From Halobellus limi (GTDB lineage: Archaea; Halobacteriota; Halobacteria; Halobacteriales; Haloferacaceae): 64,000 bases of DNA. The DNA lies in assembly GCF_004799685.1 (NCBI RefSeq), contig NZ_CP031311.1:2294001-2358000 (forward strand), given 5' to 3'. Under the pieces are notes generated by a model. It had not been told where the DNA came from. It did not search any database and saw only the letters and a list, made by a program, of their open reading frames with translations. This document shows, one piece after another, positions 1-64,000 of this stretch. Made by a program: the position numbers and the translations under genes. The first letter of the stretch is position 1. Each line of letters begins with the position of its first letter.

Positions 1-120
1 GGCGGCGAGGCAGTTGATGAGCCGCGCGGCTTCGTCGTCGTCGAGCGGGAGGACACGGAGATCGCCACCATCTTCCTCGGTCGCACCTCGATCCGGTTCC
101 GGCGGTAGCACGCCCGACAT
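1..120 (-). CDS. N-terminal fragment of a winged-helix (ArsR-like) regulator
   Basis: The minus strand opens with an ATG at 120 and stays open to the window edge, so only the first 40 residues are visible. They comprise an acidic leader and then LRVLPLDDDEAARLINCLAA. This resembles the start of haloarchaeal ArsR-like winged-helix proteins, in which such a segment precedes the first helix of the DNA-binding domain. The helix-turn-helix itself lies outside the window, so the family is an inference. The gene is divergent from the NAD(P)HX repair gene, with 170 bp between the two starts. Confidence 0.5.
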   Translation of the reverse strand, partial: MSGVLPPEPDRGATEEDGGDLRVLPLDDDEAARLINCLAA

Positions 121-258
121 ACGACGTAATTCCGCGTTCTCGGACCTAAACGTTTCGGATTTCCGACACACATCCGGTCACGCGTGATCCGATAGGTCAC
201 GCATCTCGCGGTCGTCTCGGTGATCGAGGGGACGCGGTCGCAATTACCGACCCGTCGC

Positions 259-266
259 CTTTTAGG
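259..266 (+). promoter_or_regulatory. TATA-like box of the nnr-moaC unit
   Basis: CTTTTAGG lies 25-32 nt before the ATG at 291, the spacing expected for a leaderless haloarchaeal transcript. Confidence 0.45.
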
Positions 267-290
267 TCGGCTCGGACCCAACTGCCACCG

Positions 291-1727
291 ATGATCACGA
301 GCGACCGGATGGCCGCCGTCGACCGCAACGCCGAGGCGCTCTGCGTCCCGCGGAAGCAGTTGATGGAGTCGAGCGGCAACGCCGTCGCCCGCGCGGTCCG
401 CGGCCTCGCGGACGCGGGCGCGTCCGTCACCGTCGTGGCCGGCCGGGGGAACAACGGCGGCGACGCGTTCGTCGCGGCGCGGTTCCTGGACGACTACGAG
501 GTGTCCGTCCGCCTGCTCGGCCGCCCGGAGTCGATCGCGACCGACATCGCCCGGGAGAACTGGGAGGCGCTCCGCGCGGCGGAGTGCGACGCGGAGGCGG
601 TGACTGACTCCGCGAACCTGGACCTCGGCGACCCCGACGTCGTCGTCGACGCGATGCTCGGAACCGGCGTGACGGGCGCGCTCCGCGAACCCGAGGCGAC
701 GGCCGCGAAGGCGGTCAACGACCTCGACGCGTCGGTGCTCTCGGTCGACGTCCCCTCCGGCGTCGACGCCGACACCGGCGAGTCCGCGGGCGTCGCCGTC
801 GACGCCGATCGCGTGGTGACGTTCCACGACGAGAAGCCCGGCCTGTCGGCGCTCGACGCCGAGGTCACCGTCGCAGACATCGGGATCCCGGCGGCCGCAG
901 AACGGTTCACGGGGCCGGGCGACCTGTTGGCCCTGGACCGGCCGTCACAGAGCCACAAGGGCGACTTCGGAGAGGTGCTCGTCGTCGGCGGGGGCCCCTA
1001 CACCGGCGCGCCGGCGCTCGCCGCGCAGTCGGCGCTCCGCGCGGGAGCGGATCTCGTCCGCGTCGCCTGCCCCGAGGCCGTGGCCCGGGAGATCCAGGGC
1101 TACAGCGAGAACCTCATCCTCCGCCCGTACGACGGCGAGCGTCTCGCGAGCGAACACGTCGAGGACGTCCTGTCGCTCGCGGCCGACCACGACGTCGCCG
1201 TCCTGGGCCCCGGACTCGGGGATCACGAAGAGACGCTCGCGGCGGTCGCGGAGTTCCTCGAACGCTACGACGGCACGGCGGTCGTCGACGCCGACGCGCT
1301 GCAGGTGGTACCCGAAGTCGATACGGAGGCGACGCTGCTGTGCACGCCCCACCAGGGGGAGTTGCGAAAGATGGGCGGCGAGACCGACGAGGACTGGCGG
1401 ACGAGAGCCGACCTCGCCTCGGAATTCGCGGCCGAACTCGGCCACGTCCTGCTCGTGAAGGGCGCCTACGACGTGATCGCCGCGGGCGACGAGACGAGGG
1501 TGAACCGGACCGGGAACCCGGGGATGACCGTCGGCGGCACCGGCGACGTCCTCGCGGGGGCGGCCGGCGCGCTGGCGTGCGTCCTCTCGCCCTTCCAGGC
1601 GGCCGCCGTCGCCGCCTACGCGAACGGCCGCGCCGGGGACGCGGCGGTGGAGGAGAACGGGTACGGCCTCCTGGCGACGGACCTGATCGATCGACTGCCC
1701 GCGGCACTTCGGAGTGACACACGATGA
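291..1727 (+). CDS. nnr: Bifunctional NAD(P)HX epimerase / ADP-dependent NAD(P)HX dehydratase
   Basis: This 478-residue cytoplasmic enzyme repairs hydrated NADH and NADPH. The N-terminal half (about 1-210) is the YjeF_N epimerase domain, with GRGNNGGDAF at 51-60 and DVPSGVDADTGE near 152. The C-terminal half (about 222-470) is the ribokinase-like dehydratase domain, with the nucleotide-site motif GGTGDVLAGAAGAL near its end. Both halves are full length, as in other two-domain Nnr proteins. The ATG sits 25 nt after a TATA-like box. Its stop overlaps the moaC start (ATGA at 1724-1727), so the two genes are probably cotranscribed and translationally coupled. Confidence 0.93.
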   Translation: MITSDRMAAVDRNAEALCVPRKQLMESSGNAVARAVRGLADAGASVTVVAGRGNNGGDAFVAARFLDDYEVSVRLLGRPESIATDIARENWEALRAAECDAEAVTDSANLDLGDPDVVVDAMLGTGVTGALREPEATAAKAVNDLDASVLSVDVPSGVDADTGESAGVAVDADRVVTFHDEKPGLSALDAEVTVADIGIPAAAERFTGPGDLLALDRPSQSHKGDFGEVLVVGGGPYTGAPALAAQSALRAGADLVRVACPEAVAREIQGYSENLILRPYDGERLASEHVEDVLSLAADHDVAVLGPGLGDHEETLAAVAEFLERYDGTAVVDADALQVVPEVDTEATLLCTPHQGELRKMGGETDEDWRTRADLASEFAAELGHVLLVKGAYDVIAAGDETRVNRTGNPGMTVGGTGDVLAGAAGALACVLSPFQAAAVAAYANGRAGDAAVEENGYGLLATDLIDRLPAALRSDTR

Positions 1728-2329
1728 CATCTGACGAGAACACCGACGAGACCACGGAGCACAGAGACGGGGAGGCGACCGCCTCCGAGGACGACGCCGA
1801 CTCCCAACGCACGGACGGCGGCGACCGCGCCGCCGGAGACGACGACGCGGAACTCACCCACGTTGACGAGACGGGCGACGTCCAGATGGTCGACGTCGGG
1901 TCGAAGCCCGACTCGAAGCGGCGCGCGGTGGCGCGCGGCGAGATCCACCTCTCGGCGTCGACGATCGGTGCGATCCGCTCCGACGCGGTCGAAAAGGGTG
2001 ACGTGCTCGCGACCGCCCGGATCGGTGCGGTGCAGGCGGTCAAACACACCTGGGAGACGATCCCGATGTGCCACCAGATCCCGATCACGAACGTCGACAC
2101 CGACTTCGACGTCCGCGAGGAGTGCGTACGGCTCACCGTGACCGTCGAGACGACCGGCAAGACCGGCTGCGAGATGGAGGCCCTGGAGGGCGTCACGACG
2201 GGGTTGAACGTCGTCTGGGACATGGTGAAGGCCGCCGAAAAGGACGGGTCCGGACAGTATCCGGGAACGCGGATCGGCGGCGTCGAGGTCCTCACGAAGG
2301 AGAAGCGACGGGTCGACGAATCGGACTGA
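1724..2329 (+). CDS. moaC: Cyclic pyranopterin monophosphate synthase MoaC
   Basis: MoaC converts the 3',8-cyclo-GTP made by MoaA into cyclic pyranopterin monophosphate, an early step of molybdenum cofactor synthesis. The core (about 56-201) contains the archaeal form of the active-site motif, MCHQIP at about 115, and GCEMEALEGVTTG at about 148. The first 50 or so residues are a low-complexity Asp/Glu/Thr-rich extension absent from bacterial MoaC, typical of halophilic acidification. The start codon overlaps the nnr stop by 4 bp. No other molybdopterin gene is in the window. Confidence 0.93.
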   Translation: MTSDENTDETTEHRDGEATASEDDADSQRTDGGDRAAGDDDAELTHVDETGDVQMVDVGSKPDSKRRAVARGEIHLSASTIGAIRSDAVEKGDVLATARIGAVQAVKHTWETIPMCHQIPITNVDTDFDVREECVRLTVTVETTGKTGCEMEALEGVTTGLNVVWDMVKAAEKDGSGQYPGTRIGGVEVLTKEKRRVDESD

Positions 2330-2366
2330 GCCTGCGTTCGGACTCGGCCACGGAGCGAGCCGTGAA

Positions 2367-3719
2367 CTACGGGCTGTCGACGCTCGCCTCGGAGACGTCC
2401 CCCGATTCGGCGGACCCCGGCGGCGCGCGCACTTCGGCGGCCTTCGACCGGGCCTTCTCGACGATGGCCGGACGGGCCGAGAACTCGACGAGGACGTCCT
2501 CGCCGGTGTACTCCTCGCGCTCGACGTTGCCGTGGTCGTAGAGCCACGAGACCAGGCTCATCGCGTCGTCCGAGAGCGGCAAGAGCAGCCGTTCCTCGCG
2601 CCAGTCGGGCAGTTCGGCCTCGATCCGCGCGGTGAGTTCCTCGACGTTCTCGCCGGTGAGCCCCGAGACGGCGACGGGGTTGGGCGCGAGCGCGTCCAGC
2701 GCCGCGCGCTTCTCCGCCAGTTCGTCGTCGTCGACGCGGTCGATCTTGTTGAGGACGGTGACGATCGGCGCCTCGTTGCGCTCGTAGAGCGTGTCGTGAC
2801 AGGTGACGAGCTTCTCGCGCATCTCCTCGACGGACTCGGAGGCGTCGACGACGAGCAACACGAGGTCCGCGCGGTAGACCGAGTCCAGCGTCGACTCGAA
2901 GGACTCGACGAGCCAGTGGGGGAGATCGGAGATGAACCCGACCGTGTCGGTCAGGAGGACGTCTCTGGTCCCGGTGTCCGCGCGGCGGGTCGTCGTCCCG
3001 AGCGTCGTGAACAGGCGGTCTTCGGACTCGGCGGTCGGGTCGAGGTCCGGGTGGAGGTCCTCGTTCTCGGAGACGTCGAGGTCGTCGGCGAGCTGTCGCA
3101 TCAGCGTCGACTTGCCGGCGTTCGTGTAGCCCGCGAGCGCGACGAGATCGAAGCCCGATTCCCGGCGCTGCTCGCGGCGGGTCTCCTCTTTCTCGGCGAT
3201 GGCGTCGAGTTCCTGCTTGATGCGGGAGATCTGCGCTTTGATGTCGCGCTCGCGGCTCTCGTCGTACTCGCCGAGCCCCATGAACCCGGGGCGCTCGTCG
3301 CGTTTCGCCAACGACGCCTTCGCCTCCGCGCGCGGGAGTTCGTAGCGCAACTCGGCGAGTTCGACCTGCAACTGCGCCTTCCGAGTGTTCGCGCGCTGGC
3401 CGAAGATCTCCAGGATGAGCGTGAAGCGGTCGATCACCTCGACGCCCTCCGGCAACTTCCCGCCGATGTTGTACGTCTGATACGGGCCCAGTCGGTTGTC
3501 GACGACGACCGCCTGGGCGTCGGTTTCTCTCACTAACGCCGCGAGTTCCTCGACTTTCCCCTCGCCGAAGTGGTAAGCGGCGTCCTCCTCGCGCGACTGC
3601 GAGAGCCGGCCGACGACGTCGTAGCCGGCCGCGCTCGCCAGGTCCGCGATCTCGGTCAGATCGGCGTCGTCGCCGCCGTCCACCCGCTTGGCGACGACGA
3701 CGGGGCTCGTTCCGCTCAT
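2367..3719 (-). CDS. hflX: GTPase HflX
   Basis: HflX is a ribosome-associated GTPase thought to split or rescue stalled ribosomes. The N-terminal HflX domain carries NRLGPYQTYNIGGKLPEGVE (about 95-115) and is followed by a coiled-coil linker. The G domain has Walker A GYTNAGKST, G3 DTVGF and G4 NKID, and a short C-terminal domain follows. The reading frame continues 15 nt further upstream to a GTG at 3734, but the ATG at 3719 (MSGTSPVVVAKR) matches the usual family start and was chosen. It converges on moaC with 37 bp between the stops. Confidence 0.92.
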   Translation of the reverse strand: MSGTSPVVVAKRVDGGDDADLTEIADLASAAGYDVVGRLSQSREEDAAYHFGEGKVEELAALVRETDAQAVVVDNRLGPYQTYNIGGKLPEGVEVIDRFTLILEIFGQRANTRKAQLQVELAELRYELPRAEAKASLAKRDERPGFMGLGEYDESRERDIKAQISRIKQELDAIAEKEETRREQRRESGFDLVALAGYTNAGKSTLMRQLADDLDVSENEDLHPDLDPTAESEDRLFTTLGTTTRRADTGTRDVLLTDTVGFISDLPHWLVESFESTLDSVYRADLVLLVVDASESVEEMREKLVTCHDTLYERNEAPIVTVLNKIDRVDDDELAEKRAALDALAPNPVAVSGLTGENVEELTARIEAELPDWREERLLLPLSDDAMSLVSWLYDHGNVEREEYTGEDVLVEFSARPAIVEKARSKAAEVRAPPGSAESGDVSEASVDSP

Positions 3720-3965
3720 ACGTCCACCGCGCACGCGGCGGCCTCGAAGTGGTTCACCTGCACTGTCTGAGAGGAGATACGCGGCCGAACCACTTGAACG
3801 CTACCCGCGTTGACGCGCGCAGTCCGCCCAGCCGGACTCCCGACGTCTGCCACCCCGTGTCACGAGTTCACTCAAGAATGGCACGCTATATAGGATTTAA
3901 AATCATCTATCACTCGTATTTTATAGATTAGTTTAACTTTGTTCGGCTATAAGAAAGGATACTCT

Positions 3966-5030
3966 ATGATACGTCGTATTCGTTCGCAGTTTCTCCCACC
4001 CGACGCGACGCTTTTCGTCGCGCTCGCGACGGTCTGGGGGCTGTCGTTCGTCGCCATCGAAGCCGGACTCGCCCACGTGCCACCGCTCTTCTTTGCGGCC
4101 CTTCGCTACGCACTCGCCGGCGTGCTCGTCCTCGCGTACGCCGCGGTCACGACCGATCGCCTGCGCCCCCGCGGCCGCACGGAGTGGTTGAACGTCGCCG
4201 TCGTCGGCGGGTTCCTCGTCGGCGCGTACCACGCTCTCCTGTACCTCGGGCAGCTGTCGGTCCCCGGCCCGGTCGCCGCGGTCGTGGTGAGCCTCTCGCC
4301 CGTGCTGACCGCGGCGTTCGCGGCCGTGCTCCTCGACGACTCCCTCGACGCGGTCGCGGCCGGCGGCTTCCTGCTCGGCCTCGTCGGCGTCGCCGTCGTG
4401 GCCGACTTCGACCTCGGGAACCTCCTGACCGCCGACGTCCTCGGGATCGGACTCCTGCTCGTCGCGGCCGCGGCCTTCGCGCTCGGATCGGTGCTCTCGA
4501 CGCCGCTTCGGACGACGCTCGCCGACGTGTCGATGCAGGCGTGGGCGATGCTCGTCGGCGCGGGTCTGCTCTTCGCGGGATCGATCGCTCGGGGCGAGCC
4601 TGTCGCCACCGTCGAGTGGACGACGACCGCACTCGCCGCCCTGGCGTACCTGACGCTCTTCTCGGGCGTGCTCGGCTTCCTGATCTACTTCGCGCTGCAC
4701 GAGCGCGTCGGCCCCGCCGAGAGCAACCTGGTGAGCTACTTCCAGCCGATTGTCGCCGCGCTCGCGGGGTGGGCTCTCCTCGGACAGACCGTCACCGAGA
4801 CCACCGTCCTCGGCTTCCTCGGCATCTTCGCCGGCTTCGTGCTCGTGAAACACGAGATCGTCCGCGAGCGGCTGGGCATAGGCGGTGCGCACTTCGCCCC
4901 GCGGAACCCGATGCTTACCTTCAGCTGCCGGGTCATCGAGCGCGGTCGCGGGCTCACCTTCGAACGCGACGTCGCCTCCGAGGACCTCTACGGGTCGACG
5001 ACGAGTGGCTTCGGCCACGACGCCGACTGA
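3966..5030 (+). CDS. EamA/DMT-family membrane transporter
   Basis: This is an inner-membrane drug/metabolite transporter-superfamily protein of about 354 residues with two EamA repeats and about ten hydrophobic helices (residues 1-300). It begins FVALATVWGLSFVAIEAGLAH, a typical EamA first helix. The substrate cannot be deduced. The hydrophilic tail of about 55 residues after the last helix (from VRERLGIGG onward) is longer than usual. The frame is open from a TTG at 3939, but the ATG at 3966 is preceded by a purine-rich AAAGGA at 3955-3960 and starts the protein just before the first helix. The upstream DNA (3885-3965) is strikingly AT-rich. Confidence 0.85.
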   Translation: MIRRIRSQFLPPDATLFVALATVWGLSFVAIEAGLAHVPPLFFAALRYALAGVLVLAYAAVTTDRLRPRGRTEWLNVAVVGGFLVGAYHALLYLGQLSVPGPVAAVVVSLSPVLTAAFAAVLLDDSLDAVAAGGFLLGLVGVAVVADFDLGNLLTADVLGIGLLLVAAAAFALGSVLSTPLRTTLADVSMQAWAMLVGAGLLFAGSIARGEPVATVEWTTTALAALAYLTLFSGVLGFLIYFALHERVGPAESNLVSYFQPIVAALAGWALLGQTVTETTVLGFLGIFAGFVLVKHEIVRERLGIGGAHFAPRNPMLTFSCRVIERGRGLTFERDVASEDLYGSTTSGFGHDAD

Positions 5031-5105
5031 GTAGGCCGTACAGCCGGTTTCACGAGCCGTTTCTTTCGGCGTTAATTCGGTGAATCAACCACCAGCTCGT
5101 GCGTG

Positions 5106-5441
5106 CTACTTGATCCAAGTATAGAATCCTCTGAATAGATTTTTGAACCCAATATCTGCTCCGAGTACAACAAGAACAAACAGATACGCCAGTAATGACA
5201 GGCAACTGTTTAATATTTGTGTCGTGCTTGCTGACCCTAATCCAGTCAAGAATAGAAGTGTGGCCACTCCACCGCCGAGCTTCATAAACAATACAATGAA
5301 TATTATCGTATCCGGGTCAAGTGCGTCACCGATCCACCACCAAAGCAAAGCGAGCGAAATGCTGACCCAATACAACGTTACAGGTTCCCATACCATTAAT
5401 AAATACACCAGAGAGATACACGTCTGAAGCTCGGCCTTCAA
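5106..5441 (-). CDS. Small membrane protein of unknown function (AT-rich island)
   Basis: This 111-residue hydrophobic protein has about three to four predicted membrane helices (around 9-35, 45-68 and 75-100) and no family I recognise. Its codons are far more AT-rich than the flanking genes, and it lacks the acidic composition of its neighbours. The TTG at 5441 was chosen because a TATA-like GTTTTTAACG (minus strand, 5466-5475) lies about 25-34 nt upstream. An internal ATG at 5396 would give 96 residues. It is divergent from the next small gene and probably horizontally acquired. Confidence 0.5.
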   Translation of the reverse strand: MKAELQTCISLVYLLMVWEPVTLYWVSISLALLWWWIGDALDPDTIIFIVLFMKLGGGVATLLFLTGLGSASTTQILNSCLSLLAYLFVLVVLGADIGFKNLFRGFYTWIK

Positions 5442-5490
5442 TTCTAGCAGTTGGAGTGGTCTCCACGTTAAAAACTACCATCAATCAAAT

Positions 5491-5500
5491 AATATTTTAC
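5491..5500 (+). promoter_or_regulatory. TATA-like box for the 72-residue orphan gene
   Basis: AATATTTTAC lies 22-31 nt upstream of the ATG at 5522, which supports that ATG over the upstream in-frame GTG at 5456. Confidence 0.45.
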
Positions 5501-5521
5501 GATGTGTACATACTTGCACAT

Positions 5522-5740
5522 ATGACTGATACTAATTCACCTCTCAGTACAATCAAGCAACTTGTAGACAGTTCTATCGAGAAAACAGACGACAGCGAGA
5601 TCAGGTTCAAGCTCCGAACAGCTAGCCAATTAGTCGATGTTGTACAAAATCACCACGACGATCTAATAGACTCACTTGAGGACACTGACCTCGATGACGA
5701 ATTACAAGAGGAACTACGGGATATGGGATATATTGAGTAA
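5522..5740 (+). CDS. Small acidic helical protein, unknown function
   Basis: This 72-residue soluble protein is predicted to be mostly helical (IKQLVDSS, FKLRTASQLVDVVQNHHDDL, ELQEELRDMGYIE). I do not recognise a family. The ATG at 5522 is preceded by a well-placed TATA-like box. The frame extends to a GTG at 5456, but that start lies upstream of the box. Its base composition is much more AT-rich than the chromosome around it. It shares a divergent promoter region with the small membrane protein, which could make the two a functional pair, though nothing in the sequence proves it. Confidence 0.55.
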   Translation: MTDTNSPLSTIKQLVDSSIEKTDDSEIRFKLRTASQLVDVVQNHHDDLIDSLEDTDLDDELQEELRDMGYIE

Positions 5741-5788
5741 GCATCTGTCTTGAGCATCCGCGAGCGAACGGAGTGAGCGAGCGGTTCA

Positions 5789-5828
5789 CCGACGGAGCCG
5801 TCGGAACACGGAAGAGCTCTGCTCTTCC
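5789..5828. repeat. Two consecutive hairpins 3' of thrS and the AT-rich island
   Basis: Two perfect inverted repeats stand side by side. CCGACGG/CCGTCGG (5789-5795, 5798-5804) has a 2-nt loop, and GGAAGAGC/GCTCTTCC (5810-5817, 5821-5828) has a 3-nt loop. They sit between the converging ends of the 72-residue gene and thrS and may end transcription or protect 3' ends. Confidence 0.5.
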
Positions 5829-5849
5829 GGAGACGGCGGAGTCGGACGT

Positions 5850-5914
5850 TTTTTGGTCCAGCTTTTTGCAAGGAGCGGTCGCGCGTAGCGCGACCCGACG
5901 CAGCAAAAAGGTGG
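5850..5914 (+). repeat. 65-bp dispersed hairpin repeat, copy 1
   Basis: This element begins TTTTTGGTCCAGC and ends AAAAAGGTGG. It surrounds the hairpin GTCGCGC-GTA-GCGCGAC (5878-5894). A second copy at 58492-58556 matches at 62 of 65 positions, and one of the three differences is in the hairpin loop. This copy lies just downstream of the thrS stop at 5922. Confidence 0.8.
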
Positions 5915-5921
5915 GTGGATG

Positions 5922-7847
5922 CTACTCGTCCAGGAAGTCCGGTTCGATCCGCTTCTCGGCGTACTCGTCTTCGAGGTGCGCGCGGAACGTCTCGATCTCG
6001 ACGTCCTGATCCTCCCGCTCCTTGCGGTCGCGGACCGAGATCGTCCCCGCCTCCTCCTCGTCGCCGCCGACGACGATCATGTACGGGACGCGGTCCTCCT
6101 GAGCCTCACGGATCTTCCGTCCGAGCGTCCACGAGCGGTCTTCCACCGAGACGCGGAAGTCGCCGAGTTCGTTCTTCACGCGGTGGGCGTAGCCGAGTTG
6201 GTCGTCGCTGATCGGCAGGACGCGGACCTGCTCGGGCGCGAGCCAGAACGGGAACTTCCCGTCGAAGTGCTCGATGAGCACCATAAAGAACCGCTCGTAG
6301 GAGCCATAGAGCGCGCGGTGAATCATCACCGGCCGGTGATCCTCGTTGTCCTCGCCCGTGTACGACAGCTCGAAGCGCTCGGGCATATTGAAGTCGAGTT
6401 GGACCGTCGGGCCGTCCCACTTTCGGCCCAGCGCGTCCTCGAACGCGAAGTCGATTTTGGGTCCATAGAAGGCCCCGTCGCCGGGTTCGAGGTCGTAGTC
6501 GATGCCCTGGTTTTCGAGCACGGATCGGAGCTGTGACTCGGCCTGCTCCCAGATCTCGTCGCCGCCGACGGACTTCTCCGGGCGCGTCGCTAAGGCGACG
6601 TGGGCGTCGAGGTCGAAGGTGTCGAGCACCTCGTAGATGGCCTCCATCACCTGATTCACTTCCTGCTCGATCTGCTCGGGCCGGCAGAACAGGTGACCGT
6701 CGTCGATGGTGAAAGACCAGACCCGAGAGAGCCCCGAGAGCTCGCCGCGCTGTTCCTTCCGGTACACTTTGCCGTCCTCGAAGTACCGAACCGGAAGGTC
6801 GCGGTAGGACCACGACTTCTGATCGAAGATCGTCGCGTGCCCCGGGCAGTTCATCGGCTTTAACCCATACTCCTCGTCGTTGACGTCCATCAGGAACATG
6901 TCGTCGACGTAGTTGTCGTAGTGGCCCGACTTCTTCCACAGTTCCGTCCGGAACAGGTGCGGCGTCTCGACGGGGTCGTAGCCGGCGTCCAGATTCAGCG
7001 AGCGGGCGTAGTCGCCGAGCTCGTCGAGGATCTTCTTGCCGTTGGGGTGATACAGCGGCAGCCCGGGACCGGTGACGTCGGGGATCGAGAAGAGGTCCAG
7101 TTCCTGGCCGAGCTTTCGGTGATCCCGCTCCTGGGCCTCCTCGCGGAGCGTGAGGTACTCTTCGAGGTCGGACTCGGATTCGAAGGCCGTCCCGTAGATC
7201 CGGGTCAACGTGTCCTCGTCCTCGTCGCCGCGCCAGAACGCCGAGGAGATGTTGAGCAGTTTCACCGCGCCGATGTCGCCGGTCGACTCGACGTGCGGGC
7301 CCTTACAGAGGTCCTCGAAGTCGCCTTGGGTATAAAAGGAGACGGGGTCCTCACCGGCGGCCTCGTCCTCGAGGATCTCGCGCTTGTAGCGGTTGTCCTC
7401 GTAGGTCTCGAGGGCCTCCTCGCGGGGTCGGAGTTCGCGTTCGATCGGGAGGTCCTCCTCTATGATCTCCTCCATCTCGGCCTCGATCTCCTCCAGATCT
7501 TCCGCGTCGAGGTCGACGTTCGCGACGTCGTAGTAGAACCCCTCGTCGGTCGGCGGCCCGATCGCGAGTTTCGCCTCGGGGTAGAGTCGCTGCAGCGCCT
7601 GCGCGAAGACGTGGGCCGCGGAATGTCGCAGGACGCGGAGGTACTCGTCGCTCTGGTCCGTCACGATCACGATCTCGGCGCCGTCGTGGACGGGCGCGGC
7701 CTTGTCGACGAGTTCGCCGTCGACGACGCCCGCGACGGTGTCGCGGCCGAGTCCGGGGCCGATCTCGTAGGCGACGTCCTCGACCGTCGCGTCCTCCGCG
7801 ACGGAGAGTTCGGAGCCGTCGGGGAGGCGAACAACGATTTCGCTCAT
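5922..7847 (-). CDS. thrS: Threonyl-tRNA synthetase, bacterial-type
   Basis: This is a 641-residue class II synthetase that charges tRNA-Thr. Domains in order: TGS (1-62), the bacterial-type editing domain with RHSAAHV (HxxxH) and a later C-x3-H element, the catalytic core with motif 2 and zinc residues ([18 protein letters not shown]), and the C-terminal anticodon-binding domain ([14 protein letters not shown]). Most archaea use a different editing domain, so this arrangement points to the bacterial version known in haloarchaea. The ATG at 7847 was chosen over an upstream in-frame start because it opens the TGS domain and has a TATA-like box at 7871-7878. Confidence 0.95.
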
Positions 7848-7870
7848 ACGCGTTCGGAGTGCGAGCGCAC

Positions 7871-7878
7871 GAATAAGT
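7871..7878 (-). promoter_or_regulatory. TATA-like box of thrS
   Basis: On the minus strand ACTTATTC lies 24-31 nt before the thrS ATG at 7847. Confidence 0.45.
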
Positions 7879-7938
7879 GTTTTCGAGTCGCCGAGCGATG
7901 TCGGGAGAAGAGCGGATCGGGGACCGCTGTCCACCCGA

Positions 7939-8463
7939 TCAGCAGATGGCGTAGTAGGGGTACAGCTCCCCGTCTTCGGTGATCTCCACGTACGCGTTCC
8001 CGTAGCACGCGTTCGTCTCGATGGTGACGCTCTCGGTCGCGTTCCGGGCGGTCGCGGTGATCCGGAAGGACTCGATCCCGTCGGGACTCGCCTCTTCGAG
8101 GTTGTAGACGTCGCGGTCGGCCCCCGGCTCGAACGTCTCCGTCTCCTCGTAGACGGTCTCGTTCGTGGCCTCGCGGACGACGCTGATCCGGATCTCGACG
8201 GAGCGGTTCCACCTGTTCTCCACGTGGATCGCCTTGTCGGGGTCAGGCTGTTCGGACGCCTGCTCGGTCGTCGTCCACTCGTCGGTGGCCGTCTCGCCCG
8301 GCGTCGGATCGGGCGTCGGTGTCGGCGTCCCCGGCATCTCAGTGGCCGTCGGCGTCTGCGTCGGCGTGGCCGAGTCGGTCCCGGTCGACGGCGTCCCGCC
8401 GAGACAGCCGGCGGTGAGCACGACGACGAGGACGAGAGCGATCGATCGTCGGTAAGCGGGCAT
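7939..8463 (-). CDS. Secreted lipoprotein of unknown function
   Basis: This 174-residue protein has a short signal peptide ending in the lipobox LTAGC at about 20-24. A Thr/Pro-rich low-complexity linker (about 25-65) follows, then a globular domain of about 110 residues with [17 protein letters not shown]. This looks like a small beta-sandwich displayed outside the cell on a lipid anchor. I do not recognise a named function. The ATG at 8463 was preferred to a GTG one codon upstream. A TATA-like GACTTTTGTC (about 8486-8495, minus strand) fits. It ends 91 bp before the thrS start on the same strand. Confidence 0.75.
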
Positions 8464-8581
8464 CACCCGACGCCACGAACGCTCGACAAAAGTCCCTTGT
8501 GTAGACTCAAAGGATCGTTGTAGCGGCCGGGGGCTCTCGGGGCCGCGTGTCGTTCCTCGCGCTCTCGGCCCCGTCGCCCTC

Positions 8582-8613
8582 TCGGGAGCGCGTCCCGGTC
8601 TTCGCGCTCCCGA
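8582..8613. terminator. Strong hairpin just 3' of endonuclease V
   Basis: A perfect 11-bp inverted repeat, TCGGGAGCGCG (8582-8592) with CGCGCTCCCGA (8603-8613), ends 8 nt from the nfi stop. A second GC-rich pair, CGGGGCCG/CGGCCCCG (8538-8545, 8566-8573), lies beyond it. There is no U-tract, so this may be a 3'-end stabiliser rather than a classical terminator. Confidence 0.4.
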
Positions 8614-8620
8614 CCCTGGG

Positions 8621-9445
8621 TCACCCGCCCGACGCCACGTCCCGCTTCACCTCGTCGGCGTAGGCGTCAGCGAGCCGCGTCGGTTCCGGGAGTTTGTAGC
8701 CGTCACAGAGTCGCTCGACGAGGTCCGTCGCCGTGTCGACCGCGACCCGGTGGCCGGGGCTGACGTAGATCGGGTTGACGATCGGTCGCGAGTCGTACTG
8801 CCGCGACTGGAGCGCGTGTCCGATCCGTTCTCCCGGCTCGGCGTTCTCGACGTCGTCGTCCGCGAGGATCGGCGTCCGCCAGCCCTCCGGCCGCCCGTCG
8901 ACGTCGGCCTCGGGCGTCCCGCAGAGCAGCCCCTTCGCGACGCCGACGCTCGGGATGTCGAGGGTCACGCCGATGTGGGTCGCCAGCCCGGCCTGCCGGT
9001 AGTGGATGCGGCCGCTGCCGTCGAAGACGACGAGGTCCGGATCGCACGTCAGTTCCGCGAAGGCCGCGAGGATCGGCCCGCCCTCGCGGAAGGCCAACAG
9101 CCCCGGGATGTACGGAATCTCTAGGTCGGTCACGGTGTGGGCGCGTTCGATCACCGTTCCGCCGCGGCGGACGACCACGACGCTCACCGCGCGGTCGTCG
9201 AGGAAGGCCTGATCGACGCCGGCGACGAGCGGGAGGGAGGACTCGGCGCTCGGAGACCCGGGAGAGAGCGTCGCCTGTCGGGAGTCACCGCCGGAACCGG
9301 AGTCGCGAAGCGGGCCGACCGCCGCCGGATCGAAGTCGAACTCGTCAGCCCACGTCGCGACTGCGGCGACCTCGCGCTGGAGGGACTCCATCTCCTCGCG
9401 TGTCGCCGAGGCGTCGGGGACGAACGCCGGACGGGCCGGGTTCAT
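8621..9445 (-). CDS. nfi: Endonuclease V (deoxyinosine 3' endonuclease)
   Basis: This 274-residue repair enzyme nicks DNA one base 3' of deoxyinosine. Catalytic-site elements are present: GVDQAF (first Asp), the wedge IPYIPGLLAFREGGP, VFDGSGRIHYRQAGLATHIG (second Asp), and GVAKGLLCG. The length exceeds the roughly 225 residues of bacterial Nfi because of an N-terminal segment and a loop (about 50-75, GDSRQATLSPGSPSAE). The ATG is at 9445. It starts 3 bp after the stop of the rhomboid gene on the same strand, so the two are probably cotranscribed. Confidence 0.92.
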   Translation of the reverse strand: MNPARPAFVPDASATREEMESLQREVAAVATWADEFDFDPAAVGPLRDSGSGGDSRQATLSPGSPSAESSLPLVAGVDQAFLDDRAVSVVVVRRGGTVIERAHTVTDLEIPYIPGLLAFREGGPILAAFAELTCDPDLVVFDGSGRIHYRQAGLATHIGVTLDIPSVGVAKGLLCGTPEADVDGRPEGWRTPILADDDVENAEPGERIGHALQSRQYDSRPIVNPIYVSPGHRVAVDTATDLVERLCDGYKLPEPTRLADAYADEVKRDVASGG

Positions 9446-9448
9446 CGC

Positions 9449-10396
9449 TCAAAACCGTCCGCCGGGGCCGCCCGGTCCGCCCGGCCCACCGGGTCCGCCC
9501 CGACCGCCGCCGAACTGCAGCGACTGCGGGACGCCGACGCGGCCCTTCACGCGGACGCCGTAGGCGAGTCCGACCAGGAGGCCCGCCAGGTGTGCGAGGT
9601 GGGCGACGTTGCCGCCGACGACGCCGCCGCCGGCGGCGACGCCGAACCCGGCGACGATGCTGAACGCGGCGAACCCGAGCGTCAGCACCCACAGCGGCAT
9701 CGGGATGATGAAGTACAGGTACACCTTCAGATTCGGGTTCAACACGGTCAGCACGCCGAGAACGCCCATAATCGCCCCCGACGCGCCGACGACGCCCGCC
9801 CCGAAGGGACCGACCGTGAGAAGCGTCGAGAGCACCTGCGCGAGGCCGGCGACGATGCCCGCCGCGAAGAACAGCGCCGTGAAGCGCTTCGTGTCGAGGT
9901 AACGCTCGACGACCGGGCCGAAGAAGTACAGCGCGATGCTGTTGAACGCGATGTGCGTGAAGCCCCCGTGGGCGAAGATGGACGTGATCCACGTCCAGAC
10001 GTACTCGATGTGTCCGGGCGAGAGCACGAACGCCGCCTGCCAGAGGCTGCTCCGCGGCGACGCGCCGAGGAGCAGGGGAAAGACGAAAAACTGCAGCGCG
10101 AAGGTGACCCACATCACGCCGAGGAAGACGTAGCTCATATTCCCGCGGAAGTACCCCAGGGGGCCGCCAGTGCCGAGAACTCGGTCGGCGACACCCCCCG
10201 AAGTTGATCCGCCGCCGCGGTTCCGGACCGAGTCGTCGAAGCCGCTGTCGAACACTCCGGAAGGATCGTCCCAGTCACCGAGACCCGGGCAGTCGTGGTT
10301 CTCCGGGAGCCGGTGCTCGGCGCAGAAGGTCTGTCCGCACCGTCGGCACTGGTACGGCATATTCTCGTGTGCCCCGCACTCGTCGCAGGTAGCCAT
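9449..10396 (-). CDS. Rhomboid intramembrane serine protease with AN1-type zinc finger
   Basis: This 315-residue membrane protease opens with a zinc finger whose spacing is exactly C-x2-C-x9-C-x2-C-x4-C-x2-H-x5-H-x-C (residues 4-36), as in AN1 fingers. A flexible linker and six or more membrane helices follow. The catalytic serine lies in GASGAIMG and the catalytic histidine in AHLAHLAG. The tail ends in repeated Gly-Gly-Pro units. A TATA-like CTTTTACT on the minus strand (about 10424-10431) supports the ATG at 10396 over a GTG one codon upstream. Confidence 0.92.
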   Translation of the reverse strand: MATCDECGAHENMPYQCRRCGQTFCAEHRLPENHDCPGLGDWDDPSGVFDSGFDDSVRNRGGGSTSGGVADRVLGTGGPLGYFRGNMSYVFLGVMWVTFALQFFVFPLLLGASPRSSLWQAAFVLSPGHIEYVWTWITSIFAHGGFTHIAFNSIALYFFGPVVERYLDTKRFTALFFAAGIVAGLAQVLSTLLTVGPFGAGVVGASGAIMGVLGVLTVLNPNLKVYLYFIIPMPLWVLTLGFAAFSIVAGFGVAAGGGVVGGNVAHLAHLAGLLVGLAYGVRVKGRVGVPQSLQFGGGRGGPGGPGGPGGPGGRF

Positions 10397-10483
10397 CACT
10401 CTCCGTAGTCACGGCGGGAGTAAAAGCCGTTCCCCTCCGTCCGGCGAGGCGTGGCACGGTTCCGACCGTCGTGGTCGGCTGGC

Positions 10484-10615
10484 CTACGTGCCCCGTTCCT
10501 CGGCGTCCTCGTCGCTCGCCTCGTCAGTCGGTGCCTCGTCGTCGTCTCCCGGGGTGGAAGCGCGGGGAACGACCGTCGGGTGAGCGACGCCGAGGCGCGG
10601 TCTACTGGCGGCCAT
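10484..10615 (-). CDS. Putative 43-residue acidic protein
   Basis: A minus-strand ATG at 10615 opens a 43-codon frame ending with TAG at 10484. The product begins MAASRPRLGVAHPTVVP and ends in a strongly acidic tail (DDDEAPTDEASDEDAEERGT), the composition expected of a real haloarchaeal protein rather than a random shadow frame. It lies alone in a 449-bp gap between the rhomboid and pyrophosphatase genes. No domain is recognised and it is short enough to be chance. Confidence 0.4.
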   Translation of the reverse strand: MAASRPRLGVAHPTVVPRASTPGDDDEAPTDEASDEDAEERGT

Positions 10616-10845
10616 CACGCTTGGACGTTGGTCCTCCACCCGCAAAAGATTACCCATACGCATAAATCATCCGTCAGTGCGTCAGGAATTACTGATAGAT
10701 ATACCAGAGGCGGTCGTACCCATCCGGAACAGGATCGAAAGCGACGTCCGAGAGATCCCCACGGGAAACGAGCGAGTGGCGCGAACGTCGGGTGCGGAAC
10801 GCTGAAACGAGCGTTACGCGTGTGTGGTATCGCTGAAACGAACCG

Positions 10846-11379
10846 TTACGCGAAGTTCTCTTCGTAGAGGTCCATCGCGTGCTCGATGGCGTCCTTCGCG
10901 GCCGCGGCGTCGTCCCAGCCGAGCGTCTCCGTCTCTTTGCCCGCTTCGAGGTTCTTGTACGTCTCGAAGAACTCGGCGATCTCGGCCTTCTTTTGGTCGG
11001 TGAGGTCGTCGACGTCCTGCACGTCGTCGTATCGGGGGTCCTCGGCCGGGACGGCGATCACTTTGTCGTCCTTCTCGCCGTCGTCGTCCATCTCCATCAG
11101 CGCGACCGGGCGCGCCTCGATGATACAGCCGGGGAACGTCTGGTCTTCGACCAGTACGAGGATGTCGAAGGGGTCCTCGTCGTCGTAGTACGTCTGCGGG
11201 AGGAAGCCGTAGTCGGAGGGGTAGTGGACGTTCGAGTGAAGCACGCGGTCGAGGACGACGCCCGGGACGTCCTTGTCGTACTCGTACTTGTTCCGCTCGC
11301 CCTTCAGACACTCGACGACGGCGTAGACGACGTCCGGCGCGTCCGGTCCGGTCTCGATGTCTTCCCAGAGGTTCGACAT
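10846..11379 (-). CDS. ppa: Inorganic pyrophosphatase (soluble, family I)
   Basis: This 177-residue cytoplasmic enzyme hydrolyses pyrophosphate to phosphate and drives biosynthetic reactions forward. The family signature DEDPFDILVLVED and the preceding VHYPSDYGFLPQTYYDD carry the metal-binding aspartates, and EARPVALMEMDDDGEKDDK provides the rest of the active site. The length is normal. The ATG at 11379 has a TATA-like CTTTTTGC (minus strand, about 11402-11409) at leaderless spacing. It is divergent from the PadR regulator. Confidence 0.95.
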   Translation of the reverse strand: MSNLWEDIETGPDAPDVVYAVVECLKGERNKYEYDKDVPGVVLDRVLHSNVHYPSDYGFLPQTYYDDEDPFDILVLVEDQTFPGCIIEARPVALMEMDDDGEKDDKVIAVPAEDPRYDDVQDVDDLTDQKKAEIAEFFETYKNLEAGKETETLGWDDAAAAKDAIEHAMDLYEENFA

Positions 11380-11502
11380 ACCAGCAGTGTCGCCGAACGA
11401 GCAAAAAGTCCTTTCGCATCGGTTCGGGCGCACCGGCCGTGAGCCGTGTTCACAACCACCTGAGCGTGGATGTCGGGGGTCGAAGTGCTCTCCACGTACT
11501 CG

Positions 11503-11542
11503 TCGGAGAATATCCAAGTCTGTCGGAGAGTATACAGTTCTG
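11503..11542 (+). repeat. Two tandem 20-bp direct repeats between ppa and padR
   Basis: Unit 1 (11503-11522, TCGGAGAATATCCAAGTCTG) and unit 2 (11523-11542, TCGGAGAGTATACAGTTCTG) match at 16 of 20 positions. They lie in the 294-bp divergent spacer. Their 20-bp phasing is about two helical turns, so they could be a tandem operator. Confidence 0.4.
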
Positions 11543-11643
11543 GCGTCGATCCGCCCCTGTTTCACAGCGCTGATCGATCGAGTACCGCCTCGGACGGCCG
11601 GAATACGAGTGATGAGGGCCATCGAGATCCGCCGTTGGGAAGC

Positions 11644-11652
11644 GTTAAATAT
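11644..11652 (+). promoter_or_regulatory. TATA box of the PadR regulator
   Basis: GTTAAATAT lies 22-30 nt upstream of the ATG at 11674. Confidence 0.5.
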
Positions 11653-11673
11653 CACGGTGACTTTGGCTTCGGT

Positions 11674-12033
11674 ATGTCAGAGGCACAAACAGTTACCGAG
11701 GCAGATAGTGTAGTGCGTGACCTTACGGCGTTCCAGCAGAATATTCTCGTGATCCTCTCGGAGGAACCGATGTACGGACTCGCGATCAAGCGACAGCTCG
11801 AGTCCTACTACGGGACGGAGGTCAACCACGGCCGACTGTACCCCAACCTCGACGACCTCGTCGAGATGGGGCTCGTCGAAAAGAGCGAACTCGACAAGCG
11901 GACGAACCAGTACGAACTCACCGAGGCGGGCCACGACGCGCTCATCGATCAGTTCGACTGGATGTTCGCGAAGTTCGTCGCCGACGACGATCGCGCCGCA
12001 GAGCTCTCGGATCTCGTCGAAACGCACCGATAA
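11674..12033 (+). CDS. PadR-family transcriptional regulator
   Basis: This 119-residue winged-helix protein has its helix-turn-helix at about 18-85 (FQQNILVILSEEPMYGLAIK, NHGRLYPNLDDLVEMGLVEK) and a short C-terminal helix for dimerisation. PadR regulators usually repress a nearby or unlinked efflux or stress gene; the ligand and target here are unknown. The ATG at 11674 was chosen because of the TATA box at 11644-11652 and the family-typical start. The frame remains open upstream to 11470, but that segment is not protein-like. Confidence 0.87.
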   Translation: MSEAQTVTEADSVVRDLTAFQQNILVILSEEPMYGLAIKRQLESYYGTEVNHGRLYPNLDDLVEMGLVEKSELDKRTNQYELTEAGHDALIDQFDWMFAKFVADDDRAAELSDLVETHR

Positions 12034-12045
12034 GCGGCCGTAGAA

Positions 12046-12774
12046 TCAGGGTCCGGGCACGTCGTCGCCGACGTCGTTCACGAGATCGACGCTCTCGGCG
12101 ACGATGGATTCCTGCGCTTCCGACGGCCACGCGTTCCGCCGGTAGTACTCCGTGAGGAACTCCTCTCGCTCGGCCTCGGTAGCGTCGTCGACGCGCTTCA
12201 GGTAGTGGTTGCTCATGAAGTCCGCGAAGGCGCGGACGTTGGCCGCGTGGTCTGAGCCGTACTCCCGCTCGACGGCGTCGACGATCGCCTGGTTCGCCTC
12301 CTCGACGGAGTCCCACTCCGCGCCGTGGTCGGGCCCCGACAGCGAGACCTCCACTGCGCGGTCGGTGTCCTCGATCCGTTCGAGTCGGACGGTGCCGTCC
12401 TCGACCCACTCCTCGGGGTAGAGCACCAGCGTGTCGTCCTCCTGGCGAACGCGAGCGGTGTAGTCGTGGTCGTCGACGAGGTCGTCGCGACGCTCCCGGT
12501 ACGCCTCGGCGGCCGCCTCGACCGCCGCCTCTCTCGCCAGCCGGGTCAGTCGCTCGGCCTCCTCGACGGTCTCTTCGGCCGGGGAATCGACCTCGGCCCC
12601 CGACTCGCCGTCCGTCCCGGTCGACCGCTCCTCGTCCGTTGGCGTCGTCGGTTCTCCGTCGGCCGCGGGCGACCGCTCTCCGCCCGTCTCGGCCGCGATG
12701 ACGTCGTCGTTCTCGGCCGCCGGGCCGCCGCCTCTCTGTTCTCCGTCGTCCACCGAACGTTCCTCTTCAGGCAT
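12046..12774 (-). CDS. Conserved haloarchaeal protein in the rnhA operon
   Basis: This 242-residue acidic protein has a low-complexity Asp/Glu/Thr-rich N-terminus (1-75), then a helical stretch (ETVEEAERLTRLAREAAVEA) and a globular C-terminal region (RVRQEDDTLVLYPEEWVEDG onward). It corresponds to the protein usually labelled rnhA operon protein in haloarchaea, whose function is unknown. Its ATG overlaps the end of rnhA by 8 bp on the same strand, so it is translated from the same message. Confidence 0.8.
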   Translation of the reverse strand: MPEEERSVDDGEQRGGGPAAENDDVIAAETGGERSPAADGEPTTPTDEERSTGTDGESGAEVDSPAEETVEEAERLTRLAREAAVEAAAEAYRERRDDLVDDHDYTARVRQEDDTLVLYPEEWVEDGTVRLERIEDTDRAVEVSLSGPDHGAEWDSVEEANQAIVDAVEREYGSDHAANVRAFADFMSNHYLKRVDDATEAEREEFLTEYYRRNAWPSEAQESIVAESVDLVNDVGDDVPGP

Positions 12775-13363
12775 CGTCGAGCGCCTCGTTCGCTAGTGAG
12801 TCGGCGCGGTCGTTTACCCCTCTCGGTACGTGTTCGAGCGACCACCGCTCGAAGGAGTCGAGCAGTTCCCGCACGCGGACGCGTCGCTCCCGCAGTTCCG
12901 GGTTGTTGGTGTCGTACTCGCCTTTCACCTGCCGGACGATCAGCTGGGAGTCCCCGCGGACGTCGACCTCGTCGAAGCCGTAGTCCCGGGCGGCCGAGAG
13001 CCCCCGTTCGAGCGCCTCGTACTCGGCGCGGTTGTTGGTCGTCTCGCCGATGCGGTCGCTCCCCTCGGCGACGATCCCGTCGCTCGTGACGATCACCCAG
13101 CCGACCGCGGCCGGGCCGGGATTGCCGCGGCTCGCCCCGTCGAAGTAGACGTGCGCCCGTCCGCCCTCGTCGCCGCGGAGAAGCGCGAGGAGGTCCGAGG
13201 GGCGTGAGCCCTGCACCACGACCGTGTCGTCGTAGGCGACGGCGGTCGCCTCGCCCCGCTCGGCGCGCCAGCGCTCGTAGTCGGTGTTTCCCGCCTCGAC
13301 CGCGACGCCGGCGGCTTCGAGCCGTTCGCGCGCGACGTCGGGATCGAGATCTACGCTTGGCAT
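12767..13363 (-). CDS. rnhA: Ribonuclease HI (archaeal)
   Basis: This 198-residue nuclease degrades the RNA strand of RNA-DNA hybrids. The RNase H fold occupies about 68-198 and keeps the four acidic catalytic residues: Asp in YFDGASRGNPG, Glu in NRAEYEAL, Asp in RGDSQLIV and Asp in NDRADSLANEAL. The first 65 residues form an N-terminal extension seen in haloarchaeal homologues. The ATG is at 13363. It overlaps the downstream operon protein by 8 bp. Confidence 0.93.
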   Translation of the reverse strand: MPSVDLDPDVARERLEAAGVAVEAGNTDYERWRAERGEATAVAYDDTVVVQGSRPSDLLALLRGDEGGRAHVYFDGASRGNPGPAAVGWVIVTSDGIVAEGSDRIGETTNNRAEYEALERGLSAARDYGFDEVDVRGDSQLIVRQVKGEYDTNNPELRERRVRVRELLDSFERWSLEHVPRGVNDRADSLANEALDDA

Positions 13364-13743
13364 ATCCGAACAACTGCGGGAACGCGAAAGAAGGGTTCGA
13401 TGTCGGAGCGACCGCTGGTCGACGTGGACGGTCGACCCACCCTGCCGACTCGGCGCGTCGGCCGCGACGGCCCCTACGTGGAACGGCGTACAGTCGGCAC
13501 CCGCTCGCGACGACGGCCCCGTCGTCGCCGTCGGTCCCCCAGCGACGGCCGCTCTCCCGTCGTCGTTTCCCCGCGTCGACGTGCCGAGCGACCGCGACTC
13601 GACGCGGGGCCGTATTCAGATCACGGCGCGAGTGGTCGCTCGTTCGTATATAAACGCTCGTCCGCCGCCGGAGGGCGTCGACGGAATCGACCCCTGATCG
13701 GCGGAGGGTTTAAATTCGTCGAGACAGCGAATATAAAAATGCG
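13364..13743. other. 380-bp divergent spacer between rnhA and the TFB-like gene
   Basis: Open frames in this spacer give Arg-rich products unlike haloarchaeal proteins, and I see no convincing gene. It holds AT-rich promoter-like elements at its right end: TATATAAA around 13648-13655, TTTAAATT around 13709-13716, and AATATAAAAA just before the ATG at 13744. Confidence 0.4.
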
Positions 13744-14727
13744 ATGACACGGCCCACCCGCCAGCGGGAACAGGACGTCGAGAGGACGCGATGGCAGGGA
13801 GAACGCGAGGACGAGGCGGACGAAGCGGAAGACGACATCGACTTCGAGGACATGGACGAGGAGGACCTCGTCCGCACCGGGGACGGCGAACTGATTCACG
13901 AACCGACGGGGATCGTCGTCGAGGAGGAGCAGATCGACCCCGGTCCGGAGTGGCGGGCGTTCAACCACTCCGAGCGCCAGGAGAAGTCCCGCGTGGGCGC
14001 GCCCACGACGCAGACGATGCACGACAAGGGGCTGACGACGACGATCGACTGGAAGGACAAGGACGCCTACGGGCGCTCGATCTCCTCGCGGAAGCGCTCG
14101 CAGATGCACCGGCTGCGGAAGTGGCAGGAGCGCATCCGGACGAAGGACGCGGGCGAGCGGAACCTCCAGTTCGCGCTCTCGGAGATCGACCGGATGGCGT
14201 CGGCGCTGGGCGTCCCGCGCTCGGTACGGGAGGTCGCCTCCGTGATCTACCGCCGCGCGCTCAACGAGGACCTCATCCGCGGGCGCTCGATCGAGGGCGT
14301 CGCCACCTCCGCGCTCTACGCCGCCTGTCGAAAGGAGGGGATTCCCCGCTCGCTGGAGGAGATCTCCGACGTCTCCCGGGTCGACCGAAAGGAGATCGGC
14401 CGGACGTACCGCTACATCTCCCAGGAACTCGGCCTGGAGATGAAACCGGTCGACCCGAAGAAGTACGTGCCGCGATTCTGCTCGGAACTGGAACTCTCGA
14501 AGGAGGTCCAATCGAAGGCGAACGAGATCATCGAGACGACGTCCGAGAAGGGACTGCTCTCGGGGAAGTCGCCGACGGGGTTCGCGGCCGCGGCGATCTA
14601 CGCGGCGTCGCTGCTCTGTAACGAGAAGAAGACCCAGCGGGAGGTCGCCGACGTCGCGCAGGTGACCGAAGTCACCATTCGGAACCGGTACCAAGAGCAG
14701 ATCGAAGCGATGGGCATCCACAGTTAG
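13744..14727 (+). CDS. tfb: TFB-family transcription initiation factor lacking zinc-ribbon cysteines
   Basis: This 327-residue TFIIB homologue should recruit RNA polymerase to TBP-bound promoters. Both cyclin-fold repeats are intact (about 115-210 and 215-325), including the C-terminal BRE-recognition helix region [17 protein letters not shown]. The B-reader-like segment [21 protein letters not shown] is also present. At the N-terminus, where the zinc ribbon should be, the frame reads [20 protein letters not shown] and contains none of the four metal-binding cysteines. The paralogue at 23020-24069 keeps them. The ribbon normally contacts the polymerase dock, so this factor may be specialised. 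Confidence 0.9.
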
Positions 14728-14751
14728 GCGTCGGGAGCGCCGACGCCGAAC

Positions 14752-14759
14752 CTTCATAT
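14752..14759 (+). promoter_or_regulatory. TATA-like box of nreA
   Basis: CTTCATAT lies 25-32 nt upstream of the ATG at 14784. Confidence 0.4.
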
Positions 14760-14783
14760 CCGTCGGCGACTCAGTACCACGCG

Positions 14784-16052
14784 ATGAAACTGGACGAGTA
14801 CGTCGACCTCGAACGCAACGAGCGGGCGGAGCGTCGGCGACTCGCCGAGGAGAAGTCCTACGACATCCTCGATCACCTTGAGACGTTCCAAGACCGGTTC
14901 GAGGAGACGCTCCAGGGTGACTCGCTGTACGGCGGCGTCTCGCCGTCGATCTTCGTCGGCACCTCGAACTACCCGCGCGTCTCCGCGGGGCTGCTCTCGC
15001 CGGTCGGCCACGACGACGACGCCGAGCGCTTTTCGACCTCCGGTGCGTGGTACGACGAGGGCGTCTCGATCGACGACGTCTTCGCGCGGCGGACGTCGCT
15101 TCTCAACTCCAACACCTCCCGGAAGGTGACGAACGTCGCCGACTCGTGGGACGGGTTTCTGGGAACCCAGCGGGAGGTCGCGATCGCCGACCGACCCGTG
15201 ACGGTCGAGATCGGCCTCGACGAGCGCCCGGACGTCGACCTCGACGTCGGCGTCGAAGACGTCGCGACGCCGGTGGGACCGCGAGCACGCGCCAAGTCCG
15301 CGGACCTCGCAGAGAACCCCCACGTGCCGCGTCTCGTCGAGAAGACGCTGGAGGACGACGACTGGAACGCCGAGGGCGCGATGAACTACCTCTACCGCCG
15401 CGGGTTCGACGTCTACGACATCAACACGATCCTCTCTGCGGGCGCCCTCGGCCAGACCGAACAGCGCCGGCTCGTCCCCACGCGGTGGTCGATCACCGCC
15501 GTCGACGACACCGTCGGACAGTTCCTCAGGGGGCGGATCCGGACGAACCCGGAGATCGACCGGGTGGAGGTCCACCGCAACGAGTTTATGGGCAACGCCT
15601 TCTGGGTGATCCTCGCGCCGGGGAAGTGGGAGTACGAACTCGTCGAGATGAAGGCGCCCGGGAGCGTCTGGAACCCCGACCCCGAGGCGGGGATGTACCT
15701 CGCCGCCGACAGCGAGGGCCGGGAGGGCCGGACGGGCTACGTCGAGGAGACCGCGGGCGCGTACCACGCCGCCAGACTGGGCGTGCTCGAACACCTCGAC
15801 GAGCGCGGCCGGCAGGCGAAGTCGCTCGTCCTGCGGCACGTCTCCGAGGACTACTGGGGGCCGGTCGGGGTCTGGCAGGTCCGCGAGACCGTCCGCGACG
15901 CCTTCGACGACGAGCGCGGGACCGCCGAGACGTTCGCCGGCGCGGTCCGCGGCGTCACGGAACACCTCCCGGTGTCGCTCTCGACGCTCCGCCGCAAGTC
16001 GACGATGGCGGCCGGCCTCCAGACGACGTTCGGCGACTTCGCCCGCCGGTAG
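14784..16052 (+). CDS. nreA: DNA repair protein NreA
   Basis: This 422-residue protein belongs to the archaeal Nre family, which acts in the DNA damage response and interacts with the sliding clamp PCNA. The family pattern is visible through GVSPSIFVGTSNYPRVSAG, SWDGFLGTQREVA, HVPRLVEKTLEDDDWNAEGA, WSITAVDDTVGQ and FWVILAPGKWEYELVEMKAP. The last residues, LQTTFGDFARR, look like a PCNA-interacting peptide, consistent with the known C-terminal PIP motif of haloarchaeal NreA. The ATG at 14784 has a TATA-like box at the leaderless distance. Confidence 0.92.
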   Translation: MKLDEYVDLERNERAERRRLAEEKSYDILDHLETFQDRFEETLQGDSLYGGVSPSIFVGTSNYPRVSAGLLSPVGHDDDAERFSTSGAWYDEGVSIDDVFARRTSLLNSNTSRKVTNVADSWDGFLGTQREVAIADRPVTVEIGLDERPDVDLDVGVEDVATPVGPRARAKSADLAENPHVPRLVEKTLEDDDWNAEGAMNYLYRRGFDVYDINTILSAGALGQTEQRRLVPTRWSITAVDDTVGQFLRGRIRTNPEIDRVEVHRNEFMGNAFWVILAPGKWEYELVEMKAPGSVWNPDPEAGMYLAADSEGREGRTGYVEETAGAYHAARLGVLEHLDERGRQAKSLVLRHVSEDYWGPVGVWQVRETVRDAFDDERGTAETFAGAVRGVTEHLPVSLSTLRRKSTMAAGLQTTFGDFARR

Positions 16053-16162
16053 GCGAGCCGGCTCCGGTCGTCGGGTCGCGAACCGAACGACCGTGGCGGG
16101 GGACACCCTCTCACCCTCGGGTTGGGCGGTACTACTTTAACGGTTCGACGAGACTTACTACC

Positions 16163-16168
16163 GGAGGT
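16163..16168 (+). promoter_or_regulatory. Shine-Dalgarno site deciding the TRAM gene start
   Basis: GGAGGT stands 7 nt before a GTG at 16176. Such a strong site is uncommon among the mostly leaderless genes here, and it fixes the GTG as the start. Confidence 0.6.
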
Positions 16169-16175
16169 CTATACG

Positions 16176-16574
16176 GTGGAAATCTCAGATAAGCTCTTGT
16201 GTCTGTTCAACGCGGATGTTCGTGAGGAAGACGACCGCTACGTCGTCGAAGTGCCGAAACGCGAGGTCGAGACCGGGTCGATCGAACCCGGCGAGGCCTA
16301 CCGCGTCGCTCTCATCTCTCGTGCGGTCGAGTCCGACTCGGAATCGACCGAGACCGAGCGCCCGTCCTCCGAGCCGCAGCCACCGGTCGAGCCCGGAGAA
16401 CTGCGCTACGTGGAGATCGAAGACATCGGCAAACAGGGCGACGGCATCGCCCGCGTCGAGCGCGGCTACGTCATCATCGTCCCCGGCACCGACGTCGGCG
16501 ACCGGGTGAAGATCGAGGTCAGCGAGGTCAAATCGAACTTCGCGGTCGGCGAAGTGATCGAAGAAGAGGTCTAG
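16176..16574 (+). CDS. TRAM-domain protein
   Basis: This 132-residue protein begins at a GTG (VEISDKLLCLFNADVRE). Its N-terminal half (1-50) has a conserved short beta-rich segment. An acidic linker rich in Ser/Glu/Pro follows, and then a C-terminal TRAM domain (about 72-132: LRYVEIEDIGKQGDGIARV, GYVIIVPGTDVGDRVKIEV). TRAM is an OB-fold RNA-binding module found in tRNA-modifying enzymes and in small stand-alone archaeal proteins implicated as RNA chaperones. The gene lies alone downstream of nreA. Confidence 0.85.
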   Translation: MEISDKLLCLFNADVREEDDRYVVEVPKREVETGSIEPGEAYRVALISRAVESDSESTETERPSSEPQPPVEPGELRYVEIEDIGKQGDGIARVERGYVIIVPGTDVGDRVKIEVSEVKSNFAVGEVIEEEV

Positions 16575-16602
16575 ACTCCGGCCGCGCCGAACTGACGGCG
16601 CG

Positions 16603-16635
16603 ACGGCGCCTCGCAGAACGCCGTCTCGGCGCCGT
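16603..16635. terminator. Candidate hairpin after the TRAM gene
   Basis: ACGGCGCC (16603-16610) pairs perfectly with GGCGCCGT (16628-16635) around a 17-nt loop, about 28 nt after the TRAM gene stop. There is no U-tract. Confidence 0.3.
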
Positions 16636-16763
16636 TCGACACCGGTTCTCGCACTCGCAGAACGTGTCGATGACACACCGAGAGCGGTCGCTCGGACGGC
16701 CGGGACGAGGGGGCCCGAGCGTCACCGAAAAACTGTTTTGTGAGTTGCGGATGAACGTCGACT

Positions 16764-17219
16764 ATGGGCCCTCCACACGCGACCGACCGAGCCGGACCGC
16801 TCGCCAGGTTCACCCCCGACAGTCGCCGATGGCGGCGGCGGATCGCCGCCGTCGCCGCCTGTGCGGCACCGCTGGCCGCCTACGCCGCGGTGGCGATCAT
16901 CTCGGGCGTGAAGTCGGGGTTGGTGTACAACCTCCTCGTCGCCGCGTTCGGGACACTCGCGTTGACCCTCCCCGCGGTGGCCGCAGCGTCGCTACTCGCT
17001 CCCCCGTCCGGGGCGACGGATCGGACGAAGTCCCGCGAAGCCGACGCGGTGGAGACGCTCAAGCGCCGGTACGCCGCGGGCGAGGTGGACGAAGCGGAGT
17101 TCGAGCGGCGGCTCGACGCGCTCGTTCGGACGGAACACGCCGGGTCCGACGAGCCCGCTGCGGGAGCCGGCAGCGGCGAACGCGCACGCGGCAAGGAGAT
17201 CGAATCGGTCCGCCGGTAG
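16764..17219 (+). CDS. Membrane protein with C-terminal SHOCT domain
   Basis: This 151-residue protein has two membrane helices (about 27-50 and 54-80). A SHOCT motif follows at about 95-122 (VETLKRRYAAGEVDEAEFERR), a short helical hairpin often found at protein C-termini and thought to mediate oligomerisation. No specific function can be assigned. The ATG at 16764 is preceded by CTGTTTTGTG at about 16731-16740. It is a single gene, convergent with the radical SAM gene. Confidence 0.8.
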   Translation: MGPPHATDRAGPLARFTPDSRRWRRRIAAVAACAAPLAAYAAVAIISGVKSGLVYNLLVAAFGTLALTLPAVAAASLLAPPSGATDRTKSREADAVETLKRRYAAGEVDEAEFERRLDALVRTEHAGSDEPAAGAGSGERARGKEIESVRR

Positions 17220-17249
17220 CCAACGCGGCGGGACGACCGACGGGCCGTG

Positions 17250-18977
17250 TCAGTCGGCTCGGGGGTCCGCCGGGTAATCGCCGGTGAACTTCGAGAAGTC
17301 CACCTCGGAGGCGTCCACGTCGCCGGCCGAGTCGTACGGCCTGTTGACGACGATGTCGCCGGCGGTCCGGTCGCCGATGCCCGGGATCGCGGTGAGTTCG
17401 TCCATCGAGGCCGCGTTGGGGTCCAGCGGGTACGGAACCCCCGTGACCGATCGGTAGCCGTGATCGACGACCGCGACGTCGATCGTCTCTCCCAACCCGC
17501 GCTCGCCCGGGATGCCCACGAGCAGCGGGTAGGTGCCGAGCTGTCGGCCGAACGTCCGGCCGTCCTGGTGGTACTCGAGGTGGACGTCCGGCAGCACCGT
17601 CCCCACGGGGGCCAGTCGTCGCAGCATCGGCCGGTCGATCTCCTCGCGGACCTCCTTTTTATACCGCTTGAAGCGCTTCTTGTGCGCCTTCGCGATGTTC
17701 GCGCCCTCGTCGGCCATCTCGGTCCCCTCGAAGGCCATCACCTGCCGGATGTTGATCCGGCGGACCATCAGCCCGGCGTCGTAGACGCGCTGTAAGAACT
17801 GCTTGTTGTGCTCGAACGTCTCCGCGCGCTCGCCCTTCAGCCCGTGTAGGAGGTTGATCCCCGGGAGGAGCTTCGGAAGCCGGTTCGCGGCTCCCGTCCC
17901 GTGGGTCGGCGCGTCGGCGGGGTCGTCGCCGGGCCGCCAGCCGGCCTCCTCGTTGACGATCTCGATCGCTCGGAAGCACTCGTCGGCGGTGACGTTCAGG
18001 TGATTTTCCTCCTGAACGAGCGGGTCAGCGGATTCGAGGCCGAACGCGGCGGTGTCGCCCGGGGTGTTGTGCTCGGCGATGATGCGGATCCCCTCCCTGG
18101 CCTTCTCGGGCCACTTCACCACCGTGATCGGGTTCATATTGTCCAGATGCAGCGTCCCCAGGTCGGGGGCGACCTCCCGGATCCCGCCGTACAGCCGCCG
18201 CAGCGCCTCGGGGTTGGGGGCCTCGCCGTCGCCGCCGTACGCGAGGATGTCGGCCTGGCGACCGAGCCGGAGGTGTCGCACGCCGCGGTCGTACAGCGCC
18301 TCGACCTCGCCGACGACCGACTCGGGCGTCCGGAACGCGGGGTCGCCGTACATCGGCTCCGTGCAGAACGAACAGCGGTAGGCACAGCCCCGCGAGGTCT
18401 CCAGTTCGCAGATGAGGTACTCGGGGTGGTTCGGGTGCTGTTCGACGACGAACGCGCCCTTCGCGGCCCACCGGTCGAGTTCGTCGTTGTCGCGGTAGCG
18501 GTTCTCGAACCCTTCTAATCCGCTGTCGACCAGGTCGTAGGCGGCGGCCTCGACGTCGGCCATCGCGAGGAAGTCGTAGTCGAGGTCCTGCCGCTGCATC
18601 TCCTGGGCGCCGGCGTTCTCCTCGCCGACGCCGAAGCGGATCGGCCCGCCCATCACGGAGACGCCCTCGGCGACCCACGCGAGTTCGCGGACCTCGTCGG
18701 GCTCGGCCGGCGTCCCGCCGACGTACTTGCCGGGGACGGTCATCCCCCCGATGTAGACGAACAGGTCCGCGTCGGCGACGTCGGCCCACTTGCCTCTGTC
18801 CTCGCGGAGTTCGTCGATCGTGTGGTACGTCACGTTCGACTCGGGGACGCCGGCGTCGACGATCGCACCGGCCGTGAACCGCGGGTACGTCGAGATGTAC
18901 GGCGGCACGCCGAAGTGCGCCGGCTCGTCGACGTAGCCGTCGACGAGCGTCACGGAGAGGTCGGCCGGATCGGTCAT
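17250..18977 (-). CDS. Radical SAM protein with C-terminal helix-hairpin-helix
   Basis: This 575-residue iron-sulfur enzyme binds its [4Fe-4S] cluster through C198-x3-C202-x2-C205 (RGCAYRCSFCTEP). The N-terminal 180 residues resemble the cobalamin-binding-like domain of B12-type radical SAM proteins (VTLVDGYVDEPAHFGVPPY), without an obvious DxHxxG motif. The C-terminus (about 510-550, MDELTAIPGIGDRTAGDIVV) is a helix-hairpin-helix nucleic-acid-binding motif, suggesting an RNA or DNA substrate. The reaction is unknown. The ATG at 18977 was chosen over an upstream start because a TATA-like CGTTTTACC (minus strand, about 19000-19008) fits. Confidence 0.85.
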   Translation of the reverse strand: MTDPADLSVTLVDGYVDEPAHFGVPPYISTYPRFTAGAIVDAGVPESNVTYHTIDELREDRGKWADVADADLFVYIGGMTVPGKYVGGTPAEPDEVRELAWVAEGVSVMGGPIRFGVGEENAGAQEMQRQDLDYDFLAMADVEAAAYDLVDSGLEGFENRYRDNDELDRWAAKGAFVVEQHPNHPEYLICELETSRGCAYRCSFCTEPMYGDPAFRTPESVVGEVEALYDRGVRHLRLGRQADILAYGGDGEAPNPEALRRLYGGIREVAPDLGTLHLDNMNPITVVKWPEKAREGIRIIAEHNTPGDTAAFGLESADPLVQEENHLNVTADECFRAIEIVNEEAGWRPGDDPADAPTHGTGAANRLPKLLPGINLLHGLKGERAETFEHNKQFLQRVYDAGLMVRRINIRQVMAFEGTEMADEGANIAKAHKKRFKRYKKEVREEIDRPMLRRLAPVGTVLPDVHLEYHQDGRTFGRQLGTYPLLVGIPGERGLGETIDVAVVDHGYRSVTGVPYPLDPNAASMDELTAIPGIGDRTAGDIVVNRPYDSAGDVDASEVDFSKFTGDYPADPRAD

Positions 18978-19022
18978 AGAAGAGCACAGACGGCCGAGCG
19001 GTAAAACGCTCACTCTCTGGGG

Positions 19023-19430
19023 TCACGCCCAGAGGACCTCGTACCCTGCGTTGCGGATCACACCGTCGGCCGTGATGATCGCGTCCGTGCCCCGCGCCCG
19101 GTGAATCGCGACGATCAGCGCGTCGTGAATGCTGAACTCGCCGACGACTGCCGCGTATTCGGTCAGTTCGTCGTCGTCGACTGAGGCGACCGAGATCGGT
19201 CCGTTCCCGATCAGTGCACGGCGGGCGTCCTCCGGGGTTCCCGTGAGCGTAACGCCCCGAACGTTCTTGTCTCGGGACACCGAATACAGGACCTCCGCGA
19301 GGGCTGTACTCGGTGCCTGAATGACCGTTTCCCCCGCTTCCGCTTCGGCAAACGCCTGGTCGGCCTCACGCGGGAGTGCGTCGACGAGGTAGGCGAGCAG
19401 GGAAACGGCGTCCGCGGTGTACACTGCCAT
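19023..19430 (-). CDS. vapC: PIN-domain ribonuclease toxin (VapC-like)
   Basis: This 135-residue PIN-domain protein has the acidic residues expected for an Mg-dependent RNase: Asp in YTADAVSLLAYL, Glu in ALAEVLYSV, Asp in FSIHDALIVAIHR and Asp in DAIITAD. It follows an AbrB-type antitoxin with one base between stop and start, the standard VapBC arrangement. The RNA target cannot be told from sequence. The frame extends upstream into the antitoxin region, but the ATG at 19430 is the PIN start. Confidence 0.87.
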   Translation of the reverse strand: MAVYTADAVSLLAYLVDALPREADQAFAEAEAGETVIQAPSTALAEVLYSVSRDKNVRGVTLTGTPEDARRALIGNGPISVASVDDDELTEYAAVVGEFSIHDALIVAIHRARGTDAIITADGVIRNAGYEVLWA

Positions 19431-19431
19431 C

Positions 19432-19692
19432 TCAATCTTCCTCGTAGTTGCGGTCGCGACGATTGCGCACGCGTTGCGCCAGTTCTTCGGCGATCTCCCG
19501 GCGTTTCTCGTCGGGAGTGTCTTCCGGAAGCAGCATTCCGCGCCCACCGGTTCGCGTGCGTTTCTTTACGACGATGCCCTCTTCGGTGTCCAGCCAGACG
19601 ACCTGGTCGCCGGGTTCCAGACCGTACTTTTCACGGAGTTCCTTCGGGATCGTGGCCTGTCCCTTCTCCGTGACGCGCGTGGATTTGCTCAT
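19432..19692 (-). CDS. vapB: AbrB/SpoVT-type antitoxin (VapB-like)
   Basis: This 86-residue protein has a swapped-hairpin DNA-binding domain at 1-47 (TRVTEKGQATIPKELREKYG, LEPGDQVVWLDTEEGIVV) and a charged C-terminal helix (about 58-86) likely to wrap the toxin. It precedes vapC by one base. A perfect inverted repeat lies just upstream of the ATG and is the probable autoregulatory operator. Confidence 0.88.
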   Translation of the reverse strand: MSKSTRVTEKGQATIPKELREKYGLEPGDQVVWLDTEEGIVVKKRTRTGGRGMLLPEDTPDEKRREIAEELAQRVRNRRDRNYEED

Positions 19693-19697
19693 ACTGT

Positions 19698-19718
19698 GGT
19701 AATACCGTTCGTATTACC
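19698..19718. promoter_or_regulatory. Candidate vapBC operator
   Basis: GGTAATAC (19698-19705) and GTATTACC (19711-19718) form a perfect 8-bp inverted repeat with a 5-bp spacer, beginning 6 bp upstream of the vapB ATG at 19692. It covers the place where the core promoter and start site should lie, so binding by the VapB dimer would block transcription. Confidence 0.6.
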
Positions 19719-19798
19719 TTAGTTTTGTGGAGCCTTCAAGCGGTGGTTCCCATCTCCGAATCGCAAGACCAGTTACCGGGGGTACCGATCCGACAGAT

Positions 19799-20425
19799 AT
19801 GTCCGAAGATTCTCACGGCGTCCGGCTCCGACCGGCCCGTCCGGGGGACGCGACCGCCGTCCGCGACATCTACGCGCCGTTCGTGCGCGACTCGCCGGCG
19901 ACGTTCCGCACCGAGGTCCCCTCGGTCGAACACGTCGCCGACGAGATCCGCGAGAAGCGCGCGACCGACGAGTTTCCCTGGTACGTCGCCGTCGCCGGCA
20001 GCCCCGAGCACGGGAGCGAACACAGCACCGACGACAGCGACGCAAACGGCGTCGTCGGCTACGCGTACGGCAGCCGACTCCGCGACCGCGGGGCCTACCG
20101 CTGGGCCGTCGAGACCTCGATCTACGTCGACCCCGACGCGCACCGGGGCGGGATCGGAACCGCCCTGTACGACCGCCTGCTGGACACGCTCCGCCGACAG
20201 GGCTACTGCGGCGTCTACGCCGCTCTTGGAATGCCGAACCCCGAGAGCGAGGCGTTCCACGAGCGCTACGACTTCGAGCGGATCGGAGCGTTCCCCGCTG
20301 CCGGGTTCAAACTCGGCGACTGGCACGACGTCGTCTGGTACTATCGGCGGCTCCGCGACCCCGACGGCGAGCCCGAGGAACCGCGGCCGGTGTCGGCGGT
20401 CGACACCGCGTTCGCCGACGGCTGA
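19799..20425 (+). CDS. GNAT-family N-acetyltransferase (phosphinothricin-acetyltransferase-like)
   Basis: This 208-residue acyltransferase has the GNAT fold: VRLRPARPGDATAVRDIYAP at the start, the acetyl-CoA pyrophosphate loop HRGGIGTALYDRLL and a C-terminal FERIGAFPAAGFKLGDWHDV. The latter pattern is typical of the Pat/Bar subgroup, which acetylates small amino compounds. A Glu/Asp-rich insertion (about 65-80) is a halophilic feature. The true substrate is unknown. The ATG at 19799 was chosen because the residues upstream do not match the family. Confidence 0.85.
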   Translation: MSEDSHGVRLRPARPGDATAVRDIYAPFVRDSPATFRTEVPSVEHVADEIREKRATDEFPWYVAVAGSPEHGSEHSTDDSDANGVVGYAYGSRLRDRGAYRWAVETSIYVDPDAHRGGIGTALYDRLLDTLRRQGYCGVYAALGMPNPESEAFHERYDFERIGAFPAAGFKLGDWHDVVWYYRRLRDPDGEPEEPRPVSAVDTAFADG

Positions 20426-20527
20426 ACGCCGGTTGGGCGCACGCCGCGGCGGCGACGCCCTCCCAGCGCGGCAATCCTCCGGAGAGTCGCCACGTTCAAG
20501 CGCTCCGGCCGAGTTGCACCGACAACG

Positions 20528-21724
20528 ATGACACGAAGCGTCTGGCTCAAGGCCGACGACAGCGTCGGCGACTGGGAGACACGGAAGCGACGGATCACGG
20601 CGGGCCTCGAAGCGGGCGTCGACTGGGTGCTCGTCGACGAGGCCGACGTCGCCCGCGTGCGCTCGCTCGGCGACGTCTCCGTGGCCGCGTTCAAGACCGA
20701 CGCCGACAGCAGCCTCATCGACGACGTCGAGGCCGGCGAGGACGGAGACGACGACGGAGCGGACGACCAGCACGCCGACGCCTACATCGTCGGCAAGGAC
20801 GGAGAGGGCGACGGGACGGTCGACCTCCCCGAGGACTTCTCCGGGTCGGCCGATCTCACCACGCTCCGCCGCGAGGACGAGCGGGCGCAGGGGGCCTACG
20901 TCCGGATCCTCTCGAAGGACTACGAGGGGTTCGCCGAGGCGGCCGCCGAGGACGCCGAGTACACCATCGTCGTCGGCGAGGACTGGACGATCATCCCGCT
21001 CGAGAACCTCATCGCGCGGATCGGCGAGGAGACGGACCTGATCGCCGGCGTGACGAGTGCCGAAGAGGCGAAGACGGCGTTCGAGACGCTCGAACTCGGT
21101 TCCGACGGCGTCCTCATCGACTCGGACGACCCCGACGAGATCAGAAAGACCGTCGAGATCCGCGACGAGGCCGAGCGCGAGACGCTCGACCTCGAGTGGG
21201 CGACCGTGACCGCGGTCGAGCGCACGGGGATGGCCGACCGCGTCTGCGTCGACACCGGGAACCTGATGGAGCACGACGAGGGGATGCTCGTCGGCAGTAT
21301 GGGCCGCGGGCTCTTCTTCGTCCACGCCGAGACCGCCGAGTCGCCGTACGTCGCCTCCCGGCCGTTCCGCGTCAACGCCGGCGCGGTCCACGCCTACGTC
21401 CGGACGCCCGACGGCGGCACGAAGTACCTCTCGGAACTCAAGAGCGGCGACGAGGTGCAGATCGTCGACTCCGAGGGGAAGACCCGCGAGGCCGTCGTCG
21501 GCCGCGTGAAGATCGAGAAGCGGCCGATGTTCCGCGTCGAGGCCGAGATCGACGGCGACCGCGTCGAGACGCTCCTGCAGAACGCCGAGACGATCAAGGT
21601 TCCGACGCGGGAGGGCCGGAAGTCGGTGACGGACCTCGAAGCCGGCGACGAGGTGTTGCTGTACTACGAGGAGACCGCCCGGCACTTCGGCGAGGCCGTC
21701 GAGGAGAGCATCATCGAAAAGTAA
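20528..21724 (+). CDS. aroB': 3-dehydroquinate synthase II
   Basis: This 398-residue enzyme makes 3-dehydroquinate from 2-amino-3,7-dideoxy-D-threo-hept-6-ulosonate in the archaeal start of the shikimate pathway. It is unrelated to bacterial AroB. Family-typical stretches are VWLKADDSVGDWETRKRRIT, EDWTIIPLENLIARIGEETD, GMADRVCVDTGNLMEHDEGM and VGSMGRGLFFVHAETAESPY. An acidic insertion at about 75-100 is specific to halophiles. The ATG is at 20528. The partner aldolase gene that makes its substrate is not in the window. Confidence 0.93.
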   Translation: MTRSVWLKADDSVGDWETRKRRITAGLEAGVDWVLVDEADVARVRSLGDVSVAAFKTDADSSLIDDVEAGEDGDDDGADDQHADAYIVGKDGEGDGTVDLPEDFSGSADLTTLRREDERAQGAYVRILSKDYEGFAEAAAEDAEYTIVVGEDWTIIPLENLIARIGEETDLIAGVTSAEEAKTAFETLELGSDGVLIDSDDPDEIRKTVEIRDEAERETLDLEWATVTAVERTGMADRVCVDTGNLMEHDEGMLVGSMGRGLFFVHAETAESPYVASRPFRVNAGAVHAYVRTPDGGTKYLSELKSGDEVQIVDSEGKTREAVVGRVKIEKRPMFRVEAEIDGDRVETLLQNAETIKVPTREGRKSVTDLEAGDEVLLYYEETARHFGEAVEESIIEK

Positions 21725-21831
21725 CCCGGGAGCGTCCCGACACGCCCGAACCGCCCGACGCCTTCGATCTCGGTCGATCAGTCTGAACAATCACCGAACG
21801 CGCCGTCGGTTCGAGATCCGGTCTGACGGCG

Positions 21832-22338
21832 TCAGAAGTGCTCTCTCACGTCCGCGACCAGCACGTACGCACAGACGGCGAGCACGACGGCCGAAAAGAG
21901 CGTCCAGAGTCGGACGTTGATCCCGCCCGGACCCGCCCAGTGCGGGACCGGCGCGCGCGTCGCCGGCGGGGTGAACGGCCACAGGAGGTCGGGTGAAACC
22001 GTCGGCGACGGCGGGAGAAGCGGTCTGTAGTTGTCGGCGAGGAGGTGCGACAGGTGCGCGAACGCGAAGGCCGAACTCAGCCTGTTTCTGTCCGTCTTCC
22101 ACCCGTAGAGAGCGACCGCCGCGAGGAACGGGACCGCGACGGGCAGCGAGTGCATGAACACCCGTCCGGAGGGGATGACTCCGAACTGGTGAGCGAGCGG
22201 TTTGTCGATCAGGTCCGGGAACTGGCTCCCGACGAAGACGAGCGCCACCAGGCGGAGTGTGGGGAGCCGTCCGTCCCGCACCAGCACGTAGCCAAGCACG
22301 GGGAGGAAAGCGACGATGAAGTGCTCCAGCGGAAGCAT
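21832..22338 (-). CDS. Membrane-bound metal-dependent hydrolase-like protein (DUF457/YdjM type)
   Basis: This 168-residue membrane protein has about four hydrophobic segments and histidine/aspartate motifs expected for the family: LEHFIVAF near the start, GSQFPDLIDKPLAH and FAHLSHLLADNYRPLLPPS. These residues would form a metal site at the membrane face. The substrate is unknown. The ATG is at 22338. Confidence 0.75.
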   Translation of the reverse strand: MLPLEHFIVAFLPVLGYVLVRDGRLPTLRLVALVFVGSQFPDLIDKPLAHQFGVIPSGRVFMHSLPVAVPFLAAVALYGWKTDRNRLSSAFAFAHLSHLLADNYRPLLPPSPTVSPDLLWPFTPPATRAPVPHWAGPGGINVRLWTLFSAVVLAVCAYVLVADVREHF

Positions 22339-22398
22339 ATCAGGGCTCTCGGACCGACGGTGCGTGATTGGCTATCTCCGAGCGACTCCGTGGCCCGC

Positions 22399-22827
22399 TT
22401 ACTGCTGTTCTCCGGGCCGTTCCCACTCCAGTTCGATCGTACACCACGGACAGAAGTCGATGGCGGGGTCGAGTTCCCCGCCGCAGTTCGGACACTGCGG
22501 TTCGTCCGTCATCCGCGGCCCCGCGACGGCGAGGCGGTAGGCGTCAACCGCGCTGACCAGGAGGAGCCCGAACAGCGGGGCGGTGACGGCCACCGGGAGC
22601 GTCGCGGGATCGACCGACGCGACGGCCGCCGGATCCGCGAGGTTCAGCGTCGAGGGGTCGACGAACGCCCACAGGAGCACGAGCGCCGCGCCCACGACGA
22701 AGGAGAACCAGGCGGCCGCGCGTCGCCAGCGGCGGAGGTAGAGGTGGCCCGCACCGGCGACGCCGAGGCTTGCACCGAGGACGGCGACGAGTGTCGCGAT
22801 CAACGCACGGCGGCGCGTTCCGGTCAT
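22399..22827 (-). CDS. Membrane protein with C-terminal zinc ribbon
   Basis: This 142-residue protein has two membrane segments (about 8-50 with GAGHLYLRRWRRAAAW, and 75-100) and a cytoplasmic zinc ribbon near the C-terminus (CPNCGGELDPAIDFCPWC). It belongs to a haloarchaeal group of small zinc-ribbon membrane proteins with no known role. A clear TATA box on the minus strand (22851-22858) supports the ATG at 22827. Confidence 0.8.
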   Translation of the reverse strand: MTGTRRRALIATLVAVLGASLGVAGAGHLYLRRWRRAAAWFSFVVGAALVLLWAFVDPSTLNLADPAAVASVDPATLPVAVTAPLFGLLLVSAVDAYRLAVAGPRMTDEPQCPNCGGELDPAIDFCPWCTIELEWERPGEQQ

Positions 22828-22850
22828 ACCCGAGGTCGACGACGTCGGAG

Positions 22851-22858
22851 TTTATAAA
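22851..22858 (-). promoter_or_regulatory. TATA box of the zinc-ribbon membrane protein
   Basis: TTTATAAA lies 24-31 nt upstream of the ATG at 22827 on the minus strand. Confidence 0.55.
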
Positions 22859-23019
22859 CGTCCGGGAAACGACCGCGCGGGTCGGATCGGACGAAGCCCG
22901 ATAGATCGGCTGTCTCGGGCGCTGATTCGGGGAAACCGGCGCACTCAGAAGGGGAGGAATCCGACGGAAAGTACGGGGTCGACTCCGGCGGCCTGACCGC
23001 CGGATCAACGGCGCGGGGA

Positions 23020-24069
23020 CTACGCGAGGCCGATGCTCTCTTCGGCTTCCAGCAGCTCGTGGTAGCGGTTGCGGATCGTGACCTCGGAGATGTCGGCGAC
23101 GTCGCTGACGGCGGCCTGCGTCGTCTTCTCGTTGGTGAGAAGCGCCGCGGCGTAGACGGCGGCGGCGGCGAGGCCGACCGGCGACTTCCCGGAGTGGACG
23201 CCCTTCTCCTTGGCGTTCTTCAGCAGCTGGCGCGCGCGGAGTTTCGCCTCGTCGGAGAGGCCGAGTTCGGACGCGAAGCGCGGCACGTACTGCTCGGGGT
23301 CGGCGGGCTTGACCTCCAGCGACAGCTCGCGGGCGATGTATCGGTAGGTGCGCGCGACCTCGCTCTTGGGGACGCGGGAGACCTCCGAGATCTCGTCGAG
23401 CGACCGGGGGACGCCGGCCATCCGCGCGGCGGCGTAGACGCAGGAGGTGGCGACGCCCTCGATCGAGCGTCCGGGCAGCAGGTCCTCGTCGAGCGCGCGG
23501 CGGTAGATGACCGAGGCCGTCTCGCGGACGTTCTCGGGGAGGCCCAGCGCCGAGGCCATCCGGTCGATCTCGCCGAGCGCCTGCTTGAGGTTGCGCTCCT
23601 TCGAATCTCGCGTGCGGAAGCGCTCGTTCCACTTGCGGAGCCGCTGCATCTTCTGGCGCTGGTTCGACGACAGCGAGTTGCCGTAGGCGTCGCGGTCGCG
23701 CCAGTCGATGTTGGTCGACAGCCCCTTGTCGTGCATCGTGTTCGTCGTCGGCGCGCCCACGCGGGACTTCTGGTCCTTCTCCTTGGCGTCGAACGCGCGC
23801 CACTCGGGACCGCGGTCGACGGAGTCCTCCGTGATGACCAGCCCGCAGTCGTCACAGACGGTCTCGCCGTGTTCGTCGTCGACGACGACGTTGCCGCCGC
23901 ACTCCGGACAGGACAGCTCCTCGTCGGCCTGTTCGGATTCGGTCTCCTCTTCTTCCTCTCCGGGTCGAACCCACCGCTGGCCGGCCGAGTCGCCGTCTCG
24001 GCCCTCGTTCGTTCGCGACTCGTCTCTCGTGCTCGCGTTCACGCGAGTGTAAGTACTCTTCTCGCTCAT
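23020..24069 (-). CDS. tfb: Transcription initiation factor TFB (canonical)
   Basis: This 349-residue TFIIB homologue bridges TBP-promoter DNA and RNA polymerase. An acidic N-terminal tail (1-50) precedes an intact zinc ribbon (CPECGG at about 54, CDDCG at about 71). The B-reader/linker RVGAPTTNTMHDKGLSTNID and two cyclin repeats follow, ending VTIRNRYHELLEAEESIGLA. The ATG at 24069 (MSEKSTYTRVNASTR) was chosen over an upstream start because the preceding residues are not TFB-like. It is one of two tfb genes in the window and the only one with zinc ligands. Confidence 0.95.
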   Translation of the reverse strand: MSEKSTYTRVNASTRDESRTNEGRDGDSAGQRWVRPGEEEEETESEQADEELSCPECGGNVVVDDEHGETVCDDCGLVITEDSVDRGPEWRAFDAKEKDQKSRVGAPTTNTMHDKGLSTNIDWRDRDAYGNSLSSNQRQKMQRLRKWNERFRTRDSKERNLKQALGEIDRMASALGLPENVRETASVIYRRALDEDLLPGRSIEGVATSCVYAAARMAGVPRSLDEISEVSRVPKSEVARTYRYIARELSLEVKPADPEQYVPRFASELGLSDEAKLRARQLLKNAKEKGVHSGKSPVGLAAAAVYAAALLTNEKTTQAAVSDVADISEVTIRNRYHELLEAEESIGLA

Positions 24070-24361
24070 CGGTATAGCGACGAATGCTCCGTGCCACAGA
24101 TACGCGTAAGAGAGGCCCGGAGCGGTCCGTACCAACTCCACCGACGGAGAATATAAAAAGGGTTCGGAATCGCTCGCCCGAATCGAACGCACAGCCCCGG
24201 ACCGAGGGATCCATCGAAAACGACCGTGATGATTTATATACGAGTTGGATCCGGAAGACGCGCACCCCTCCCGCCGGAGGTCGGCAGTCACGTCCGCAGG
24301 CCCCGAATTCGACCGTCGCCGCCTCCGCAACGCATTTGCGCCCGACGACGAGATACCCGGT

Positions 24362-25204
24362 ATGGATCCGACCGGGGCCGCAGACGCCGGCAGCGACGCC
24401 GACCGAGCGGATTCGCCGCGCTCCGAACGCGCCGACGCCCGCCCCGTCGAGCGCGTCGTCTCGCTCGCGCCCAGCGCGACCGCCACGCTATCGGCGATGG
24501 ACGCCGGCGACGCCGTCGTCGGGGTCACGACCCACTGCACGCTCGACCGCCCGGTCGTCGGCGGCTGGCTGAACCCCGACTACGACCGGCTGGCCGACCT
24601 CGATCCGGACGTAGTCTGCACCGCCGACGCCCTCCAGGCGGACGTCAGAGACGACCTCCGCGAGCGGGGCTACGACGTCTGCCACGTCGAACCGGCGACG
24701 CTCGACGAGGTCCTCGACTCGTTCGCGACGCTCGGCCGCGCGGTGGGACGGCCCGAGGCCGGCCACCGGCTCGCGGCGGAAGCACGCGATCGGATCGCCG
24801 CGGTCCGATCGAGAACGGCAGCGCGCAATTCGGACCGAGACGGGACCGACGGCGATCCGCGCCCCCTCGTCTACTGCGAGGAGTGGGGCGATCCCCCGAT
24901 GGCCGCCGGCAACTGGGTCCCCGAGGCCGTCGAGGCCGCCGGCGGCCGGTACCCGTTCTGCGATCCCGGCGGGCGCTCCCGCGAAGTCTCGCGCGAGCGG
25001 GTCGAGGCCGCGGACCCGGACCACGTCGTCGTCCACCACTGCGGGCACGGCGACCGCGTCGATCCGGACGTCCTCGAAGAGCGCGGTTGGGACGTCGACG
25101 CGACGGTTCACGTCCTCGACGACGACCTGCTGAACCAGCCGAGTCCGGCGCTCGTCGACGGCATCGAGGCGCTCGCGGGGCGGTTCGACGGCGACGGGGC
25201 GTAA
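24362..25204 (+). CDS. Cobalamin-binding / periplasmic-binding-fold protein without signal peptide
   Basis: This 280-residue protein has the BtuF/FepB-type two-lobe fold: VERVVSLAPSATATLSAMDA, VVGVTTHCTLDRPVVGGWLN, LADLDPDVVCTADALQADVR and a long central helix. Homologues bind corrinoids or siderophores for ABC importers. No signal peptide or lipobox is visible at the ATG (24362) or at the upstream TTG (24245), so it may act in the cytoplasm, as proposed for some haloarchaeal cobalamin-binding homologues. No transporter genes adjoin it. Confidence 0.75.
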   Translation: MDPTGAADAGSDADRADSPRSERADARPVERVVSLAPSATATLSAMDAGDAVVGVTTHCTLDRPVVGGWLNPDYDRLADLDPDVVCTADALQADVRDDLRERGYDVCHVEPATLDEVLDSFATLGRAVGRPEAGHRLAAEARDRIAAVRSRTAARNSDRDGTDGDPRPLVYCEEWGDPPMAAGNWVPEAVEAAGGRYPFCDPGGRSREVSRERVEAADPDHVVVHHCGHGDRVDPDVLEERGWDVDATVHVLDDDLLNQPSPALVDGIEALAGRFDGDGA

Positions 25205-25462
25205 GCCGCCGAGGCCGTCTGCGGTCCGGCCTCGCGTCGGGCGTACGTTCATATACGAGGCCGGGGCCAGACCGGGCGTGACGTGAAGACAGCCCCGCGC
25301 CGGGCAGCGGTCGTTCGGTACGTCGGCGCGGGAGCGAGCGCCGGGCGAAGGTCCCCCGGCCGCACGGTACCGACTGTTCGCCACACGGACTACGGGAGCG
25401 CACGCTCGGCCGGTCGCGCCGAAATCGACACACGTAACGTTCGGGTGCGTCCACTCGTGCGT

Positions 25463-26080
25463 ATGCGAATCGCAGTCGGCAGCGGGAACCCGGTGAAGCG
25501 CGAGGCGACCGTTCGCGTCTTCCCCGACGACGACGTCGCCGCCGAACCGGTCCCCTCGGGTGTCTCCGAACAGCCGTTCGGCCACGACGAGACGCGACGA
25601 GGGGCGCGAAACAGGGCCGAGACGGCACTCGGAGCCGACGCCTACGACCTCGGCGTCGGCATCGAGGGCGGCGTCGCGGGGTTCGACGAATCGGCGGTCG
25701 GAATCGAGGAGGGCGGCGTCGCGGGCGGCCGATTCGAGGGCTCCGGGATCGGGGCGTCGGCGACCGGAGCCGGCGAGGACAGCGAAGCGGGGGCGCCGGC
25801 CGCCACCGAACTGTATCTCGTGATGTGGGCCGCCGTCACCGACGGCGACCGCTGGGGGGTCGGGGCCGGACCGAGCCTCCCGCTGCCGACGCCCATCGCC
25901 GCGCGAGTCGGCGACGGCGAGGAACTGGGCCCCGTGATGGACGACGTCCTCGGCGAGTCGAACGTCGCGGAGAAGCAGGGAGCAGCGGGTGCGTTCACGG
26001 GCGGAAAACTGACCCGGACGGACGCGCTCGACGCCGCCGTCGCGGCCGCCGCGTCGCCGTTCCTGAGCGATCTGTACTGA
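25463..26080 (+). CDS. Inosine/xanthosine triphosphatase (DUF84/YjjX)
   Basis: This 205-residue enzyme hydrolyses non-canonical purine nucleoside triphosphates. The family signature SGNPVKREATVRVF opens the protein, followed by GARNRAETAL, GVGIEGGVAG and PLPTPIAARVGDGEELGPVM. A Gly/Ala/Glu-rich insertion of about 30 residues (about 78-112) enlarges the central loop compared with bacterial YjjX. The ATG at 25463 is the family start; the Arg-rich frame upstream is not protein-like. It converges on the glycosyltransferase gene. Confidence 0.87.
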   Translation: MRIAVGSGNPVKREATVRVFPDDDVAAEPVPSGVSEQPFGHDETRRGARNRAETALGADAYDLGVGIEGGVAGFDESAVGIEEGGVAGGRFEGSGIGASATGAGEDSEAGAPAATELYLVMWAAVTDGDRWGVGAGPSLPLPTPIAARVGDGEELGPVMDDVLGESNVAEKQGAAGAFTGGKLTRTDALDAAVAAAASPFLSDLY

Positions 26081-26110
26081 GAAGATCGGGGCGCACGGTC
26101 AGAGACCGAC

Positions 26111-28015
26111 TCAGTCGAGCTTCGGCGATTCCTCGGTGCCGCGCACCTCGCGGGTCTCCTCGACGGCGGTCGTCAGCGAGACGTTGAGTCCGAGCATCGA
26201 GGCGTAGCCGCCGACGACGGTGACGAGGTTCTTCACGGCGTGATCGAGGACGGCCGCACCGAGCGCGAGTTCCGGGCCGAGCGGGGTCAGCGCGACCACG
26301 AGAAGCGTGAACGCGCCCTCGTAGAGTCCGATCCCGCCCGGCGACAGCGGCAGCACCTTCGCGAGGTTGCCGACGCTGACGGCGAAGAAGCTCACCGCGA
26401 CCAGTTCGACGAGCGGAAGCCCCGGCGCGAACGCCGCGAGGACGAGCAGCGCAGTCACGACGTCGAGCGTCCAGACGAGCACGCTCGTCGCGCCGACGCG
26501 GGCGAACCCCCGGCGCGTCCCGGCGACCGTCTGGAGGTCGCCGACGAACCGCCCGATCACGCCGGCGACGAAGTCGGCGTAGGAGTCCGTGCTCACCCGG
26601 TGGACCGCCTCCGTGACGTAGTCGCGGTCGCTCCGCGCGGAGAGCGCGATGGCGCCGACCGCGCCGATGGCTGCGAGGCTGACGCCGAGGGCGACGGCGA
26701 CGGCCACCCGGCCCGCGCCCTCCGCGCCGACGACCGCCCGGGCGAGTTCGGCGGTCTGTCCCGTGACGGTGTACCCGACGAGGACGACGCCGGCCATCGA
26801 CGCGATGGTGAGCAGATCGAATACCCGTTCGGCCGCCAGCGACGCGAACCCCGAGGGGTACGGAATGCCCCGGCGAGCCTTGACCACGTACGCTCGGATG
26901 AGGTCGCCGGCGCGGGCGGGGAACACCAGGTTCCCGGTCTGACTGATGAACACCGCGCCCGTCAGGAAGTCGACGCGCTCGCGGTAGCCGAGTTCCGCGA
27001 GGATGTCGCGGTAGCGGAGGCCACGGAGCGGCCACGAGAGGAGGTACACGACCGTCGCCGCGCCCACGAGGACCGGATCGGCCGCCCGCATCTCCGAGAG
27101 GACGGTCCCGAAGTCGATGTACTGCGTCATCAACACGAGCGCGAGGACGGCCAGTCCGCCCCCGGCGACGAGGCCGACCCGCTTCGAGAGCCGCGGGCGG
27201 ACGGACAGCTGCCACCACGTCCGGAGGATCTGACTCCCCATCCCGAGGACGTCGCGGACGAGGTCCACTTTCGTGTCGCTCTGCGGCTCCCAGTCGACGG
27301 GGAACTCCGCCACCTCGTAGCCGGCCCGCTGCGCGCGGACGAGCATCTCCGTGTCCCAGAACCAGTGGTCGTCGCCGACGTCGTCTCGGAGCGCCTCGAA
27401 CGCCTCCCGGCTGAACGCCTTGAACCCGCACTGGTGATCGCGGAGGTCCGAGCGGAGGAACGCGCGCACGAGTCCGTTGTACGCCCGGCTCGGCACGCCG
27501 CGTTTCGCGGGCCTGTCCGCGACGTTGTCGGGTATCCAGCGCGAGCCGGTTGCGACGTCGGCCTCCCCGGAGCGGACGCGCTCGACCAGTTCTTCGAGGT
27601 GCCGCATGTCCGTCGCCAGGTCCGTGTCGAAGTAGACGAGGGTGTCGCCGTGGGCCGCCTCGAACGCCTGCTCCAGGGCCCCACCCCGTCCGAGCCGCTC
27701 GTCGCTGTGGAAGTGCCGGACGCGATCGTCCTCGGCCGCCAGTCGGTCCGCGATCTCCGGCGTCCGATCGTCGCAGCCGTCCTCGGCGACGATCACCTCG
27801 AAGGTCCCCGGATCGAGGAACGCGGCGAGCGTGCCGAGCGTCGTCGCGACCGTCGCCTCGATCGTCTCGGCCTCGTTGTAGGCCGGAAGGACGACGCTCA
27901 CCGTCACGTCCCGGTCCGTGGTCTCCCCGCCGACGCCCTCGGTGCGATTCCCGACGCTCTCGACGCGAGCGGGGTCGGAAGGGTCACCGTCGGTGCCGTC
28001 TGGGTGACCAGCCAT
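26111..28015 (-). CDS. aglD: AglD-like glycosyltransferase fused to a UPF0104/LPG-synthase-type membrane domain
   Basis: This 634-residue membrane protein has an N-terminal GT2 domain (about 38-270) with VSVVLPAYNEAETIEATVA, the Asp motif YFDTDLATDMRHLEEL and GSRWIPDNVA, as in dolichol-phosphate sugar transferases. The C-terminal half (about 300-625) has about eight membrane helices of the UPF0104/LPG-synthase family (NLVFPARAGDLIRAYVVKAR, LPLSPGGIGLYEGAF). This order matches AglD, which takes part in S-layer N-glycosylation in Haloferax; the sugar here is unknown. The ATG at 28015 has a TATA-like GTTCATACC (minus strand, about 28041-28049). Confidence 0.8.
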   Translation of the reverse strand: MAGHPDGTDGDPSDPARVESVGNRTEGVGGETTDRDVTVSVVLPAYNEAETIEATVATTLGTLAAFLDPGTFEVIVAEDGCDDRTPEIADRLAAEDDRVRHFHSDERLGRGGALEQAFEAAHGDTLVYFDTDLATDMRHLEELVERVRSGEADVATGSRWIPDNVADRPAKRGVPSRAYNGLVRAFLRSDLRDHQCGFKAFSREAFEALRDDVGDDHWFWDTEMLVRAQRAGYEVAEFPVDWEPQSDTKVDLVRDVLGMGSQILRTWWQLSVRPRLSKRVGLVAGGGLAVLALVLMTQYIDFGTVLSEMRAADPVLVGAATVVYLLSWPLRGLRYRDILAELGYRERVDFLTGAVFISQTGNLVFPARAGDLIRAYVVKARRGIPYPSGFASLAAERVFDLLTIASMAGVVLVGYTVTGQTAELARAVVGAEGAGRVAVAVALGVSLAAIGAVGAIALSARSDRDYVTEAVHRVSTDSYADFVAGVIGRFVGDLQTVAGTRRGFARVGATSVLVWTLDVVTALLVLAAFAPGLPLVELVAVSFFAVSVGNLAKVLPLSPGGIGLYEGAFTLLVVALTPLGPELALGAAVLDHAVKNLVTVVGGYASMLGLNVSLTTAVEETREVRGTEESPKLD

Positions 28016-28213
28016 TACCCAACCCTGGCTCTCCGGCAGGTATGAACTTTCTGTCTCGACGCGCGTGGGCCCGGCCGCTTCGGTTAGACGACCGTACCTC
28101 CAGGCGACCCCAGGGTGTCGAATACCGGCGCCGTGATCGGAAGATCGCACCACTGCGGAGTGTTAACCCTCCGTACCAAACCGAACATAGGGCGCTGTCC
28201 CGTAGACGTAGGT

Positions 28214-28459
28214 ATGAGCGCGACGGCCACCGCGACGACCGCACCGAAACTCAGCGACAAGCAGCACCGGATCCTCCAGTACCTCCGGGCGAACGTCGAC
28301 GAGCGGACGTACTTCAAGTCCCGTCTCATCGCCGAGGAACTGGGCCTCTCGGCCAAGGAGGTCGGCGCGAATATGCGTGCGCTGCTGGACGGCGAGGTCG
28401 GTCTCACCGTCGAGAAGTGGGGCTACTCGTCGGGGACGACCTGGAAAGTGACGCGGTAG
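28214..28459 (+). CDS. Small winged-helix-like haloarchaeal protein
   Basis: This 81-residue protein is predicted to form a helix-turn-helix (KLSDKQHRILQYLRANVDER, FKSRLIAEELGLSAKEVGAN) with a short wing (VEKWGYSSGTTWKVTR). It resembles a conserved small haloarchaeal family that may bind DNA. Targets are unknown. The ATG at 28214 begins the conserved part. It is divergent from the glycosyltransferase gene with a spacer of about 200 bp. Confidence 0.75.
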   Translation: MSATATATTAPKLSDKQHRILQYLRANVDERTYFKSRLIAEELGLSAKEVGANMRALLDGEVGLTVEKWGYSSGTTWKVTR

Positions 28460-28539
28460 TCGCGAGCGACGGGGCCGCGCCGACGCGAAACCGGCGAACA
28501 GTAGCCGTTATCCATCCGCGGAACGAACGCGGAGTGTTG

Positions 28540-29049
28540 ATGGACGATCCGACGCCCACGAAGCGACGACGACTTCTCGAAGGCATAAGTGTCGGGGGAG
28601 CGACGCTGCTCGCCGGATGTACGGACCAACTCGACCTCGGCGGCGACGGCGGCTCCGACGAGCAGGTGGATTCGGGGTCCGACGCGGGCGCTGACGGCGT
28701 CGCCGCAATCGCGGCTATCGACCAGGAGGCGATCCAGGAGGAGCAGGCCCGACTGCGATCGGAACTCCAGAGCGGCAACATCTCCCAGCAGGAGGCCCAA
28801 GAGGAGCTGGCGACCCTCCAGCAGGAGTACCTCGACGAGGCGGTGACCGCGCTCGGCGACACCGCCGCGGAGGCCGAGGGCGTCACCGTCGAAGCGGAGT
28901 ACCGCTCGCTGGGGGCGGTGGTCGTGACCGGCGATGCCGGTGGGATCCTGGGGATTCTGAACACCGACGCCGTGCGGGCGCTCGTTCCGAGGTCGGACGT
29001 CGAGGAGCGGGCGCAGTCGGCCCAGGGGACGGGAACCGCACAGAACTGA
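28540..29049 (+). CDS. Tat-type lipoprotein with coiled coil, unknown function
   Basis: This 169-residue exported protein has a twin-arginine signal (KRRRLLEGISVGG) running into the lipobox LLAGC at about 23-27. A Gly/Asp/Ser-rich linker follows, then a Glu/Gln-rich helical segment likely to form a coiled coil (EEQARLRSELQSGNISQQEA) and a compact C-terminal domain (VTVEAEYRSLGAVVVTGDAG). I recognise no enzymatic motif. The start is the ATG at 28540, after GTTATCC at about 28508. Confidence 0.75.
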   Translation: MDDPTPTKRRRLLEGISVGGATLLAGCTDQLDLGGDGGSDEQVDSGSDAGADGVAAIAAIDQEAIQEEQARLRSELQSGNISQQEAQEELATLQQEYLDEAVTALGDTAAEAEGVTVEAEYRSLGAVVVTGDAGGILGILNTDAVRALVPRSDVEERAQSAQGTGTAQN

Positions 29050-29088
29050 GACGCTCTCTCCGACGACCGCGGGTTCCGTTCTCCTCCG

Positions 29089-29709
29089 TCAGGGATCGTA
29101 CCGAAGGAGCGAGTCGGCCTCGGCGGACAGTTCGACCGCCTCGGGCCCGAACGAGTCCGCGTATCGGATCACGAGGGTGAGGACCGTCTCCGGCCGCTCG
29201 ACCGCGTACGCGCCGTCTCGCGAGAGCAGCCCGGCCTCGTCGAGTTCGCTCGCGTAACCGCTCACGGTGGCCCGCGAGACGTCGAGGCGGTCGGCGAGTT
29301 CCGCGCCGGTCCGTCCGGGGTCTCGGAGGAGTTCGACGAGCATCCCCCGGGGCGTCCGCCGACGGAGATAGCCCAGCGCGGTCCGTTCGAACGCCGAGAA
29401 CCGCCCCGCCGGGAAGAAGCGCTTGTAGTCGCCGTCCCGCTGGAAGACGAGGGTGCCGTCGTCGACGAGGCGGCGGAGGTGGTGTTGGGTCTCCCCGGTC
29501 CCGAGGCTGAGATCGTCGCGGATCTTCGAGAAGTGTGCGCCCGGCGTGGACGCGACGTAACCGACGATGGCGTCGCGGGCGTCGCTCGTCGTCTCGGCGG
29601 CCTCGGCGCTCCCGCTGGCGCCGAGTCCCGCGAGCGGCGAGGCGGCTCCCAGGGCAGCGAAGCGCCGCAGCGTCGTCCGTTTCTCCTCGTCGATTTCGCG
29701 GTCCGCCAT
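29089..29709 (-). CDS. Tandem winged-helix regulator with a signal-peptide-like N-terminus
   Basis: This 206-residue protein carries two winged-helix domains (about 44-100, HFSKIRDDLSLGTGETQHHL; and 115-165, GRTGAELADRLDVSRATVSG), as in haloarchaeal MarR/TrmB-like regulators. Its first 38 residues, however, read like an export signal: KRTTLRRFAALGAASPLAGL followed by a small-residue stretch ending AEA. Similar haloarchaeal proteins often have membrane helices before the DNA-binding part. Whether this segment anchors the protein, is cleaved, or is misread is open. The ATG is at 29709. Confidence 0.75.
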   Translation of the reverse strand: MADREIDEEKRTTLRRFAALGAASPLAGLGASGSAEAAETTSDARDAIVGYVASTPGAHFSKIRDDLSLGTGETQHHLRRLVDDGTLVFQRDGDYKRFFPAGRFSAFERTALGYLRRRTPRGMLVELLRDPGRTGAELADRLDVSRATVSGYASELDEAGLLSRDGAYAVERPETVLTLVIRYADSFGPEAVELSAEADSLLRYDP

Positions 29710-29830
29710 TCGAGTTCGTGGGTAGTACGGTCCGACGCGGTCAAAAGCGCTTCGTTCGGGTCAATCGATCGAAAAGAGGGGCCAGCGCGCTTCAGAACAG
29801 CGCCGCCGGTGCCGCTGTGGAAGCGGACGC

Positions 29831-31072
29831 TTACTCGCGTTCGGTCTCGACGGCGGGGTCGGTATCCGCTTCGGCGTCCCCGCCGTCCGAATCGGAGCCG
29901 GCGTCGGCATCTGAGTCGGCGTCAGTCGGCGTATCCGCGTCGTCGACGGCCTCGTCGGGCTCCGTGAACGAGGCGCCGTCGGCCTCGCTTATGATCTCGT
30001 CGGGGCTCTTGATGTCCGTGCCGCCGCCCTGCTTGATCGCCTCGGCCTCCTGTTCGAGTTCCTCGACGTCCATCTCGGTCGCCTCGTCGATCTGGCCGAG
30101 GATCTCCTCGATGTCGTCGAGGCCGAGGAGCTCGCGCGTCTCGGCGTCGAAGTCGAGGCTGTCGAGGCCGGCGGACTCCTGCACGTCCGAGTCGGTCAGC
30201 TGACGACCGTAGCGGCCCAGGAGGCTCGTGAGCTCTTGGGGGAGCACGAACGTCGTCGACTCGCCCTGGCCGATCGTCTCTAAGCTCTCCATCCCCTTCT
30301 CGATGATCGCGCGTTCGCCCATCGACTCGGCGGACTTCGCCCGCAGGACCGTCGAGATGGCGTCGCCCTGCGCTTCGAGGATCTGGCTCTGCTTTTCCCC
30401 CTGCGCGCGGATGATGTTCGACTGCTTCTCCCCCTCGGCCTGCTCGACCGCAGAGCGCCGTTCGCCCTGCGCTTCGAGGATCATCGCCCGCCGGCGACGC
30501 TCGGCGGACGTCTGCTGCTCCATCGCCTGCTGGACGTCCTTGGAGGGGTTGACTTCGCGCACTTCGACGCTCTCGACGCGGACTCCCCACTCGTCTGTGG
30601 GTTCGTCTAGTTCGCGTCGGATCCGGCCGTTGATCTCCTGCCGCTTGTTGAGCGTGTCGTCGAGTTCCATGTCGCCGATGACCGCCCGCAGCGTCGTCTG
30701 CGCGAGGTTCGAGACCGCGCGCTTGTAGTCGTCGACCTCGAGGAACGCCTTCTTCGCGTCCATCACCTTGATGTAGACCACGGCGTCGGCGGTGACCGGC
30801 GAGTTGTCGCGGGTGATCGCCTCCTGTCGGGGCACGTCGAGCGTCTGCGTCCGCATGTCGAACGGGTACGTCCGCGAGACGAACGGCGGGATGAAGTTGA
30901 TACCCGGCTCCAGGAGCTTCCGATACTCGCCGAAGACCGTCAGCGCCTCCTTCTCGTAGGCGTCGACGATCTCGACCATCTGGTAGACGGTGACGATCGC
31001 GAGGAGGAGTACCAGGATCCCGACGGTCGGGAGCCCGATGCCGGTCTGTAGCGAAACGGGACCAAATACCAT
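29831..31072 (-). CDS. SPFH/Band 7 (stomatin-like) membrane protein
   Basis: This 413-residue protein has one N-terminal membrane helix (about 12-33), the SPFH domain (about 35-200; RTQTLDVPRQEAITRDNSPV, NLAQTTLRAVIGDMELDDTL), a long helical region (about 180-270) and an acidic Asp/Ala/Glu-rich tail. Stomatins form ring-shaped membrane microdomains and are usually encoded next to NfeD proteins. Here NfeD lies 2.3 kb upstream on the same strand, with two secreted proteins between. A TATA-like box at 31094-31101 (minus) supports the ATG at 31072. Confidence 0.9.
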   Translation of the reverse strand: MVFGPVSLQTGIGLPTVGILVLLLAIVTVYQMVEIVDAYEKEALTVFGEYRKLLEPGINFIPPFVSRTYPFDMRTQTLDVPRQEAITRDNSPVTADAVVYIKVMDAKKAFLEVDDYKRAVSNLAQTTLRAVIGDMELDDTLNKRQEINGRIRRELDEPTDEWGVRVESVEVREVNPSKDVQQAMEQQTSAERRRRAMILEAQGERRSAVEQAEGEKQSNIIRAQGEKQSQILEAQGDAISTVLRAKSAESMGERAIIEKGMESLETIGQGESTTFVLPQELTSLLGRYGRQLTDSDVQESAGLDSLDFDAETRELLGLDDIEEILGQIDEATEMDVEELEQEAEAIKQGGGTDIKSPDEIISEADGASFTEPDEAVDDADTPTDADSDADAGSDSDGGDAEADTDPAVETERE

Positions 31073-31445
31073 ACCCGGACTTAGTGTGTCGCGTTCATAA
31101 GCATTGGCCCGGCGGTTTCGGTCGTGTCTGGTCAGGCGGTTGCCAGCCGGTCAACCGCTGCCGAGTGGGAGTGGTGGGAGTCGCGCGTCGACGGCGGGGA
31201 CGACGCGAGCCGCGAGACGGCGGAGCCGCCTCGGCCCCCGCGAACGGGACCGAAACGCCCGTGAGCAGACACCGCAGGGACGAGCGTAGTGAACGGCGGA
31301 GAGCACAGCGGGTCGGCGTCGCCGAGCCCGCGGGCTTCCGAGGCCGTCGTATCTCTCCATCGACGTTTCCGCACCCAACGGACAGCACCGTTCGACGGGT
31401 GCCAACGAACCTCGGCACCGCGCGATGGCGGCAGAATTGCGACAG
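31073..31445. other. 373-bp spacer upstream of the stomatin gene
   Basis: The spacer holds the stomatin promoter (TTCATAAG at 31094-31101, read on the minus strand) and a hairpin, GCGGTTG/CAACCGC, around 31134-31156. Open frames in it are Arg-rich shadows. I see no further gene. Confidence 0.4.
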
Positions 31446-32141
31446 TCAGCGGCGGACGAGAAGGAGGGCCGCAGCGAGGAACGCACCGAGGGCGATCGCA
31501 ATCCCGAATCCGGGGGCCTCACTGCCGGTCGTGTCGGTGGCCGTCGGCTCCCCCTCGGGCGACGCGGTGACGGAGAATCCGTCGAGATCGGTCCCGGCGG
31601 CCCAGACGGCTCGTTCGTCGTCGCTGCCGTCCGGAGACGGTGACACCGACGTCAGCGCGTATCCCTCGGGAGCGCTCACGCGAAGTGTGCGATCGGGGTC
31701 GAACCCGCTCGCGAAGGGCTCCGTGAGGACCACGCGATCGTCCCGGACGGCCGCCAGGCCGTGCCAGACGACGCTCATCTCGACGACACCGGTTCGGTCG
31801 GCCGTCGAGAGCGACAGTTCGGCGTCGCGAGCCGACATCGTCCGGCCGGTCTCCTCCGCCGCGCTCGCGGCGAGCGATCGCATACGCTCCGCGAAGGCCG
31901 TGCGGAAGCGATCCCGCGCGTCTTCGTCGTCCCGCAGCTGTTCGAACGCCGCCGATTCGTTGTCGTCCGTCAGATCGAACGTCGAAACGAGCGTGACGGC
32001 CGCGGATCCGTCCTCGTGAAGCGCGATCTCGAGCGCGGGTTCGGGTGCAGACTGCTGTGCGGTGACCGGTGCGACCCCGACCGAAACGACGAGGGCGAAC
32101 GCGGTCGCGATGCCGACGACAGCTCGGGTTGTATCGTCCAT
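31446..32141 (-). CDS. Secreted protein with C-terminal PGF-CTERM-type anchor
   Basis: This 231-residue protein has a cleavable signal peptide (1-28, ending VAPVTAQ) and an extracellular acidic domain (about 30-200). A C-terminal PGFGIAIALGAFLAAALLLV motif followed by RR is the archaeosortase-type sorting signal. It is expected to be processed and lipid-anchored on the cell surface. Function unknown. It lies 39 bp downstream of the next secreted-protein gene on the same strand, with no separate promoter apparent. Confidence 0.8.
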   Translation of the reverse strand: MDDTTRAVVGIATAFALVVSVGVAPVTAQQSAPEPALEIALHEDGSAAVTLVSTFDLTDDNESAAFEQLRDDEDARDRFRTAFAERMRSLAASAAEETGRTMSARDAELSLSTADRTGVVEMSVVWHGLAAVRDDRVVLTEPFASGFDPDRTLRVSAPEGYALTSVSPSPDGSDDERAVWAAGTDLDGFSVTASPEGEPTATDTTGSEAPGFGIAIALGAFLAAALLLVRR

Positions 32142-32180
32142 TGTTTGTCTCGGATGTGTCTCGTCTGTAGTGCCGAACGG

Positions 32181-33041
32181 CTATCTGTTCCCGCCGGCGT
32201 TTCCGGACCCGGACGCGGCGTCCGCGTCGCCGTCGGTCCGGCTCTCGGTACCGTCCCGTGACGTCGTCGGTTCCTCGCTCTGCGTGGCCGTCGCCGCGTC
32301 CGTGGCGTCGCCGTCGCTCCGCTCGCGCGAGTCAGAGTCACCGGGTCGGTCCGTGGGGGCGCTTTCGGCCGAGCCGTCCGACTCGGGGCCGGCATCCGCT
32401 CCCGGACCGCCCGCGGCGCTGCCGGCGGACGCCCCGGCGATGCCCCGAGCGATCTCGGCGACCTCGGGACCGGTCAGCTCGCCGGCGTCGTTCTTCAGGG
32501 TCCGAATCGCAGTGACGTTGACGCCCTTCGACCGCAGCGACTCCTCCGGGAGGCCCCGCGTCGCGTTTTCGGTGTGGTTCGCGAGCCGTTTCACGCCCTC
32601 CGTTCGGGCGTGCAGTTTCGCCATCTCCGTTCGGAACCGAGCCTCGCTCATCGAGCCGTTCTGCCGGGCCTCTTCGAGTGCCCGCTTGCGCTCCGTGATG
32701 TTCTGGAGGCGCTGTTCGAGGTCGCCGTACTGCGCCGCGACGACGGCCGCCTTCGAGTCGTTACTCTTCGCGTTCGCGACCGCGATACCGAACGCGCGCC
32801 CCTCGAGTTCGGTCTCGAGTTCGGTCTGCTGCGTACTGACGATTCCGCCGAGACGCGCCCCGAGCGGAATGCTCGCGTTGTCGTCCGCCTCGTCGGCGGC
32901 GGTACTCGTTTCCGTATCGGTCGGCGTCGCCGTCTCGCTGGCGGTCGTGGTCGTCTCCTGTGCGAGGGCCCCGGTCGGAACCGCGGCGATCGCACTCACG
33001 ACCAACAACAGCGCGACGACGACTGTGATGTTTCGCCTCAT
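32181..33041 (-). CDS. Secreted acidic protein with helical core, unknown function
   Basis: This 286-residue protein has a signal peptide (1-27, ending GALAQ) and a Thr/Glu-rich linker. A helical, possibly coiled-coil core follows (about 60-180; TELETELEGRAFGIAVANAK, LEQRLQNITERKRALEEARQ), and the Gly/Ser/Asp-rich tail is disordered. Several NxT/NxS sequons (NIT, NHT, NAT, NVT) suggest N-glycosylation. There is no membrane anchor at the C-terminus. It probably heads a two-gene unit with the PGF-CTERM protein and has a strong TATA box at 33069-33077. Confidence 0.75.
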   Translation of the reverse strand: MRRNITVVVALLLVVSAIAAVPTGALAQETTTTASETATPTDTETSTAADEADDNASIPLGARLGGIVSTQQTELETELEGRAFGIAVANAKSNDSKAAVVAAQYGDLEQRLQNITERKRALEEARQNGSMSEARFRTEMAKLHARTEGVKRLANHTENATRGLPEESLRSKGVNVTAIRTLKNDAGELTGPEVAEIARGIAGASAGSAAGGPGADAGPESDGSAESAPTDRPGDSDSRERSDGDATDAATATQSEEPTTSRDGTESRTDGDADAASGSGNAGGNR

Positions 33042-33068
33042 CTCCGCTCTCGGAGACGGCGGAAAGTC

Positions 33069-33077
33069 GTATATAAA
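33069..33077 (-). promoter_or_regulatory. TATA box of the two-gene secreted-protein unit
   Basis: On the minus strand TTTATATAC lies 28-36 nt upstream of the ATG at 33041. Confidence 0.5.
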
Positions 33078-33269
33078 CGGACGTCGCTGATCCCGGTTTG
33101 TGCTCGTTTAATCCCGTTTTACGTCGATATCGACGGTTACGCCCAGTTTGCGGGACGGAACGTGTCCAATCCCGATCCAACGAGACGGCGAGTCCCCGCA
33201 CGTGGTCGCGCCGTGTTGACACGTGGTCACGCCGGTCGATTGTTCCATCGCGCACGCGAGTGACTATTG

Positions 33270-33338
33270 GACAGATCGCCATCGCAGCAATCAGGCTTGA
33301 CAGATCGCCACGCGGTACCGAATCGCAGCAATCAGGCT
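33270..33338 (+). repeat. Short direct repeats at the 3' end of nfeD
   Basis: Two blocks occur twice. GACAGATCGCCA is at about 33270-33281 and 33299-33310. ATCGCAGCAATCAGGCT is at 33281-33297 and 33322-33338. The right-hand copy contains the nfeD stop codon, so the left-hand copy is a duplicated gene end lying downstream of the gene. Confidence 0.7.
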
Positions 33339-33997
33339 CGGTCGCTCTCGGTCTCCCGCTCGGTCTGTAAATCGGCGTCGGAATCGGCCTCGGCGTTCGG
33401 GTCGTCCCCGCCGGTCGGACCGTCCGAGTCGGTGCCGGCGCTCTCGTCGTCGCCCGCCGCCGCGGCCCCGCGGTCGAGTTCCCGATCGATCTCGTCGTAG
33501 TTCGTCGACAGCGACTCGACCGTGACGACGTTGCCGCCGCCGGGGTCGATCACGACGACCTCGGTCCCCTCTTCGAGTTCGCCGTCGACCGATCGGGCGG
33601 AGTAGAAGGGATTGAACCCACCCTCGTCGAGTTTGACTTCGCCCTCGGTTGGCGTGACCCGCTCTGTGACCCGTCCGGTTCGGCCTCGGAGGCTCGTCGA
33701 GTCGCTGGTCTGCCCGGAGCCCTTCCCGCCGTAGATGTCGAGTTCGCGGTAGCCGTAGAGCGAGACCGCCCCGAAGAGGAGGACGAGAACGCCGAGGACG
33801 ATCGGGGAGGCGAGCGGCCCCAAGAGGAGGCCGACGAGCCCCGCGGCCAACAGCGCCACGCCGAGCACGACGAAGTGCGCGCCCGGCGCGAACGCTTCGA
33901 GGACGCTGAGACCGATCCCGGCGACGACGAGCAGCAGCGGCAGCGTCTCCGGCGGGATCGAGAGCTGCAGGGCGATCGAGGGCGCACCTTCGAGCAT
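33332..33997 (-). CDS. NfeD-family membrane protein
   Basis: This 221-residue protein has three to four membrane helices (about 15-85) and a C-terminal OB-fold domain (about 100-165; LRGRTGRVTERVTPTEGEVK, GTEVVVIDPGGGNVVTVESL). A long acidic tail follows. NfeD proteins partner with stomatins in membrane-domain and proteolysis complexes. This is the short form without the serine protease domain. Its OB fold would face the cytoplasm. The ATG at 33997 has CCTTAATC (minus strand) about 26 nt upstream. Confidence 0.87.
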   Translation of the reverse strand: MLEGAPSIALQLSIPPETLPLLLVVAGIGLSVLEAFAPGAHFVVLGVALLAAGLVGLLLGPLASPIVLGVLVLLFGAVSLYGYRELDIYGGKGSGQTSDSTSLRGRTGRVTERVTPTEGEVKLDEGGFNPFYSARSVDGELEEGTEVVVIDPGGGNVVTVESLSTNYDEIDRELDRGAAAAGDDESAGTDSDGPTGGDDPNAEADSDADLQTERETESDRA

Positions 33998-34021
33998 ACG
34001 CTCCGTAGGTCTGGCGGACGA

Positions 34022-35794
34022 TTAAGGGTTGTCACGCTCCGCGACGCCGTCGCCCCGCGAGCCGGCCGTCTCGGACGCAGTCGGCAGTCGCAGAACCACG
34101 TTCGTCCCCGACGCCCCGACCTCGAAGTCGACGGCGCCGCCGAGGGAGTCGACGCCCCACGTGACGATCCACAGCCCCAGTCCGCTCCCGTGTTCGAGGG
34201 CCGTCTCCCCCGTCTCGTCGAGGACGGCGAGTTCGTGCTCGGGGATCCCCGGGCCGTCGTCCGCGACCTCGACCGCGAGGAACCCCGGTTCCGCTTCGTC
34301 CTCTGCGGTCCGGACGGTCACGGTCGGAGTCTCGGAGGGGTCGTGTTCGATCGCGTTCTCCAGCAGGTTCTCGAAGACGGCCTCCAGGAGCGACGGGGCC
34401 GCCCGGACCGTCACGTCGTCGTCGACGTCGACGGTGATCTCGGCAGCCGGTTCCGTCTCCGAGCGTCCCCCGGCATCGGGTTCCGTCTCCGAGAGCCCCT
34501 CGGTGATCTCTTCGAGAAGCGGTCGCAGTTCGACGGGGTCGGGGTCGTCGACGCCCGCGTCCAGCGCCCGCTCGATGTAGCGGGCCTTCTCGCCCAGTTC
34601 GACGACTCCCGCGGTGTTCTCGGCGGCGACGTCGAGCATCCGCCGGACGTCCTCGTCGTCGACGCGCGCTTCGGCCATCTCCAGGTAGCCGGAGACGACG
34701 TTCAGGTCGTTCCGGAGGTTGTGCCGAAGCACCCTGTTGAGAACGGCGAGACGCTGTTCGCGCCGGCGCTCCTCGGTGATGTCCTGAAAGACGATGGTGT
34801 CGCCGACGGCGGCCCCGGTGGCGTCCGTGAGCGGCGACGTCGCGACGGCGTAGGTCCGCTTCCCGCCCGCTCGCCGTCGCGTGATCGGCTCGTTGTCGCC
34901 GTCGAGGTCGACGTCGTCGAGGTGAGTTTCGAGCCGTCGACCGAGCGCGTCGCTCCGGGCGGTGCCGAGCAGCCGCCCCGCCTCGTCGTTGCACTCGATG
35001 ATCCGCCGGCCGCTGTCGACGATGACGACCGCCGATCCCAGGTTGTCGATGGCGGCGCGGTCGGCGACGCGCCGGGCCGCGGGCACCATCTCGAACATGT
35101 CCCGGGAGAAGAACGCGTACATGTCGAACGCCAGGTGGACCGGAAAGAGCAGCGGCGTGAGGTTCAGCGGCGGCGTCGCGCCGACCTCGGCCAACCAGAG
35201 CAGAAACGGGACGCCCGGGAAGATCGGCGAGACGGCGATGGCCGCCGCCTGGGTCCGGTACAGCGGCCCGTAGCTGAACACCGTATCCGCCAGCAGGAAC
35301 GAGGCGACCGCGATCATCAGGATGAAGCCGGCGGCGTTGACGAACAGCCACGGCTGGTGGGCGTAGACGACGGTCGCGAGGCCGTAGGTCGGTTCGACGG
35401 CGTAGTCGCTCCAGGCGATCCGGTGGAGCGGGTTGGTGACGACGAGGAGAGTGTGGAGCACCTGGAGGGCGACGACGCTCCCCATCGCCTTCGACCGGAG
35501 GAGGTGCCCCCGCCCCGTGTACTCCAGCGCGAAGGCGAGAAAGAACACCCCGATGAAGTTGATCGCGGTCCAGATCGGCACCTCGAAGGCCTCGCGCAGG
35601 GCCGGATCGAACACGAACAGCGCGAGCCCGTACGACAGCGACCAGAGCGCCTCACATCCGATCGTCGCGAGGAAGAACCGCCCGCCGAGGCGGTCCCGAT
35701 ACGGCCAGAGGTACCGCATAAACCCCAGGGAGACGACCCCCGAGGCCAGCGACGCGGCCGCCAGCCACGGGAACGCGGAGAGCACGGGTATCAC
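34022..35794 (-). CDS. Membrane sensor histidine kinase (7TM-PAS-HisKA-HATPase)
   Basis: This 590-residue kinase has seven N-terminal membrane helices (about 1-225) of the 7TM sensor type, then a PAS domain (about 240-345; LGSAVVIVDSGRRIIECNDE). The phosphoacceptor region VLNRVLRHNLRNDLNVVSGY carries the H-box histidine. The HATPase domain has N box FENLLENAIEHD, G1 VADDGPGIP and G2 GSGLGLWIV. No response regulator is adjacent, as is usual for haloarchaeal orphan kinases. The signal is unknown. The GTG at 35794 is the start, with ACTTTTTACC (minus) about 25 nt upstream. Confidence 0.9.
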   Translation of the reverse strand: MIPVLSAFPWLAAASLASGVVSLGFMRYLWPYRDRLGGRFFLATIGCEALWSLSYGLALFVFDPALREAFEVPIWTAINFIGVFFLAFALEYTGRGHLLRSKAMGSVVALQVLHTLLVVTNPLHRIAWSDYAVEPTYGLATVVYAHQPWLFVNAAGFILMIAVASFLLADTVFSYGPLYRTQAAAIAVSPIFPGVPFLLWLAEVGATPPLNLTPLLFPVHLAFDMYAFFSRDMFEMVPAARRVADRAAIDNLGSAVVIVDSGRRIIECNDEAGRLLGTARSDALGRRLETHLDDVDLDGDNEPITRRRAGGKRTYAVATSPLTDATGAAVGDTIVFQDITEERRREQRLAVLNRVLRHNLRNDLNVVSGYLEMAEARVDDEDVRRMLDVAAENTAGVVELGEKARYIERALDAGVDDPDPVELRPLLEEITEGLSETEPDAGGRSETEPAAEITVDVDDDVTVRAAPSLLEAVFENLLENAIEHDPSETPTVTVRTAEDEAEPGFLAVEVADDGPGIPEHELAVLDETGETALEHGSGLGLWIVTWGVDSLGGAVDFEVGASGTNVVLRLPTASETAGSRGDGVAERDNP

Positions 35795-35872
35795 TCCCGA
35801 AGGCCGTCGGTGGTAAAAAGTTACGTGCGTGTCGCCTCCGCGTTCGGCGCAGGTGGACCGCCCGGAGAGCGG

Positions 35873-37072
35873 TCAGTCGCTTCCGGACTCGACGGTCGCC
35901 TCCGGCGCCAGCGAGGGGTCGCGAACGAAGCGCACGCCCGTCTCGTCGGTCGTCAGGAGCGTCGCGCTCGTCCCGTTCTCGGGGACGGAAAACACCGTCC
36001 AGACCTCGCGGGTCTCCCCCGGCTCGAAGAGGCCCGCCGAGGGGAAGCCGGTCACGCCGTCCAGCGGCTGATGGGCGTACCGCTCGCCGGCGACGTCGAC
36101 GACCAGGGCGGACTGTCCGAACTGCGTGGGCGCGCCGTCCCTGTTGGTGACGTTCATCCGCACCAGGAGGAACTTCTGTTCGGACGGCGCGTCGTACGTC
36201 GTCCCGTTTACCGTCAGGGAGTCGGTCGTCTTCGCGTTCCAGCGGACGTCGACGGTCGCGTTCGCGCCGGCCGTCGAGACCGCGGAGACGTCCGTGCCGC
36301 CGTCGCCGCCCGAGGCGAGCGGGCTGCCGAGACCGACGGCCGGTCCCATCGTCGCACCGAGGACGAAGGCGACGACGAGGACGAGCGGGATCACCACGGC
36401 CGGAATCGACCGCGACGAGAGTCCCCGGAGGTGCGACGTGAGCGCGCCGAAATGCCCCCGATTCGATTCGCCGGAACCGCCCGGCGAGGGACCGTCCGCG
36501 GGGTCGGTTCCGCCGACAGCCCGGCTCCCACCGTCGGAGCCGGACTCCCCGCCGGCACCACCGTCACCGCGATCGAACCGCTCGCGGATCGAATCGATCG
36601 CCGCCCCGGCGCCCGCGACGCGCTCGACGAGCGCGGCCGGCACGGGGACGCCGAACTCCTCCAGTTTTTCGACGGCCGCATCGAGGCCGCTCGCCTCGGT
36701 GTATTCACCCAGAACGTCCTCGAAACCGCCCTCTTCGACCGTGTTCGCGAGCGCCGAGCGATCCAGCAGGTGGACGCTCCTCTGACCCGCGATCCGCCGG
36801 GCGCCCTCCGCAAACGCGCCCTGCGTCGCGACGACGGCGACGTCGACCCCGCGCTTCCGACAGAAGCCGACGAACTGCTTCAGGTGCCGCTCGGTCACCG
36901 TCGCCGTCGTCGTCGGGAAGACGTAGATGACCCCGCGCTTGCCGTCGCCGCGCTTGCCGATCACGAAGTGCGTCTCGTCGGCCCGTTCGCGGACCGACGT
37001 CTCCCACCCGCGGGCGTCCCACAGGTCGGCGAGGAACGAGACGAACTCGTCGGGGTCCAGTTCCGGAATCAC
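35873..37072 (-). CDS. Mrr-like (degenerate nuclease fold) domain, transmembrane helix and extracellular DUF4352-like domain
   Basis: This 399-residue protein starts with a restriction-endonuclease-like domain (1-125; PELDPDEFVSFLADLWDARG, KQFVGFCRKRGVDVAVVATQ). The usual metal-binding D...QxK pair reads THFVIGK...YVFPTT, so it is probably not a nuclease. A Gly/Ser-rich linker and one membrane helix (about 235-260, IPAVVIPLVLVVAFVLGATM) lead to an extracellular beta-sandwich with NxT sequons (about 275-390) of the DUF4352 type. The GTG start is supported by its GTGA overlap with the upstream surface-protein gene. The topology suggests a receptor. Confidence 0.7.
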   Translation of the reverse strand: MIPELDPDEFVSFLADLWDARGWETSVRERADETHFVIGKRGDGKRGVIYVFPTTTATVTERHLKQFVGFCRKRGVDVAVVATQGAFAEGARRIAGQRSVHLLDRSALANTVEEGGFEDVLGEYTEASGLDAAVEKLEEFGVPVPAALVERVAGAGAAIDSIRERFDRGDGGAGGESGSDGGSRAVGGTDPADGPSPGGSGESNRGHFGALTSHLRGLSSRSIPAVVIPLVLVVAFVLGATMGPAVGLGSPLASGGDGGTDVSAVSTAGANATVDVRWNAKTTDSLTVNGTTYDAPSEQKFLLVRMNVTNRDGAPTQFGQSALVVDVAGERYAHQPLDGVTGFPSAGLFEPGETREVWTVFSVPENGTSATLLTTDETGVRFVRDPSLAPEATVESGSD

Positions 37073-38880
37073 GGGGAACCACCTCGGCGGGCGAGGAGCG
37101 CGGCGGCCCCCAGGAGCGCCGCGACGGCGACGCCCGGAGAGAGGGGCAGGCTCGACTGCGTGGCTCCGACCGGGTCCAGCGGCGTCCGGGTCACCACGGG
37201 GTACGGCGTCGCGGAGGGCGTCGCCGTCGCGGTCGCCGTTCGCGTGGGCGTGCTCGTCTCGGTCGGAGCCGGCGGGAACGCGACGTGTGCGGTGTCGTTG
37301 ACGAGGTATCCGGCCGTCGAGTACGCCGCTGCGCCGGGGTCGTACGACTCGTCCTCGCCGGGGCGAACCAGCTCCGCGCGGAGTTGCTGATCCTCGAACA
37401 GCGCCGTTCCGAGTTCGGCCGAGACGTTCGCGTGCCGTCCGGGGGCGAGGTAGTCGCTCCGGCCGACGGACTCGCCGCTCGCGTCCGTCAGGCGGACGAA
37501 CCCGCCCGCGGGGACCTCGACGCTCGCGACCCCGACGCTCGTCCCGCTTACGGTCTGGTTCTCGATCCGGACCGTCGGATCGGGCGCGACGAGGCGCACC
37601 TCCTGGGTCGTCTCGGGGAAGTGACCGCGGACCCAAAGCGTCGCGTTCGTGCCGCGGGTGAGCGCGGAGAGGTCGAACGCGGCCCCGAAGCTCCCGTCCT
37701 CACGGACCGTCGCGTCGGCGAGTTCGAGGAACGCGTTCGGGTCCGACGACCGGAGTCGGACCTCCAGTTCGGTGTTCGGCGCGCGGTTCGTCGATCCCGT
37801 CACCGCGAAGCTATCGTTCTCCCAGGGGTAGTGTACCGAGTCGGTCGCCGGCGACAGCGACACCGACTGCCGCTCCAACTCGAAGGTCGTCGACGCGGCG
37901 GTCGCCGACCCGTCGGAGAGGCCGCTCTCCTCGGTGAGCGTCAGCGCGGCCCGGTAGCGGTTCCGTCCGTTCCGGGACTCGATGGGGACCCCGGAGGTGT
38001 TCCAGAGGACGTAGAACTCGTCGTTCGCGAGGTTCGGGAGCACCGTCACGTTCGCGGAGTCGGTCGCGACGTACTCCCGGGGTTCGTGGTTCGGCCCCGG
38101 ATCCGTCTGCGTGAAGTTCACCTTGAGCCCGTTCGCGGCCGCGCTCCCGGTGAGATCAGAGGCGTTCAGGGCCGTCTCAAGCCCGCTCTCCTCGATCCGC
38201 ATCACGGCGTAGTCGCCGCGGGCGACGGTCGATCCGGCGGTCGTCGTCGACTGCAGCGGGCCGACGTTCGCGTCGTCGTCCTCGCCGCCGCCGACGTACT
38301 CCGAGGGCGCGAAGGAGCCGGGGGCACGGTGGGACTCGGCGGTCACCGCGCCGCGGGGCTCGACCGTGAGCGTCGCGATGTCGCGTTCGACGCCCGCGAC
38401 GTCGACGCGGAGCAGGTAGTCCTCGGGTTCGAGCGGTTCGTCGAGCGGCGGCGTGTGAAGCGTCGCCGACCCGCCGTCGACGAACGCGCTCGGATCCGCC
38501 GCGGTCGTGCGGCGCGTGTCGAGGACGATCTCGTCGGTACCGCCCCCGCCGAGTTCGACGGTGAGGTGGAAGCCGTACTCCGGGCCGCCGATCGTGACGT
38601 TCGCCGCGGCGGAGTGAGAGACGGAGATCGTCACCTCGTCGCCGCGCGTGACGCTGACGTTCCCCTCGGGGAACGACCCGGAGGCGTCGTCGGTCTGTTC
38701 GCGGGCGGTCGTGTCGGATCCGTCGTACGGGGGAGCGCCGACGCGGTCGGCGACGAGAGACCGATCCGCCGTCTGCTCGTGACCGGCGGACGCGGCGCCG
38801 AGTCCGGAGACCGGCGTCGCGGCCCCCGCGAGGAGGGAGAGGGCGACGGCGAGGGTGACGGCGGTGGAGGCGTGAGACAT
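37069..38880 (-). CDS. Large surface protein with signal peptide and C-terminal membrane anchor
   Basis: This 603-residue exported protein has a signal peptide (about 1-30) and several beta-sandwich segments of the kind found in haloarchaeal S-layer-associated proteins (VTRGDEVTISVSHSAAANVT; GTNATLWVRGHFPETTQEVR; VEVPAGGFVRLTDASGESVG). It has many N-glycosylation sequons and a Thr/Pro-rich stalk (PTETSTPTRTATATATPSAT). The C-terminal helix LPLSPGVAVAALLGAAALLA precedes RRGG, a PGF-CTERM-like anchor. Its stop overlaps the GTG of the nuclease-like receptor by 4 bp, so the two are made together. Function unknown. Confidence 0.8.
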   Translation of the reverse strand: MSHASTAVTLAVALSLLAGAATPVSGLGAASAGHEQTADRSLVADRVGAPPYDGSDTTAREQTDDASGSFPEGNVSVTRGDEVTISVSHSAAANVTIGGPEYGFHLTVELGGGGTDEIVLDTRRTTAADPSAFVDGGSATLHTPPLDEPLEPEDYLLRVDVAGVERDIATLTVEPRGAVTAESHRAPGSFAPSEYVGGGEDDDANVGPLQSTTTAGSTVARGDYAVMRIEESGLETALNASDLTGSAAANGLKVNFTQTDPGPNHEPREYVATDSANVTVLPNLANDEFYVLWNTSGVPIESRNGRNRYRAALTLTEESGLSDGSATAASTTFELERQSVSLSPATDSVHYPWENDSFAVTGSTNRAPNTELEVRLRSSDPNAFLELADATVREDGSFGAAFDLSALTRGTNATLWVRGHFPETTQEVRLVAPDPTVRIENQTVSGTSVGVASVEVPAGGFVRLTDASGESVGRSDYLAPGRHANVSAELGTALFEDQQLRAELVRPGEDESYDPGAAAYSTAGYLVNDTAHVAFPPAPTETSTPTRTATATATPSATPYPVVTRTPLDPVGATQSSLPLSPGVAVAALLGAAALLARRGGSP

Positions 38881-39039
38881 CGGCGAGACGGTCGTCGTTC
38901 CCGGCTACCCCCCGACCGGCATAAAACACTGCGGTCAAACCATCAGAACTGATAACCGAGCGGTCGCCGGGGGACGGCGGTCGGCCCCGCGACCATCGCG
39001 GCCGCTCGGTCGGCGTCCGCGAACCCCGCCGCCGCCCGG

Positions 39040-39366
39040 TCAGAGCAGTCCCGGCAGGACGGCGCTCGCCAGCAGCCCGACGGTCCCGAGCACGCCGAGG
39101 AACACGAACAGCGCGTGCTCCGCCGACGGGTCCCCGGGTTCGATCGGTTCGCTGAGAAGCGGGTTCAGCTCCTCGACCGCGGTCGCGGCGTCGAGACTCT
39201 CGTCGTCGACGTCGTCACCGAGTTCCCCGGCCTCGCCACCGACGCCCTCGGAACTTCCGGCCTCGCCACCGACGCCGTCGGGACTTCCGGTCTCACCACC
39301 GACGCCGTCGACGCCGGCGTCCTCCTCCGGCGTCTCCCCCTGACTGCTGCGGTCCGAGTCACTCAT
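39040..39366 (-). CDS. Small acidic tail-anchored membrane protein with Gly-rich repeats
   Basis: This 108-residue protein has a soluble acidic N-terminus carrying three copies of a GVGGE(T/A)GSxx unit (about 21-48) and one C-terminal membrane helix (HALFVFLGVLGTVGLLASAV). Function unknown. A TATA-like TCTTTTTCC (minus strand, about 39387-39395) supports the ATG at 39366. It lies 56 bp downstream of the pyk stop on the same strand. Confidence 0.7.
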   Translation of the reverse strand: MSDSDRSSQGETPEEDAGVDGVGGETGSPDGVGGEAGSSEGVGGEAGELGDDVDDESLDAATAVEELNPLLSEPIEPGDPSAEHALFVFLGVLGTVGLLASAVLPGLL

Positions 39367-39422
39367 TACCGGACGTACGCCCTGGGAGGAAAAAGACCTG
39401 CCGCCCCCGTTCCGAACCGACG

Positions 39423-41189
39423 CTACTCGACCGGGCCGCGTCGGTCGCCGTGTCTGATGAGGTTGCCCTCGAAGACGACGCCCCGCTCGGCGTGCAGCGT
39501 CAGCGTCGTCCCGTCGGAGAGCGACCGCGGGAGGGGGGCCCCGGAGATCATCGGAATGCCGAGTTCGCGCGCGACGAGCGCCGGATAGCCGGTCATCCCG
39601 GGGCGCGCGTCGATGATGCCGGCGATCTTCGAGGCGTCGCCCTCGAACTCGCCCTCGAAGCGGGCGGGCAGCGAGAGGATCGCGCCGTCGGGGACCTCCG
39701 AGAGGTCGCCGTCGTCGACGACGGCGAGGGGGCCGGCGACCCGGCCGCCGACGACCTTCCGTCCGTTGGCGACGGTCTCGGCGGCGACGTGGAGTTTGAG
39801 CATGTTCGTCGTGTTCGTCCCCTCGAGTTCGGTCATCATCCCCGAGAGGACCACGAGCGTGTCGCCGGAACTGGCGACGCCGGCGTCGAGCGCGGCGTCG
39901 ACGGCGTCCTCCATCATCTCGTCGATTCCGTCTCGGTACGAGGAGTACTTCGGGACGACGCCCCACGAGAGCGCGAGCTGCCGGCGGACGCGGTCGTCCG
40001 GGGTCGTCGCCACGACGGGGACGCCGGGGCGGAACTTCGCGGTCTTCCGCGCGGTGTAGCCGGACTCGGAGGCGGCGACGATGGCGCTCGCGCCGACGTC
40101 GCGCGCGAGATACCGCGCCGAGCGGGCGAGCGCCTCGGTCCGGGAGTCGCCGTCGGCCGTCGGGATGCGCTGCTCGCGGCCCTCGGCGTACTCCTCGCTG
40201 GATTCGACCTGGCGGACGATCCGGTCCATCGTGTCGACGACCCGGACCGGGTCGTCGCCGATGGCGGTCTCGCCGGAGAGCATCACGGCATCGGTCCCGT
40301 CGAGCACCGCGTTGGCGACGTCGGAGGCCTCCGCGCGGGTCGGACGGCGCGCGTGGACCATCGAGTCGAGCATCTCCGTCGCCGTGATGACCGGCGTGCC
40401 CGTGGCGTGGCACTTGCGGATGATCCGCTTTTGAATGATGGGGACGTCCTCCAGGGGCATCTCCACGCCCAGGTCGCCGCGGGCGACCATCACGCCGTAG
40501 GCGGCGTCGATGATCTCGTCGAGGTTCTCCACCGCGCCGGCGCGCTCGATCTTCGCGACCACCGGGATGTCCACCCCGAGTTCGTCGAGCGCGTCGCTTA
40601 TGGTGTAGACGTCTTCGGCGTCGCGGACGAAGGAGGCGGCGACGAAGTCGGCCTCGGTCTCGGCGGCGACTTCGAGTTCCTTCCGATCGCTCTCGGTGAT
40701 GAGGTCGATGTCGAGGTCGACGCCCGGGAGGTTGACGCCCTTTCGCCCGCCGAGTTTCCCGCCGGAGTCGATCCGGGCGAGGAGGCCGTCGTCGTCGACT
40801 TCGAGCACCGTGGCCTCGATCCGCCCGTCGTCGAGGAGGATCGTGTCGCCGGACTCGGCTGCGGTGATCGAATGCGACAGCCCGATCCGCTCGGGGGTCG
40901 CCTCTCCGCCCTCGTGGAACCGGACTTCGCTGTCGGTTTCGAGGTGGATCGGCTCCTCCAGCGGCGCGGTCCTGACCTCCGGCCCCTGGAGGTCGACCAT
41001 CGCGGCCAGCGGCTCCTCCGTCACGTCGTCGACGGCGCGGATGCGATCGATCACCTCCCGGCGGTGGTCCGGCGTCCCGTGGCTCGCGTTGAGCCGGGCG
41101 ACGCTCATCCCGGCGTCGACGAGGGCCCGAATCGTGGACTTCTCGTCGGACGCCGGGCCGAGCGTGCAGACGATCTTCGCTTTTCTCAT
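39423..41189 (-). CDS. pyk: Pyruvate kinase with C-terminal extra domain
   Basis: This 588-residue glycolytic enzyme converts phosphoenolpyruvate and ADP to pyruvate and ATP. The N-terminal catalytic barrel carries MRKAKIVCTLGPASDEKSTI, MVARGDLGVEMPLEDVP and KRIIRKCHATGTPVITATEM. The usual C-terminal effector domain follows (about 350-475). About 105 further residues resemble the swivelling domain of PEP-utilising enzymes (RPGMTGYPALVARELGIPMI), but the phospho-carrier histidine is replaced. The TATA box at 41211-41220 (minus) fits the ATG at 41189. Confidence 0.95.
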   Translation of the reverse strand: MRKAKIVCTLGPASDEKSTIRALVDAGMSVARLNASHGTPDHRREVIDRIRAVDDVTEEPLAAMVDLQGPEVRTAPLEEPIHLETDSEVRFHEGGEATPERIGLSHSITAAESGDTILLDDGRIEATVLEVDDDGLLARIDSGGKLGGRKGVNLPGVDLDIDLITESDRKELEVAAETEADFVAASFVRDAEDVYTISDALDELGVDIPVVAKIERAGAVENLDEIIDAAYGVMVARGDLGVEMPLEDVPIIQKRIIRKCHATGTPVITATEMLDSMVHARRPTRAEASDVANAVLDGTDAVMLSGETAIGDDPVRVVDTMDRIVRQVESSEEYAEGREQRIPTADGDSRTEALARSARYLARDVGASAIVAASESGYTARKTAKFRPGVPVVATTPDDRVRRQLALSWGVVPKYSSYRDGIDEMMEDAVDAALDAGVASSGDTLVVLSGMMTELEGTNTTNMLKLHVAAETVANGRKVVGGRVAGPLAVVDDGDLSEVPDGAILSLPARFEGEFEGDASKIAGIIDARPGMTGYPALVARELGIPMISGAPLPRSLSDGTTLTLHAERGVVFEGNLIRHGDRRGPVE

Positions 41190-41210
41190 AGCGATCCCTA
41201 CTCGGGACCG

Positions 41211-41220
41211 AGTTAAAAAG
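41211..41220 (-). promoter_or_regulatory. TATA box of pyk
   Basis: On the minus strand CTTTTTAACT lies 22-31 nt upstream of the pyk ATG. Confidence 0.5.
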
Positions 41221-41296
41221 ACCGACGATGGAGGGGGAACCGAACGTGGTGCGGGAGTCTGCTGCGAGGGGTCGGGGGCGAGGGCGACGCTCGGGG

Positions 41297-43387
41297 CTAC
41301 CGGATCTTCGTGCCCGGTTCGGCGTCGCCGTGCGTCGTGAGCAGGTCGGCCTCTTCGCCCGCCGCGAGCAGCATCCCGTTCGACTCGACGCCGAACAGTT
41401 CCGCCTTCTCCAGGTTGGCGACGACGACGATCTTCTCTCCCACCAGGGAGTCGAGGTCGTGAAGCTGCTTGATCCCGGCGACGATCTGGCGCTCCTCGAC
41501 GCCGATGTCGACGGTCAGCTTCGCGAGTTTGTCCGCGCCCTCGACGCCCTCGGCCGCGAGGATCTCGCCCACGCGGATGTCGAGTTCCTGGAAGTCCTCG
41601 AAGCCGATGCGCTCCTCGGCGATCGGTTCGAGGTCGGCGGCCGGTTCCGCGTCCCCGTCGTCGGCCTCGCCCGCGCCGTCCGCGTCGTCACCGGCGGCGT
41701 CGCCGTCGTCGCTCTCGCTCGCGGCCGCGACCCGGGATTCGAGTTTCTCGTTCAGCTCCTCGACGCGTTCCTCGGGGATCTTCTCGAACAGCTCGGTCGG
41801 TTCGTCGAACTCCCCGGCGGGGTCTTCGAGCGCGGCGTCGACGCCGACCGCGTGGACGTCGCCCTCCTCGCCGAGGTCGTCCCAGAGGTTCTCGGCGGCC
41901 TCGGGCGTCACCGGCTCGAAGAGCACGGCGACGGCCTTCGCGATCTGGACGCAGTCGCGGATGACCTGCGCCTTCTCCGGGTCGTCGTCGTCGAGCTTCC
42001 AGGGCTCGTTGCGCTGGATGTACTCGTTGCCGAACTGCGCGAGGCGGACCGCGCTCTCGCCGATGTCGCGGACGGAATAGTCGTTGACGCCGGCCTCGAA
42101 CTCGTCGATGGCTTGCTCGATCCGCTCGCGGACGTCGTCGGAGAGCGCGACGTCGGGCGATCCGCCGAACTCTCGGGCCGCGAAGAGCAGCGAGCGGTAG
42201 ACGAAGTTGCCGACGGTCCCGACGAGTTCGTTGTTCACGCGCTCGCGGAAGCGCCCCCACGAGAAGTCGACGTCCTGCTGGAAGCCGCCGTTGGTCGCGA
42301 GGTAGTAGCGGAGCAGGTCCGGTCGGAAGCCCTCGTCGAGGTACTCGTCGGCCCAGACGGCCCGGTCGCGGGAGGTCGAGAAGCCCTTGCCTTCCAACGT
42401 GATGAACCCCGAGGCCATCACCGCGCGCGGTTCGACGTAGCCCGCGCCGCGGAGCATCGCCGGCCAGAAGACGGTGTGGTGCTGGATGATGTCCCGGCCG
42501 ATGATGTGGACGATTTCCCCATTGTCACGCCACGCTTCCTCCCAGTCGAAGACGTCGGGGCCGACGCGTTCGGTGTACTGCTTCGTCGAGGAGATGTACT
42601 CGATCGGCGCGTCGACCCAGACGTAGAGGACGAGGTCGTCGTCGCCGGGGTAGTCGACGCCCCAGTCCATGTCGCGGGTGATACACCAGTCCTGGAGTTC
42701 GCCCTCGATCCACTCGCGGGGCTGGTTCTGCGCGTTCGAGGTGCCCTCCAGGCGGTCGATGAACTCGCCGAGGTACTCCTGCAGGTCGGAGACGGCGAAG
42801 AACTTGTGCTCTCTGTTCCGGTACTCGGCGGGGTTACCGGTGATCGTCGAGACCGGGTCTTCGATCTCGCCGGGTTCGAGGTGGCGGCCGCAGCCCTCGT
42901 CGCACTCGTCGCCGCGGGCGTGTTCGCCGCAGTAGGGACAGGCCCCCTCGACGAACCGGTCGGGGAGCCACTGGTCTGCGTCGGGGTCGTAGGCGACGGG
43001 GATCTCCTTCTCGTAGACGTACCCCGCCTCCTCCAGCGTGCGGACGATCTCCTGTGTCGTCTCGACGTTCGTCTCGTCGTGGGTCTGCCCGTAGTTGTCG
43101 AACTCGACGTCGAACTTCGGGAACGTCGCCTCGTAGGTCTCGTGGTGCCGAAGCGCGAACTCCTCGGGGGTGACGCCCTCCTCGGCCGCGTTGACCGCGA
43201 CCGGCGTCCCGTGCATATCCGACCCGGAGACGAACGCGGTCTGCTGGCCGAGTCGCTTCAGCGCGCGGCTGTAGATGTCGCCGCCGACGTACGTCCGGAG
43301 GTGGCCGATGTGCAGGTCGCCGTTGGCGTAGGGCAGCCCGCAGGTCACCACCGCCGGGTTCTCGGTGGGGAAGTCCTCGTGGCTCAT
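41297..43387 (-). CDS. metG: Methionyl-tRNA synthetase with C-terminal EMAP/Trbp111-type domain
   Basis: This 696-residue class I synthetase charges tRNA-Met. The HIGH signature reads HIGH in GDLHIGHLRTYVGGD, and the zinc knuckle has CPYCGEHARGDECDEGC. The second signature is FSTSR in KGFSTSRDRAVW, the archaeal variant of KMSKS. An acidic Glu/Asp/Ala-rich linker (about 545-580) joins a tRNA-binding OB domain (DIRVGEILAAEGVEGADKLA). The ATG at 43387 begins the conserved protein, with GATTTTGGT (minus strand) about 25 nt upstream; the open frame extends nine codons further. Confidence 0.95.
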   Translation of the reverse strand: MSHEDFPTENPAVVTCGLPYANGDLHIGHLRTYVGGDIYSRALKRLGQQTAFVSGSDMHGTPVAVNAAEEGVTPEEFALRHHETYEATFPKFDVEFDNYGQTHDETNVETTQEIVRTLEEAGYVYEKEIPVAYDPDADQWLPDRFVEGACPYCGEHARGDECDEGCGRHLEPGEIEDPVSTITGNPAEYRNREHKFFAVSDLQEYLGEFIDRLEGTSNAQNQPREWIEGELQDWCITRDMDWGVDYPGDDDLVLYVWVDAPIEYISSTKQYTERVGPDVFDWEEAWRDNGEIVHIIGRDIIQHHTVFWPAMLRGAGYVEPRAVMASGFITLEGKGFSTSRDRAVWADEYLDEGFRPDLLRYYLATNGGFQQDVDFSWGRFRERVNNELVGTVGNFVYRSLLFAAREFGGSPDVALSDDVRERIEQAIDEFEAGVNDYSVRDIGESAVRLAQFGNEYIQRNEPWKLDDDDPEKAQVIRDCVQIAKAVAVLFEPVTPEAAENLWDDLGEEGDVHAVGVDAALEDPAGEFDEPTELFEKIPEERVEELNEKLESRVAAASESDDGDAAGDDADGAGEADDGDAEPAADLEPIAEERIGFEDFQELDIRVGEILAAEGVEGADKLAKLTVDIGVEERQIVAGIKQLHDLDSLVGEKIVVVANLEKAELFGVESNGMLLAAGEEADLLTTHGDAEPGTKIR

Positions 43388-43480
43388 AGGGGACACTCTC
43401 TGCGGCGACACCAAAATCCCGCTGATTCGGATCGGCCGATCCGGGGCGGACGCGGGGGCGAGGTGAGGCGGTCGGGGCGC

Positions 43481-44584
43481 CTATCTCGTCTCGTCGAGAT
43501 CGCCCAGGAACGACACGAGCATCTCCCGACTCACGTGCGGCATCACGACGATCCGGACCAGCCCCGAGCCCGTCCGTGAGAGCCGCCATCCCCGGTCTCG
43601 AAGGGCCTCGAAGGTGGCCGCCGAGAGGTCGACCACGACGATCGGCAGTTCCACGTCTGCGACGTCGAAGCCGCGCTCGCGGAGTTCGCCCGCGAGCCAG
43701 CGTGCGAGACGGTCGGCGCGCTCGTACTCCCGGCGGTAGCCGTCGGGCCACAACGCGTCCATCGCGGCGGCCGCGCCGGCGACGCCCGCGCCGCTTCGGG
43801 TCCCCGTCAGCGACGCCTGCGACGTGGATTCGAGATACGGCGTGTCGACCGCCAGCGCGTCCATCCCCGTACGCTCGCGGAACAGCAGGCCGCCGGCGGG
43901 GATGACCGCCCGCCCGCACTTGTGGGGGTCGATCGTCATCGAGTCGATCGGGGCGTGGCCGAAGTGCCACTCGTGATCGGTGAAGGGGAGGAGGAAGCCG
44001 CCCCAGGCGGCGTCGACGTGGCAGTACGCGCCGGCGTCGTGGGCGAGTTCGGCGAGTTCGGGGATCGGATCGACGCGACCGTACTCGGTCGTTCCCGCGA
44101 CGCCGACGACCAGCACCGTATCCTCGTCGATCGCGGCCGCGACGGCGTCGACGTCCGCGCGGTGGTCGGCGTCGGTCGGGACCGTCCGCAACTCGACGCC
44201 GAGCACCTCGGCGGCCTTCGTGAAGGAGAAGTGGACGCTCTCGGGCGCGACGACGTTCGGTTCGTCGGCGTCGGCGCGGTTCCGCGCCGAGCGCACCGCC
44301 TGGATGTTCGCCTCGGTCCCGCCGCTCGTGACGTAGCCGTGCGGCGGTCCGTCGCGGGCGGCGGTCCGCACACCGGCCTGGTTCGGGAACGTCGAATCGA
44401 GACCGGCCAACTCGCCGAGCATCGCCACCGCGCGCGCCTCGAGTTCGCCGATCTCGGCGTACGTGGCCGGGTCCCCCGGATTCGTCGCGAGGAACCGCTC
44501 TGCGGCCTCGCGCGCCGCGGGATGCGGCTCCGTGCACATCGAGGAGAGAACGCGGTCGAACGTCTGCGGGGCCGCCCGCTGCAT
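43481..44584 (-). CDS. mfnA: PLP-dependent tyrosine/aspartate decarboxylase MfnA
   Basis: This 367-residue group II decarboxylase is annotated in archaea as L-tyrosine or L-aspartate decarboxylase (methanofuran or beta-alanine/coenzyme A supply). In haloarchaea the aspartate role is the more likely. Motifs: [19 protein letters not shown], the PLP-binding [12 protein letters not shown] and the Schiff-base lysine in [18 protein letters not shown]. ATGs occur at 44617 and 44584. The second is preferred because CCTAAACGC (minus strand) lies about 23-31 nt upstream of it and the family usually begins MQRA. Confidence 0.9.
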
Positions 44585-44697
44585 AGCGTTCGGTACTTCC
44601 CGGTCGCGTTTAGGCATTCTGTTCTGTCGGGACCGCGTCGATCAGGGAATCGACGACCCGTCCGTGGCTGGAACGGACGGCCCGTCGAACGCCTCGA

Positions 44698-46988
44698 TCA
44701 GCGCACCGAGTCGAGGAGGAGTCGCTGCTCGACGCGCTTGGCCTCGTGCTGGACGTCGCGGACGGCGTCGATGTTCGCCGACACCGACGAGATGCCCTTC
44801 TCGACGAGGAACTGGACCATCTGCGGCTTCGAGGCCGCCTGTCCGCAGATGCTGGTCTTGACGCCGAGGTCGCGGCACGTCTCGATGGTGTCGCCCATGA
44901 GCTTCAGTACCGACGGGTGGAGTTCGTCGAAGCGGTCGGCGACGCGTCCGTTGTTCCGATCGACCGCCAGCGTGTACTGCGTGAGGTCGTTCGTCCCGAA
45001 CGAGACGAAGTCGATACCGGCCTCGGCCATCGACTCGACACCGAGGGCGGCCGCCGGCGTCTCGATCATCACGCCCCACTCCCGCTTTTCGGGATCGACT
45101 CCGGCCTGCTTCAGCAGATTTCGGGCGCGCACGACGTCCTCGGCGTCGTTGACGAGCGGGAACATGATCTCGACGTTGTCGTAGCCCATCTCGTATATGC
45201 GCCGGAACGCCTCCAGTTCGTGCTCGAACAGCCCCGGATTGTCCAGCGAGCGGCGGATCCCGCGGTAACCGAGCATCGGGTTGTGCTCGCGGGGTTCGTC
45301 GCCGCCGCCCTCCAACTGCCTGAACTCGTCGGTCGGGGCGTCGAGCGTCCGGACGCGGACCGGTCGAGGGTAGAACTCCTCGGCCGCCGTCCGGATGCCG
45401 TCGACGAGTTCGTCGACGTAGGCGCGCTCGCCGTTGTCCGCGATGTACTTCGTGGGCGTCTTGCCGAGCGAGAGGACCATGTGTTCGATCCGGAGGAGGC
45501 CGATGCCGTCCGCTCCGGTCGCCGCCGCGCGCTCGGCCGCTTCCGGGATCGAGACGTTGACCTTCACCTCCGTCGCCGTCATCGGCTTGACGGGCGTCTT
45601 CGGACGGGCCTCCTCGATCGGCTCGTGCTGTTCTTCCTCGGCCTCCGCGCCCGCGCGGACGGTTCCCTTGTCGCCGTCGATGGTGATCGGCTGGCCGTCT
45701 TCGAGCTGCCGGGTGGCCGATCCCGTGCCGACGACCGCCGGGACGCCGAGTTCGCGGGAGACGATCGCCGCGTGGGAGGTCATTCCACCCTCGTCGGTGA
45801 CGATTCCCGAGGCGCGCTTCATCGCGGGGACCATGTCCGGCATCGTCATCTCGGTGACGATGATGTCGCCGTCGCCGACCTGATCGAGGTGGTCGAGCTT
45901 CGTGACGATGCGGGCCTCGCCCGAGGCGATCCCGGGGCTGGATCCGAGGCCGCGGAAGAGGACGTCGCCGTCGCCCTCGCTCCCGTTCGAGTCGCCGTTC
46001 GCACCGCCGTTCCCGGCGACCGCTGCGGCGTCGTCCGCTTCCGCCTCGTCGATGGTCGTGATCGGCCGCGACTGGAGCATGTACACCTCGCCGCCGTGGA
46101 CCGCCCACTCGACGTCCTGGGGGTGCCGTAGTGGTCTTCGACGCGCTCGCCGAGTTCGACCAGTTCGTCGATCTCCTCGTCGGAGAGCACCCGCTTGCTC
46201 CGCTTCTCGTCGGGGACCTCGCGCTCGACGGTCTCGCCGGTCTCCTCGTCTTTGACCATCATCATCTTCTTGTCGGCGACGGTGACCGTCTCCACCTCCG
46301 CCGTCTCCCGGTCGATCACGTAGTTGTCCGGGGAGACCGACCCGGAGACGACCGCCTCGCCCAGCCCCCAGGCGGCCTCGATGATGATCTGCGGTTCGCC
46401 CGTCGAGGGGTGAGAGGTGAACAGGACGCCGGACTTCTCGGCGTCGACCATCTCCTGGACGACGACCGCGATGTCGACCTCGTCGTGGGGGAAGCCCTGG
46501 CGGTTCCGGTAGTAGATCGCGCGCTGGGAGAACAGCGACGCCCAGCACTCTTTGACCCGATCGACTAAGGCGTCCTCCCGGACGTTCAGGAACGTCTCCT
46601 GCTGGCCCGCGAAGGAGGCGTCCGGGAGGTCCTCGGCGGTCGCCGACGAGCGGACGGCGACGAACCGCTCGCCGTCGCCGAGGTCCCGATACGCCGAGAC
46701 GATTCCGTCTCTGACGTCGTCGGGGACGGGCGTCTCCATAATGAGCTCGTGCGCGCGCTCGTGCGCCTCGCGGAGCGCCTCGGTGTCCTCGTGATCGACG
46801 TCGACGGCCGCGAACAGTTCCTCGTCGATACCCGCGTTCTCGATGAACTCGCGGTACGTCGCGGCGGTCACGACGAACCCCGACGGCACGGGCAGCCCTG
46901 CCGCAGTGAGTTCGCCCAGTGAAGCCGCCTTCCCGCCGACGTGATCGACGTCGGCGGACCGCACGTCGTCCAGCCAAGCTACAGCCAT
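44698..46988 (-). pseudogene. ppsA: Phosphoenolpyruvate synthase with a single-base frameshift
   Basis: Pyruvate, water dikinase makes PEP from pyruvate and ATP for gluconeogenesis. The N-terminal part (AWLDDVRSADVDHVGGKAAS to GERVEDHYGTP) lies in one frame. The rest (PQDVEWAVHGGEVYMLQSRP, the phospho-histidine motif GGMTSHAAIVSRELGVPAVV, and the C-terminal barrel ending EQRLLLDSVR) lies in another. The shift maps to the five-G run at 46119-46123; a sixth G would restore a 763-codon gene of normal length. Either the gene is disrupted or this is a homopolymer sequencing error. The ATG at 46988 has a TATA-like TACTTTAGG (minus, about 47016-47025). Confidence 0.88.
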
Positions 46989-47127
46989 TAGCGTGTGCAA
47001 TTCCGCAGATATCCCTAAAGTACTTTCCGAAGAGTGCAACGATGAATAAAACGTACTCGGAACCGAGTACGTAATCGAGGGAGTCGGCGGCGAGAGGTTC
47101 TTTAGTCCCGATGTCCTTCGAACGACT

Positions 47128-47733
47128 GTGATTCCGGAATGGGTCTCGTCGCTGCCGCCGTGGCTCGTTTTCGGCCTCCTGGGCGGCGGCCTCGCCTCCG
47201 TGGTCGTCGCCGGCGTGTTCCTCGTCGGCGGGCGGTTGTTCCCCGACGAGCCCGCACCCAGGGGTCACCGCGTCGACGGGTCGGCGCGCCGTCGCACGGA
47301 GATCCGCAAGTACCTTCGGACCATTTCGGAGCCGTTCGTCGAGGATCACGCGATCCACGGGGAGACGGTCGAGTTCTATCTCCCCCGGCGCGACGTCGCG
47401 CTCACCTTCGACGCGCAGGCGTACTTCCGTCTCGAACGCGCGGGGACGTACACCGTCCTCTGCGAACACGAGATGCCGGTGCACGCGCTGGGGCGGCGGC
47501 TCCCCTTCGACGTTCCGGAGTTCGACTTCGGACCGCGGGGACGAACGAGCAACGACCCCGTGGGCGAGGCGTTCGACCACCTCGATCTCGCCCGGACCGC
47601 GAGTCCCGAGGCCGTCAGAGACGCCTACCGCGACCGCGTGAAGACGGTCCACCCCGACCACGGCGGCTCGCAGGCGGAGTTCAAGCGCCTGCAGGAGGCG
47701 TACGCGACCGCCCGAGAGCACGCCGCGGAGTGA
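47128..47733 (+). CDS. Membrane-anchored J-domain protein
   Basis: This 201-residue protein has one N-terminal membrane helix (about 12-36), a middle domain of about 100 residues without recognised family, and a C-terminal J-like domain (about 148-201). The latter has the Hsp70-activating HPD motif in DRVKTVHPDHGGSQAEFKRL. Such proteins may recruit DnaK to the membrane. The GTG at 47128 was chosen because TTTAGT lies about 24-29 nt upstream and the membrane helix follows directly. Confidence 0.85.
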   Translation: MIPEWVSSLPPWLVFGLLGGGLASVVVAGVFLVGGRLFPDEPAPRGHRVDGSARRRTEIRKYLRTISEPFVEDHAIHGETVEFYLPRRDVALTFDAQAYFRLERAGTYTVLCEHEMPVHALGRRLPFDVPEFDFGPRGRTSNDPVGEAFDHLDLARTASPEAVRDAYRDRVKTVHPDHGGSQAEFKRLQEAYATAREHAAE

Positions 47734-48109
47734 ACGGGACGAACCCGAGCCGTCCCGAGCGTTTTTATACGAGTACGGAACCACACCGCCCGTGATCTGA
47801 ACCGCACCACGGCGCGTCTCGCGGGCGTGTGACACACCGCGCCGTGGTTCGAGCGGCGATTCGGCCGTCTCGCCCATCGTGTCACCTGTTCGCCAATTCG
47901 AGGTTCACGTAGCCTATACTAGCGTTTGCAAGTCTTCACTCACTCGATCGCACGACAGCGTGCGATCGGACGAGCAATTAGTTGCAAACGCTACTATAGT
48001 GTCGCTGCCGCCGCTCGCTCTCCCGACCGGCCGCGAGCGCCACCGGACCCCTGGGTCGCCACCGGCGACCGCCGTCACCGATTTGCGCCCGTCGGTCGTA
48101 CCTCCCGTC
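47734..48109. other. 376-bp spacer holding the MITE candidate
   Basis: The spacer between the J-domain gene and the phosphoesterase gene holds an AT-rich GTTTTTATACGAG segment (about 47761-47773) and the 86-bp nested inverted repeat at 47914-47999. The phosphoesterase frame continues through it without stops, but the translated segment is not protein-like. No further gene is seen. Confidence 0.45.
47914..47999. mobile_element. 86-bp nested inverted repeat, MITE candidate
   Basis: Outer arms are CTATACTAGCGTTTGCAA (47914-47931) and TTGCAAACGCTACTATAG (47982-47999), matching at 17 of 18 positions. Exactly 13 bp separates each outer arm from an inner perfect hairpin: CGATCGCAC (47945-47953), a 6-nt loop, and GTGCGATCG (47960-47968). 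The size, symmetry and lack of coding content fit a miniature inverted-repeat transposable element. No clear target-site duplication is visible. A regulatory or RNA structure is the alternative. Confidence 0.6.
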
Positions 48110-48805
48110 GTGGACGACATCGACTACCTCCCGCGGGCCGTCTACCTCTCGGGGGCGGACGCGCTCGTCGTCGCCGACCTCCACGTCGGACGGAGCGAGT
48201 CGTCCGCCGTCGAGTACCCCCTCGGCGAGCGACGCGACCTCCTCGAACGGCTCCGGGACCTGCTCGGCGCTGTCGGTCCGGAGACGGTCGTCTTCGCCGG
48301 CGACATCCTCCATCGGTTCGGGACGGTCTCCGAGCGCAGTCGGGAGACCGTCGAGCGGGTCGTCGCAGCCTGCCACGACGCCGGCGGCGATCCGGTCTTC
48401 GTCCGCGGGAACCACGACGCGGCGCTGGACTCGGTCCGCGACGACGTCAGAGACGCGTACCTCGCCGGCGACGACCCGCGAACCGTGGTCTGTCACGGCC
48501 ACGAGGAGCCGCCGCTCGACGCCGAGAGATACGTGATCGGCCACGACCACCCGGCGATCGAGATCGAGGGACGGCGACGCCCCTGTTTCCTCGACGTCCC
48601 CGACGCCTACCGCGGCGCCGACGTCCTGATGCTCCCCGCGTTCTCGCGGCTCGCCGCCGGCGTCGAGATCAACGACGCGCGCGACGACAATCTGCTCTCG
48701 CCGCTGGTCTGCGGTCTCGACCGCGCCCGACCGATCGTCTACGACGAGGACCGAGCGGAGGCGCTCGCGTTCCCGCCGCTGGAGTCGTTTCGGCGGTTGC
48801 TCTGA
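48110..48805 (+). CDS. Metallophosphoesterase
   Basis: This 231-residue calcineurin-like phosphoesterase has the metal-binding motifs in order: VVADLHVGR, FAGDILHRFG, VRGNHD, VCHGHEEP and VIGHDHPAIEIEG. This spacing matches the small archaeal phosphoesterases related to the SbcD/YfcE group; the substrate is unknown. The GTG at 48110 gives the protein start MDDIDYLPRAVYLSG. The upstream part of the frame crosses the MITE candidate and is rejected. It converges on the flavin oxidoreductase gene. Confidence 0.87.
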   Translation: MDDIDYLPRAVYLSGADALVVADLHVGRSESSAVEYPLGERRDLLERLRDLLGAVGPETVVFAGDILHRFGTVSERSRETVERVVAACHDAGGDPVFVRGNHDAALDSVRDDVRDAYLAGDDPRTVVCHGHEEPPLDAERYVIGHDHPAIEIEGRRRPCFLDVPDAYRGADVLMLPAFSRLAAGVEINDARDDNLLSPLVCGLDRARPIVYDEDRAEALAFPPLESFRRLL

Positions 48806-48833
48806 TCGGGCGAGACCCGGAGCAGTGCCGCGG

Positions 48834-50108
48834 TCAGCGATCCCGCTCGACCGCGCGAGCGGCCTCGCGGCCGCTCCGCATCGCGCCCTGAATCGACGAC
48901 CACGCGGTGTAGTCGCCGGCGAGGTACGTCGATCCGCCCGGCGCGCGGGCGTCCGGCAGCGACTCGTGGATCCCCGGCGGCTGATCGAACTGCGCGAACT
49001 CGATCCGGTGGGTCCGGACCGGTTCGAGTCCCGAGAAGTCGCGTTCGGGGTACCACGACTCCAGCGTCAGCCGCGTCTCCTCTGCGAGCGCCGACGCGTC
49101 GCGCTCCAGCGCAGCGTCGCCCAGGAAGGTCGCGTTGAACAGCGCCGTCCCGTCCGGGGCGTACTCGGGGGCGACCTCCGACATCGGGACGACCGTGTTC
49201 GGCGACGGGTCGGCGGCGTTGAGCAGGATCTTCCGGCCCGTCCGCGGAGCGTCCTCGGCCGGCAGTCGGTAGTACTGCGTCACGCAGCCGCGGGCCTCGA
49301 CCGGGATCGACTCGACGCCCGTGAGCCGGCGGGCTTCCTTCGGGTCGGCGGCGACGACGACGACGTCGACGTCCATCGTCTCCGCCTCCGTTTCGACGGT
49401 GACGTTGCCACCGGCCTCGTCGATCGACTCGACCCGTTCGGAGCAGCGGATCGACGCGCCCGCGGTCCGCGCGCGCTCGGCGAGCTGCTCGGGGATCGCG
49501 CGCATCCCCGCCGCAGGCACCGCGATCTGCCCGTCGGAGAGCGCCTTGAACGTGTACTCGAAGACGCGCTTGGAGGTCGACAGCGACCGGTCGAGCGTGA
49601 TCCCGCCGTAGAAGGGGGCGACGAAGTGCTCGACGTAGTCCTCGGAGAAGCCCCACTCGCGGAGGTACGACCGGATCGACCGGTCCGCGGCGCGGAAGAC
49701 CTCCGACTCCGTCCGCGTGCCGACGTGCTGGCGGAGCAGCAGCGTCCGGAGTTTGTCGCTCAGCGTTACCTCGGCGTTCCGGATGGACGCCGGGGCCGAG
49801 CGGAGGTCTCTGAGGGGATCCGAGAGCACCGACCGCGACCCGGGGCGGGCGATGACCGCGCCGGGGCGGAAGTACCGGAGGTCGAGCGCGTCCAGATCCA
49901 GCTCCCGGCGAACCGCCGGGTAGGCGGTGAAGAGGACCTGGAAGCCGCGGTCGAGCGTGAACCCGTCTCGCGTCTCGGTCCGGACCCGACCCCCCACGGT
50001 CGAACGTCGCTCTACCACGGTCACGTCCGCGCCCGAAGCGGCGAGTCGTCGGGCGGCGACGAGGCCGGCCAGTCCCGCGCCGACGACCGCGACGGATTCT
50101 CCGTCCAT
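48834..50108 (-). CDS. FAD-dependent amine-oxidase/desaturase-like oxidoreductase
   Basis: This 424-residue flavoprotein has the dinucleotide-binding start VAVVGAGLAGLVAARRLAAS, the GG-doublet ERRSTVGGRVRTE and a C-terminal FAD-contacting segment YLAGDYTAWSSIQGAMRSGR. The overall pattern is that of the protoporphyrinogen oxidase / phytoene desaturase / amine oxidase superfamily. The substrate cannot be named; in haloarchaea such proteins are often carotenoid- or amine-related. The ATG at 50108 has CTCTTTGTG (minus strand) about 25 nt upstream. It is divergent from the threonine-synthase-like gene. Confidence 0.83.
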   Translation of the reverse strand: MDGESVAVVGAGLAGLVAARRLAASGADVTVVERRSTVGGRVRTETRDGFTLDRGFQVLFTAYPAVRRELDLDALDLRYFRPGAVIARPGSRSVLSDPLRDLRSAPASIRNAEVTLSDKLRTLLLRQHVGTRTESEVFRAADRSIRSYLREWGFSEDYVEHFVAPFYGGITLDRSLSTSKRVFEYTFKALSDGQIAVPAAGMRAIPEQLAERARTAGASIRCSERVESIDEAGGNVTVETEAETMDVDVVVVAADPKEARRLTGVESIPVEARGCVTQYYRLPAEDAPRTGRKILLNAADPSPNTVVPMSEVAPEYAPDGTALFNATFLGDAALERDASALAEETRLTLESWYPERDFSGLEPVRTHRIEFAQFDQPPGIHESLPDARAPGGSTYLAGDYTAWSSIQGAMRSGREAARAVERDR

Positions 50109-50217
50109 AGTCGACCTTCGCTCGGTGGACACAAAGAGACTGCGAGTGTCTCCGGTCGCGCCGGTTCCCCCGGCGGCGAGTGAATAGGGATTTGTCCGTC
50201 GGATCGTAACGCCGAGT

Positions 50218-51390
50218 ATGCAAACGACAGCGGCGTTCCGCGGACTCGTCTGCACCGAGACCGGCGAGCGCTACGACGCGACGGCGACCGGGCCGAGCGA
50301 CGCCGGGGCGCGGCTCGAAGCCGCGTACGACTACGACGCCGTCGACTGGACGGACGGCGCGCTTGCCGACGCGCCGGCGTCGATGTGGCGCTACGGCGAC
50401 CTGCTCGCCTTCGATGATCCCGTCACCGCCCAGGAGGGCGGGACGCCGCTGGTCTCGGCTCCGGCACTCGCCGAAGAGGCCGGACTCGGTGGCCTTTCGG
50501 TCAAAGACGAGAGTCGAAACCCGACGGGAACTATCCTGGACCGGGGGCTCGCCCCGGCGGTGACCGCCGCCCGCGAGGCCGACGCGGAACTGGTCGCGCT
50601 CGCGGCGGCCGGCAACGCCGGCCAGTCCGCCGCCTCGTACGCGGGGATGGCCGAACTCCGCTCGTACGCCTTCGTCCCCTCGCGGTCGCCGTTCTCGAAC
50701 AAGGCGATGATCAACGTCCACGGCGGGGAGATGCGCGTCGTCGGCGGACGGTACCCGGACGCCGAGGCGGCGCTGCACGAGCAGTTGCAGTCGGAGTGGC
50801 ACACCCTCCAGGAGTTCGACAACCCGTACCGCCACGACGGGATCAAGACGGTCGCGTTCGAGGTCGCCGAGGCCGGTGGGTGGACTCGGCCGGACGCCGT
50901 GGTCGTCCCGGCGGGCACCGGCGAGGTCGTCGCCGGCGTCGCGAAGGGGTTCCGCGAACTCCGGGAGGTCGGGGTCCTCGATTCGCTCCCGCGAATCTTC
51001 GCCGCACAGCCGTCGGGGTGTGCACCGGTCGTGACCGCGTACGAACGGGACGCCGACTCGGTTGAGCCCTGGGAGTCGCCGGACACGATCGTCGGCGAGT
51101 TGGAGATCACCGACCCGAAGGGCGGGGCCGCCGCGCTCGAAGCGATCGAAGAGACCGACGGCGGTGCCGTCGCCGTCGACGACGAGGAGGGCCTAGAGAG
51201 CGCCGTCCTCGCCGCCCAGCGCGTGGGACTGGAGGTCGGCGCGGCCGGCGGCGTCGCGCTCGCGGCCGTCGACGAACTCGCGGGGGAGGGCGTCCTCGGT
51301 CCGGACGATCGCGTCGTCGCGCTCAACACCGAGTCGGGGACGAAGACGGCGGACGTGCTCCGGAGTCACCTGATGGGCAAGGGGGTGTAG
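50218..51390 (+). CDS. Threonine-synthase-like PLP-fold protein lacking the catalytic lysine
   Basis: This 390-residue protein has the fold-type II PLP architecture of threonine synthases: WRYGDLLAF, VSAPALAEEAGLGGLSVKDE, AAAGNAGQSAAS and VVVPAGTGEVVAGVAKGFRE. The segment that normally reads NPTGSFKDRG, with the Schiff-base lysine, is NPTGTILDRG (101-110), with Leu107 in the lysine position. Pyridoxal phosphate chemistry is therefore doubtful. It may be a regulatory or ligand-binding paralogue, or use another lysine. The N-terminus (GLVCTETGERYDA) keeps a trace of the zinc-ribbon-like start of threonine synthases. Confidence 0.82.
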   Translation: MQTTAAFRGLVCTETGERYDATATGPSDAGARLEAAYDYDAVDWTDGALADAPASMWRYGDLLAFDDPVTAQEGGTPLVSAPALAEEAGLGGLSVKDESRNPTGTILDRGLAPAVTAAREADAELVALAAAGNAGQSAASYAGMAELRSYAFVPSRSPFSNKAMINVHGGEMRVVGGRYPDAEAALHEQLQSEWHTLQEFDNPYRHDGIKTVAFEVAEAGGWTRPDAVVVPAGTGEVVAGVAKGFRELREVGVLDSLPRIFAAQPSGCAPVVTAYERDADSVEPWESPDTIVGELEITDPKGGAAALEAIEETDGGAVAVDDEEGLESAVLAAQRVGLEVGAAGGVALAAVDELAGEGVLGPDDRVVALNTESGTKTADVLRSHLMGKGV

Positions 51391-51456
51391 GTCGACGAGG
51401 GCCGAGCCACCCCGCGGGTTTCGACTCGACTCTCGTCGCGGTTTTCCACCGTCAGG

Positions 51457-51463
51457 TTATTAC
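51457..51463 (+). promoter_or_regulatory. TATA-like box of the mntR-gdt1 unit
   Basis: TTATTAC lies 24-30 nt before the ATG at 51487 and directly abuts the palindrome. Confidence 0.45.
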
Positions 51464-51479
51464 TTTAGACCGGTCTAAA
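51464..51479. promoter_or_regulatory. Perfect 16-bp palindromic operator
   Basis: TTTAGACCGGTCTAAA is fully self-complementary. It sits between the TATA-like box (51457-51463) and the ATG at 51487, over the expected transcription start. It resembles metal-regulator boxes of the DtxR family in general shape (TTTAG...CTAAA). Autorepression by the adjacent regulator is the natural reading. Confidence 0.7.
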
Positions 51480-51486
51480 CCGGCGT

Positions 51487-52191
51487 ATGTTGAGCGACGT
51501 GATGGAGGACTACCTGAAGGTCATCTACGAGATCCAGGCGCGGTCGGGGCCGCCGGTCTCCACCTCCGCGGTCGCCGAGGCCCTCGACAAGACGCCGGCG
51601 ACGGTGACGAGTATGCTCGGGACGCTCGAGGAGCGCGGACTCGTGACGCGCGAGAAGTACAAGGGAGCGGAGCTCACGCCGGAGGGCGAGACGGTCGCGC
51701 TGGAAGTGCTGCGGCACCATCGACTGTTGGAGGCGTACCTCGCCGAGCAGTTGGATTACTCCTGGAGCGAGGTGCACGACGAGGCCGACGCGCTGGAACA
51801 CCACATCAGCGAGGAGTTCGAGCGGCGCGTCGCGGCGGCGCTGGACGACCCCGCGGTCGACCCGCACGGCGACCCGATTCCCTCCGCCGATCTCAGCCCG
51901 CTGGAAGAGGACGAGACCACGCCGCTTTCGGCCCGTGAGGTCGGCGACCGGGTCGTCGTCTCCCGCGTCAGCGACCGCGACCGCGACGAACTGGAGTACC
52001 TCGCGGACGCCGGCGTCACGCCGGGAACGACGCTCGAAGTCGTCGACGTCGCTCCCTTCGGGATGGTCACCGTCCGGACAGACGGGGGAGGCGAACAGAG
52101 CCTCCCGGACTCCGTCGCCGACGCGATCCGCGTCCGGCCGATCGACGAGCGGACCGGTCCCGACGATCGAGCCGAGGTGACCGACGCGTGA
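51487..52191 (+). CDS. DtxR/MntR-family metal-dependent repressor
   Basis: This 234-residue regulator has an N-terminal winged helix (1-70; MEDYLKVIYEIQARSGPPVS, DKTPATVTSMLGTLEERGLV), the metal-binding dimerisation domain (about 70-150; RHHRLLEAYLAEQLDYSWSE, EADALEHHISEEFERRV) and a C-terminal SH3/FeoA-like domain (about 150-220). Candidate metal ligands (Glu and His residues) are present in HDEADALEHHI. Whether it senses Mn or Fe cannot be told from sequence. Its stop overlaps the start of a GDT1-type Mn/Ca transporter gene by 4 bp, which favours Mn. Confidence 0.88.
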   Translation: MLSDVMEDYLKVIYEIQARSGPPVSTSAVAEALDKTPATVTSMLGTLEERGLVTREKYKGAELTPEGETVALEVLRHHRLLEAYLAEQLDYSWSEVHDEADALEHHISEEFERRVAAALDDPAVDPHGDPIPSADLSPLEEDETTPLSAREVGDRVVVSRVSDRDRDELEYLADAGVTPGTTLEVVDVAPFGMVTVRTDGGGEQSLPDSVADAIRVRPIDERTGPDDRAEVTDA

Positions 52192-52898
52192 GTACCTACC
52201 TCGAGATCCTGGTCGTGGCGTTCGTCGCGCAGCTGGCCGTCCTCCCCGGCGAGAAGGTCCAGTTCATCATCGCGGGGCTCTCGACGCGGTACGACCCGAA
52301 GGTGGTCGTCGCGGCCGCGGGGTCCGCCTTCGCCGGGTGGACGGCCGTCGAGATTCTCCTCGGCCGGGCACTGCAGGCGGCGCTGCCGCCGGTCGTCCTC
52401 GACGCGGTGACGGCGGCGCTCTTTCTGGCGTTCGCCGTGCTCCTGTACCGCTCGGCCCCCTCAGCGGGGACGGAGACGACCGCGGCCGCGTCGACCGAGA
52501 CCGACGGCGGTTTCGCGGACCTCGCTGCAGTGGACCTCCCGGGACCGCTGGAGCGCTACTCGGGGTCCTTCGACGGCTTTCTCCCCATCTTCGTGATGAT
52601 GGTCACCGGGGAGTTCGGCGACAAGACGCAGCTGGTCACGATCGGTCTGGCGGTCCAGTACGGCGCGACGTCGGCGATCTGGGTCGGCGAGATGCTCGCG
52701 ATCATCCCGATCAGCCTCGCGAACGCGTACTTCTTCCACACGTTCGCCCACCGGGTCGACATGCGGAAGGCCCACTTCGCCGCGGCGGCGCTCTTCGCGT
52801 TCTTCGGCGCCGACACGGTCCTCTCGATCCTGACCGGGTTCTCCTTCTGGGAGACGTTCATCGGCGCGATCAGCGCCGCGGCGGCCGGGCTCGTCTGA
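52188..52898 (+). CDS. GDT1/TMEM165-family cation transporter (likely Mn exporter)
   Basis: This 236-residue membrane protein has six predicted helices in two halves, each normally bearing an E-x-G-D-(K/R)-(T/S) motif. The second is intact (TGEFGDKTQLVTIGLAVQYG). The first is the variant PGEKVQFIIAGL. Family members (UPF0016, MneA) export Mn2+ or exchange Ca2+/Mn2+ for protons. The GTG start at 52188 overlaps the regulator's TGA (GTGA), so both are under the same palindrome. The acidic loop (about 85-115) is a halophilic insertion. Confidence 0.87.
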   Translation: MSTYLEILVVAFVAQLAVLPGEKVQFIIAGLSTRYDPKVVVAAAGSAFAGWTAVEILLGRALQAALPPVVLDAVTAALFLAFAVLLYRSAPSAGTETTAAASTETDGGFADLAAVDLPGPLERYSGSFDGFLPIFVMMVTGEFGDKTQLVTIGLAVQYGATSAIWVGEMLAIIPISLANAYFFHTFAHRVDMRKAHFAAAALFAFFGADTVLSILTGFSFWETFIGAISAAAAGLV

Positions 52899-52978
52899 GC
52901 GCCGCTGGGCGACGCGGTCGACCGGCCGTCCGTTCGGCTTCGGATCTTTTTTCTCACCGCTCACCCTGTGTCCGTTCG

Positions 52979-53677
52979 ATGACGAGTCTCGTCGCGACGC
53001 TCGGTGCCGGCGTCGTCTTCGGCGTCGCGCTCGCGGCCCCGCCCGGACCGATGAACGCGATCATCGCCGAGGAGAGCGTGCTCCGTGGGTGGATCGCGGG
53101 ATTCAAGGCCGGCCTCGGGGCGATGACCGCCGACGGAATCTTCTTCGTGCTCGCGCTGCTCGGCGTCGTCACGTTCGTCGAGCGGTTCCCGCTCGTCCGC
53201 GCGGCGATGATCGGCCTCGGCGGCGTGTTGATGCTGTATTTCGCCTACGGCGCCGCCACCGACGTCCGGTCGTCGTTCACGGCCGGCGGCGGGGCTTCGG
53301 ACGCCGAGGACCCCCGCGTCGGGACGGGGTTCAGAAAGGCGTTCGTGCTGGCGCTCACGAACCCCTATCAGATCCTCTTCTGGCTCACGATCGGCGTCGG
53401 GCTGCTCCGGCCGGGGACGCTCGACGTCCTGGCGCAGACGCCGTACGTCGGCGAGTCGCTGGCGGGAGTCGTCGTCGTCGACACCGGATCGCCGGCGCTC
53501 ATCGCGGGCTTCTTCGGAGGGATCTCCCTCTGGATCACCGGCTTCCCGGCCGCGCTCGTAAGCGCCGAGCGGCGCGTCGACGCCTTCGCGCCGATCGTCG
53601 CCGGGGTCAGCGCCGTCGTTCTCGCGGGGTTCGGCGTCCTCTTCCTGGCACAGAGCGCCGGGACGTTTCTCCCGTAG
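52979..53677 (+). CDS. LysE-family transporter
   Basis: This 232-residue membrane protein has six helices and opens with the LysE-family segment AAPPGPMNAIIAEESVLRGW. It also carries GFKAGLGAMTADGIFFVLAL and FVLALTNPYQILFWLTIGVG. Family members export basic amino acids, homoserine or small cations; the substrate here is unknown. The ATG at 52979 gives the family-typical start. It follows the GDT1 gene by 80 bp on the same strand. Confidence 0.85.
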   Translation: MTSLVATLGAGVVFGVALAAPPGPMNAIIAEESVLRGWIAGFKAGLGAMTADGIFFVLALLGVVTFVERFPLVRAAMIGLGGVLMLYFAYGAATDVRSSFTAGGGASDAEDPRVGTGFRKAFVLALTNPYQILFWLTIGVGLLRPGTLDVLAQTPYVGESLAGVVVVDTGSPALIAGFFGGISLWITGFPAALVSAERRVDAFAPIVAGVSAVVLAGFGVLFLAQSAGTFLP

Positions 53678-53796
53678 GCCCGCCGGGAGTGACATCGCCG
53701 GTGCGCCGCCGGCTCTCGCCGCTGCAAGAACGCACCGCGGGCTCTCGCCGCCGCGAGAACGGGAAGCCATTTGGGGCGTCCGGCGAAACGGGAGCT

Positions 53797-54843
53797 ATGT
53801 TCGAGAAGACGACGTGGATCAAACTCCCCCGGAACGTCCTCGTCGGCCACGGCGTTCTCGATGACCTCGCGGCGGCGGTCGAGGATCTCTACCTCTCGGG
53901 TCGCCCGCTCGTGGTGACGAGTCCGACGCCGAACGACCTGGTGGGCGATCGGGTGCGCGCCCAGTTCGACGTGGCCGGAACGACCGCGATCGAGACGGCG
54001 AGCTTCGACGCCGTCGAGCGCGTCGTCGCCGCCGCCGAAGACGCCGAGGCCGGTTACCTGATCGGGCTCGGGGGCGGCAAGCCGATCGACACCGCGAAGA
54101 TGGCCTCCGATCGCCTCGGGTGTGGCTTCGTCTCGGTGCCGACCGCCGCCAGCCACGACGGCATCGTCTCCGGACGCTCGTCGATCCCCGAAGGCGACAC
54201 CCGTCACTCGGTCGCCGCCGACCCCCCGCTGGCCGTCGTCGCCGACACGGAGACCCTCGCGGAGGCCCCCTGGGAGCTCACGACCGCCGGCTGTGCGGAC
54301 ATCATCTCGAACTACACCGCCGTCAAGGACTGGCAGCTGGCCCACCGGCTGAAGAACGTCGAGTACAGCGAGTACGCCGGCGCGCTCTCGCAGATGACCG
54401 CGGAGATGCTCGTCGAGTCCGCCGAGGCGATCAAGCCCGGCTTCGAGGAGTCGGCGTGGCTCGTCGCGAAGGCGCTCGTCTCCTCGGGCGTCGCGATGTC
54501 CATCGCCGGGTCGTCGCGGCCGGCCTCGGGCGCGGAACACCTCATCTCCCACCAGCTCGACCGACTCGTGCCGGGGGCCGCGCTCCACGGCCACCAGGTC
54601 GGCGTCGCCGCCGTCGTGACGGAGTACCTCCACTCGGGCGAACGCGGCGAGTGGGCCGACATCCGCGACGCCCTCGAAGCGATGGGCGCGCCGACGACTG
54701 CCTCGGAACTCGGCATCGACGACGACACGTTCTTAGAGGCGCTGACGACCGCCCACTCGATCCGCGACCGGTACACGATCCTCGGCGACGGCGTCAGCGA
54801 GGACGCCGCCCTCGAAGCGGCGACGTTCACGGGCGTGATCTGA
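53797..54843 (+). CDS. egsA: sn-glycerol-1-phosphate dehydrogenase
   Basis: This 348-residue NAD(P)-dependent, zinc-containing enzyme reduces dihydroxyacetone phosphate to sn-glycerol-1-phosphate, setting the archaeal stereochemistry of membrane lipids. Motifs: LIGLGGGKPIDTAKMASDR, VSVPTAASHDGIVSGRSSIP, AGCADIISNYTAVKDWQLAH and the metal-ligand histidines in SGAEHLISHQLDRL and ALHGHQVGVAAV. Length and order match the family. The ATG is at 53797. Confidence 0.95.
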   Translation: MFEKTTWIKLPRNVLVGHGVLDDLAAAVEDLYLSGRPLVVTSPTPNDLVGDRVRAQFDVAGTTAIETASFDAVERVVAAAEDAEAGYLIGLGGGKPIDTAKMASDRLGCGFVSVPTAASHDGIVSGRSSIPEGDTRHSVAADPPLAVVADTETLAEAPWELTTAGCADIISNYTAVKDWQLAHRLKNVEYSEYAGALSQMTAEMLVESAEAIKPGFEESAWLVAKALVSSGVAMSIAGSSRPASGAEHLISHQLDRLVPGAALHGHQVGVAAVVTEYLHSGERGEWADIRDALEAMGAPTTASELGIDDDTFLEALTTAHSIRDRYTILGDGVSEDAALEAATFTGVI

Positions 54844-54946
54844 GCCGGCGATCGAGCGTCGCCGCGGAAGCGACCGACGGCCGGTTCGGGAGACGAGGAC
54901 GAGACGGGATCCGAAGACGGATTAGGACCGGTTTCCAACTCCGGGT

Positions 54947-55567
54947 ATGGCAACTTCGAGCGCCGACAACGCGGTCAAACGCCACCCGCTCGCGGTCACC
55001 GCCCTGCTCTCGGTCGTCGGCTACGCCGCCGTCGTCGGGACGTTCCTCGGCGTCGTTCCGAGAAGCGTGTTCCCCGACCTGTCGCTGTGGGCGGTGAACC
55101 GCCTCGCCGACGCCATCGCGGTCGTCAACGCCGCGAACGTCCTCGTGATCGCCGCCGGCTGGCGGTGGATCCGCCGCGACGAGGTCGAAAAGCACGCGGC
55201 CGCGATGGTGACTTCCTTCCTCCTCATCCTCGTGTTTCTCGTCCTCTATCTCACGAAGATCGGCGGCGGCGGCACGAAGGAGTTCGTGGGGCCGACGCTC
55301 GTCTACTACCCGTACCTGACGATGCTCGCGATCCACATCGTGCTCTCGATCGTGTCGGTGCCGGTGGTGCTGTACGCGCTCGTCCTCGGCGTCACCCACT
55401 CGCCGGCGGAACTCAGAAGCGAGACGCCGCACCGCCGCGTCGGTCGGATCGCCGCCGCCTCGTGGCTGCTCTCGCTCGCGCTCGGCGTCGTCACGTACCT
55501 GCTCCTGAACCACGCCTTCAGTTGGGAGTACGTCGAATCGGCCGCGGCGACGCTGCTGCTGCTCTGA
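54947..55567 (+). CDS. DUF420 membrane protein
   Basis: This 206-residue protein has about five to six membrane helices (NAANVLVIAAGWRWIRRDEV, FLLILVFLVLYLTKIGGGGT, LAIHIVLSIVSVPVVLYALV). It matches DUF420, a family found near haem-copper oxidase genes, where it is thought to help assemble or deliver cofactors. Conserved histidines (EKHAAAM, AIHIVL) could bind metal or haem. No oxidase subunit is in the window, but a CopD-like protein and a halocyanin lie 1.2-3 kb downstream. Confidence 0.83.
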   Translation: MATSSADNAVKRHPLAVTALLSVVGYAAVVGTFLGVVPRSVFPDLSLWAVNRLADAIAVVNAANVLVIAAGWRWIRRDEVEKHAAAMVTSFLLILVFLVLYLTKIGGGGTKEFVGPTLVYYPYLTMLAIHIVLSIVSVPVVLYALVLGVTHSPAELRSETPHRRVGRIAAASWLLSLALGVVTYLLLNHAFSWEYVESAAATLLLL

Positions 55568-55646
55568 GCTCCGGTACCGAACCCCGAGGCGCCGTCGACC
55601 GAACCCCCTCCGCCGATCCGTTCGCTCGGCCGCCGAATGTCGAGGA

Positions 55647-55653
55647 TTTTTAT
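55647..55653 (+). promoter_or_regulatory. TATA-like box of the GT4 glycosyltransferase
   Basis: TTTTTAT (about 55646-55653) lies 23-30 nt upstream of the ATG at 55676. Confidence 0.5.
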
Positions 55654-55675
55654 CGCCGCGACGAAACCCACGGGT

Positions 55676-56734
55676 ATGCGCGTCGCGTTCGTCTCGCTGT
55701 ACCCCGATCAACTCAGTTCGGACGGCGCCACGAGGCGAACGCGACGGATCGCCGAGCGGCTCGCCGCGCGCGGTCACGAGGTCGTCTTCTGCTGTGCGCA
55801 GTGGTGGGAGGGACCGCTCGACGAGTTCGAACACAACGGCGTCGAGTACGTCGCCGTCACGGAGGAGCCAGCGGTTCGGTCCTTCGCCTCGAAACTCCCC
55901 TTCGCGCTCCGTCGCGCGTCGCCCGACGTGATCCACGCCGCCAACAGCCCGCCGGCACAGGTCGTCGCCGCGAAGACGGCCGCCCGCGTCCTTCGGGTTC
56001 CGGTCGTCGTCGACTGGTGGGCGCGGCGGGACGACGACTCCACGCGGATGCTCCGTCGGGCCGCGAAGGGCGCGGATCGCGTCCTGGCCCCCTCGCGGCT
56101 GGTCAAGACGGACGTCCGCGAGTACGGTGCGGCCGCCGACGACGTCACGCTCGTCCCCGAATCGATCGACGTCGACCTCGTGCGCGAGGCCGACGTCGAC
56201 AACCGGGCGGACCTGGTCTACGCGCGGCACCTCGACGAGCACGCCAACGTGGAGTCGTTCCTCCTCGCGCTCGCGGAACTCCGCGGCCGGGACTGGCGGG
56301 CCGCCGTGGTCGGCGACGGGCCCGAACGCGACGCCGCCGAGGAGACCGCCGCGGAACTCCGCATCGACGACCGCGTCGAGTTCCTCGGCGAACTCGACCC
56401 CGAGGCGTTCGTGCCGATTCTGAAGGGCGCGCACGTCTTCGCCCAGACGGCGACCGTCGAGCCGTTCGCCCGCGGACTGCTCTGGGCGCTCGCGTGTGGC
56501 TGCGTCGGGATCGTCGAGTACCAGGCCCGGTCGAGCGCGCACGAACTCGTCGAGAACCTTGACCGCGGCGCGCGCGTGACGAGCCCGCAGGAACTGGCCG
56601 ACGAGGTCGTCGCCGCCGCCGGTCACGACCCGGCGACGGTCAACGAGGCGTTCGTCGGGTACGACCACGAGCCGATCCTCGACGCCTACGAGGACGTCTA
56701 CGAGACCGAACGCGACGACTACGGCTTCTTTTGA
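55676..56734 (+). CDS. Glycosyltransferase family 4 protein
   Basis: This 352-residue GT-B glycosyltransferase begins MRVAFVSLYPDQLSSDGATR. The N-lobe has DVIHAANSPPAQVVAAKTAA. The C-lobe has APSRLVKTDVREYGAAADDV and the donor-binding region VEPFARGLLWALACGCVGIV, with a Glu in the position of the E-x7-E motif. Donor and acceptor sugars are unknown; a role in surface glycans or glycolipids is likely. The ATG at 55676 has a well-placed TATA-like box and matches the family start. Confidence 0.88.
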   Translation: MRVAFVSLYPDQLSSDGATRRTRRIAERLAARGHEVVFCCAQWWEGPLDEFEHNGVEYVAVTEEPAVRSFASKLPFALRRASPDVIHAANSPPAQVVAAKTAARVLRVPVVVDWWARRDDDSTRMLRRAAKGADRVLAPSRLVKTDVREYGAAADDVTLVPESIDVDLVREADVDNRADLVYARHLDEHANVESFLLALAELRGRDWRAAVVGDGPERDAAEETAAELRIDDRVEFLGELDPEAFVPILKGAHVFAQTATVEPFARGLLWALACGCVGIVEYQARSSAHELVENLDRGARVTSPQELADEVVAAAGHDPATVNEAFVGYDHEPILDAYEDVYETERDDYGFF

Positions 56735-56788
56735 GTACTCGCCCGCCAGTCCCGCAGAATTACCACCCCGTCCGGCGTAGGTGGGGGT

Positions 56789-57217
56789 ATGGCGAGTGCC
56801 CTCCACCTCCTCGTCCGACTCGTTCACGTCCTCGGGATGGCCGTCCTCCTCGGCGGAGCCGTCGTCGGCTGGCGGACGCTTCGGGCAGAAGACCGCGACC
56901 CGCGTCCGGCGTTGCGTCGGTACGAGTGGTGGTTCTGGGGTTCGATCGGCGTGCTGATCGCCACCGGCGTCGGCAACCTCGGGGCGCTCGGTCCGCCGAG
57001 GCCCGCGACCCGCTGGGGGTCGATCCTGACGATCAAGCTGCTCGTCGTGGGCGGGGTCGTGGTCCTCTCGGCGGTTCGCTCGCTCGCCGTCGGTCGGCTC
57101 GACGATTCTGAAGCGATCCGGTCAACCACCCGCGACCGTCTCCGCGTCCTGTACGCCGCGACCGGCTGGGGACTCGGCGCGACCGTCGCGCTCGCGGAGG
57201 TGCTCGCCCATGGGTGA
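56789..57217 (+). CDS. CopD-like membrane protein
   Basis: This 142-residue protein has four membrane helices with LVRLVHVLGMAVLLGGAVVG at the start and LTIKLLVVGGVVVLSAVRSL in the middle, the CopD/YubN pattern linked to copper handling. Histidines in helix 1 (ALHLLVRLVHVLG) may bind metal. Its end overlaps the next gene by 8 bp, so they are coupled. A copper role is supported by the halocyanin gene next to them. Confidence 0.78.
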   Translation: MASALHLLVRLVHVLGMAVLLGGAVVGWRTLRAEDRDPRPALRRYEWWFWGSIGVLIATGVGNLGALGPPRPATRWGSILTIKLLVVGGVVVLSAVRSLAVGRLDDSEAIRSTTRDRLRVLYAATGWGLGATVALAEVLAHG

Positions 57218-57791
57218 CCGGGTCGGTCGGGACGGGACCGAGCCCGCCGGTCGAGCCGAGGACGGATCCACCGGTCACACCGAGGTCGGGCCCGCGGATT
57301 CGTTGGAGGTCTGGACGGTCGCCACGTTCGACCTCGCGGCGTTCTCGCTCATCGCGCTCCTGGCCGGGCACCTCTCAGGAGCGCTGGCCGGCGCGTTGAC
57401 GGGGTTCGGGACGGTCCCGGGGCTGGCCGCGTTCGGCTACCTGTGGCTGCTCGTCGTCGTCGCGGTTCGGTGGGTCCTGTCCGGGGGCGGAATCGCGGCG
57501 GGGGACCGCGGCGTCGGCTCGTTGCTAATTCGTGGCAGCCTCGGTGGGGCCGGCGTCGGCGTCGGACTGGTCGGGGGCGGCGTCCTCGTCGGCAGCGTGT
57601 TCGCCCTCGTCCGCGGTCCGGAACTCCTGGCGACCGTCGCGTTCGTCGCCGTCGTCGGCGCGGTCGTCGGGGCCGTCGTTGGCGCGGGCGCGGGTGCGGC
57701 CTCGGCGGTCTGTAACGTCGCGGTCGCGCGGGCGAGCGAGCGGATCGCCCCGGGAACGGGATCCGACTACTCCTCGTCTTCGAGTTCGTAG
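57210..57791 (+). CDS. Gly/Val-rich membrane protein, unknown function
   Basis: This 193-residue protein has four predicted helices after a soluble 35-residue N-terminus. The middle is very rich in Gly and Val (SLGGAGVGVGLVGGGVLVGS; VGAVVGAVVGAGAGAASAVC). It ends in a run of serines that is the antisense of the acidic tail of the convergent halocyanin gene: the two overlap by 25 bp at 57767-57791. It overlaps the CopD-like gene by 8 bp and is likely cotranscribed. No family recognised. Confidence 0.7.
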   Translation: MGDRVGRDGTEPAGRAEDGSTGHTEVGPADSLEVWTVATFDLAAFSLIALLAGHLSGALAGALTGFGTVPGLAAFGYLWLLVVVAVRWVLSGGGIAAGDRGVGSLLIRGSLGGAGVGVGLVGGGVLVGSVFALVRGPELLATVAFVAVVGAVVGAVVGAGAGAASAVCNVAVARASERIAPGTGSDYSSSSSS

Positions 57792-58318
57792 TCGCCGCCG
57801 TACTTCAGGAAGAAGAAGGCCAGACCGAGCGTGGCGACCATCGCGAACGTCGTCGCGACGCCCAGCGTCTTCGCGGAGTCGGGGACCGACGGGACGTTCG
57901 AGGGCTCCGGCGTCTCGATCTCCTCGACGACCTCGATCGTCGCCTCCATCCCGGCCGTGAGGTGGGGCTCGCAGTAGTACTCGTAGGTGCCGAGCGTCTC
58001 GAAGGTGTACTCGTAGGTGAAGCCGGTGTTCTCGATCGTCTCGTGGCCCTCCCAGTTCGCGCCCTCGGGCTGGCTGTCGACGACGATGTTGTGGTTGTCG
58101 GAGTCCCAGACGAACTCCACGGTCGTCCCGGGCGTGACCTGTAGCGGTTCGCTCGTTCCGGGTTCGAAGACCAGGTCGCCGCCCGGTCCGACCGTGACCG
58201 TCGCCGTGCCACCGCCCTCCTGTCCCACAGCGGTCCCGGCGGCACCCGCGACCGCGGCGGTACCGGCGGCCGTCGTGAGGAAGGCGCGACGGGACATCTC
58301 CGCGTTGCCGTCAGTCAT
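57767..58318 (-). CDS. Halocyanin/plastocyanin-type blue copper protein
   Basis: This 183-residue protein has a twin-arginine signal (SRRAFLTTAAGTAAVAGAAG) and a cupredoxin domain (about 40-135) with type I copper ligands: His in SDNHNIVVDS and Cys-His-Met in YYCEPHLTAGM. A C-terminal membrane helix (about 150-172) and a short acidic tail follow. It would carry electrons on the outer face of the membrane, between respiratory complexes. The ATG is at 58318. It converges on, and overlaps by 25 bp, the Gly/Val-rich protein gene. Confidence 0.92.
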   Translation of the reverse strand: MTDGNAEMSRRAFLTTAAGTAAVAGAAGTAVGQEGGGTATVTVGPGGDLVFEPGTSEPLQVTPGTTVEFVWDSDNHNIVVDSQPEGANWEGHETIENTGFTYEYTFETLGTYEYYCEPHLTAGMEATIEVVEEIETPEPSNVPSVPDSAKTLGVATTFAMVATLGLAFFFLKYGGDYELEDEE

Positions 58319-58459
58319 ACTCGGGCGTTGGGAGTCGCCTGTAGTGAATACTTTGGTTTGTCTCGTCGAGATGGACGTCGCGGGCGGCGACATCGCAGTG
58401 TGGAGCGTTGCGAGCTCGGGGTACGGTGACGGTGCCGGTAGCGGTAGTCGAGCAGTTAC

Positions 58460-58486
58460 CGCGAGGCGAGCAGAGCGAGCCTCGCG
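58460..58486. repeat. Hairpin next to dispersed-repeat copy 2
   Basis: CGCGAGGC (58460-58467) and GCCTCGCG (58479-58486) form a perfect 8-bp inverted repeat with an 11-nt loop. It lies 5 nt before the 65-bp repeat; copy 1 likewise has a hairpin on that side. Confidence 0.5.
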
Positions 58487-58491
58487 GGACC

Positions 58492-58556
58492 TTTTTGGTC
58501 CAGCTTTTTGCAAGGAGTGGTCGCGCGCAGCGCGACCCGACGCAGTAAAAAGGTGG
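58492..58556 (+). repeat. 65-bp dispersed hairpin repeat, copy 2
   Basis: It matches copy 1 (5850-5914) at 62 of 65 positions in the same orientation. The internal hairpin is GTCGCGC-GCA-GCGCGAC (58520-58536). It lies in the divergent spacer between the halocyanin gene and the MTH865-like gene, 41 bp before the latter's ATG, so unlike copy 1 it is not at a gene end. Confidence 0.8.
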
Positions 58557-58597
58557 TTCCGCAATGCCTTTTGCACGTCGTCTCGCACGTGACGGCT

Positions 58598-58855
58598 ATG
58601 GCAGACGTAGAGGCGGAACTCCGAGAGCAGTTCACCGAGGCGTTCAGTGGCGCAGACTTCCCCGTAGGCAGCCAGATGGACCTGGTGCCGACGCTCCCGG
58701 ACGGCCCGGGCACGAAGTTCGAGGCGGGCGACGTGACGCTCACCGCGATGGAGATGGCCGCGAAACTCGGCTCTCACCAGGACTTCCCCTACGACGACGT
58801 CGAGTCCCTCGTCGACGACGTCATCGAGGGGCTCAAGGCCGAAGGGATGATCTGA
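58598..58855 (+). CDS. MTH865-like small helical protein
   Basis: This 85-residue acidic protein matches the MTH865 family, small helical archaeal proteins related to EF-hand-like folds and of unknown function. Recognisable stretches are REQFTEAFSGADFPVGSQMD and VTLTAMEMAAKLGSHQDFPY. The ATG at 58598 was chosen; upstream residues in frame derive from the 65-bp repeat. CCTTTTGCA at about 58567-58575 may be its TATA box. Confidence 0.82.
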   Translation: MADVEAELREQFTEAFSGADFPVGSQMDLVPTLPDGPGTKFEAGDVTLTAMEMAAKLGSHQDFPYDDVESLVDDVIEGLKAEGMI

Positions 58856-58974
58856 CGTCCGGGTACCCACGCGCCGGCGGACTCTCTCTTCAAATCGACG
58901 GTCGGCGCACGGATTTCGAGGGCGAGCCGCGTCCGTCCTCAACGATTATGTAGATCCCTCGTGATTGTCCGCGT

Positions 58975-60852
58975 ATGGGATACGTCGTCCGGATGCCGAA
59001 GCTCGGCCTGGAGATGGAGAACGGGACGCTCTTGGAGTGGTTCCTCGAAGAGGGAGAGACGGCCGAGGAGGGCGCGGTGGTCGCGGAGATCGAGTCCGAG
59101 AAGACGACGGCCGAGGTCGACGCCCGCGAGGGCGGCGTGCTCCGCCGGACCTTCCTCGAAGCGGGCGAGACCGTCGATCCCGGAACCCCGATCGGGATCA
59201 TCGCCGGAGCGGACGAAGACATAGAGGGGCTGCTGGCGGAGGTCGAATCCGAACTGGGAGACGTCGCCGGGGGCGAGGAGTCGGACACTACGAGCGAGCC
59301 GGCCGGAGAATCCACGGAGACGCCGGAGGCTTCGACGTCGGGAACGGCTAGCGAGACGACCGGTTCGTCGGGCGCGTCCGGCTCCGCCGCGAAAGCCAGT
59401 CCTCGCGCGGAGAAGCGAGCCGACGAGTTGGACGTCGACCTGACCGGGGTCGAGGGGACCGGACCGCAGGGCGCGATCACCGCCGAGGACGTCGAAGCGA
59501 GCGCGGACGCGACGAGCGGCGACGAGGCGTCCGGTGACGCCGGCGGCGGCGACGTCCGGGCGACCCCGCGCGCCCGGAAGCGCGCGGAGGACCTCGGCGT
59601 CGACCTCGCGGCCGTGAGCGGGTCGGGACCGCAGGGTGCGATCACCGAGGAGGACGTCGAAGCGCGCGCGGAGTCCGCCGACGAGGGGGCGGAAGCGCAG
59701 GCCGACGACGGACCGGGTGCGACGCGGACGCTCCGCGAGGAGCGCGCGTTCGACGGGATGCGCCGGACGATCGCGAAGCGCCTCAGCGAGAGTTACCGCG
59801 AGGCCGTCCACGTCACCGAACACCGGGAGGTCGACGCCGAGTCGCTGCTCGCCGCCGCCGACGCGGCCGAGGAGGCACTCGACGCCGACGTGTCGATGAC
59901 CGACGTGTTGCTGCTGGCGCTCTCGGACGCCCTCGACGAGCACCCCGCGTTCAACGCGACCTTCGAGGACGACACTCACCGGCTCTACGAGGAGCACAAC
60001 GTCTGTCTGGCCGTCGACGTCGAACAGGGGCTCGTCACGCCGGTCGTCCCCGACGTCGGGTCGAAGTCGCTGTCGGCGCTCGCGACCGACCGACGCGAGA
60101 TCGTCCAGCGTACGCTGGAGGGCGACTACACGATGGCGGACCTCCAGGGCGGGACGTTCACCGTCACCAACCTCGGCGTCCTCGGCGTGGAGTCCTTCGA
60201 CCCGATCATCAACCCGCCCCAGATCGGGATCCTGGGCGTGAACGCGCTGCTGGAGCGCGTCGTCCTGGACGACGACGGGACGCCGGGGACGCGCCGCGTG
60301 CTCCCGCTGGATCTCTCCTTCGACCACCGGGTCGTCGACGGCGCGGACGCCGCGCGCTTCCTGGGGACGCTCGCGGAGAATATCGAAGACCCCTGGGATC
60401 TCCTCCCCGAGGAAGTCGCGGCCGCTCGCGAGGGAGGTGAGGATCGGAGTCCCGAGGCGACAGCGGAGTCGGCCCCCCGCGAGGCCACCGCGCGCTCTAT
60501 GGAGGGAATGTCCGGGACCGTCAGCACCCAGGGCACCGAACAGCGCTACGGAGACGGATCCGAGCCCTCGCCGGTCGATCTCTTCCTCGGCTCGCTCGCG
60601 GCGTGCCTCTCGCTGTCGATCCGCTATCAGGCGGAGATGCGCGACGTGGGCGTCGGCGACATCGACGTCGAGACCGACGCCCGACCGGAGTCAGGTTCGG
60701 TGGAGTCGATCGACATCACGGTGCGACTGGACGCCCCGGAGGCCGACGAGTCGACGCTCGAACGGGTCGTTGAGTACGGCGAACGGAGCTGTCACGTCGC
60801 CGAACTCCTGCGCGAGGACCTCCCCGTCGAGTTGTCCTGGGAGCGACGGTAG
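58975..60852 (+). CDS. 2-oxoacid dehydrogenase E2 (dihydrolipoyl acyltransferase) fused to a C-terminal OsmC domain
   Basis: This 625-residue protein comprises a lipoyl domain (1-80, carrier Lys43 in EIESEKTTAEV), two E3/E1-binding domains (about 138-175, ASPRAEKRADELDVDL; about 197-232, ATPRARKRAEDLGVDL), the catalytic acyltransferase domain (about 250-480; active site DHRVVDG near 449), and an extra OsmC-like domain (about 485-625). The OsmC part has SPVDLFLGSLAACLSLSIRY and YGERSCHVAELL, which supply the two redox cysteines of that family. E2 moves acyl groups to CoA. The fused peroxidase-like domain suggests thiol protection. It converges on the AcoX and E1 genes. Confidence 0.88.
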   Translation: MGYVVRMPKLGLEMENGTLLEWFLEEGETAEEGAVVAEIESEKTTAEVDAREGGVLRRTFLEAGETVDPGTPIGIIAGADEDIEGLLAEVESELGDVAGGEESDTTSEPAGESTETPEASTSGTASETTGSSGASGSAAKASPRAEKRADELDVDLTGVEGTGPQGAITAEDVEASADATSGDEASGDAGGGDVRATPRARKRAEDLGVDLAAVSGSGPQGAITEEDVEARAESADEGAEAQADDGPGATRTLREERAFDGMRRTIAKRLSESYREAVHVTEHREVDAESLLAAADAAEEALDADVSMTDVLLLALSDALDEHPAFNATFEDDTHRLYEEHNVCLAVDVEQGLVTPVVPDVGSKSLSALATDRREIVQRTLEGDYTMADLQGGTFTVTNLGVLGVESFDPIINPPQIGILGVNALLERVVLDDDGTPGTRRVLPLDLSFDHRVVDGADAARFLGTLAENIEDPWDLLPEEVAAAREGGEDRSPEATAESAPREATARSMEGMSGTVSTQGTEQRYGDGSEPSPVDLFLGSLAACLSLSIRYQAEMRDVGVGDIDVETDARPESGSVESIDITVRLDAPEADESTLERVVEYGERSCHVAELLREDLPVELSWERR

Positions 60853-60947
60853 GTCGGGAGCCTCCTCGGGTCGGGGGAGCGACGGTAGGTCGGGAGCCTC
60901 CTCGGGTCGGGGAGCGACGGGAGGTCAGAGCCGTCCACGGGTCGAGG
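60841..60947 (+). repeat. Tandem 35/36-bp repeats at the 3' end of the E2 gene
   Basis: GAGCGACGGTAGGTCGGGAG begins unit 1 (60841-60876), which includes the E2 stop codon, and an almost identical unit 2 (60877-60911). A diverged third unit starts at 60912. The units are duplications of the gene's end in the convergent spacer. Confidence 0.7.
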
Positions 60948-60971
60948 GACCGTCGGCGAGTCAGCGATCCG

Positions 60972-61967
60972 CTACCGCCGTTCGACGGCGCGAGCGTCCG
61001 CCGCGAGCGGGGCGGCCTCGAAGACCGCGTCGAAGTCGACCAGGCGGGGGCCGTCCGATACGGGCCGAACCCCGATCTCCGCGTTCTGCACTTCGAGTTC
61101 GCGCTCGCCGTCGACGCTGACGACGGCCTCCCCGACCTCGAACCCGTGTTCTTCGTCGGGAGCGAGATGCGACCACTCGGCGACGCCGACGCGCTCGACG
61201 ACGCCGGGGACGGTGATCGCCCCGACCGTCCGCTCGGCGCCCGCGTCGAGTTCGAGCGCGACGCCGCGACCGTCGTCGGGGTCGACGCGGGTGAGCGCGC
61301 CGGCCACGCCGGAGAGGCCGACCTCGCCGCGACCGGCGCGGGAGACGCCGCCGCCGAGGAAGTCGTCGGGGTCGAGCACCGCGCGCGTCCCGACGAACGA
61401 CTGGTCGACGACGCCGACGGTCGCGAGCCCCCGGATCGAGCGGCCGTCGTCGACGCGGGCCTCGACCATCGTGTGCCGGTACGTGACCGCCCCGGGGTCG
61501 ACGGCGTCGGTGGCGAGGAAGGCCGCCGCCGCGCCCGCGACGGTGCCGTCGACGGGCGTCGGAACGACGTTGTTCGTTCCGGTGGAGACCGCGAGCACGG
61601 GGACGTCCCCGATCTCGACCGCGAGGTCGCGGGTCGTGCCGTCGCCGCCGAAGACGACGACCGCGTCGACGCGCTCGCGGAACGCCTCGGCGGCGCGCCG
61701 GGTGTCCGCGCTCGTGTCGTCGACTGGCGTATCGAGGAGTCGCACGTCCGATCGGTCGGCCTCAGCGACGGTCCGCTGGCCGATCTCGCCGCCGTCGGGT
61801 GCGACGAGGATATCGACCGGGTCCTCCGCGAGGTCGACGCCCGCGAGGACGCACTCGGCGGCGCGGCGCTTCCCGTAGGTGTCGCTGACGGTCGCGCCGC
61901 CGGTCAGGCGGCGGACGTCCCGCCCGGCCGCGGGGTTGACGAGGAGGCCGATTGTCGGTGCGGCCAC
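60972..61967 (-). CDS. AcoX/NAD-kinase-like protein
   Basis: This 331-residue protein has the NAD-kinase fold of the AcoX group: IGLLVNPAAGRDVRRLTGGA, DAVVVFGGDGTTRDLAVEIG and VSTGTNNVVPTPVDGTVAGA. AcoX proteins are encoded in acetoin dehydrogenase operons, but their biochemical role is unsettled. Here it follows E1 beta by 3 bp on the same strand, which supports an acetoin-type or related 2-oxoacid dehydrogenase. The start is a GTG at 61967. Confidence 0.85.
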   Translation of the reverse strand: MAAPTIGLLVNPAAGRDVRRLTGGATVSDTYGKRRAAECVLAGVDLAEDPVDILVAPDGGEIGQRTVAEADRSDVRLLDTPVDDTSADTRRAAEAFRERVDAVVVFGGDGTTRDLAVEIGDVPVLAVSTGTNNVVPTPVDGTVAGAAAAFLATDAVDPGAVTYRHTMVEARVDDGRSIRGLATVGVVDQSFVGTRAVLDPDDFLGGGVSRAGRGEVGLSGVAGALTRVDPDDGRGVALELDAGAERTVGAITVPGVVERVGVAEWSHLAPDEEHGFEVGEAVVSVDGERELEVQNAEIGVRPVSDGPRLVDFDAVFEAAPLAADARAVERR

Positions 61968-61970
61968 CCC

Positions 61971-62984
61971 TCAGACCACCTGGCTGATCGCGTCGCGGAC
62001 GTCGTCGCCGTCCGGGACGACTTCGTCCTCCAGCGGCGTGCTGAACGGGATGTGCGTGTCAGGCACGCCGACGCGCTGCAGCGGCGCGTCGAGGCTGAAG
62101 AACTCGTTTTCGACCATCCGGGTGATTACCTCCGCATGGACGCCGTAGGAGAGGGGGCTCTCGTCGGCGACGACCATCCGGCCGGTCTTCCGGATGCTGT
62201 CGGCGAGCGTGTCGGTGTCGAGCGGGTAGAGCGACCGGAGGTCGATGACCTCGACGCTCGTCTCGCCCGCGAGGTCGTCGGCGACGTCGAGCGACTCGCC
62301 GACGAGGCGCTGGGTCGCGACGACGGTGACGTCCTCGCCCTCCCGTTCCACGCTCGCCTCGCCGATCGGGAGCGTGTACCCGGGGTCGGTCGGGACCTCG
62401 CCCGACTGCTCGTACATCATCTTGTTCTCGAAGAAGAACACCGGGTCGTTCGAACGGATCGCGGACTTGAGAAGCCCCTTCGCGGCCGCCGGGGTGCCGG
62501 GCGTCACGGCCTTCAGCCCCGGGAAGTGCGCGAACCAGGTGTGCGGCGTCCCAGAGTGCTGACTCGCCGCGCCCATCCCGCCGCCCTCGGTCGTCCGGAC
62601 GGTGACGGGCATCTCGATCTTCCCGCCGAACATGTAGCGCATCTTCGACATCTGGTTCATGATCTGTTCGCCGGCGACGCCGAGGAAGTCGGAGAACATC
62701 ACCTCGACGACGGGGCGAGAGCCGGTGGCGGCCGCGCCGACGCCCGCGCCGACGAATCCGGCCTCGCTGATGGGCGTGTCGCGGACGCGTTCGCCGCCGA
62801 ACTGCTCGAAGAGGCCGTCGGTCACGTCGAGGACGCCGCCGAACTTCCCGACGTCCTCGCCCATCACGAAGACGTCCTCGTCCTGTTCCATCTCCTCGCG
62901 GAGCGCCGCGCGGATCGCCTCGCGTACGGTCAGCGTCTCGGTTCGGTCGGTGGATGCGGTCTCGGGTTTGGTGCTCATCGTCAT
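61971..62984 (-). CDS. 2-oxoacid dehydrogenase E1 component, beta subunit
   Basis: This 337-residue subunit pairs with E1 alpha in the thiamine-diphosphate-dependent decarboxylase of an acetoin/pyruvate/branched-chain dehydrogenase complex. Motifs: VFVMGEDVGKFGGVLDVTDG, RVRDTPISEAGFVGAGVGAA, FFFENKMMYEQSGEVP and VIDLRSLYPLDTDTLADSIR. The ATG at 62984 overlaps the E1 alpha stop by 4 bp (62981-62984). A second in-frame ATG lies two codons on. The acoX-like gene follows 3 bp after its stop. Confidence 0.92.
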   Translation of the reverse strand: MTMSTKPETASTDRTETLTVREAIRAALREEMEQDEDVFVMGEDVGKFGGVLDVTDGLFEQFGGERVRDTPISEAGFVGAGVGAAATGSRPVVEVMFSDFLGVAGEQIMNQMSKMRYMFGGKIEMPVTVRTTEGGGMGAASQHSGTPHTWFAHFPGLKAVTPGTPAAAKGLLKSAIRSNDPVFFFENKMMYEQSGEVPTDPGYTLPIGEASVEREGEDVTVVATQRLVGESLDVADDLAGETSVEVIDLRSLYPLDTDTLADSIRKTGRMVVADESPLSYGVHAEVITRMVENEFFSLDAPLQRVGVPDTHIPFSTPLEDEVVPDGDDVRDAISQVV

Positions 62985-64000
62985 TCACCTCCCGCTCCGT
63001 CGGCCCGGAGCCGGCTCGCGAACTGTTCGATCTCGGGGACCGGTTCGCCGAACATGTCGTCGTACGCCTCCGAGGGCTCCGGCAGGTCCGCGTCGCGGGC
63101 GTACTCGACTGCGGCCTCGATCTCGGCCTGCACCTCCGAGCGCATCTCATCGAGTTCCTCCTCGGTCAGGTCGCCGCGGTCGATGAGGCGCTCGGCGAAC
63201 GTGTCGATCGGGTCGCGGTCGCGCCACTGCTGGACGTCCTCCTCGTCGCGGTAGGGTTCGGGATCGCCCTCGAAGTGGCCGCGGTAGCGGTAGGTGTCGG
63301 CCTCGATGAGCGTCGGCCCCTCGCCGTTGCGTGCGCGGTCGCGGGCCTCCGCGACGGCCTCGTTCACGGCCGTGACGTCCATCCCGTCGACGGTGAAGCC
63401 CGGGATGTTGTACGACTCCGCGGTCTCGCTCAGGTTCTCGATGTTGTGCTGTTCGTCGGCGGGCGTCCCCTCTCCGAAGTGGTTGTTCTCGACGAGGAAC
63501 ACCGCAGGGAGGTCCCACGTCGCCGCGAGGTTGATCGCCTCGTGGACCTGCCCCTGCGCGACGGCCCCGTCGCCCAGGAACGCGAGCGCGACGCGGTCTT
63601 CGCCCTTGAACTGGCTCGTCAGCGCGGCCCCGGTCGCCAGCGGCGGGCCGGCCCCGACGATGCCGTTCGCGCCGAGCATGTTCGCCTCGACGTCGGCGAT
63701 GTGCATCGAGCCGCCCTTGCCGTTGCAGTAGCCGTCGCGCCGGCCGAACAGTTCGGCCATCATCCGGTTCGGATCGAGCCCCTTCGCGATGCAGTGGCCG
63801 TGGCCGCGGTGGGTGCTCGTGATGTAGTCCTCCTCGTCCAGCGCGGCGCAGGCACCGACCGCGACCGCTTCCTCGCCGATGTAAAGGTGTACGAACCCCG
63901 GGATCTCTCCGTCGGCGAAGAGGTCACCCGCGGTGCTGTCGAACTCCCGTATCGTCAGCATCCGTCGGAGGATCTCGCGCCTCCCGTCGGTATCTTCGAT
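62981..64000 (-). CDS. 2-oxoacid dehydrogenase E1 component, alpha subunit (5' end beyond window)
   Basis: This is the thiamine-diphosphate-binding subunit with the motif GDGAVAQGQVHEAINLAATW ending in ENN, and substrate-channel elements RGHGHCIAKGLDPNRMMAEL and GGSMHIADVEANMLGANGIV. The frame is open to the window edge, and the residues before the ATG at 63961 (EDTDGRREILRRMLTIREFD) match the usual E1 alpha N-terminus, so the true start is outside the window. It leads the E1 alpha - E1 beta - acoX unit. Which 2-oxoacid or acetoin it uses cannot be fixed from sequence. Confidence 0.9.
   Translation of the reverse strand: MEDTDGRREILRRMLTIREFDSTAGDLFADGEIPGFVHLYIGEEAVAVGACAALDEEDYITSTHRGHGHCIAKGLDPNRMMAELFGRRDGYCNGKGGSMHIADVEANMLGANGIVGAGPPLATGAALTSQFKGEDRVALAFLGDGAVAQGQVHEAINLAATWDLPAVFLVENNHFGEGTPADEQHNIENLSETAESYNIPGFTVDGMDVTAVNEAVAEARDRARNGEGPTLIEADTYRYRGHFEGDPEPYRDEEDVQQWRDRDPIDTFAERLIDRGDLTEEELDEMRSEVQAEIEAAVEYARDADLPEPSEAYDDMFGEPVPEIEQFASRLRADGAGGE

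What the first reader, a model, noticed from the sequence alone, without database searches (positions are those of the whole stretch)
58975..60852. Dihydrolipoyl acyltransferase (E2) fused to an OsmC-type peroxidase domain
The E2 frame does not stop after the acyltransferase domain. It continues through about 140 residues that keep both OsmC-family cysteines (SLAACLS and ERSCHVAELL). OsmC proteins are hydroperoxide reductases, and in bacteria they can be recycled by lipoylated E2 plus dihydrolipoamide dehydrogenase. Fusing the peroxidase to the lipoyl carrier would place both in one complex. The protein also has two tandem E3/E1-binding domains and sits opposite E1 alpha, E1 beta and an AcoX-like kinase.
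Basis: partly seen in the sequence, partly recalled or inferred. Interest (0 to 1): 0.7.

Follow-up and report, generated by a model that had tools for sequence, protein, structure and literature searches.

The report
Archaeal acyltransferase with built-in OsmC domain
A salt-loving archaeon carries the swinging-arm core protein of a 2-oxoacid-dehydrogenase-type complex with a complete OsmC (two-cysteine, peroxidase-family) domain at its end; the fusion is real, shared by many haloarchaea and kept by selection, but whether the extra domain destroys peroxides is unproven because the usual helper residues of that chemistry are missing.

Summary
Window 58975-60852(+) is one 625-aa gene: lipoyl domain, two E3-binding domains, 2-oxoacid acyltransferase core, short disordered linker, then a complete OsmC domain (about 123 aa). 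It is not a frameshift: 28 of 293 sampled Halobacteriales genomes, in five families, carry the same E2-OsmC fusion, mostly in the same order (E2-OsmC facing AcoX-like, E1beta, E1alpha). Both cysteines are invariant in 42 aligned domains, and the OsmC part is under purifying selection as strong as the E2 core.

E2 keeps its lipoyl lysine and HxxxD motif, so a lipoyl-driven thiol cycle is plausible and has precedents (Ohr; Trichomonas OsmC). But the Arg and Glu of the Ohr/OsmC peroxidase active site are missing, as in YhfA, which has no known activity. At least three lineages lost the E2 core and the lipoyl lysine yet kept a constrained OsmC domain, so its function does not strictly need the arm in cis. 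Best reading: a dehydrogenase E2 with a two-cysteine thiol-redox module fed by the lipoyl arm, probably but not certainly a peroxidase. New architecture variant of a known coupling; no description found in the open-access papers searched.

The parts
58975..60852 (+). E2-OsmC fusion gene, 625 aa
   Evidence: single ORF; homologues with the same domain order in 28 of 293 Halobacteriales genomes; Halobellus rarus ortholog 83% identical
58987..59202 (+). lipoyl domain, residues 5-76, lipoyl lysine K43 at 59101-59103
   Evidence: Pfam PF00364; K invariant in all E2-OsmC fusions with a full-length lipoyl domain
59389..59496 (+). first E3/E1-binding domain, about residues 139-174
   Evidence: Pfam PF02817, two stretches; boundaries of this copy inferred from its repeat with the second copy and from model helices
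59554..59661 (+). second E3/E1-binding domain, residues 194-229
   Evidence: Pfam PF02817; 38 of 45 fused homologues have two copies
59740..60405 (+). 2-oxoacid dehydrogenase acyltransferase core, residues 256-477, with HxxxD motif H451/D455
   Evidence: Pfam PF00198, 218.9 bits; H and D conserved
60442..60480 (+). disordered linker between E2 core and OsmC domain, residues 490-502
   Evidence: pLDDT below 50 in the full-length model
60481..60849 (+). complete OsmC domain, residues 503-625 (Pfam match 526-620)
   Evidence: Pfam PF02566 67.9 bits; pLDDT 95.7 model; Foldseek to 1ml8 E 2.4e-10, TM 0.88
60604..60606 (+). C544, position of the peroxidatic cysteine (AACLS)
   Evidence: invariant in 42 of 42 domains
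60790..60792 (+). C606, position of the resolving cysteine (SCHV)
   Evidence: invariant in 42 of 42 domains
60972..61967 (-). AcoX-like NAD-kinase-fold protein, convergent
   Evidence: Pfam NAD_kinase 40.4 bits; syntenic in most relatives
61971..62984 (-). E1 beta subunit
   Evidence: Pfam Transket_pyr and Transketolase_C; NCBIfam PRK09212 330 bits over its cut-off 321
62981..64000 (-). E1 alpha subunit; its start lies about 15 bases beyond the window end
   Evidence: Pfam E1_dh 323 bits; extension read in L094

Best explanation
This is the E2 subunit of a haloarchaeal 2-oxoacid/acetoin-dehydrogenase-type complex that carries a two-cysteine OsmC-fold thiol-redox module at its C-terminus. Shown by sequence and model: a lipoyl arm on flexible linkers, an intact acyltransferase core, docking domains for E1 and E3, and a complete OsmC fold on a short flexible tether with both cysteines invariant. 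Inferred: dihydrolipoyl made on the arm by E1/E2 turnover (or by Lpd and NADH running backwards) reduces the Cys544-Cys606 disulfide of the OsmC domain, which itself removes organic hydroperoxides or a related oxidant formed near the complex, so the complex protects itself using its own electrons. Lpd is supplied in trans. The thiol-redox role is more secure than the peroxidase role.
For: All parts are present and over Pfam cut-offs; the OsmC fold is complete at pLDDT 95.7 and matches OsmC, Ohr and YhfA structures, including Ohr entries described as interacting with dihydrolipoamide, 6ebd and 6ebg (Z 12.8). The E2-OsmC linker 490-502 and the lipoyl linker 99-137 are disordered in the model, so the arm could reach the OsmC domain. 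Both cysteines are invariant in 42 domains. dN/dS against Halobellus rarus is about 0.17 for OsmC and 0.18 for the E2 core. The lipoyl Lys is kept in all fusions with a full-length lipoyl domain, and E2 HxxxD in all but one (L077 reads HN). In two genomes a separate OsmC gene lies beside E1alpha of the same cluster (L067, L068). LipA, lipoate-ligase-family and Lpd genes exist in the genome. Reduction of Ohr and OsmC by lipoylated proteins is reported (PMC8945050), and Trichomonas OsmC works with an incomplete glycine decarboxylase complex (title cited in PMC10332631).
Against: The Ohr/OsmC catalytic Glu is V/I/P in all 42 domains and the Arg is not conserved, the YhfA pattern. Lipoyl-OsmC proteins that lost the E2 core also lost the lipoyl lysine, yet keep a constrained OsmC domain, so the module can serve without a cis arm. 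Some close E2s lack the OsmC tail (L049, L053, L056, L057), so it is dispensable. No activity was measured.
Confidence: 0.45

Rival explanations
1. The domain is a YhfA-like thiol module that is not a peroxidase: a redox switch that senses oxidation and tunes the complex, or a reductase of other disulfides such as bis-gamma-glutamylcystine, the disulfide of the main haloarchaeal thiol.
For: Catalytic Arg and Glu absent, D/E one residue nearer the Cys as in E. coli YhfA; top Foldseek hit is 1ml8, listed as the crp-region protein, which fits yhfA beside crp; YhfA proteins have no established activity. Haloarchaea hold about 4 mM gamma-glutamylcysteine (PMC7278568).
Against: Selenoproteins with a UxxT motif are listed for an OsmC-like protein of COG1765 (YhfA) (PMC9312934) and the closest NCBIfam model for all 42 members is the OsmC-related (seleno)protein model, which suggests active redox catalysis; no disulfide substrate is known.
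Confidence: 0.3
2. The OsmC domain lets the complex run without E3 and NAD: peroxide or another oxidant reoxidises dihydrolipoyl through the OsmC disulfide, replacing Lpd.
For: No lpd gene lies in the fused cluster; the genome's two full-scoring Lpd genes are elsewhere.
Against: 38 of 45 fused E2s keep two E3-binding domains, and one fused cluster contains Lpd (L077). Unfused relatives also lack a local Lpd.
Confidence: 0.1
3. The OsmC domain is mainly structural: an oligomerisation module that changes how E2 trimers assemble, with the cysteines forming a structural disulfide.
For: OsmC and Ohr are homodimers (PMC8945050); the domain sits directly after the E2 C-terminus.
Against: Both catalytic-position cysteines and the surrounding motifs are invariant also in proteins without E2, and the tail was lost several times without loss of E2.
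Confidence: 0.1
4. Sequencing or assembly artefact joining two genes.
For: None found.
Against: Same fusion in 28 of 293 genomes from five families, with no internal stops.
Confidence: 0.005

Closest known systems
Ohr/OsmC thiol peroxidases and lipoylated E2 with Lpd (separate proteins in bacteria)
   Same: OsmC fold, two conserved cysteines, reduction by lipoylated proteins reported
   Different: Here one polypeptide; the catalytic Arg and Glu are absent
Trichomonas hydrogenosomal OsmC with incomplete glycine decarboxylase complex
   Same: OsmC working with a lipoyl-bearing complex for peroxide detoxification (title only seen, cited in PMC10332631)
   Different: Separate proteins, eukaryotic organelle, different complex
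E. coli YhfA (PDB 1ml8) and NCBIfam NF041052 OsmC-related (seleno)protein
   Same: Best structural match and closest NCBIfam model; two Cys without Arg and Glu in YhfA
   Different: Stand-alone proteins; sequence identity about 16-17% to 1ml8; NF041052 cut-off not reached
Haloferax volcanii OADHC-3 (oadhAB3) type complexes
   Same: Haloferax profundi locus L053 has the same E2/AcoX/E1beta/E1alpha order, E1 74-75% identical; oadhAB3 is the H. volcanii pair most like acetoin E1 (PMC8305020)
   Different: Haloferax E2 lacks the OsmC tail; that L053 equals oadhAB3 was not tested; substrate unknown in both

Membership tests
OsmC superfamily (PF02566) | Pfam model above gathering score | tested here: met
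   67.9 bits against 27.5, positions 1-99 of 100
OsmC superfamily (PF02566) | OsmC alpha/beta fold | tested here: met
   pLDDT 95.7; 1ml8 TM 0.88, Z 15.6; 1lql Z 15.8
OsmC superfamily (PF02566) | two conserved cysteines | tested here: met
   C544 and C606 invariant in 42 of 42
Ohr/OsmC peroxidase subfamilies | catalytic Glu 10 residues before the peroxidatic Cys and catalytic Arg | tested here: not met
   position -10 is V 37, I 3, P 2; Arg at -20 in 6 of 42, and no Arg 11-30 residues before Cys in 23 of 42; E. coli OsmC has R39, E49, C59
Ohr/OsmC peroxidase subfamilies | NCBIfam OsmC subfamily cut-off | tested here: not met
   TIGR03562 23.1 bits against 85.8
Ohr/OsmC peroxidase subfamilies | lipoyl-dependent peroxidase activity | not testable with these tools
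   needs an enzyme assay
YhfA subfamily | two Cys without the catalytic Arg and Glu | tested here: met
   definition from PMC8945050
YhfA subfamily | tree placement with YhfA | tested here: inconclusive
   long branches, poor support
E2 acyltransferase of 2-oxoacid dehydrogenase complexes | lipoyl domain with lysine, E3-binding domain, catalytic core with HxxxD | tested here: met
Acetoin dehydrogenase complex | acetoin E2 equivalog (PRK14875) cut-off | tested here: not met
   63.4 bits against 307
Acetoin dehydrogenase complex | acetoin as substrate | not testable with these tools
   needs an assay; related H. volcanii complexes have no identified substrate except OADHC-1 in isoleucine breakdown (PMC8305020, PMC3235422)

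The most novel reading that the evidence does not exclude
A self-protecting dehydrogenase: an E2 that reduces peroxides with its own lipoyl electrons through an Arg/Glu-less OsmC domain, giving the YhfA-type OsmC class its first assignable physiological reductant; after loss of the dehydrogenase several lineages kept the OsmC module alone on a lysine-less lipoyl scaffold.
Probability: 0.35. Interest if true: 0.7.

Novelty: new variant of a known kind. Interest (0 to 1): 0.5.

Why it matters
A natural fusion is strong evidence that lipoyl-bearing dehydrogenases and OsmC-fold thiol proteins work together, here in archaea whose 2-oxoacid dehydrogenase complexes mostly have no known substrate. It offers a clean test of what YhfA-type OsmC domains, which lack the known peroxidase residues, actually do, because the likely reductant is on the same chain.

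Tried and rejected
Frameshift or assembly error: rejected. Chance match to OsmC: rejected. Fusion outside Halobacteriales: 247 genomes spread over the phylum gave E2-fused frames only in Halobacteriales. Two long frames (G486, 553 aa; G049, 505 aa) and three from the order search (G286, G161, G169) looked like read-through ahead of a stand-alone OsmC, judged by an arginine-rich upstream and a Met close to the domain. Bacterial phyla were not searched. Plasmid collection: only one distant solo copy. Tree placement of the domain among Ohr, OsmC and YhfA: long branches, inconclusive. Terminator/promoter scan between the convergent genes: nothing, of little weight in archaea. The original Ohr-lipoyl and Mycoplasma OsmC papers are not in the library.

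Full report
Observation. The gene at 58975-60852(+) is one uninterrupted 625-codon frame. Pfam places a lipoyl domain at 5-76, two E3-binding domains, a 2-oxoacid acyltransferase core at 256-477 and an OsmC domain at 526-620 with 67.9 bits against a cut-off of 27.5. AlphaFold on 42 haloarchaeal OsmC domains gives the last 124 residues a complete OsmC fold with mean pLDDT 95.7; the closest solved structures are 1ml8 (TM 0.88, Z 15.6), 1lql (Z 15.8), 2egt and 2onf. The full-length model shows disordered linkers at 99-137, 183-191, 238-246 and 490-502, so both the lipoyl arm and the OsmC domain are flexibly tethered.

Recurrence. In 293 Halobacteriales genomes, 28 have the OsmC domain in one frame with the E2 core, in five families; I checked each against its locus. 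Named carriers include Halobellus rarus (83% over the protein), Natronococcus, Natrinema, Haloterrigena, Halogranum, Halobiforma, Natronocalculus and Halegenticoccus. The usual order is E2-OsmC facing AcoX-like, E1beta and E1alpha. In the E2 tree 42 of 50 rows are fused, the label needs four changes, and some unfused E2s (L053, L057, L075) nest among fused ones, which fits an old fusion with later losses. No E2-fused frame was seen outside Halobacteriales in a phylum sample; bacteria were not searched.

Conservation. Both cysteines are invariant in 42 of 42 domains. dN/dS between the window gene and the H. rarus gene is about 0.17 for OsmC, 0.18 for the E2 core, 0.31 for the lipoyl domain and 0.33 for the linkers with binding domains (my ratios).

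What speaks against a ready peroxidase label. E. coli OsmC has Arg39 and Glu49 before Cys59; YhfA has neither. In the fused family the Glu position is V, I or P in all 42 and the Arg is not conserved; D or E lies one residue nearer the Cys, as in YhfA. Reviews state that YhfA proteins lack the Arg and Glu and are uncharacterised (PMC8945050), or except them from the peroxidases (PMC4069020). On the other side, selenoproteins with a UxxT motif are listed for an OsmC-like protein assigned to COG1765 (YhfA) (PMC9312934), and the NCBIfam OsmC-related (seleno)protein model is the one that all 42 members match, though below its cut-off for the window protein.

Derivatives. Where the domain is not fused to E2 it often follows a lipoyl-like domain alone (L064, L066, L070, L071, L072) or a truncated one (L065, L069). 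In these the lipoyl lysine is replaced by T, A, G or H, or is not alignable. They sit in at least three places inside the fused OsmC tree, so the E2 core was lost repeatedly while the OsmC domain stayed under constraint (dN/dS about 0.19-0.22 in two Natrialbaceae-like pairs, 0.43 in L065/L069). Four of them lie divergently beside 2-oxoacid:ferredoxin oxidoreductase-like genes, which I identified by reading the sequences, not by a family search. In L067 and L068 a separate OsmC gene lies beside E1alpha of the same cluster, while their E2 has lost HxxxD. In L073 E2-OsmC remains with a degenerate lipoyl region.

Setting. The genome has a canonical complex with its own Lpd at C1:1.55 Mb, plus LipA and two lipoate/biotin-ligase-family genes, so lipoylation and E3 in trans are available. 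The fused complex's substrate is unknown; acetoin models are not met, and related Haloferax complexes have no identified substrate except OADHC-1 in isoleucine breakdown (PMC8305020; PMC3235422).

Judgement. The architecture is real, old within haloarchaea and selected. A lipoyl-fed thiol-redox role for the OsmC domain is the best reading; peroxidase action is likely but unproven, and the lysine-less derivatives show the domain can serve without the arm in cis. Searches of the open-access library for OsmC with dihydrolipoamide fusions, fused OsmC domains, haloarchaea or lipoyl domains returned no listed paper describing this fusion, judged from titles, abstracts and a few passages; databases of domain architectures were not available, so it may be catalogued elsewhere.

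Noticed in passing
window 60839-60956: A 36-bp unit repeated about 3.3 times spans the stop codon of the fused gene and fills the gap to the convergent AcoX-like gene.
   Followed up: partly
L067 9808-10350, L068 9837-10379, L059 8754-9344: E2 proteins with intact lipoyl lysine and E3-binding domains but an acyltransferase core that has lost the HxxxD residues.
   Followed up: partly
L071 6001-6753: A lysine-less lipoyl-OsmC gene sits in opposite orientation between genes that read like A-type ATPase subunits.
   Followed up: no
L064, L066, L070, L072: Lysine-less lipoyl-OsmC genes lie divergently beside what look like 2-oxoacid:ferredoxin oxidoreductase alpha/beta genes in three genera, sharing a 245-296 bp upstream gap.
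   Followed up: partly
L003 796-2034: The window's genome encodes a 412-aa protein with two OsmC domains in tandem.
   Followed up: no
L094 8830-9261: Downstream of E1alpha, beyond a peptidase-like gene, lies a gene that reads like the cobalamin-binding subunit of methylmalonyl-CoA mutase, a hint of branched-chain acyl-CoA metabolism nearby.
   Followed up: no
L078 5996-6304 (Halobacterium noricense plasmid NZ_CP089469.1): A short solo OsmC-like frame without any annotated feature.
   Followed up: no
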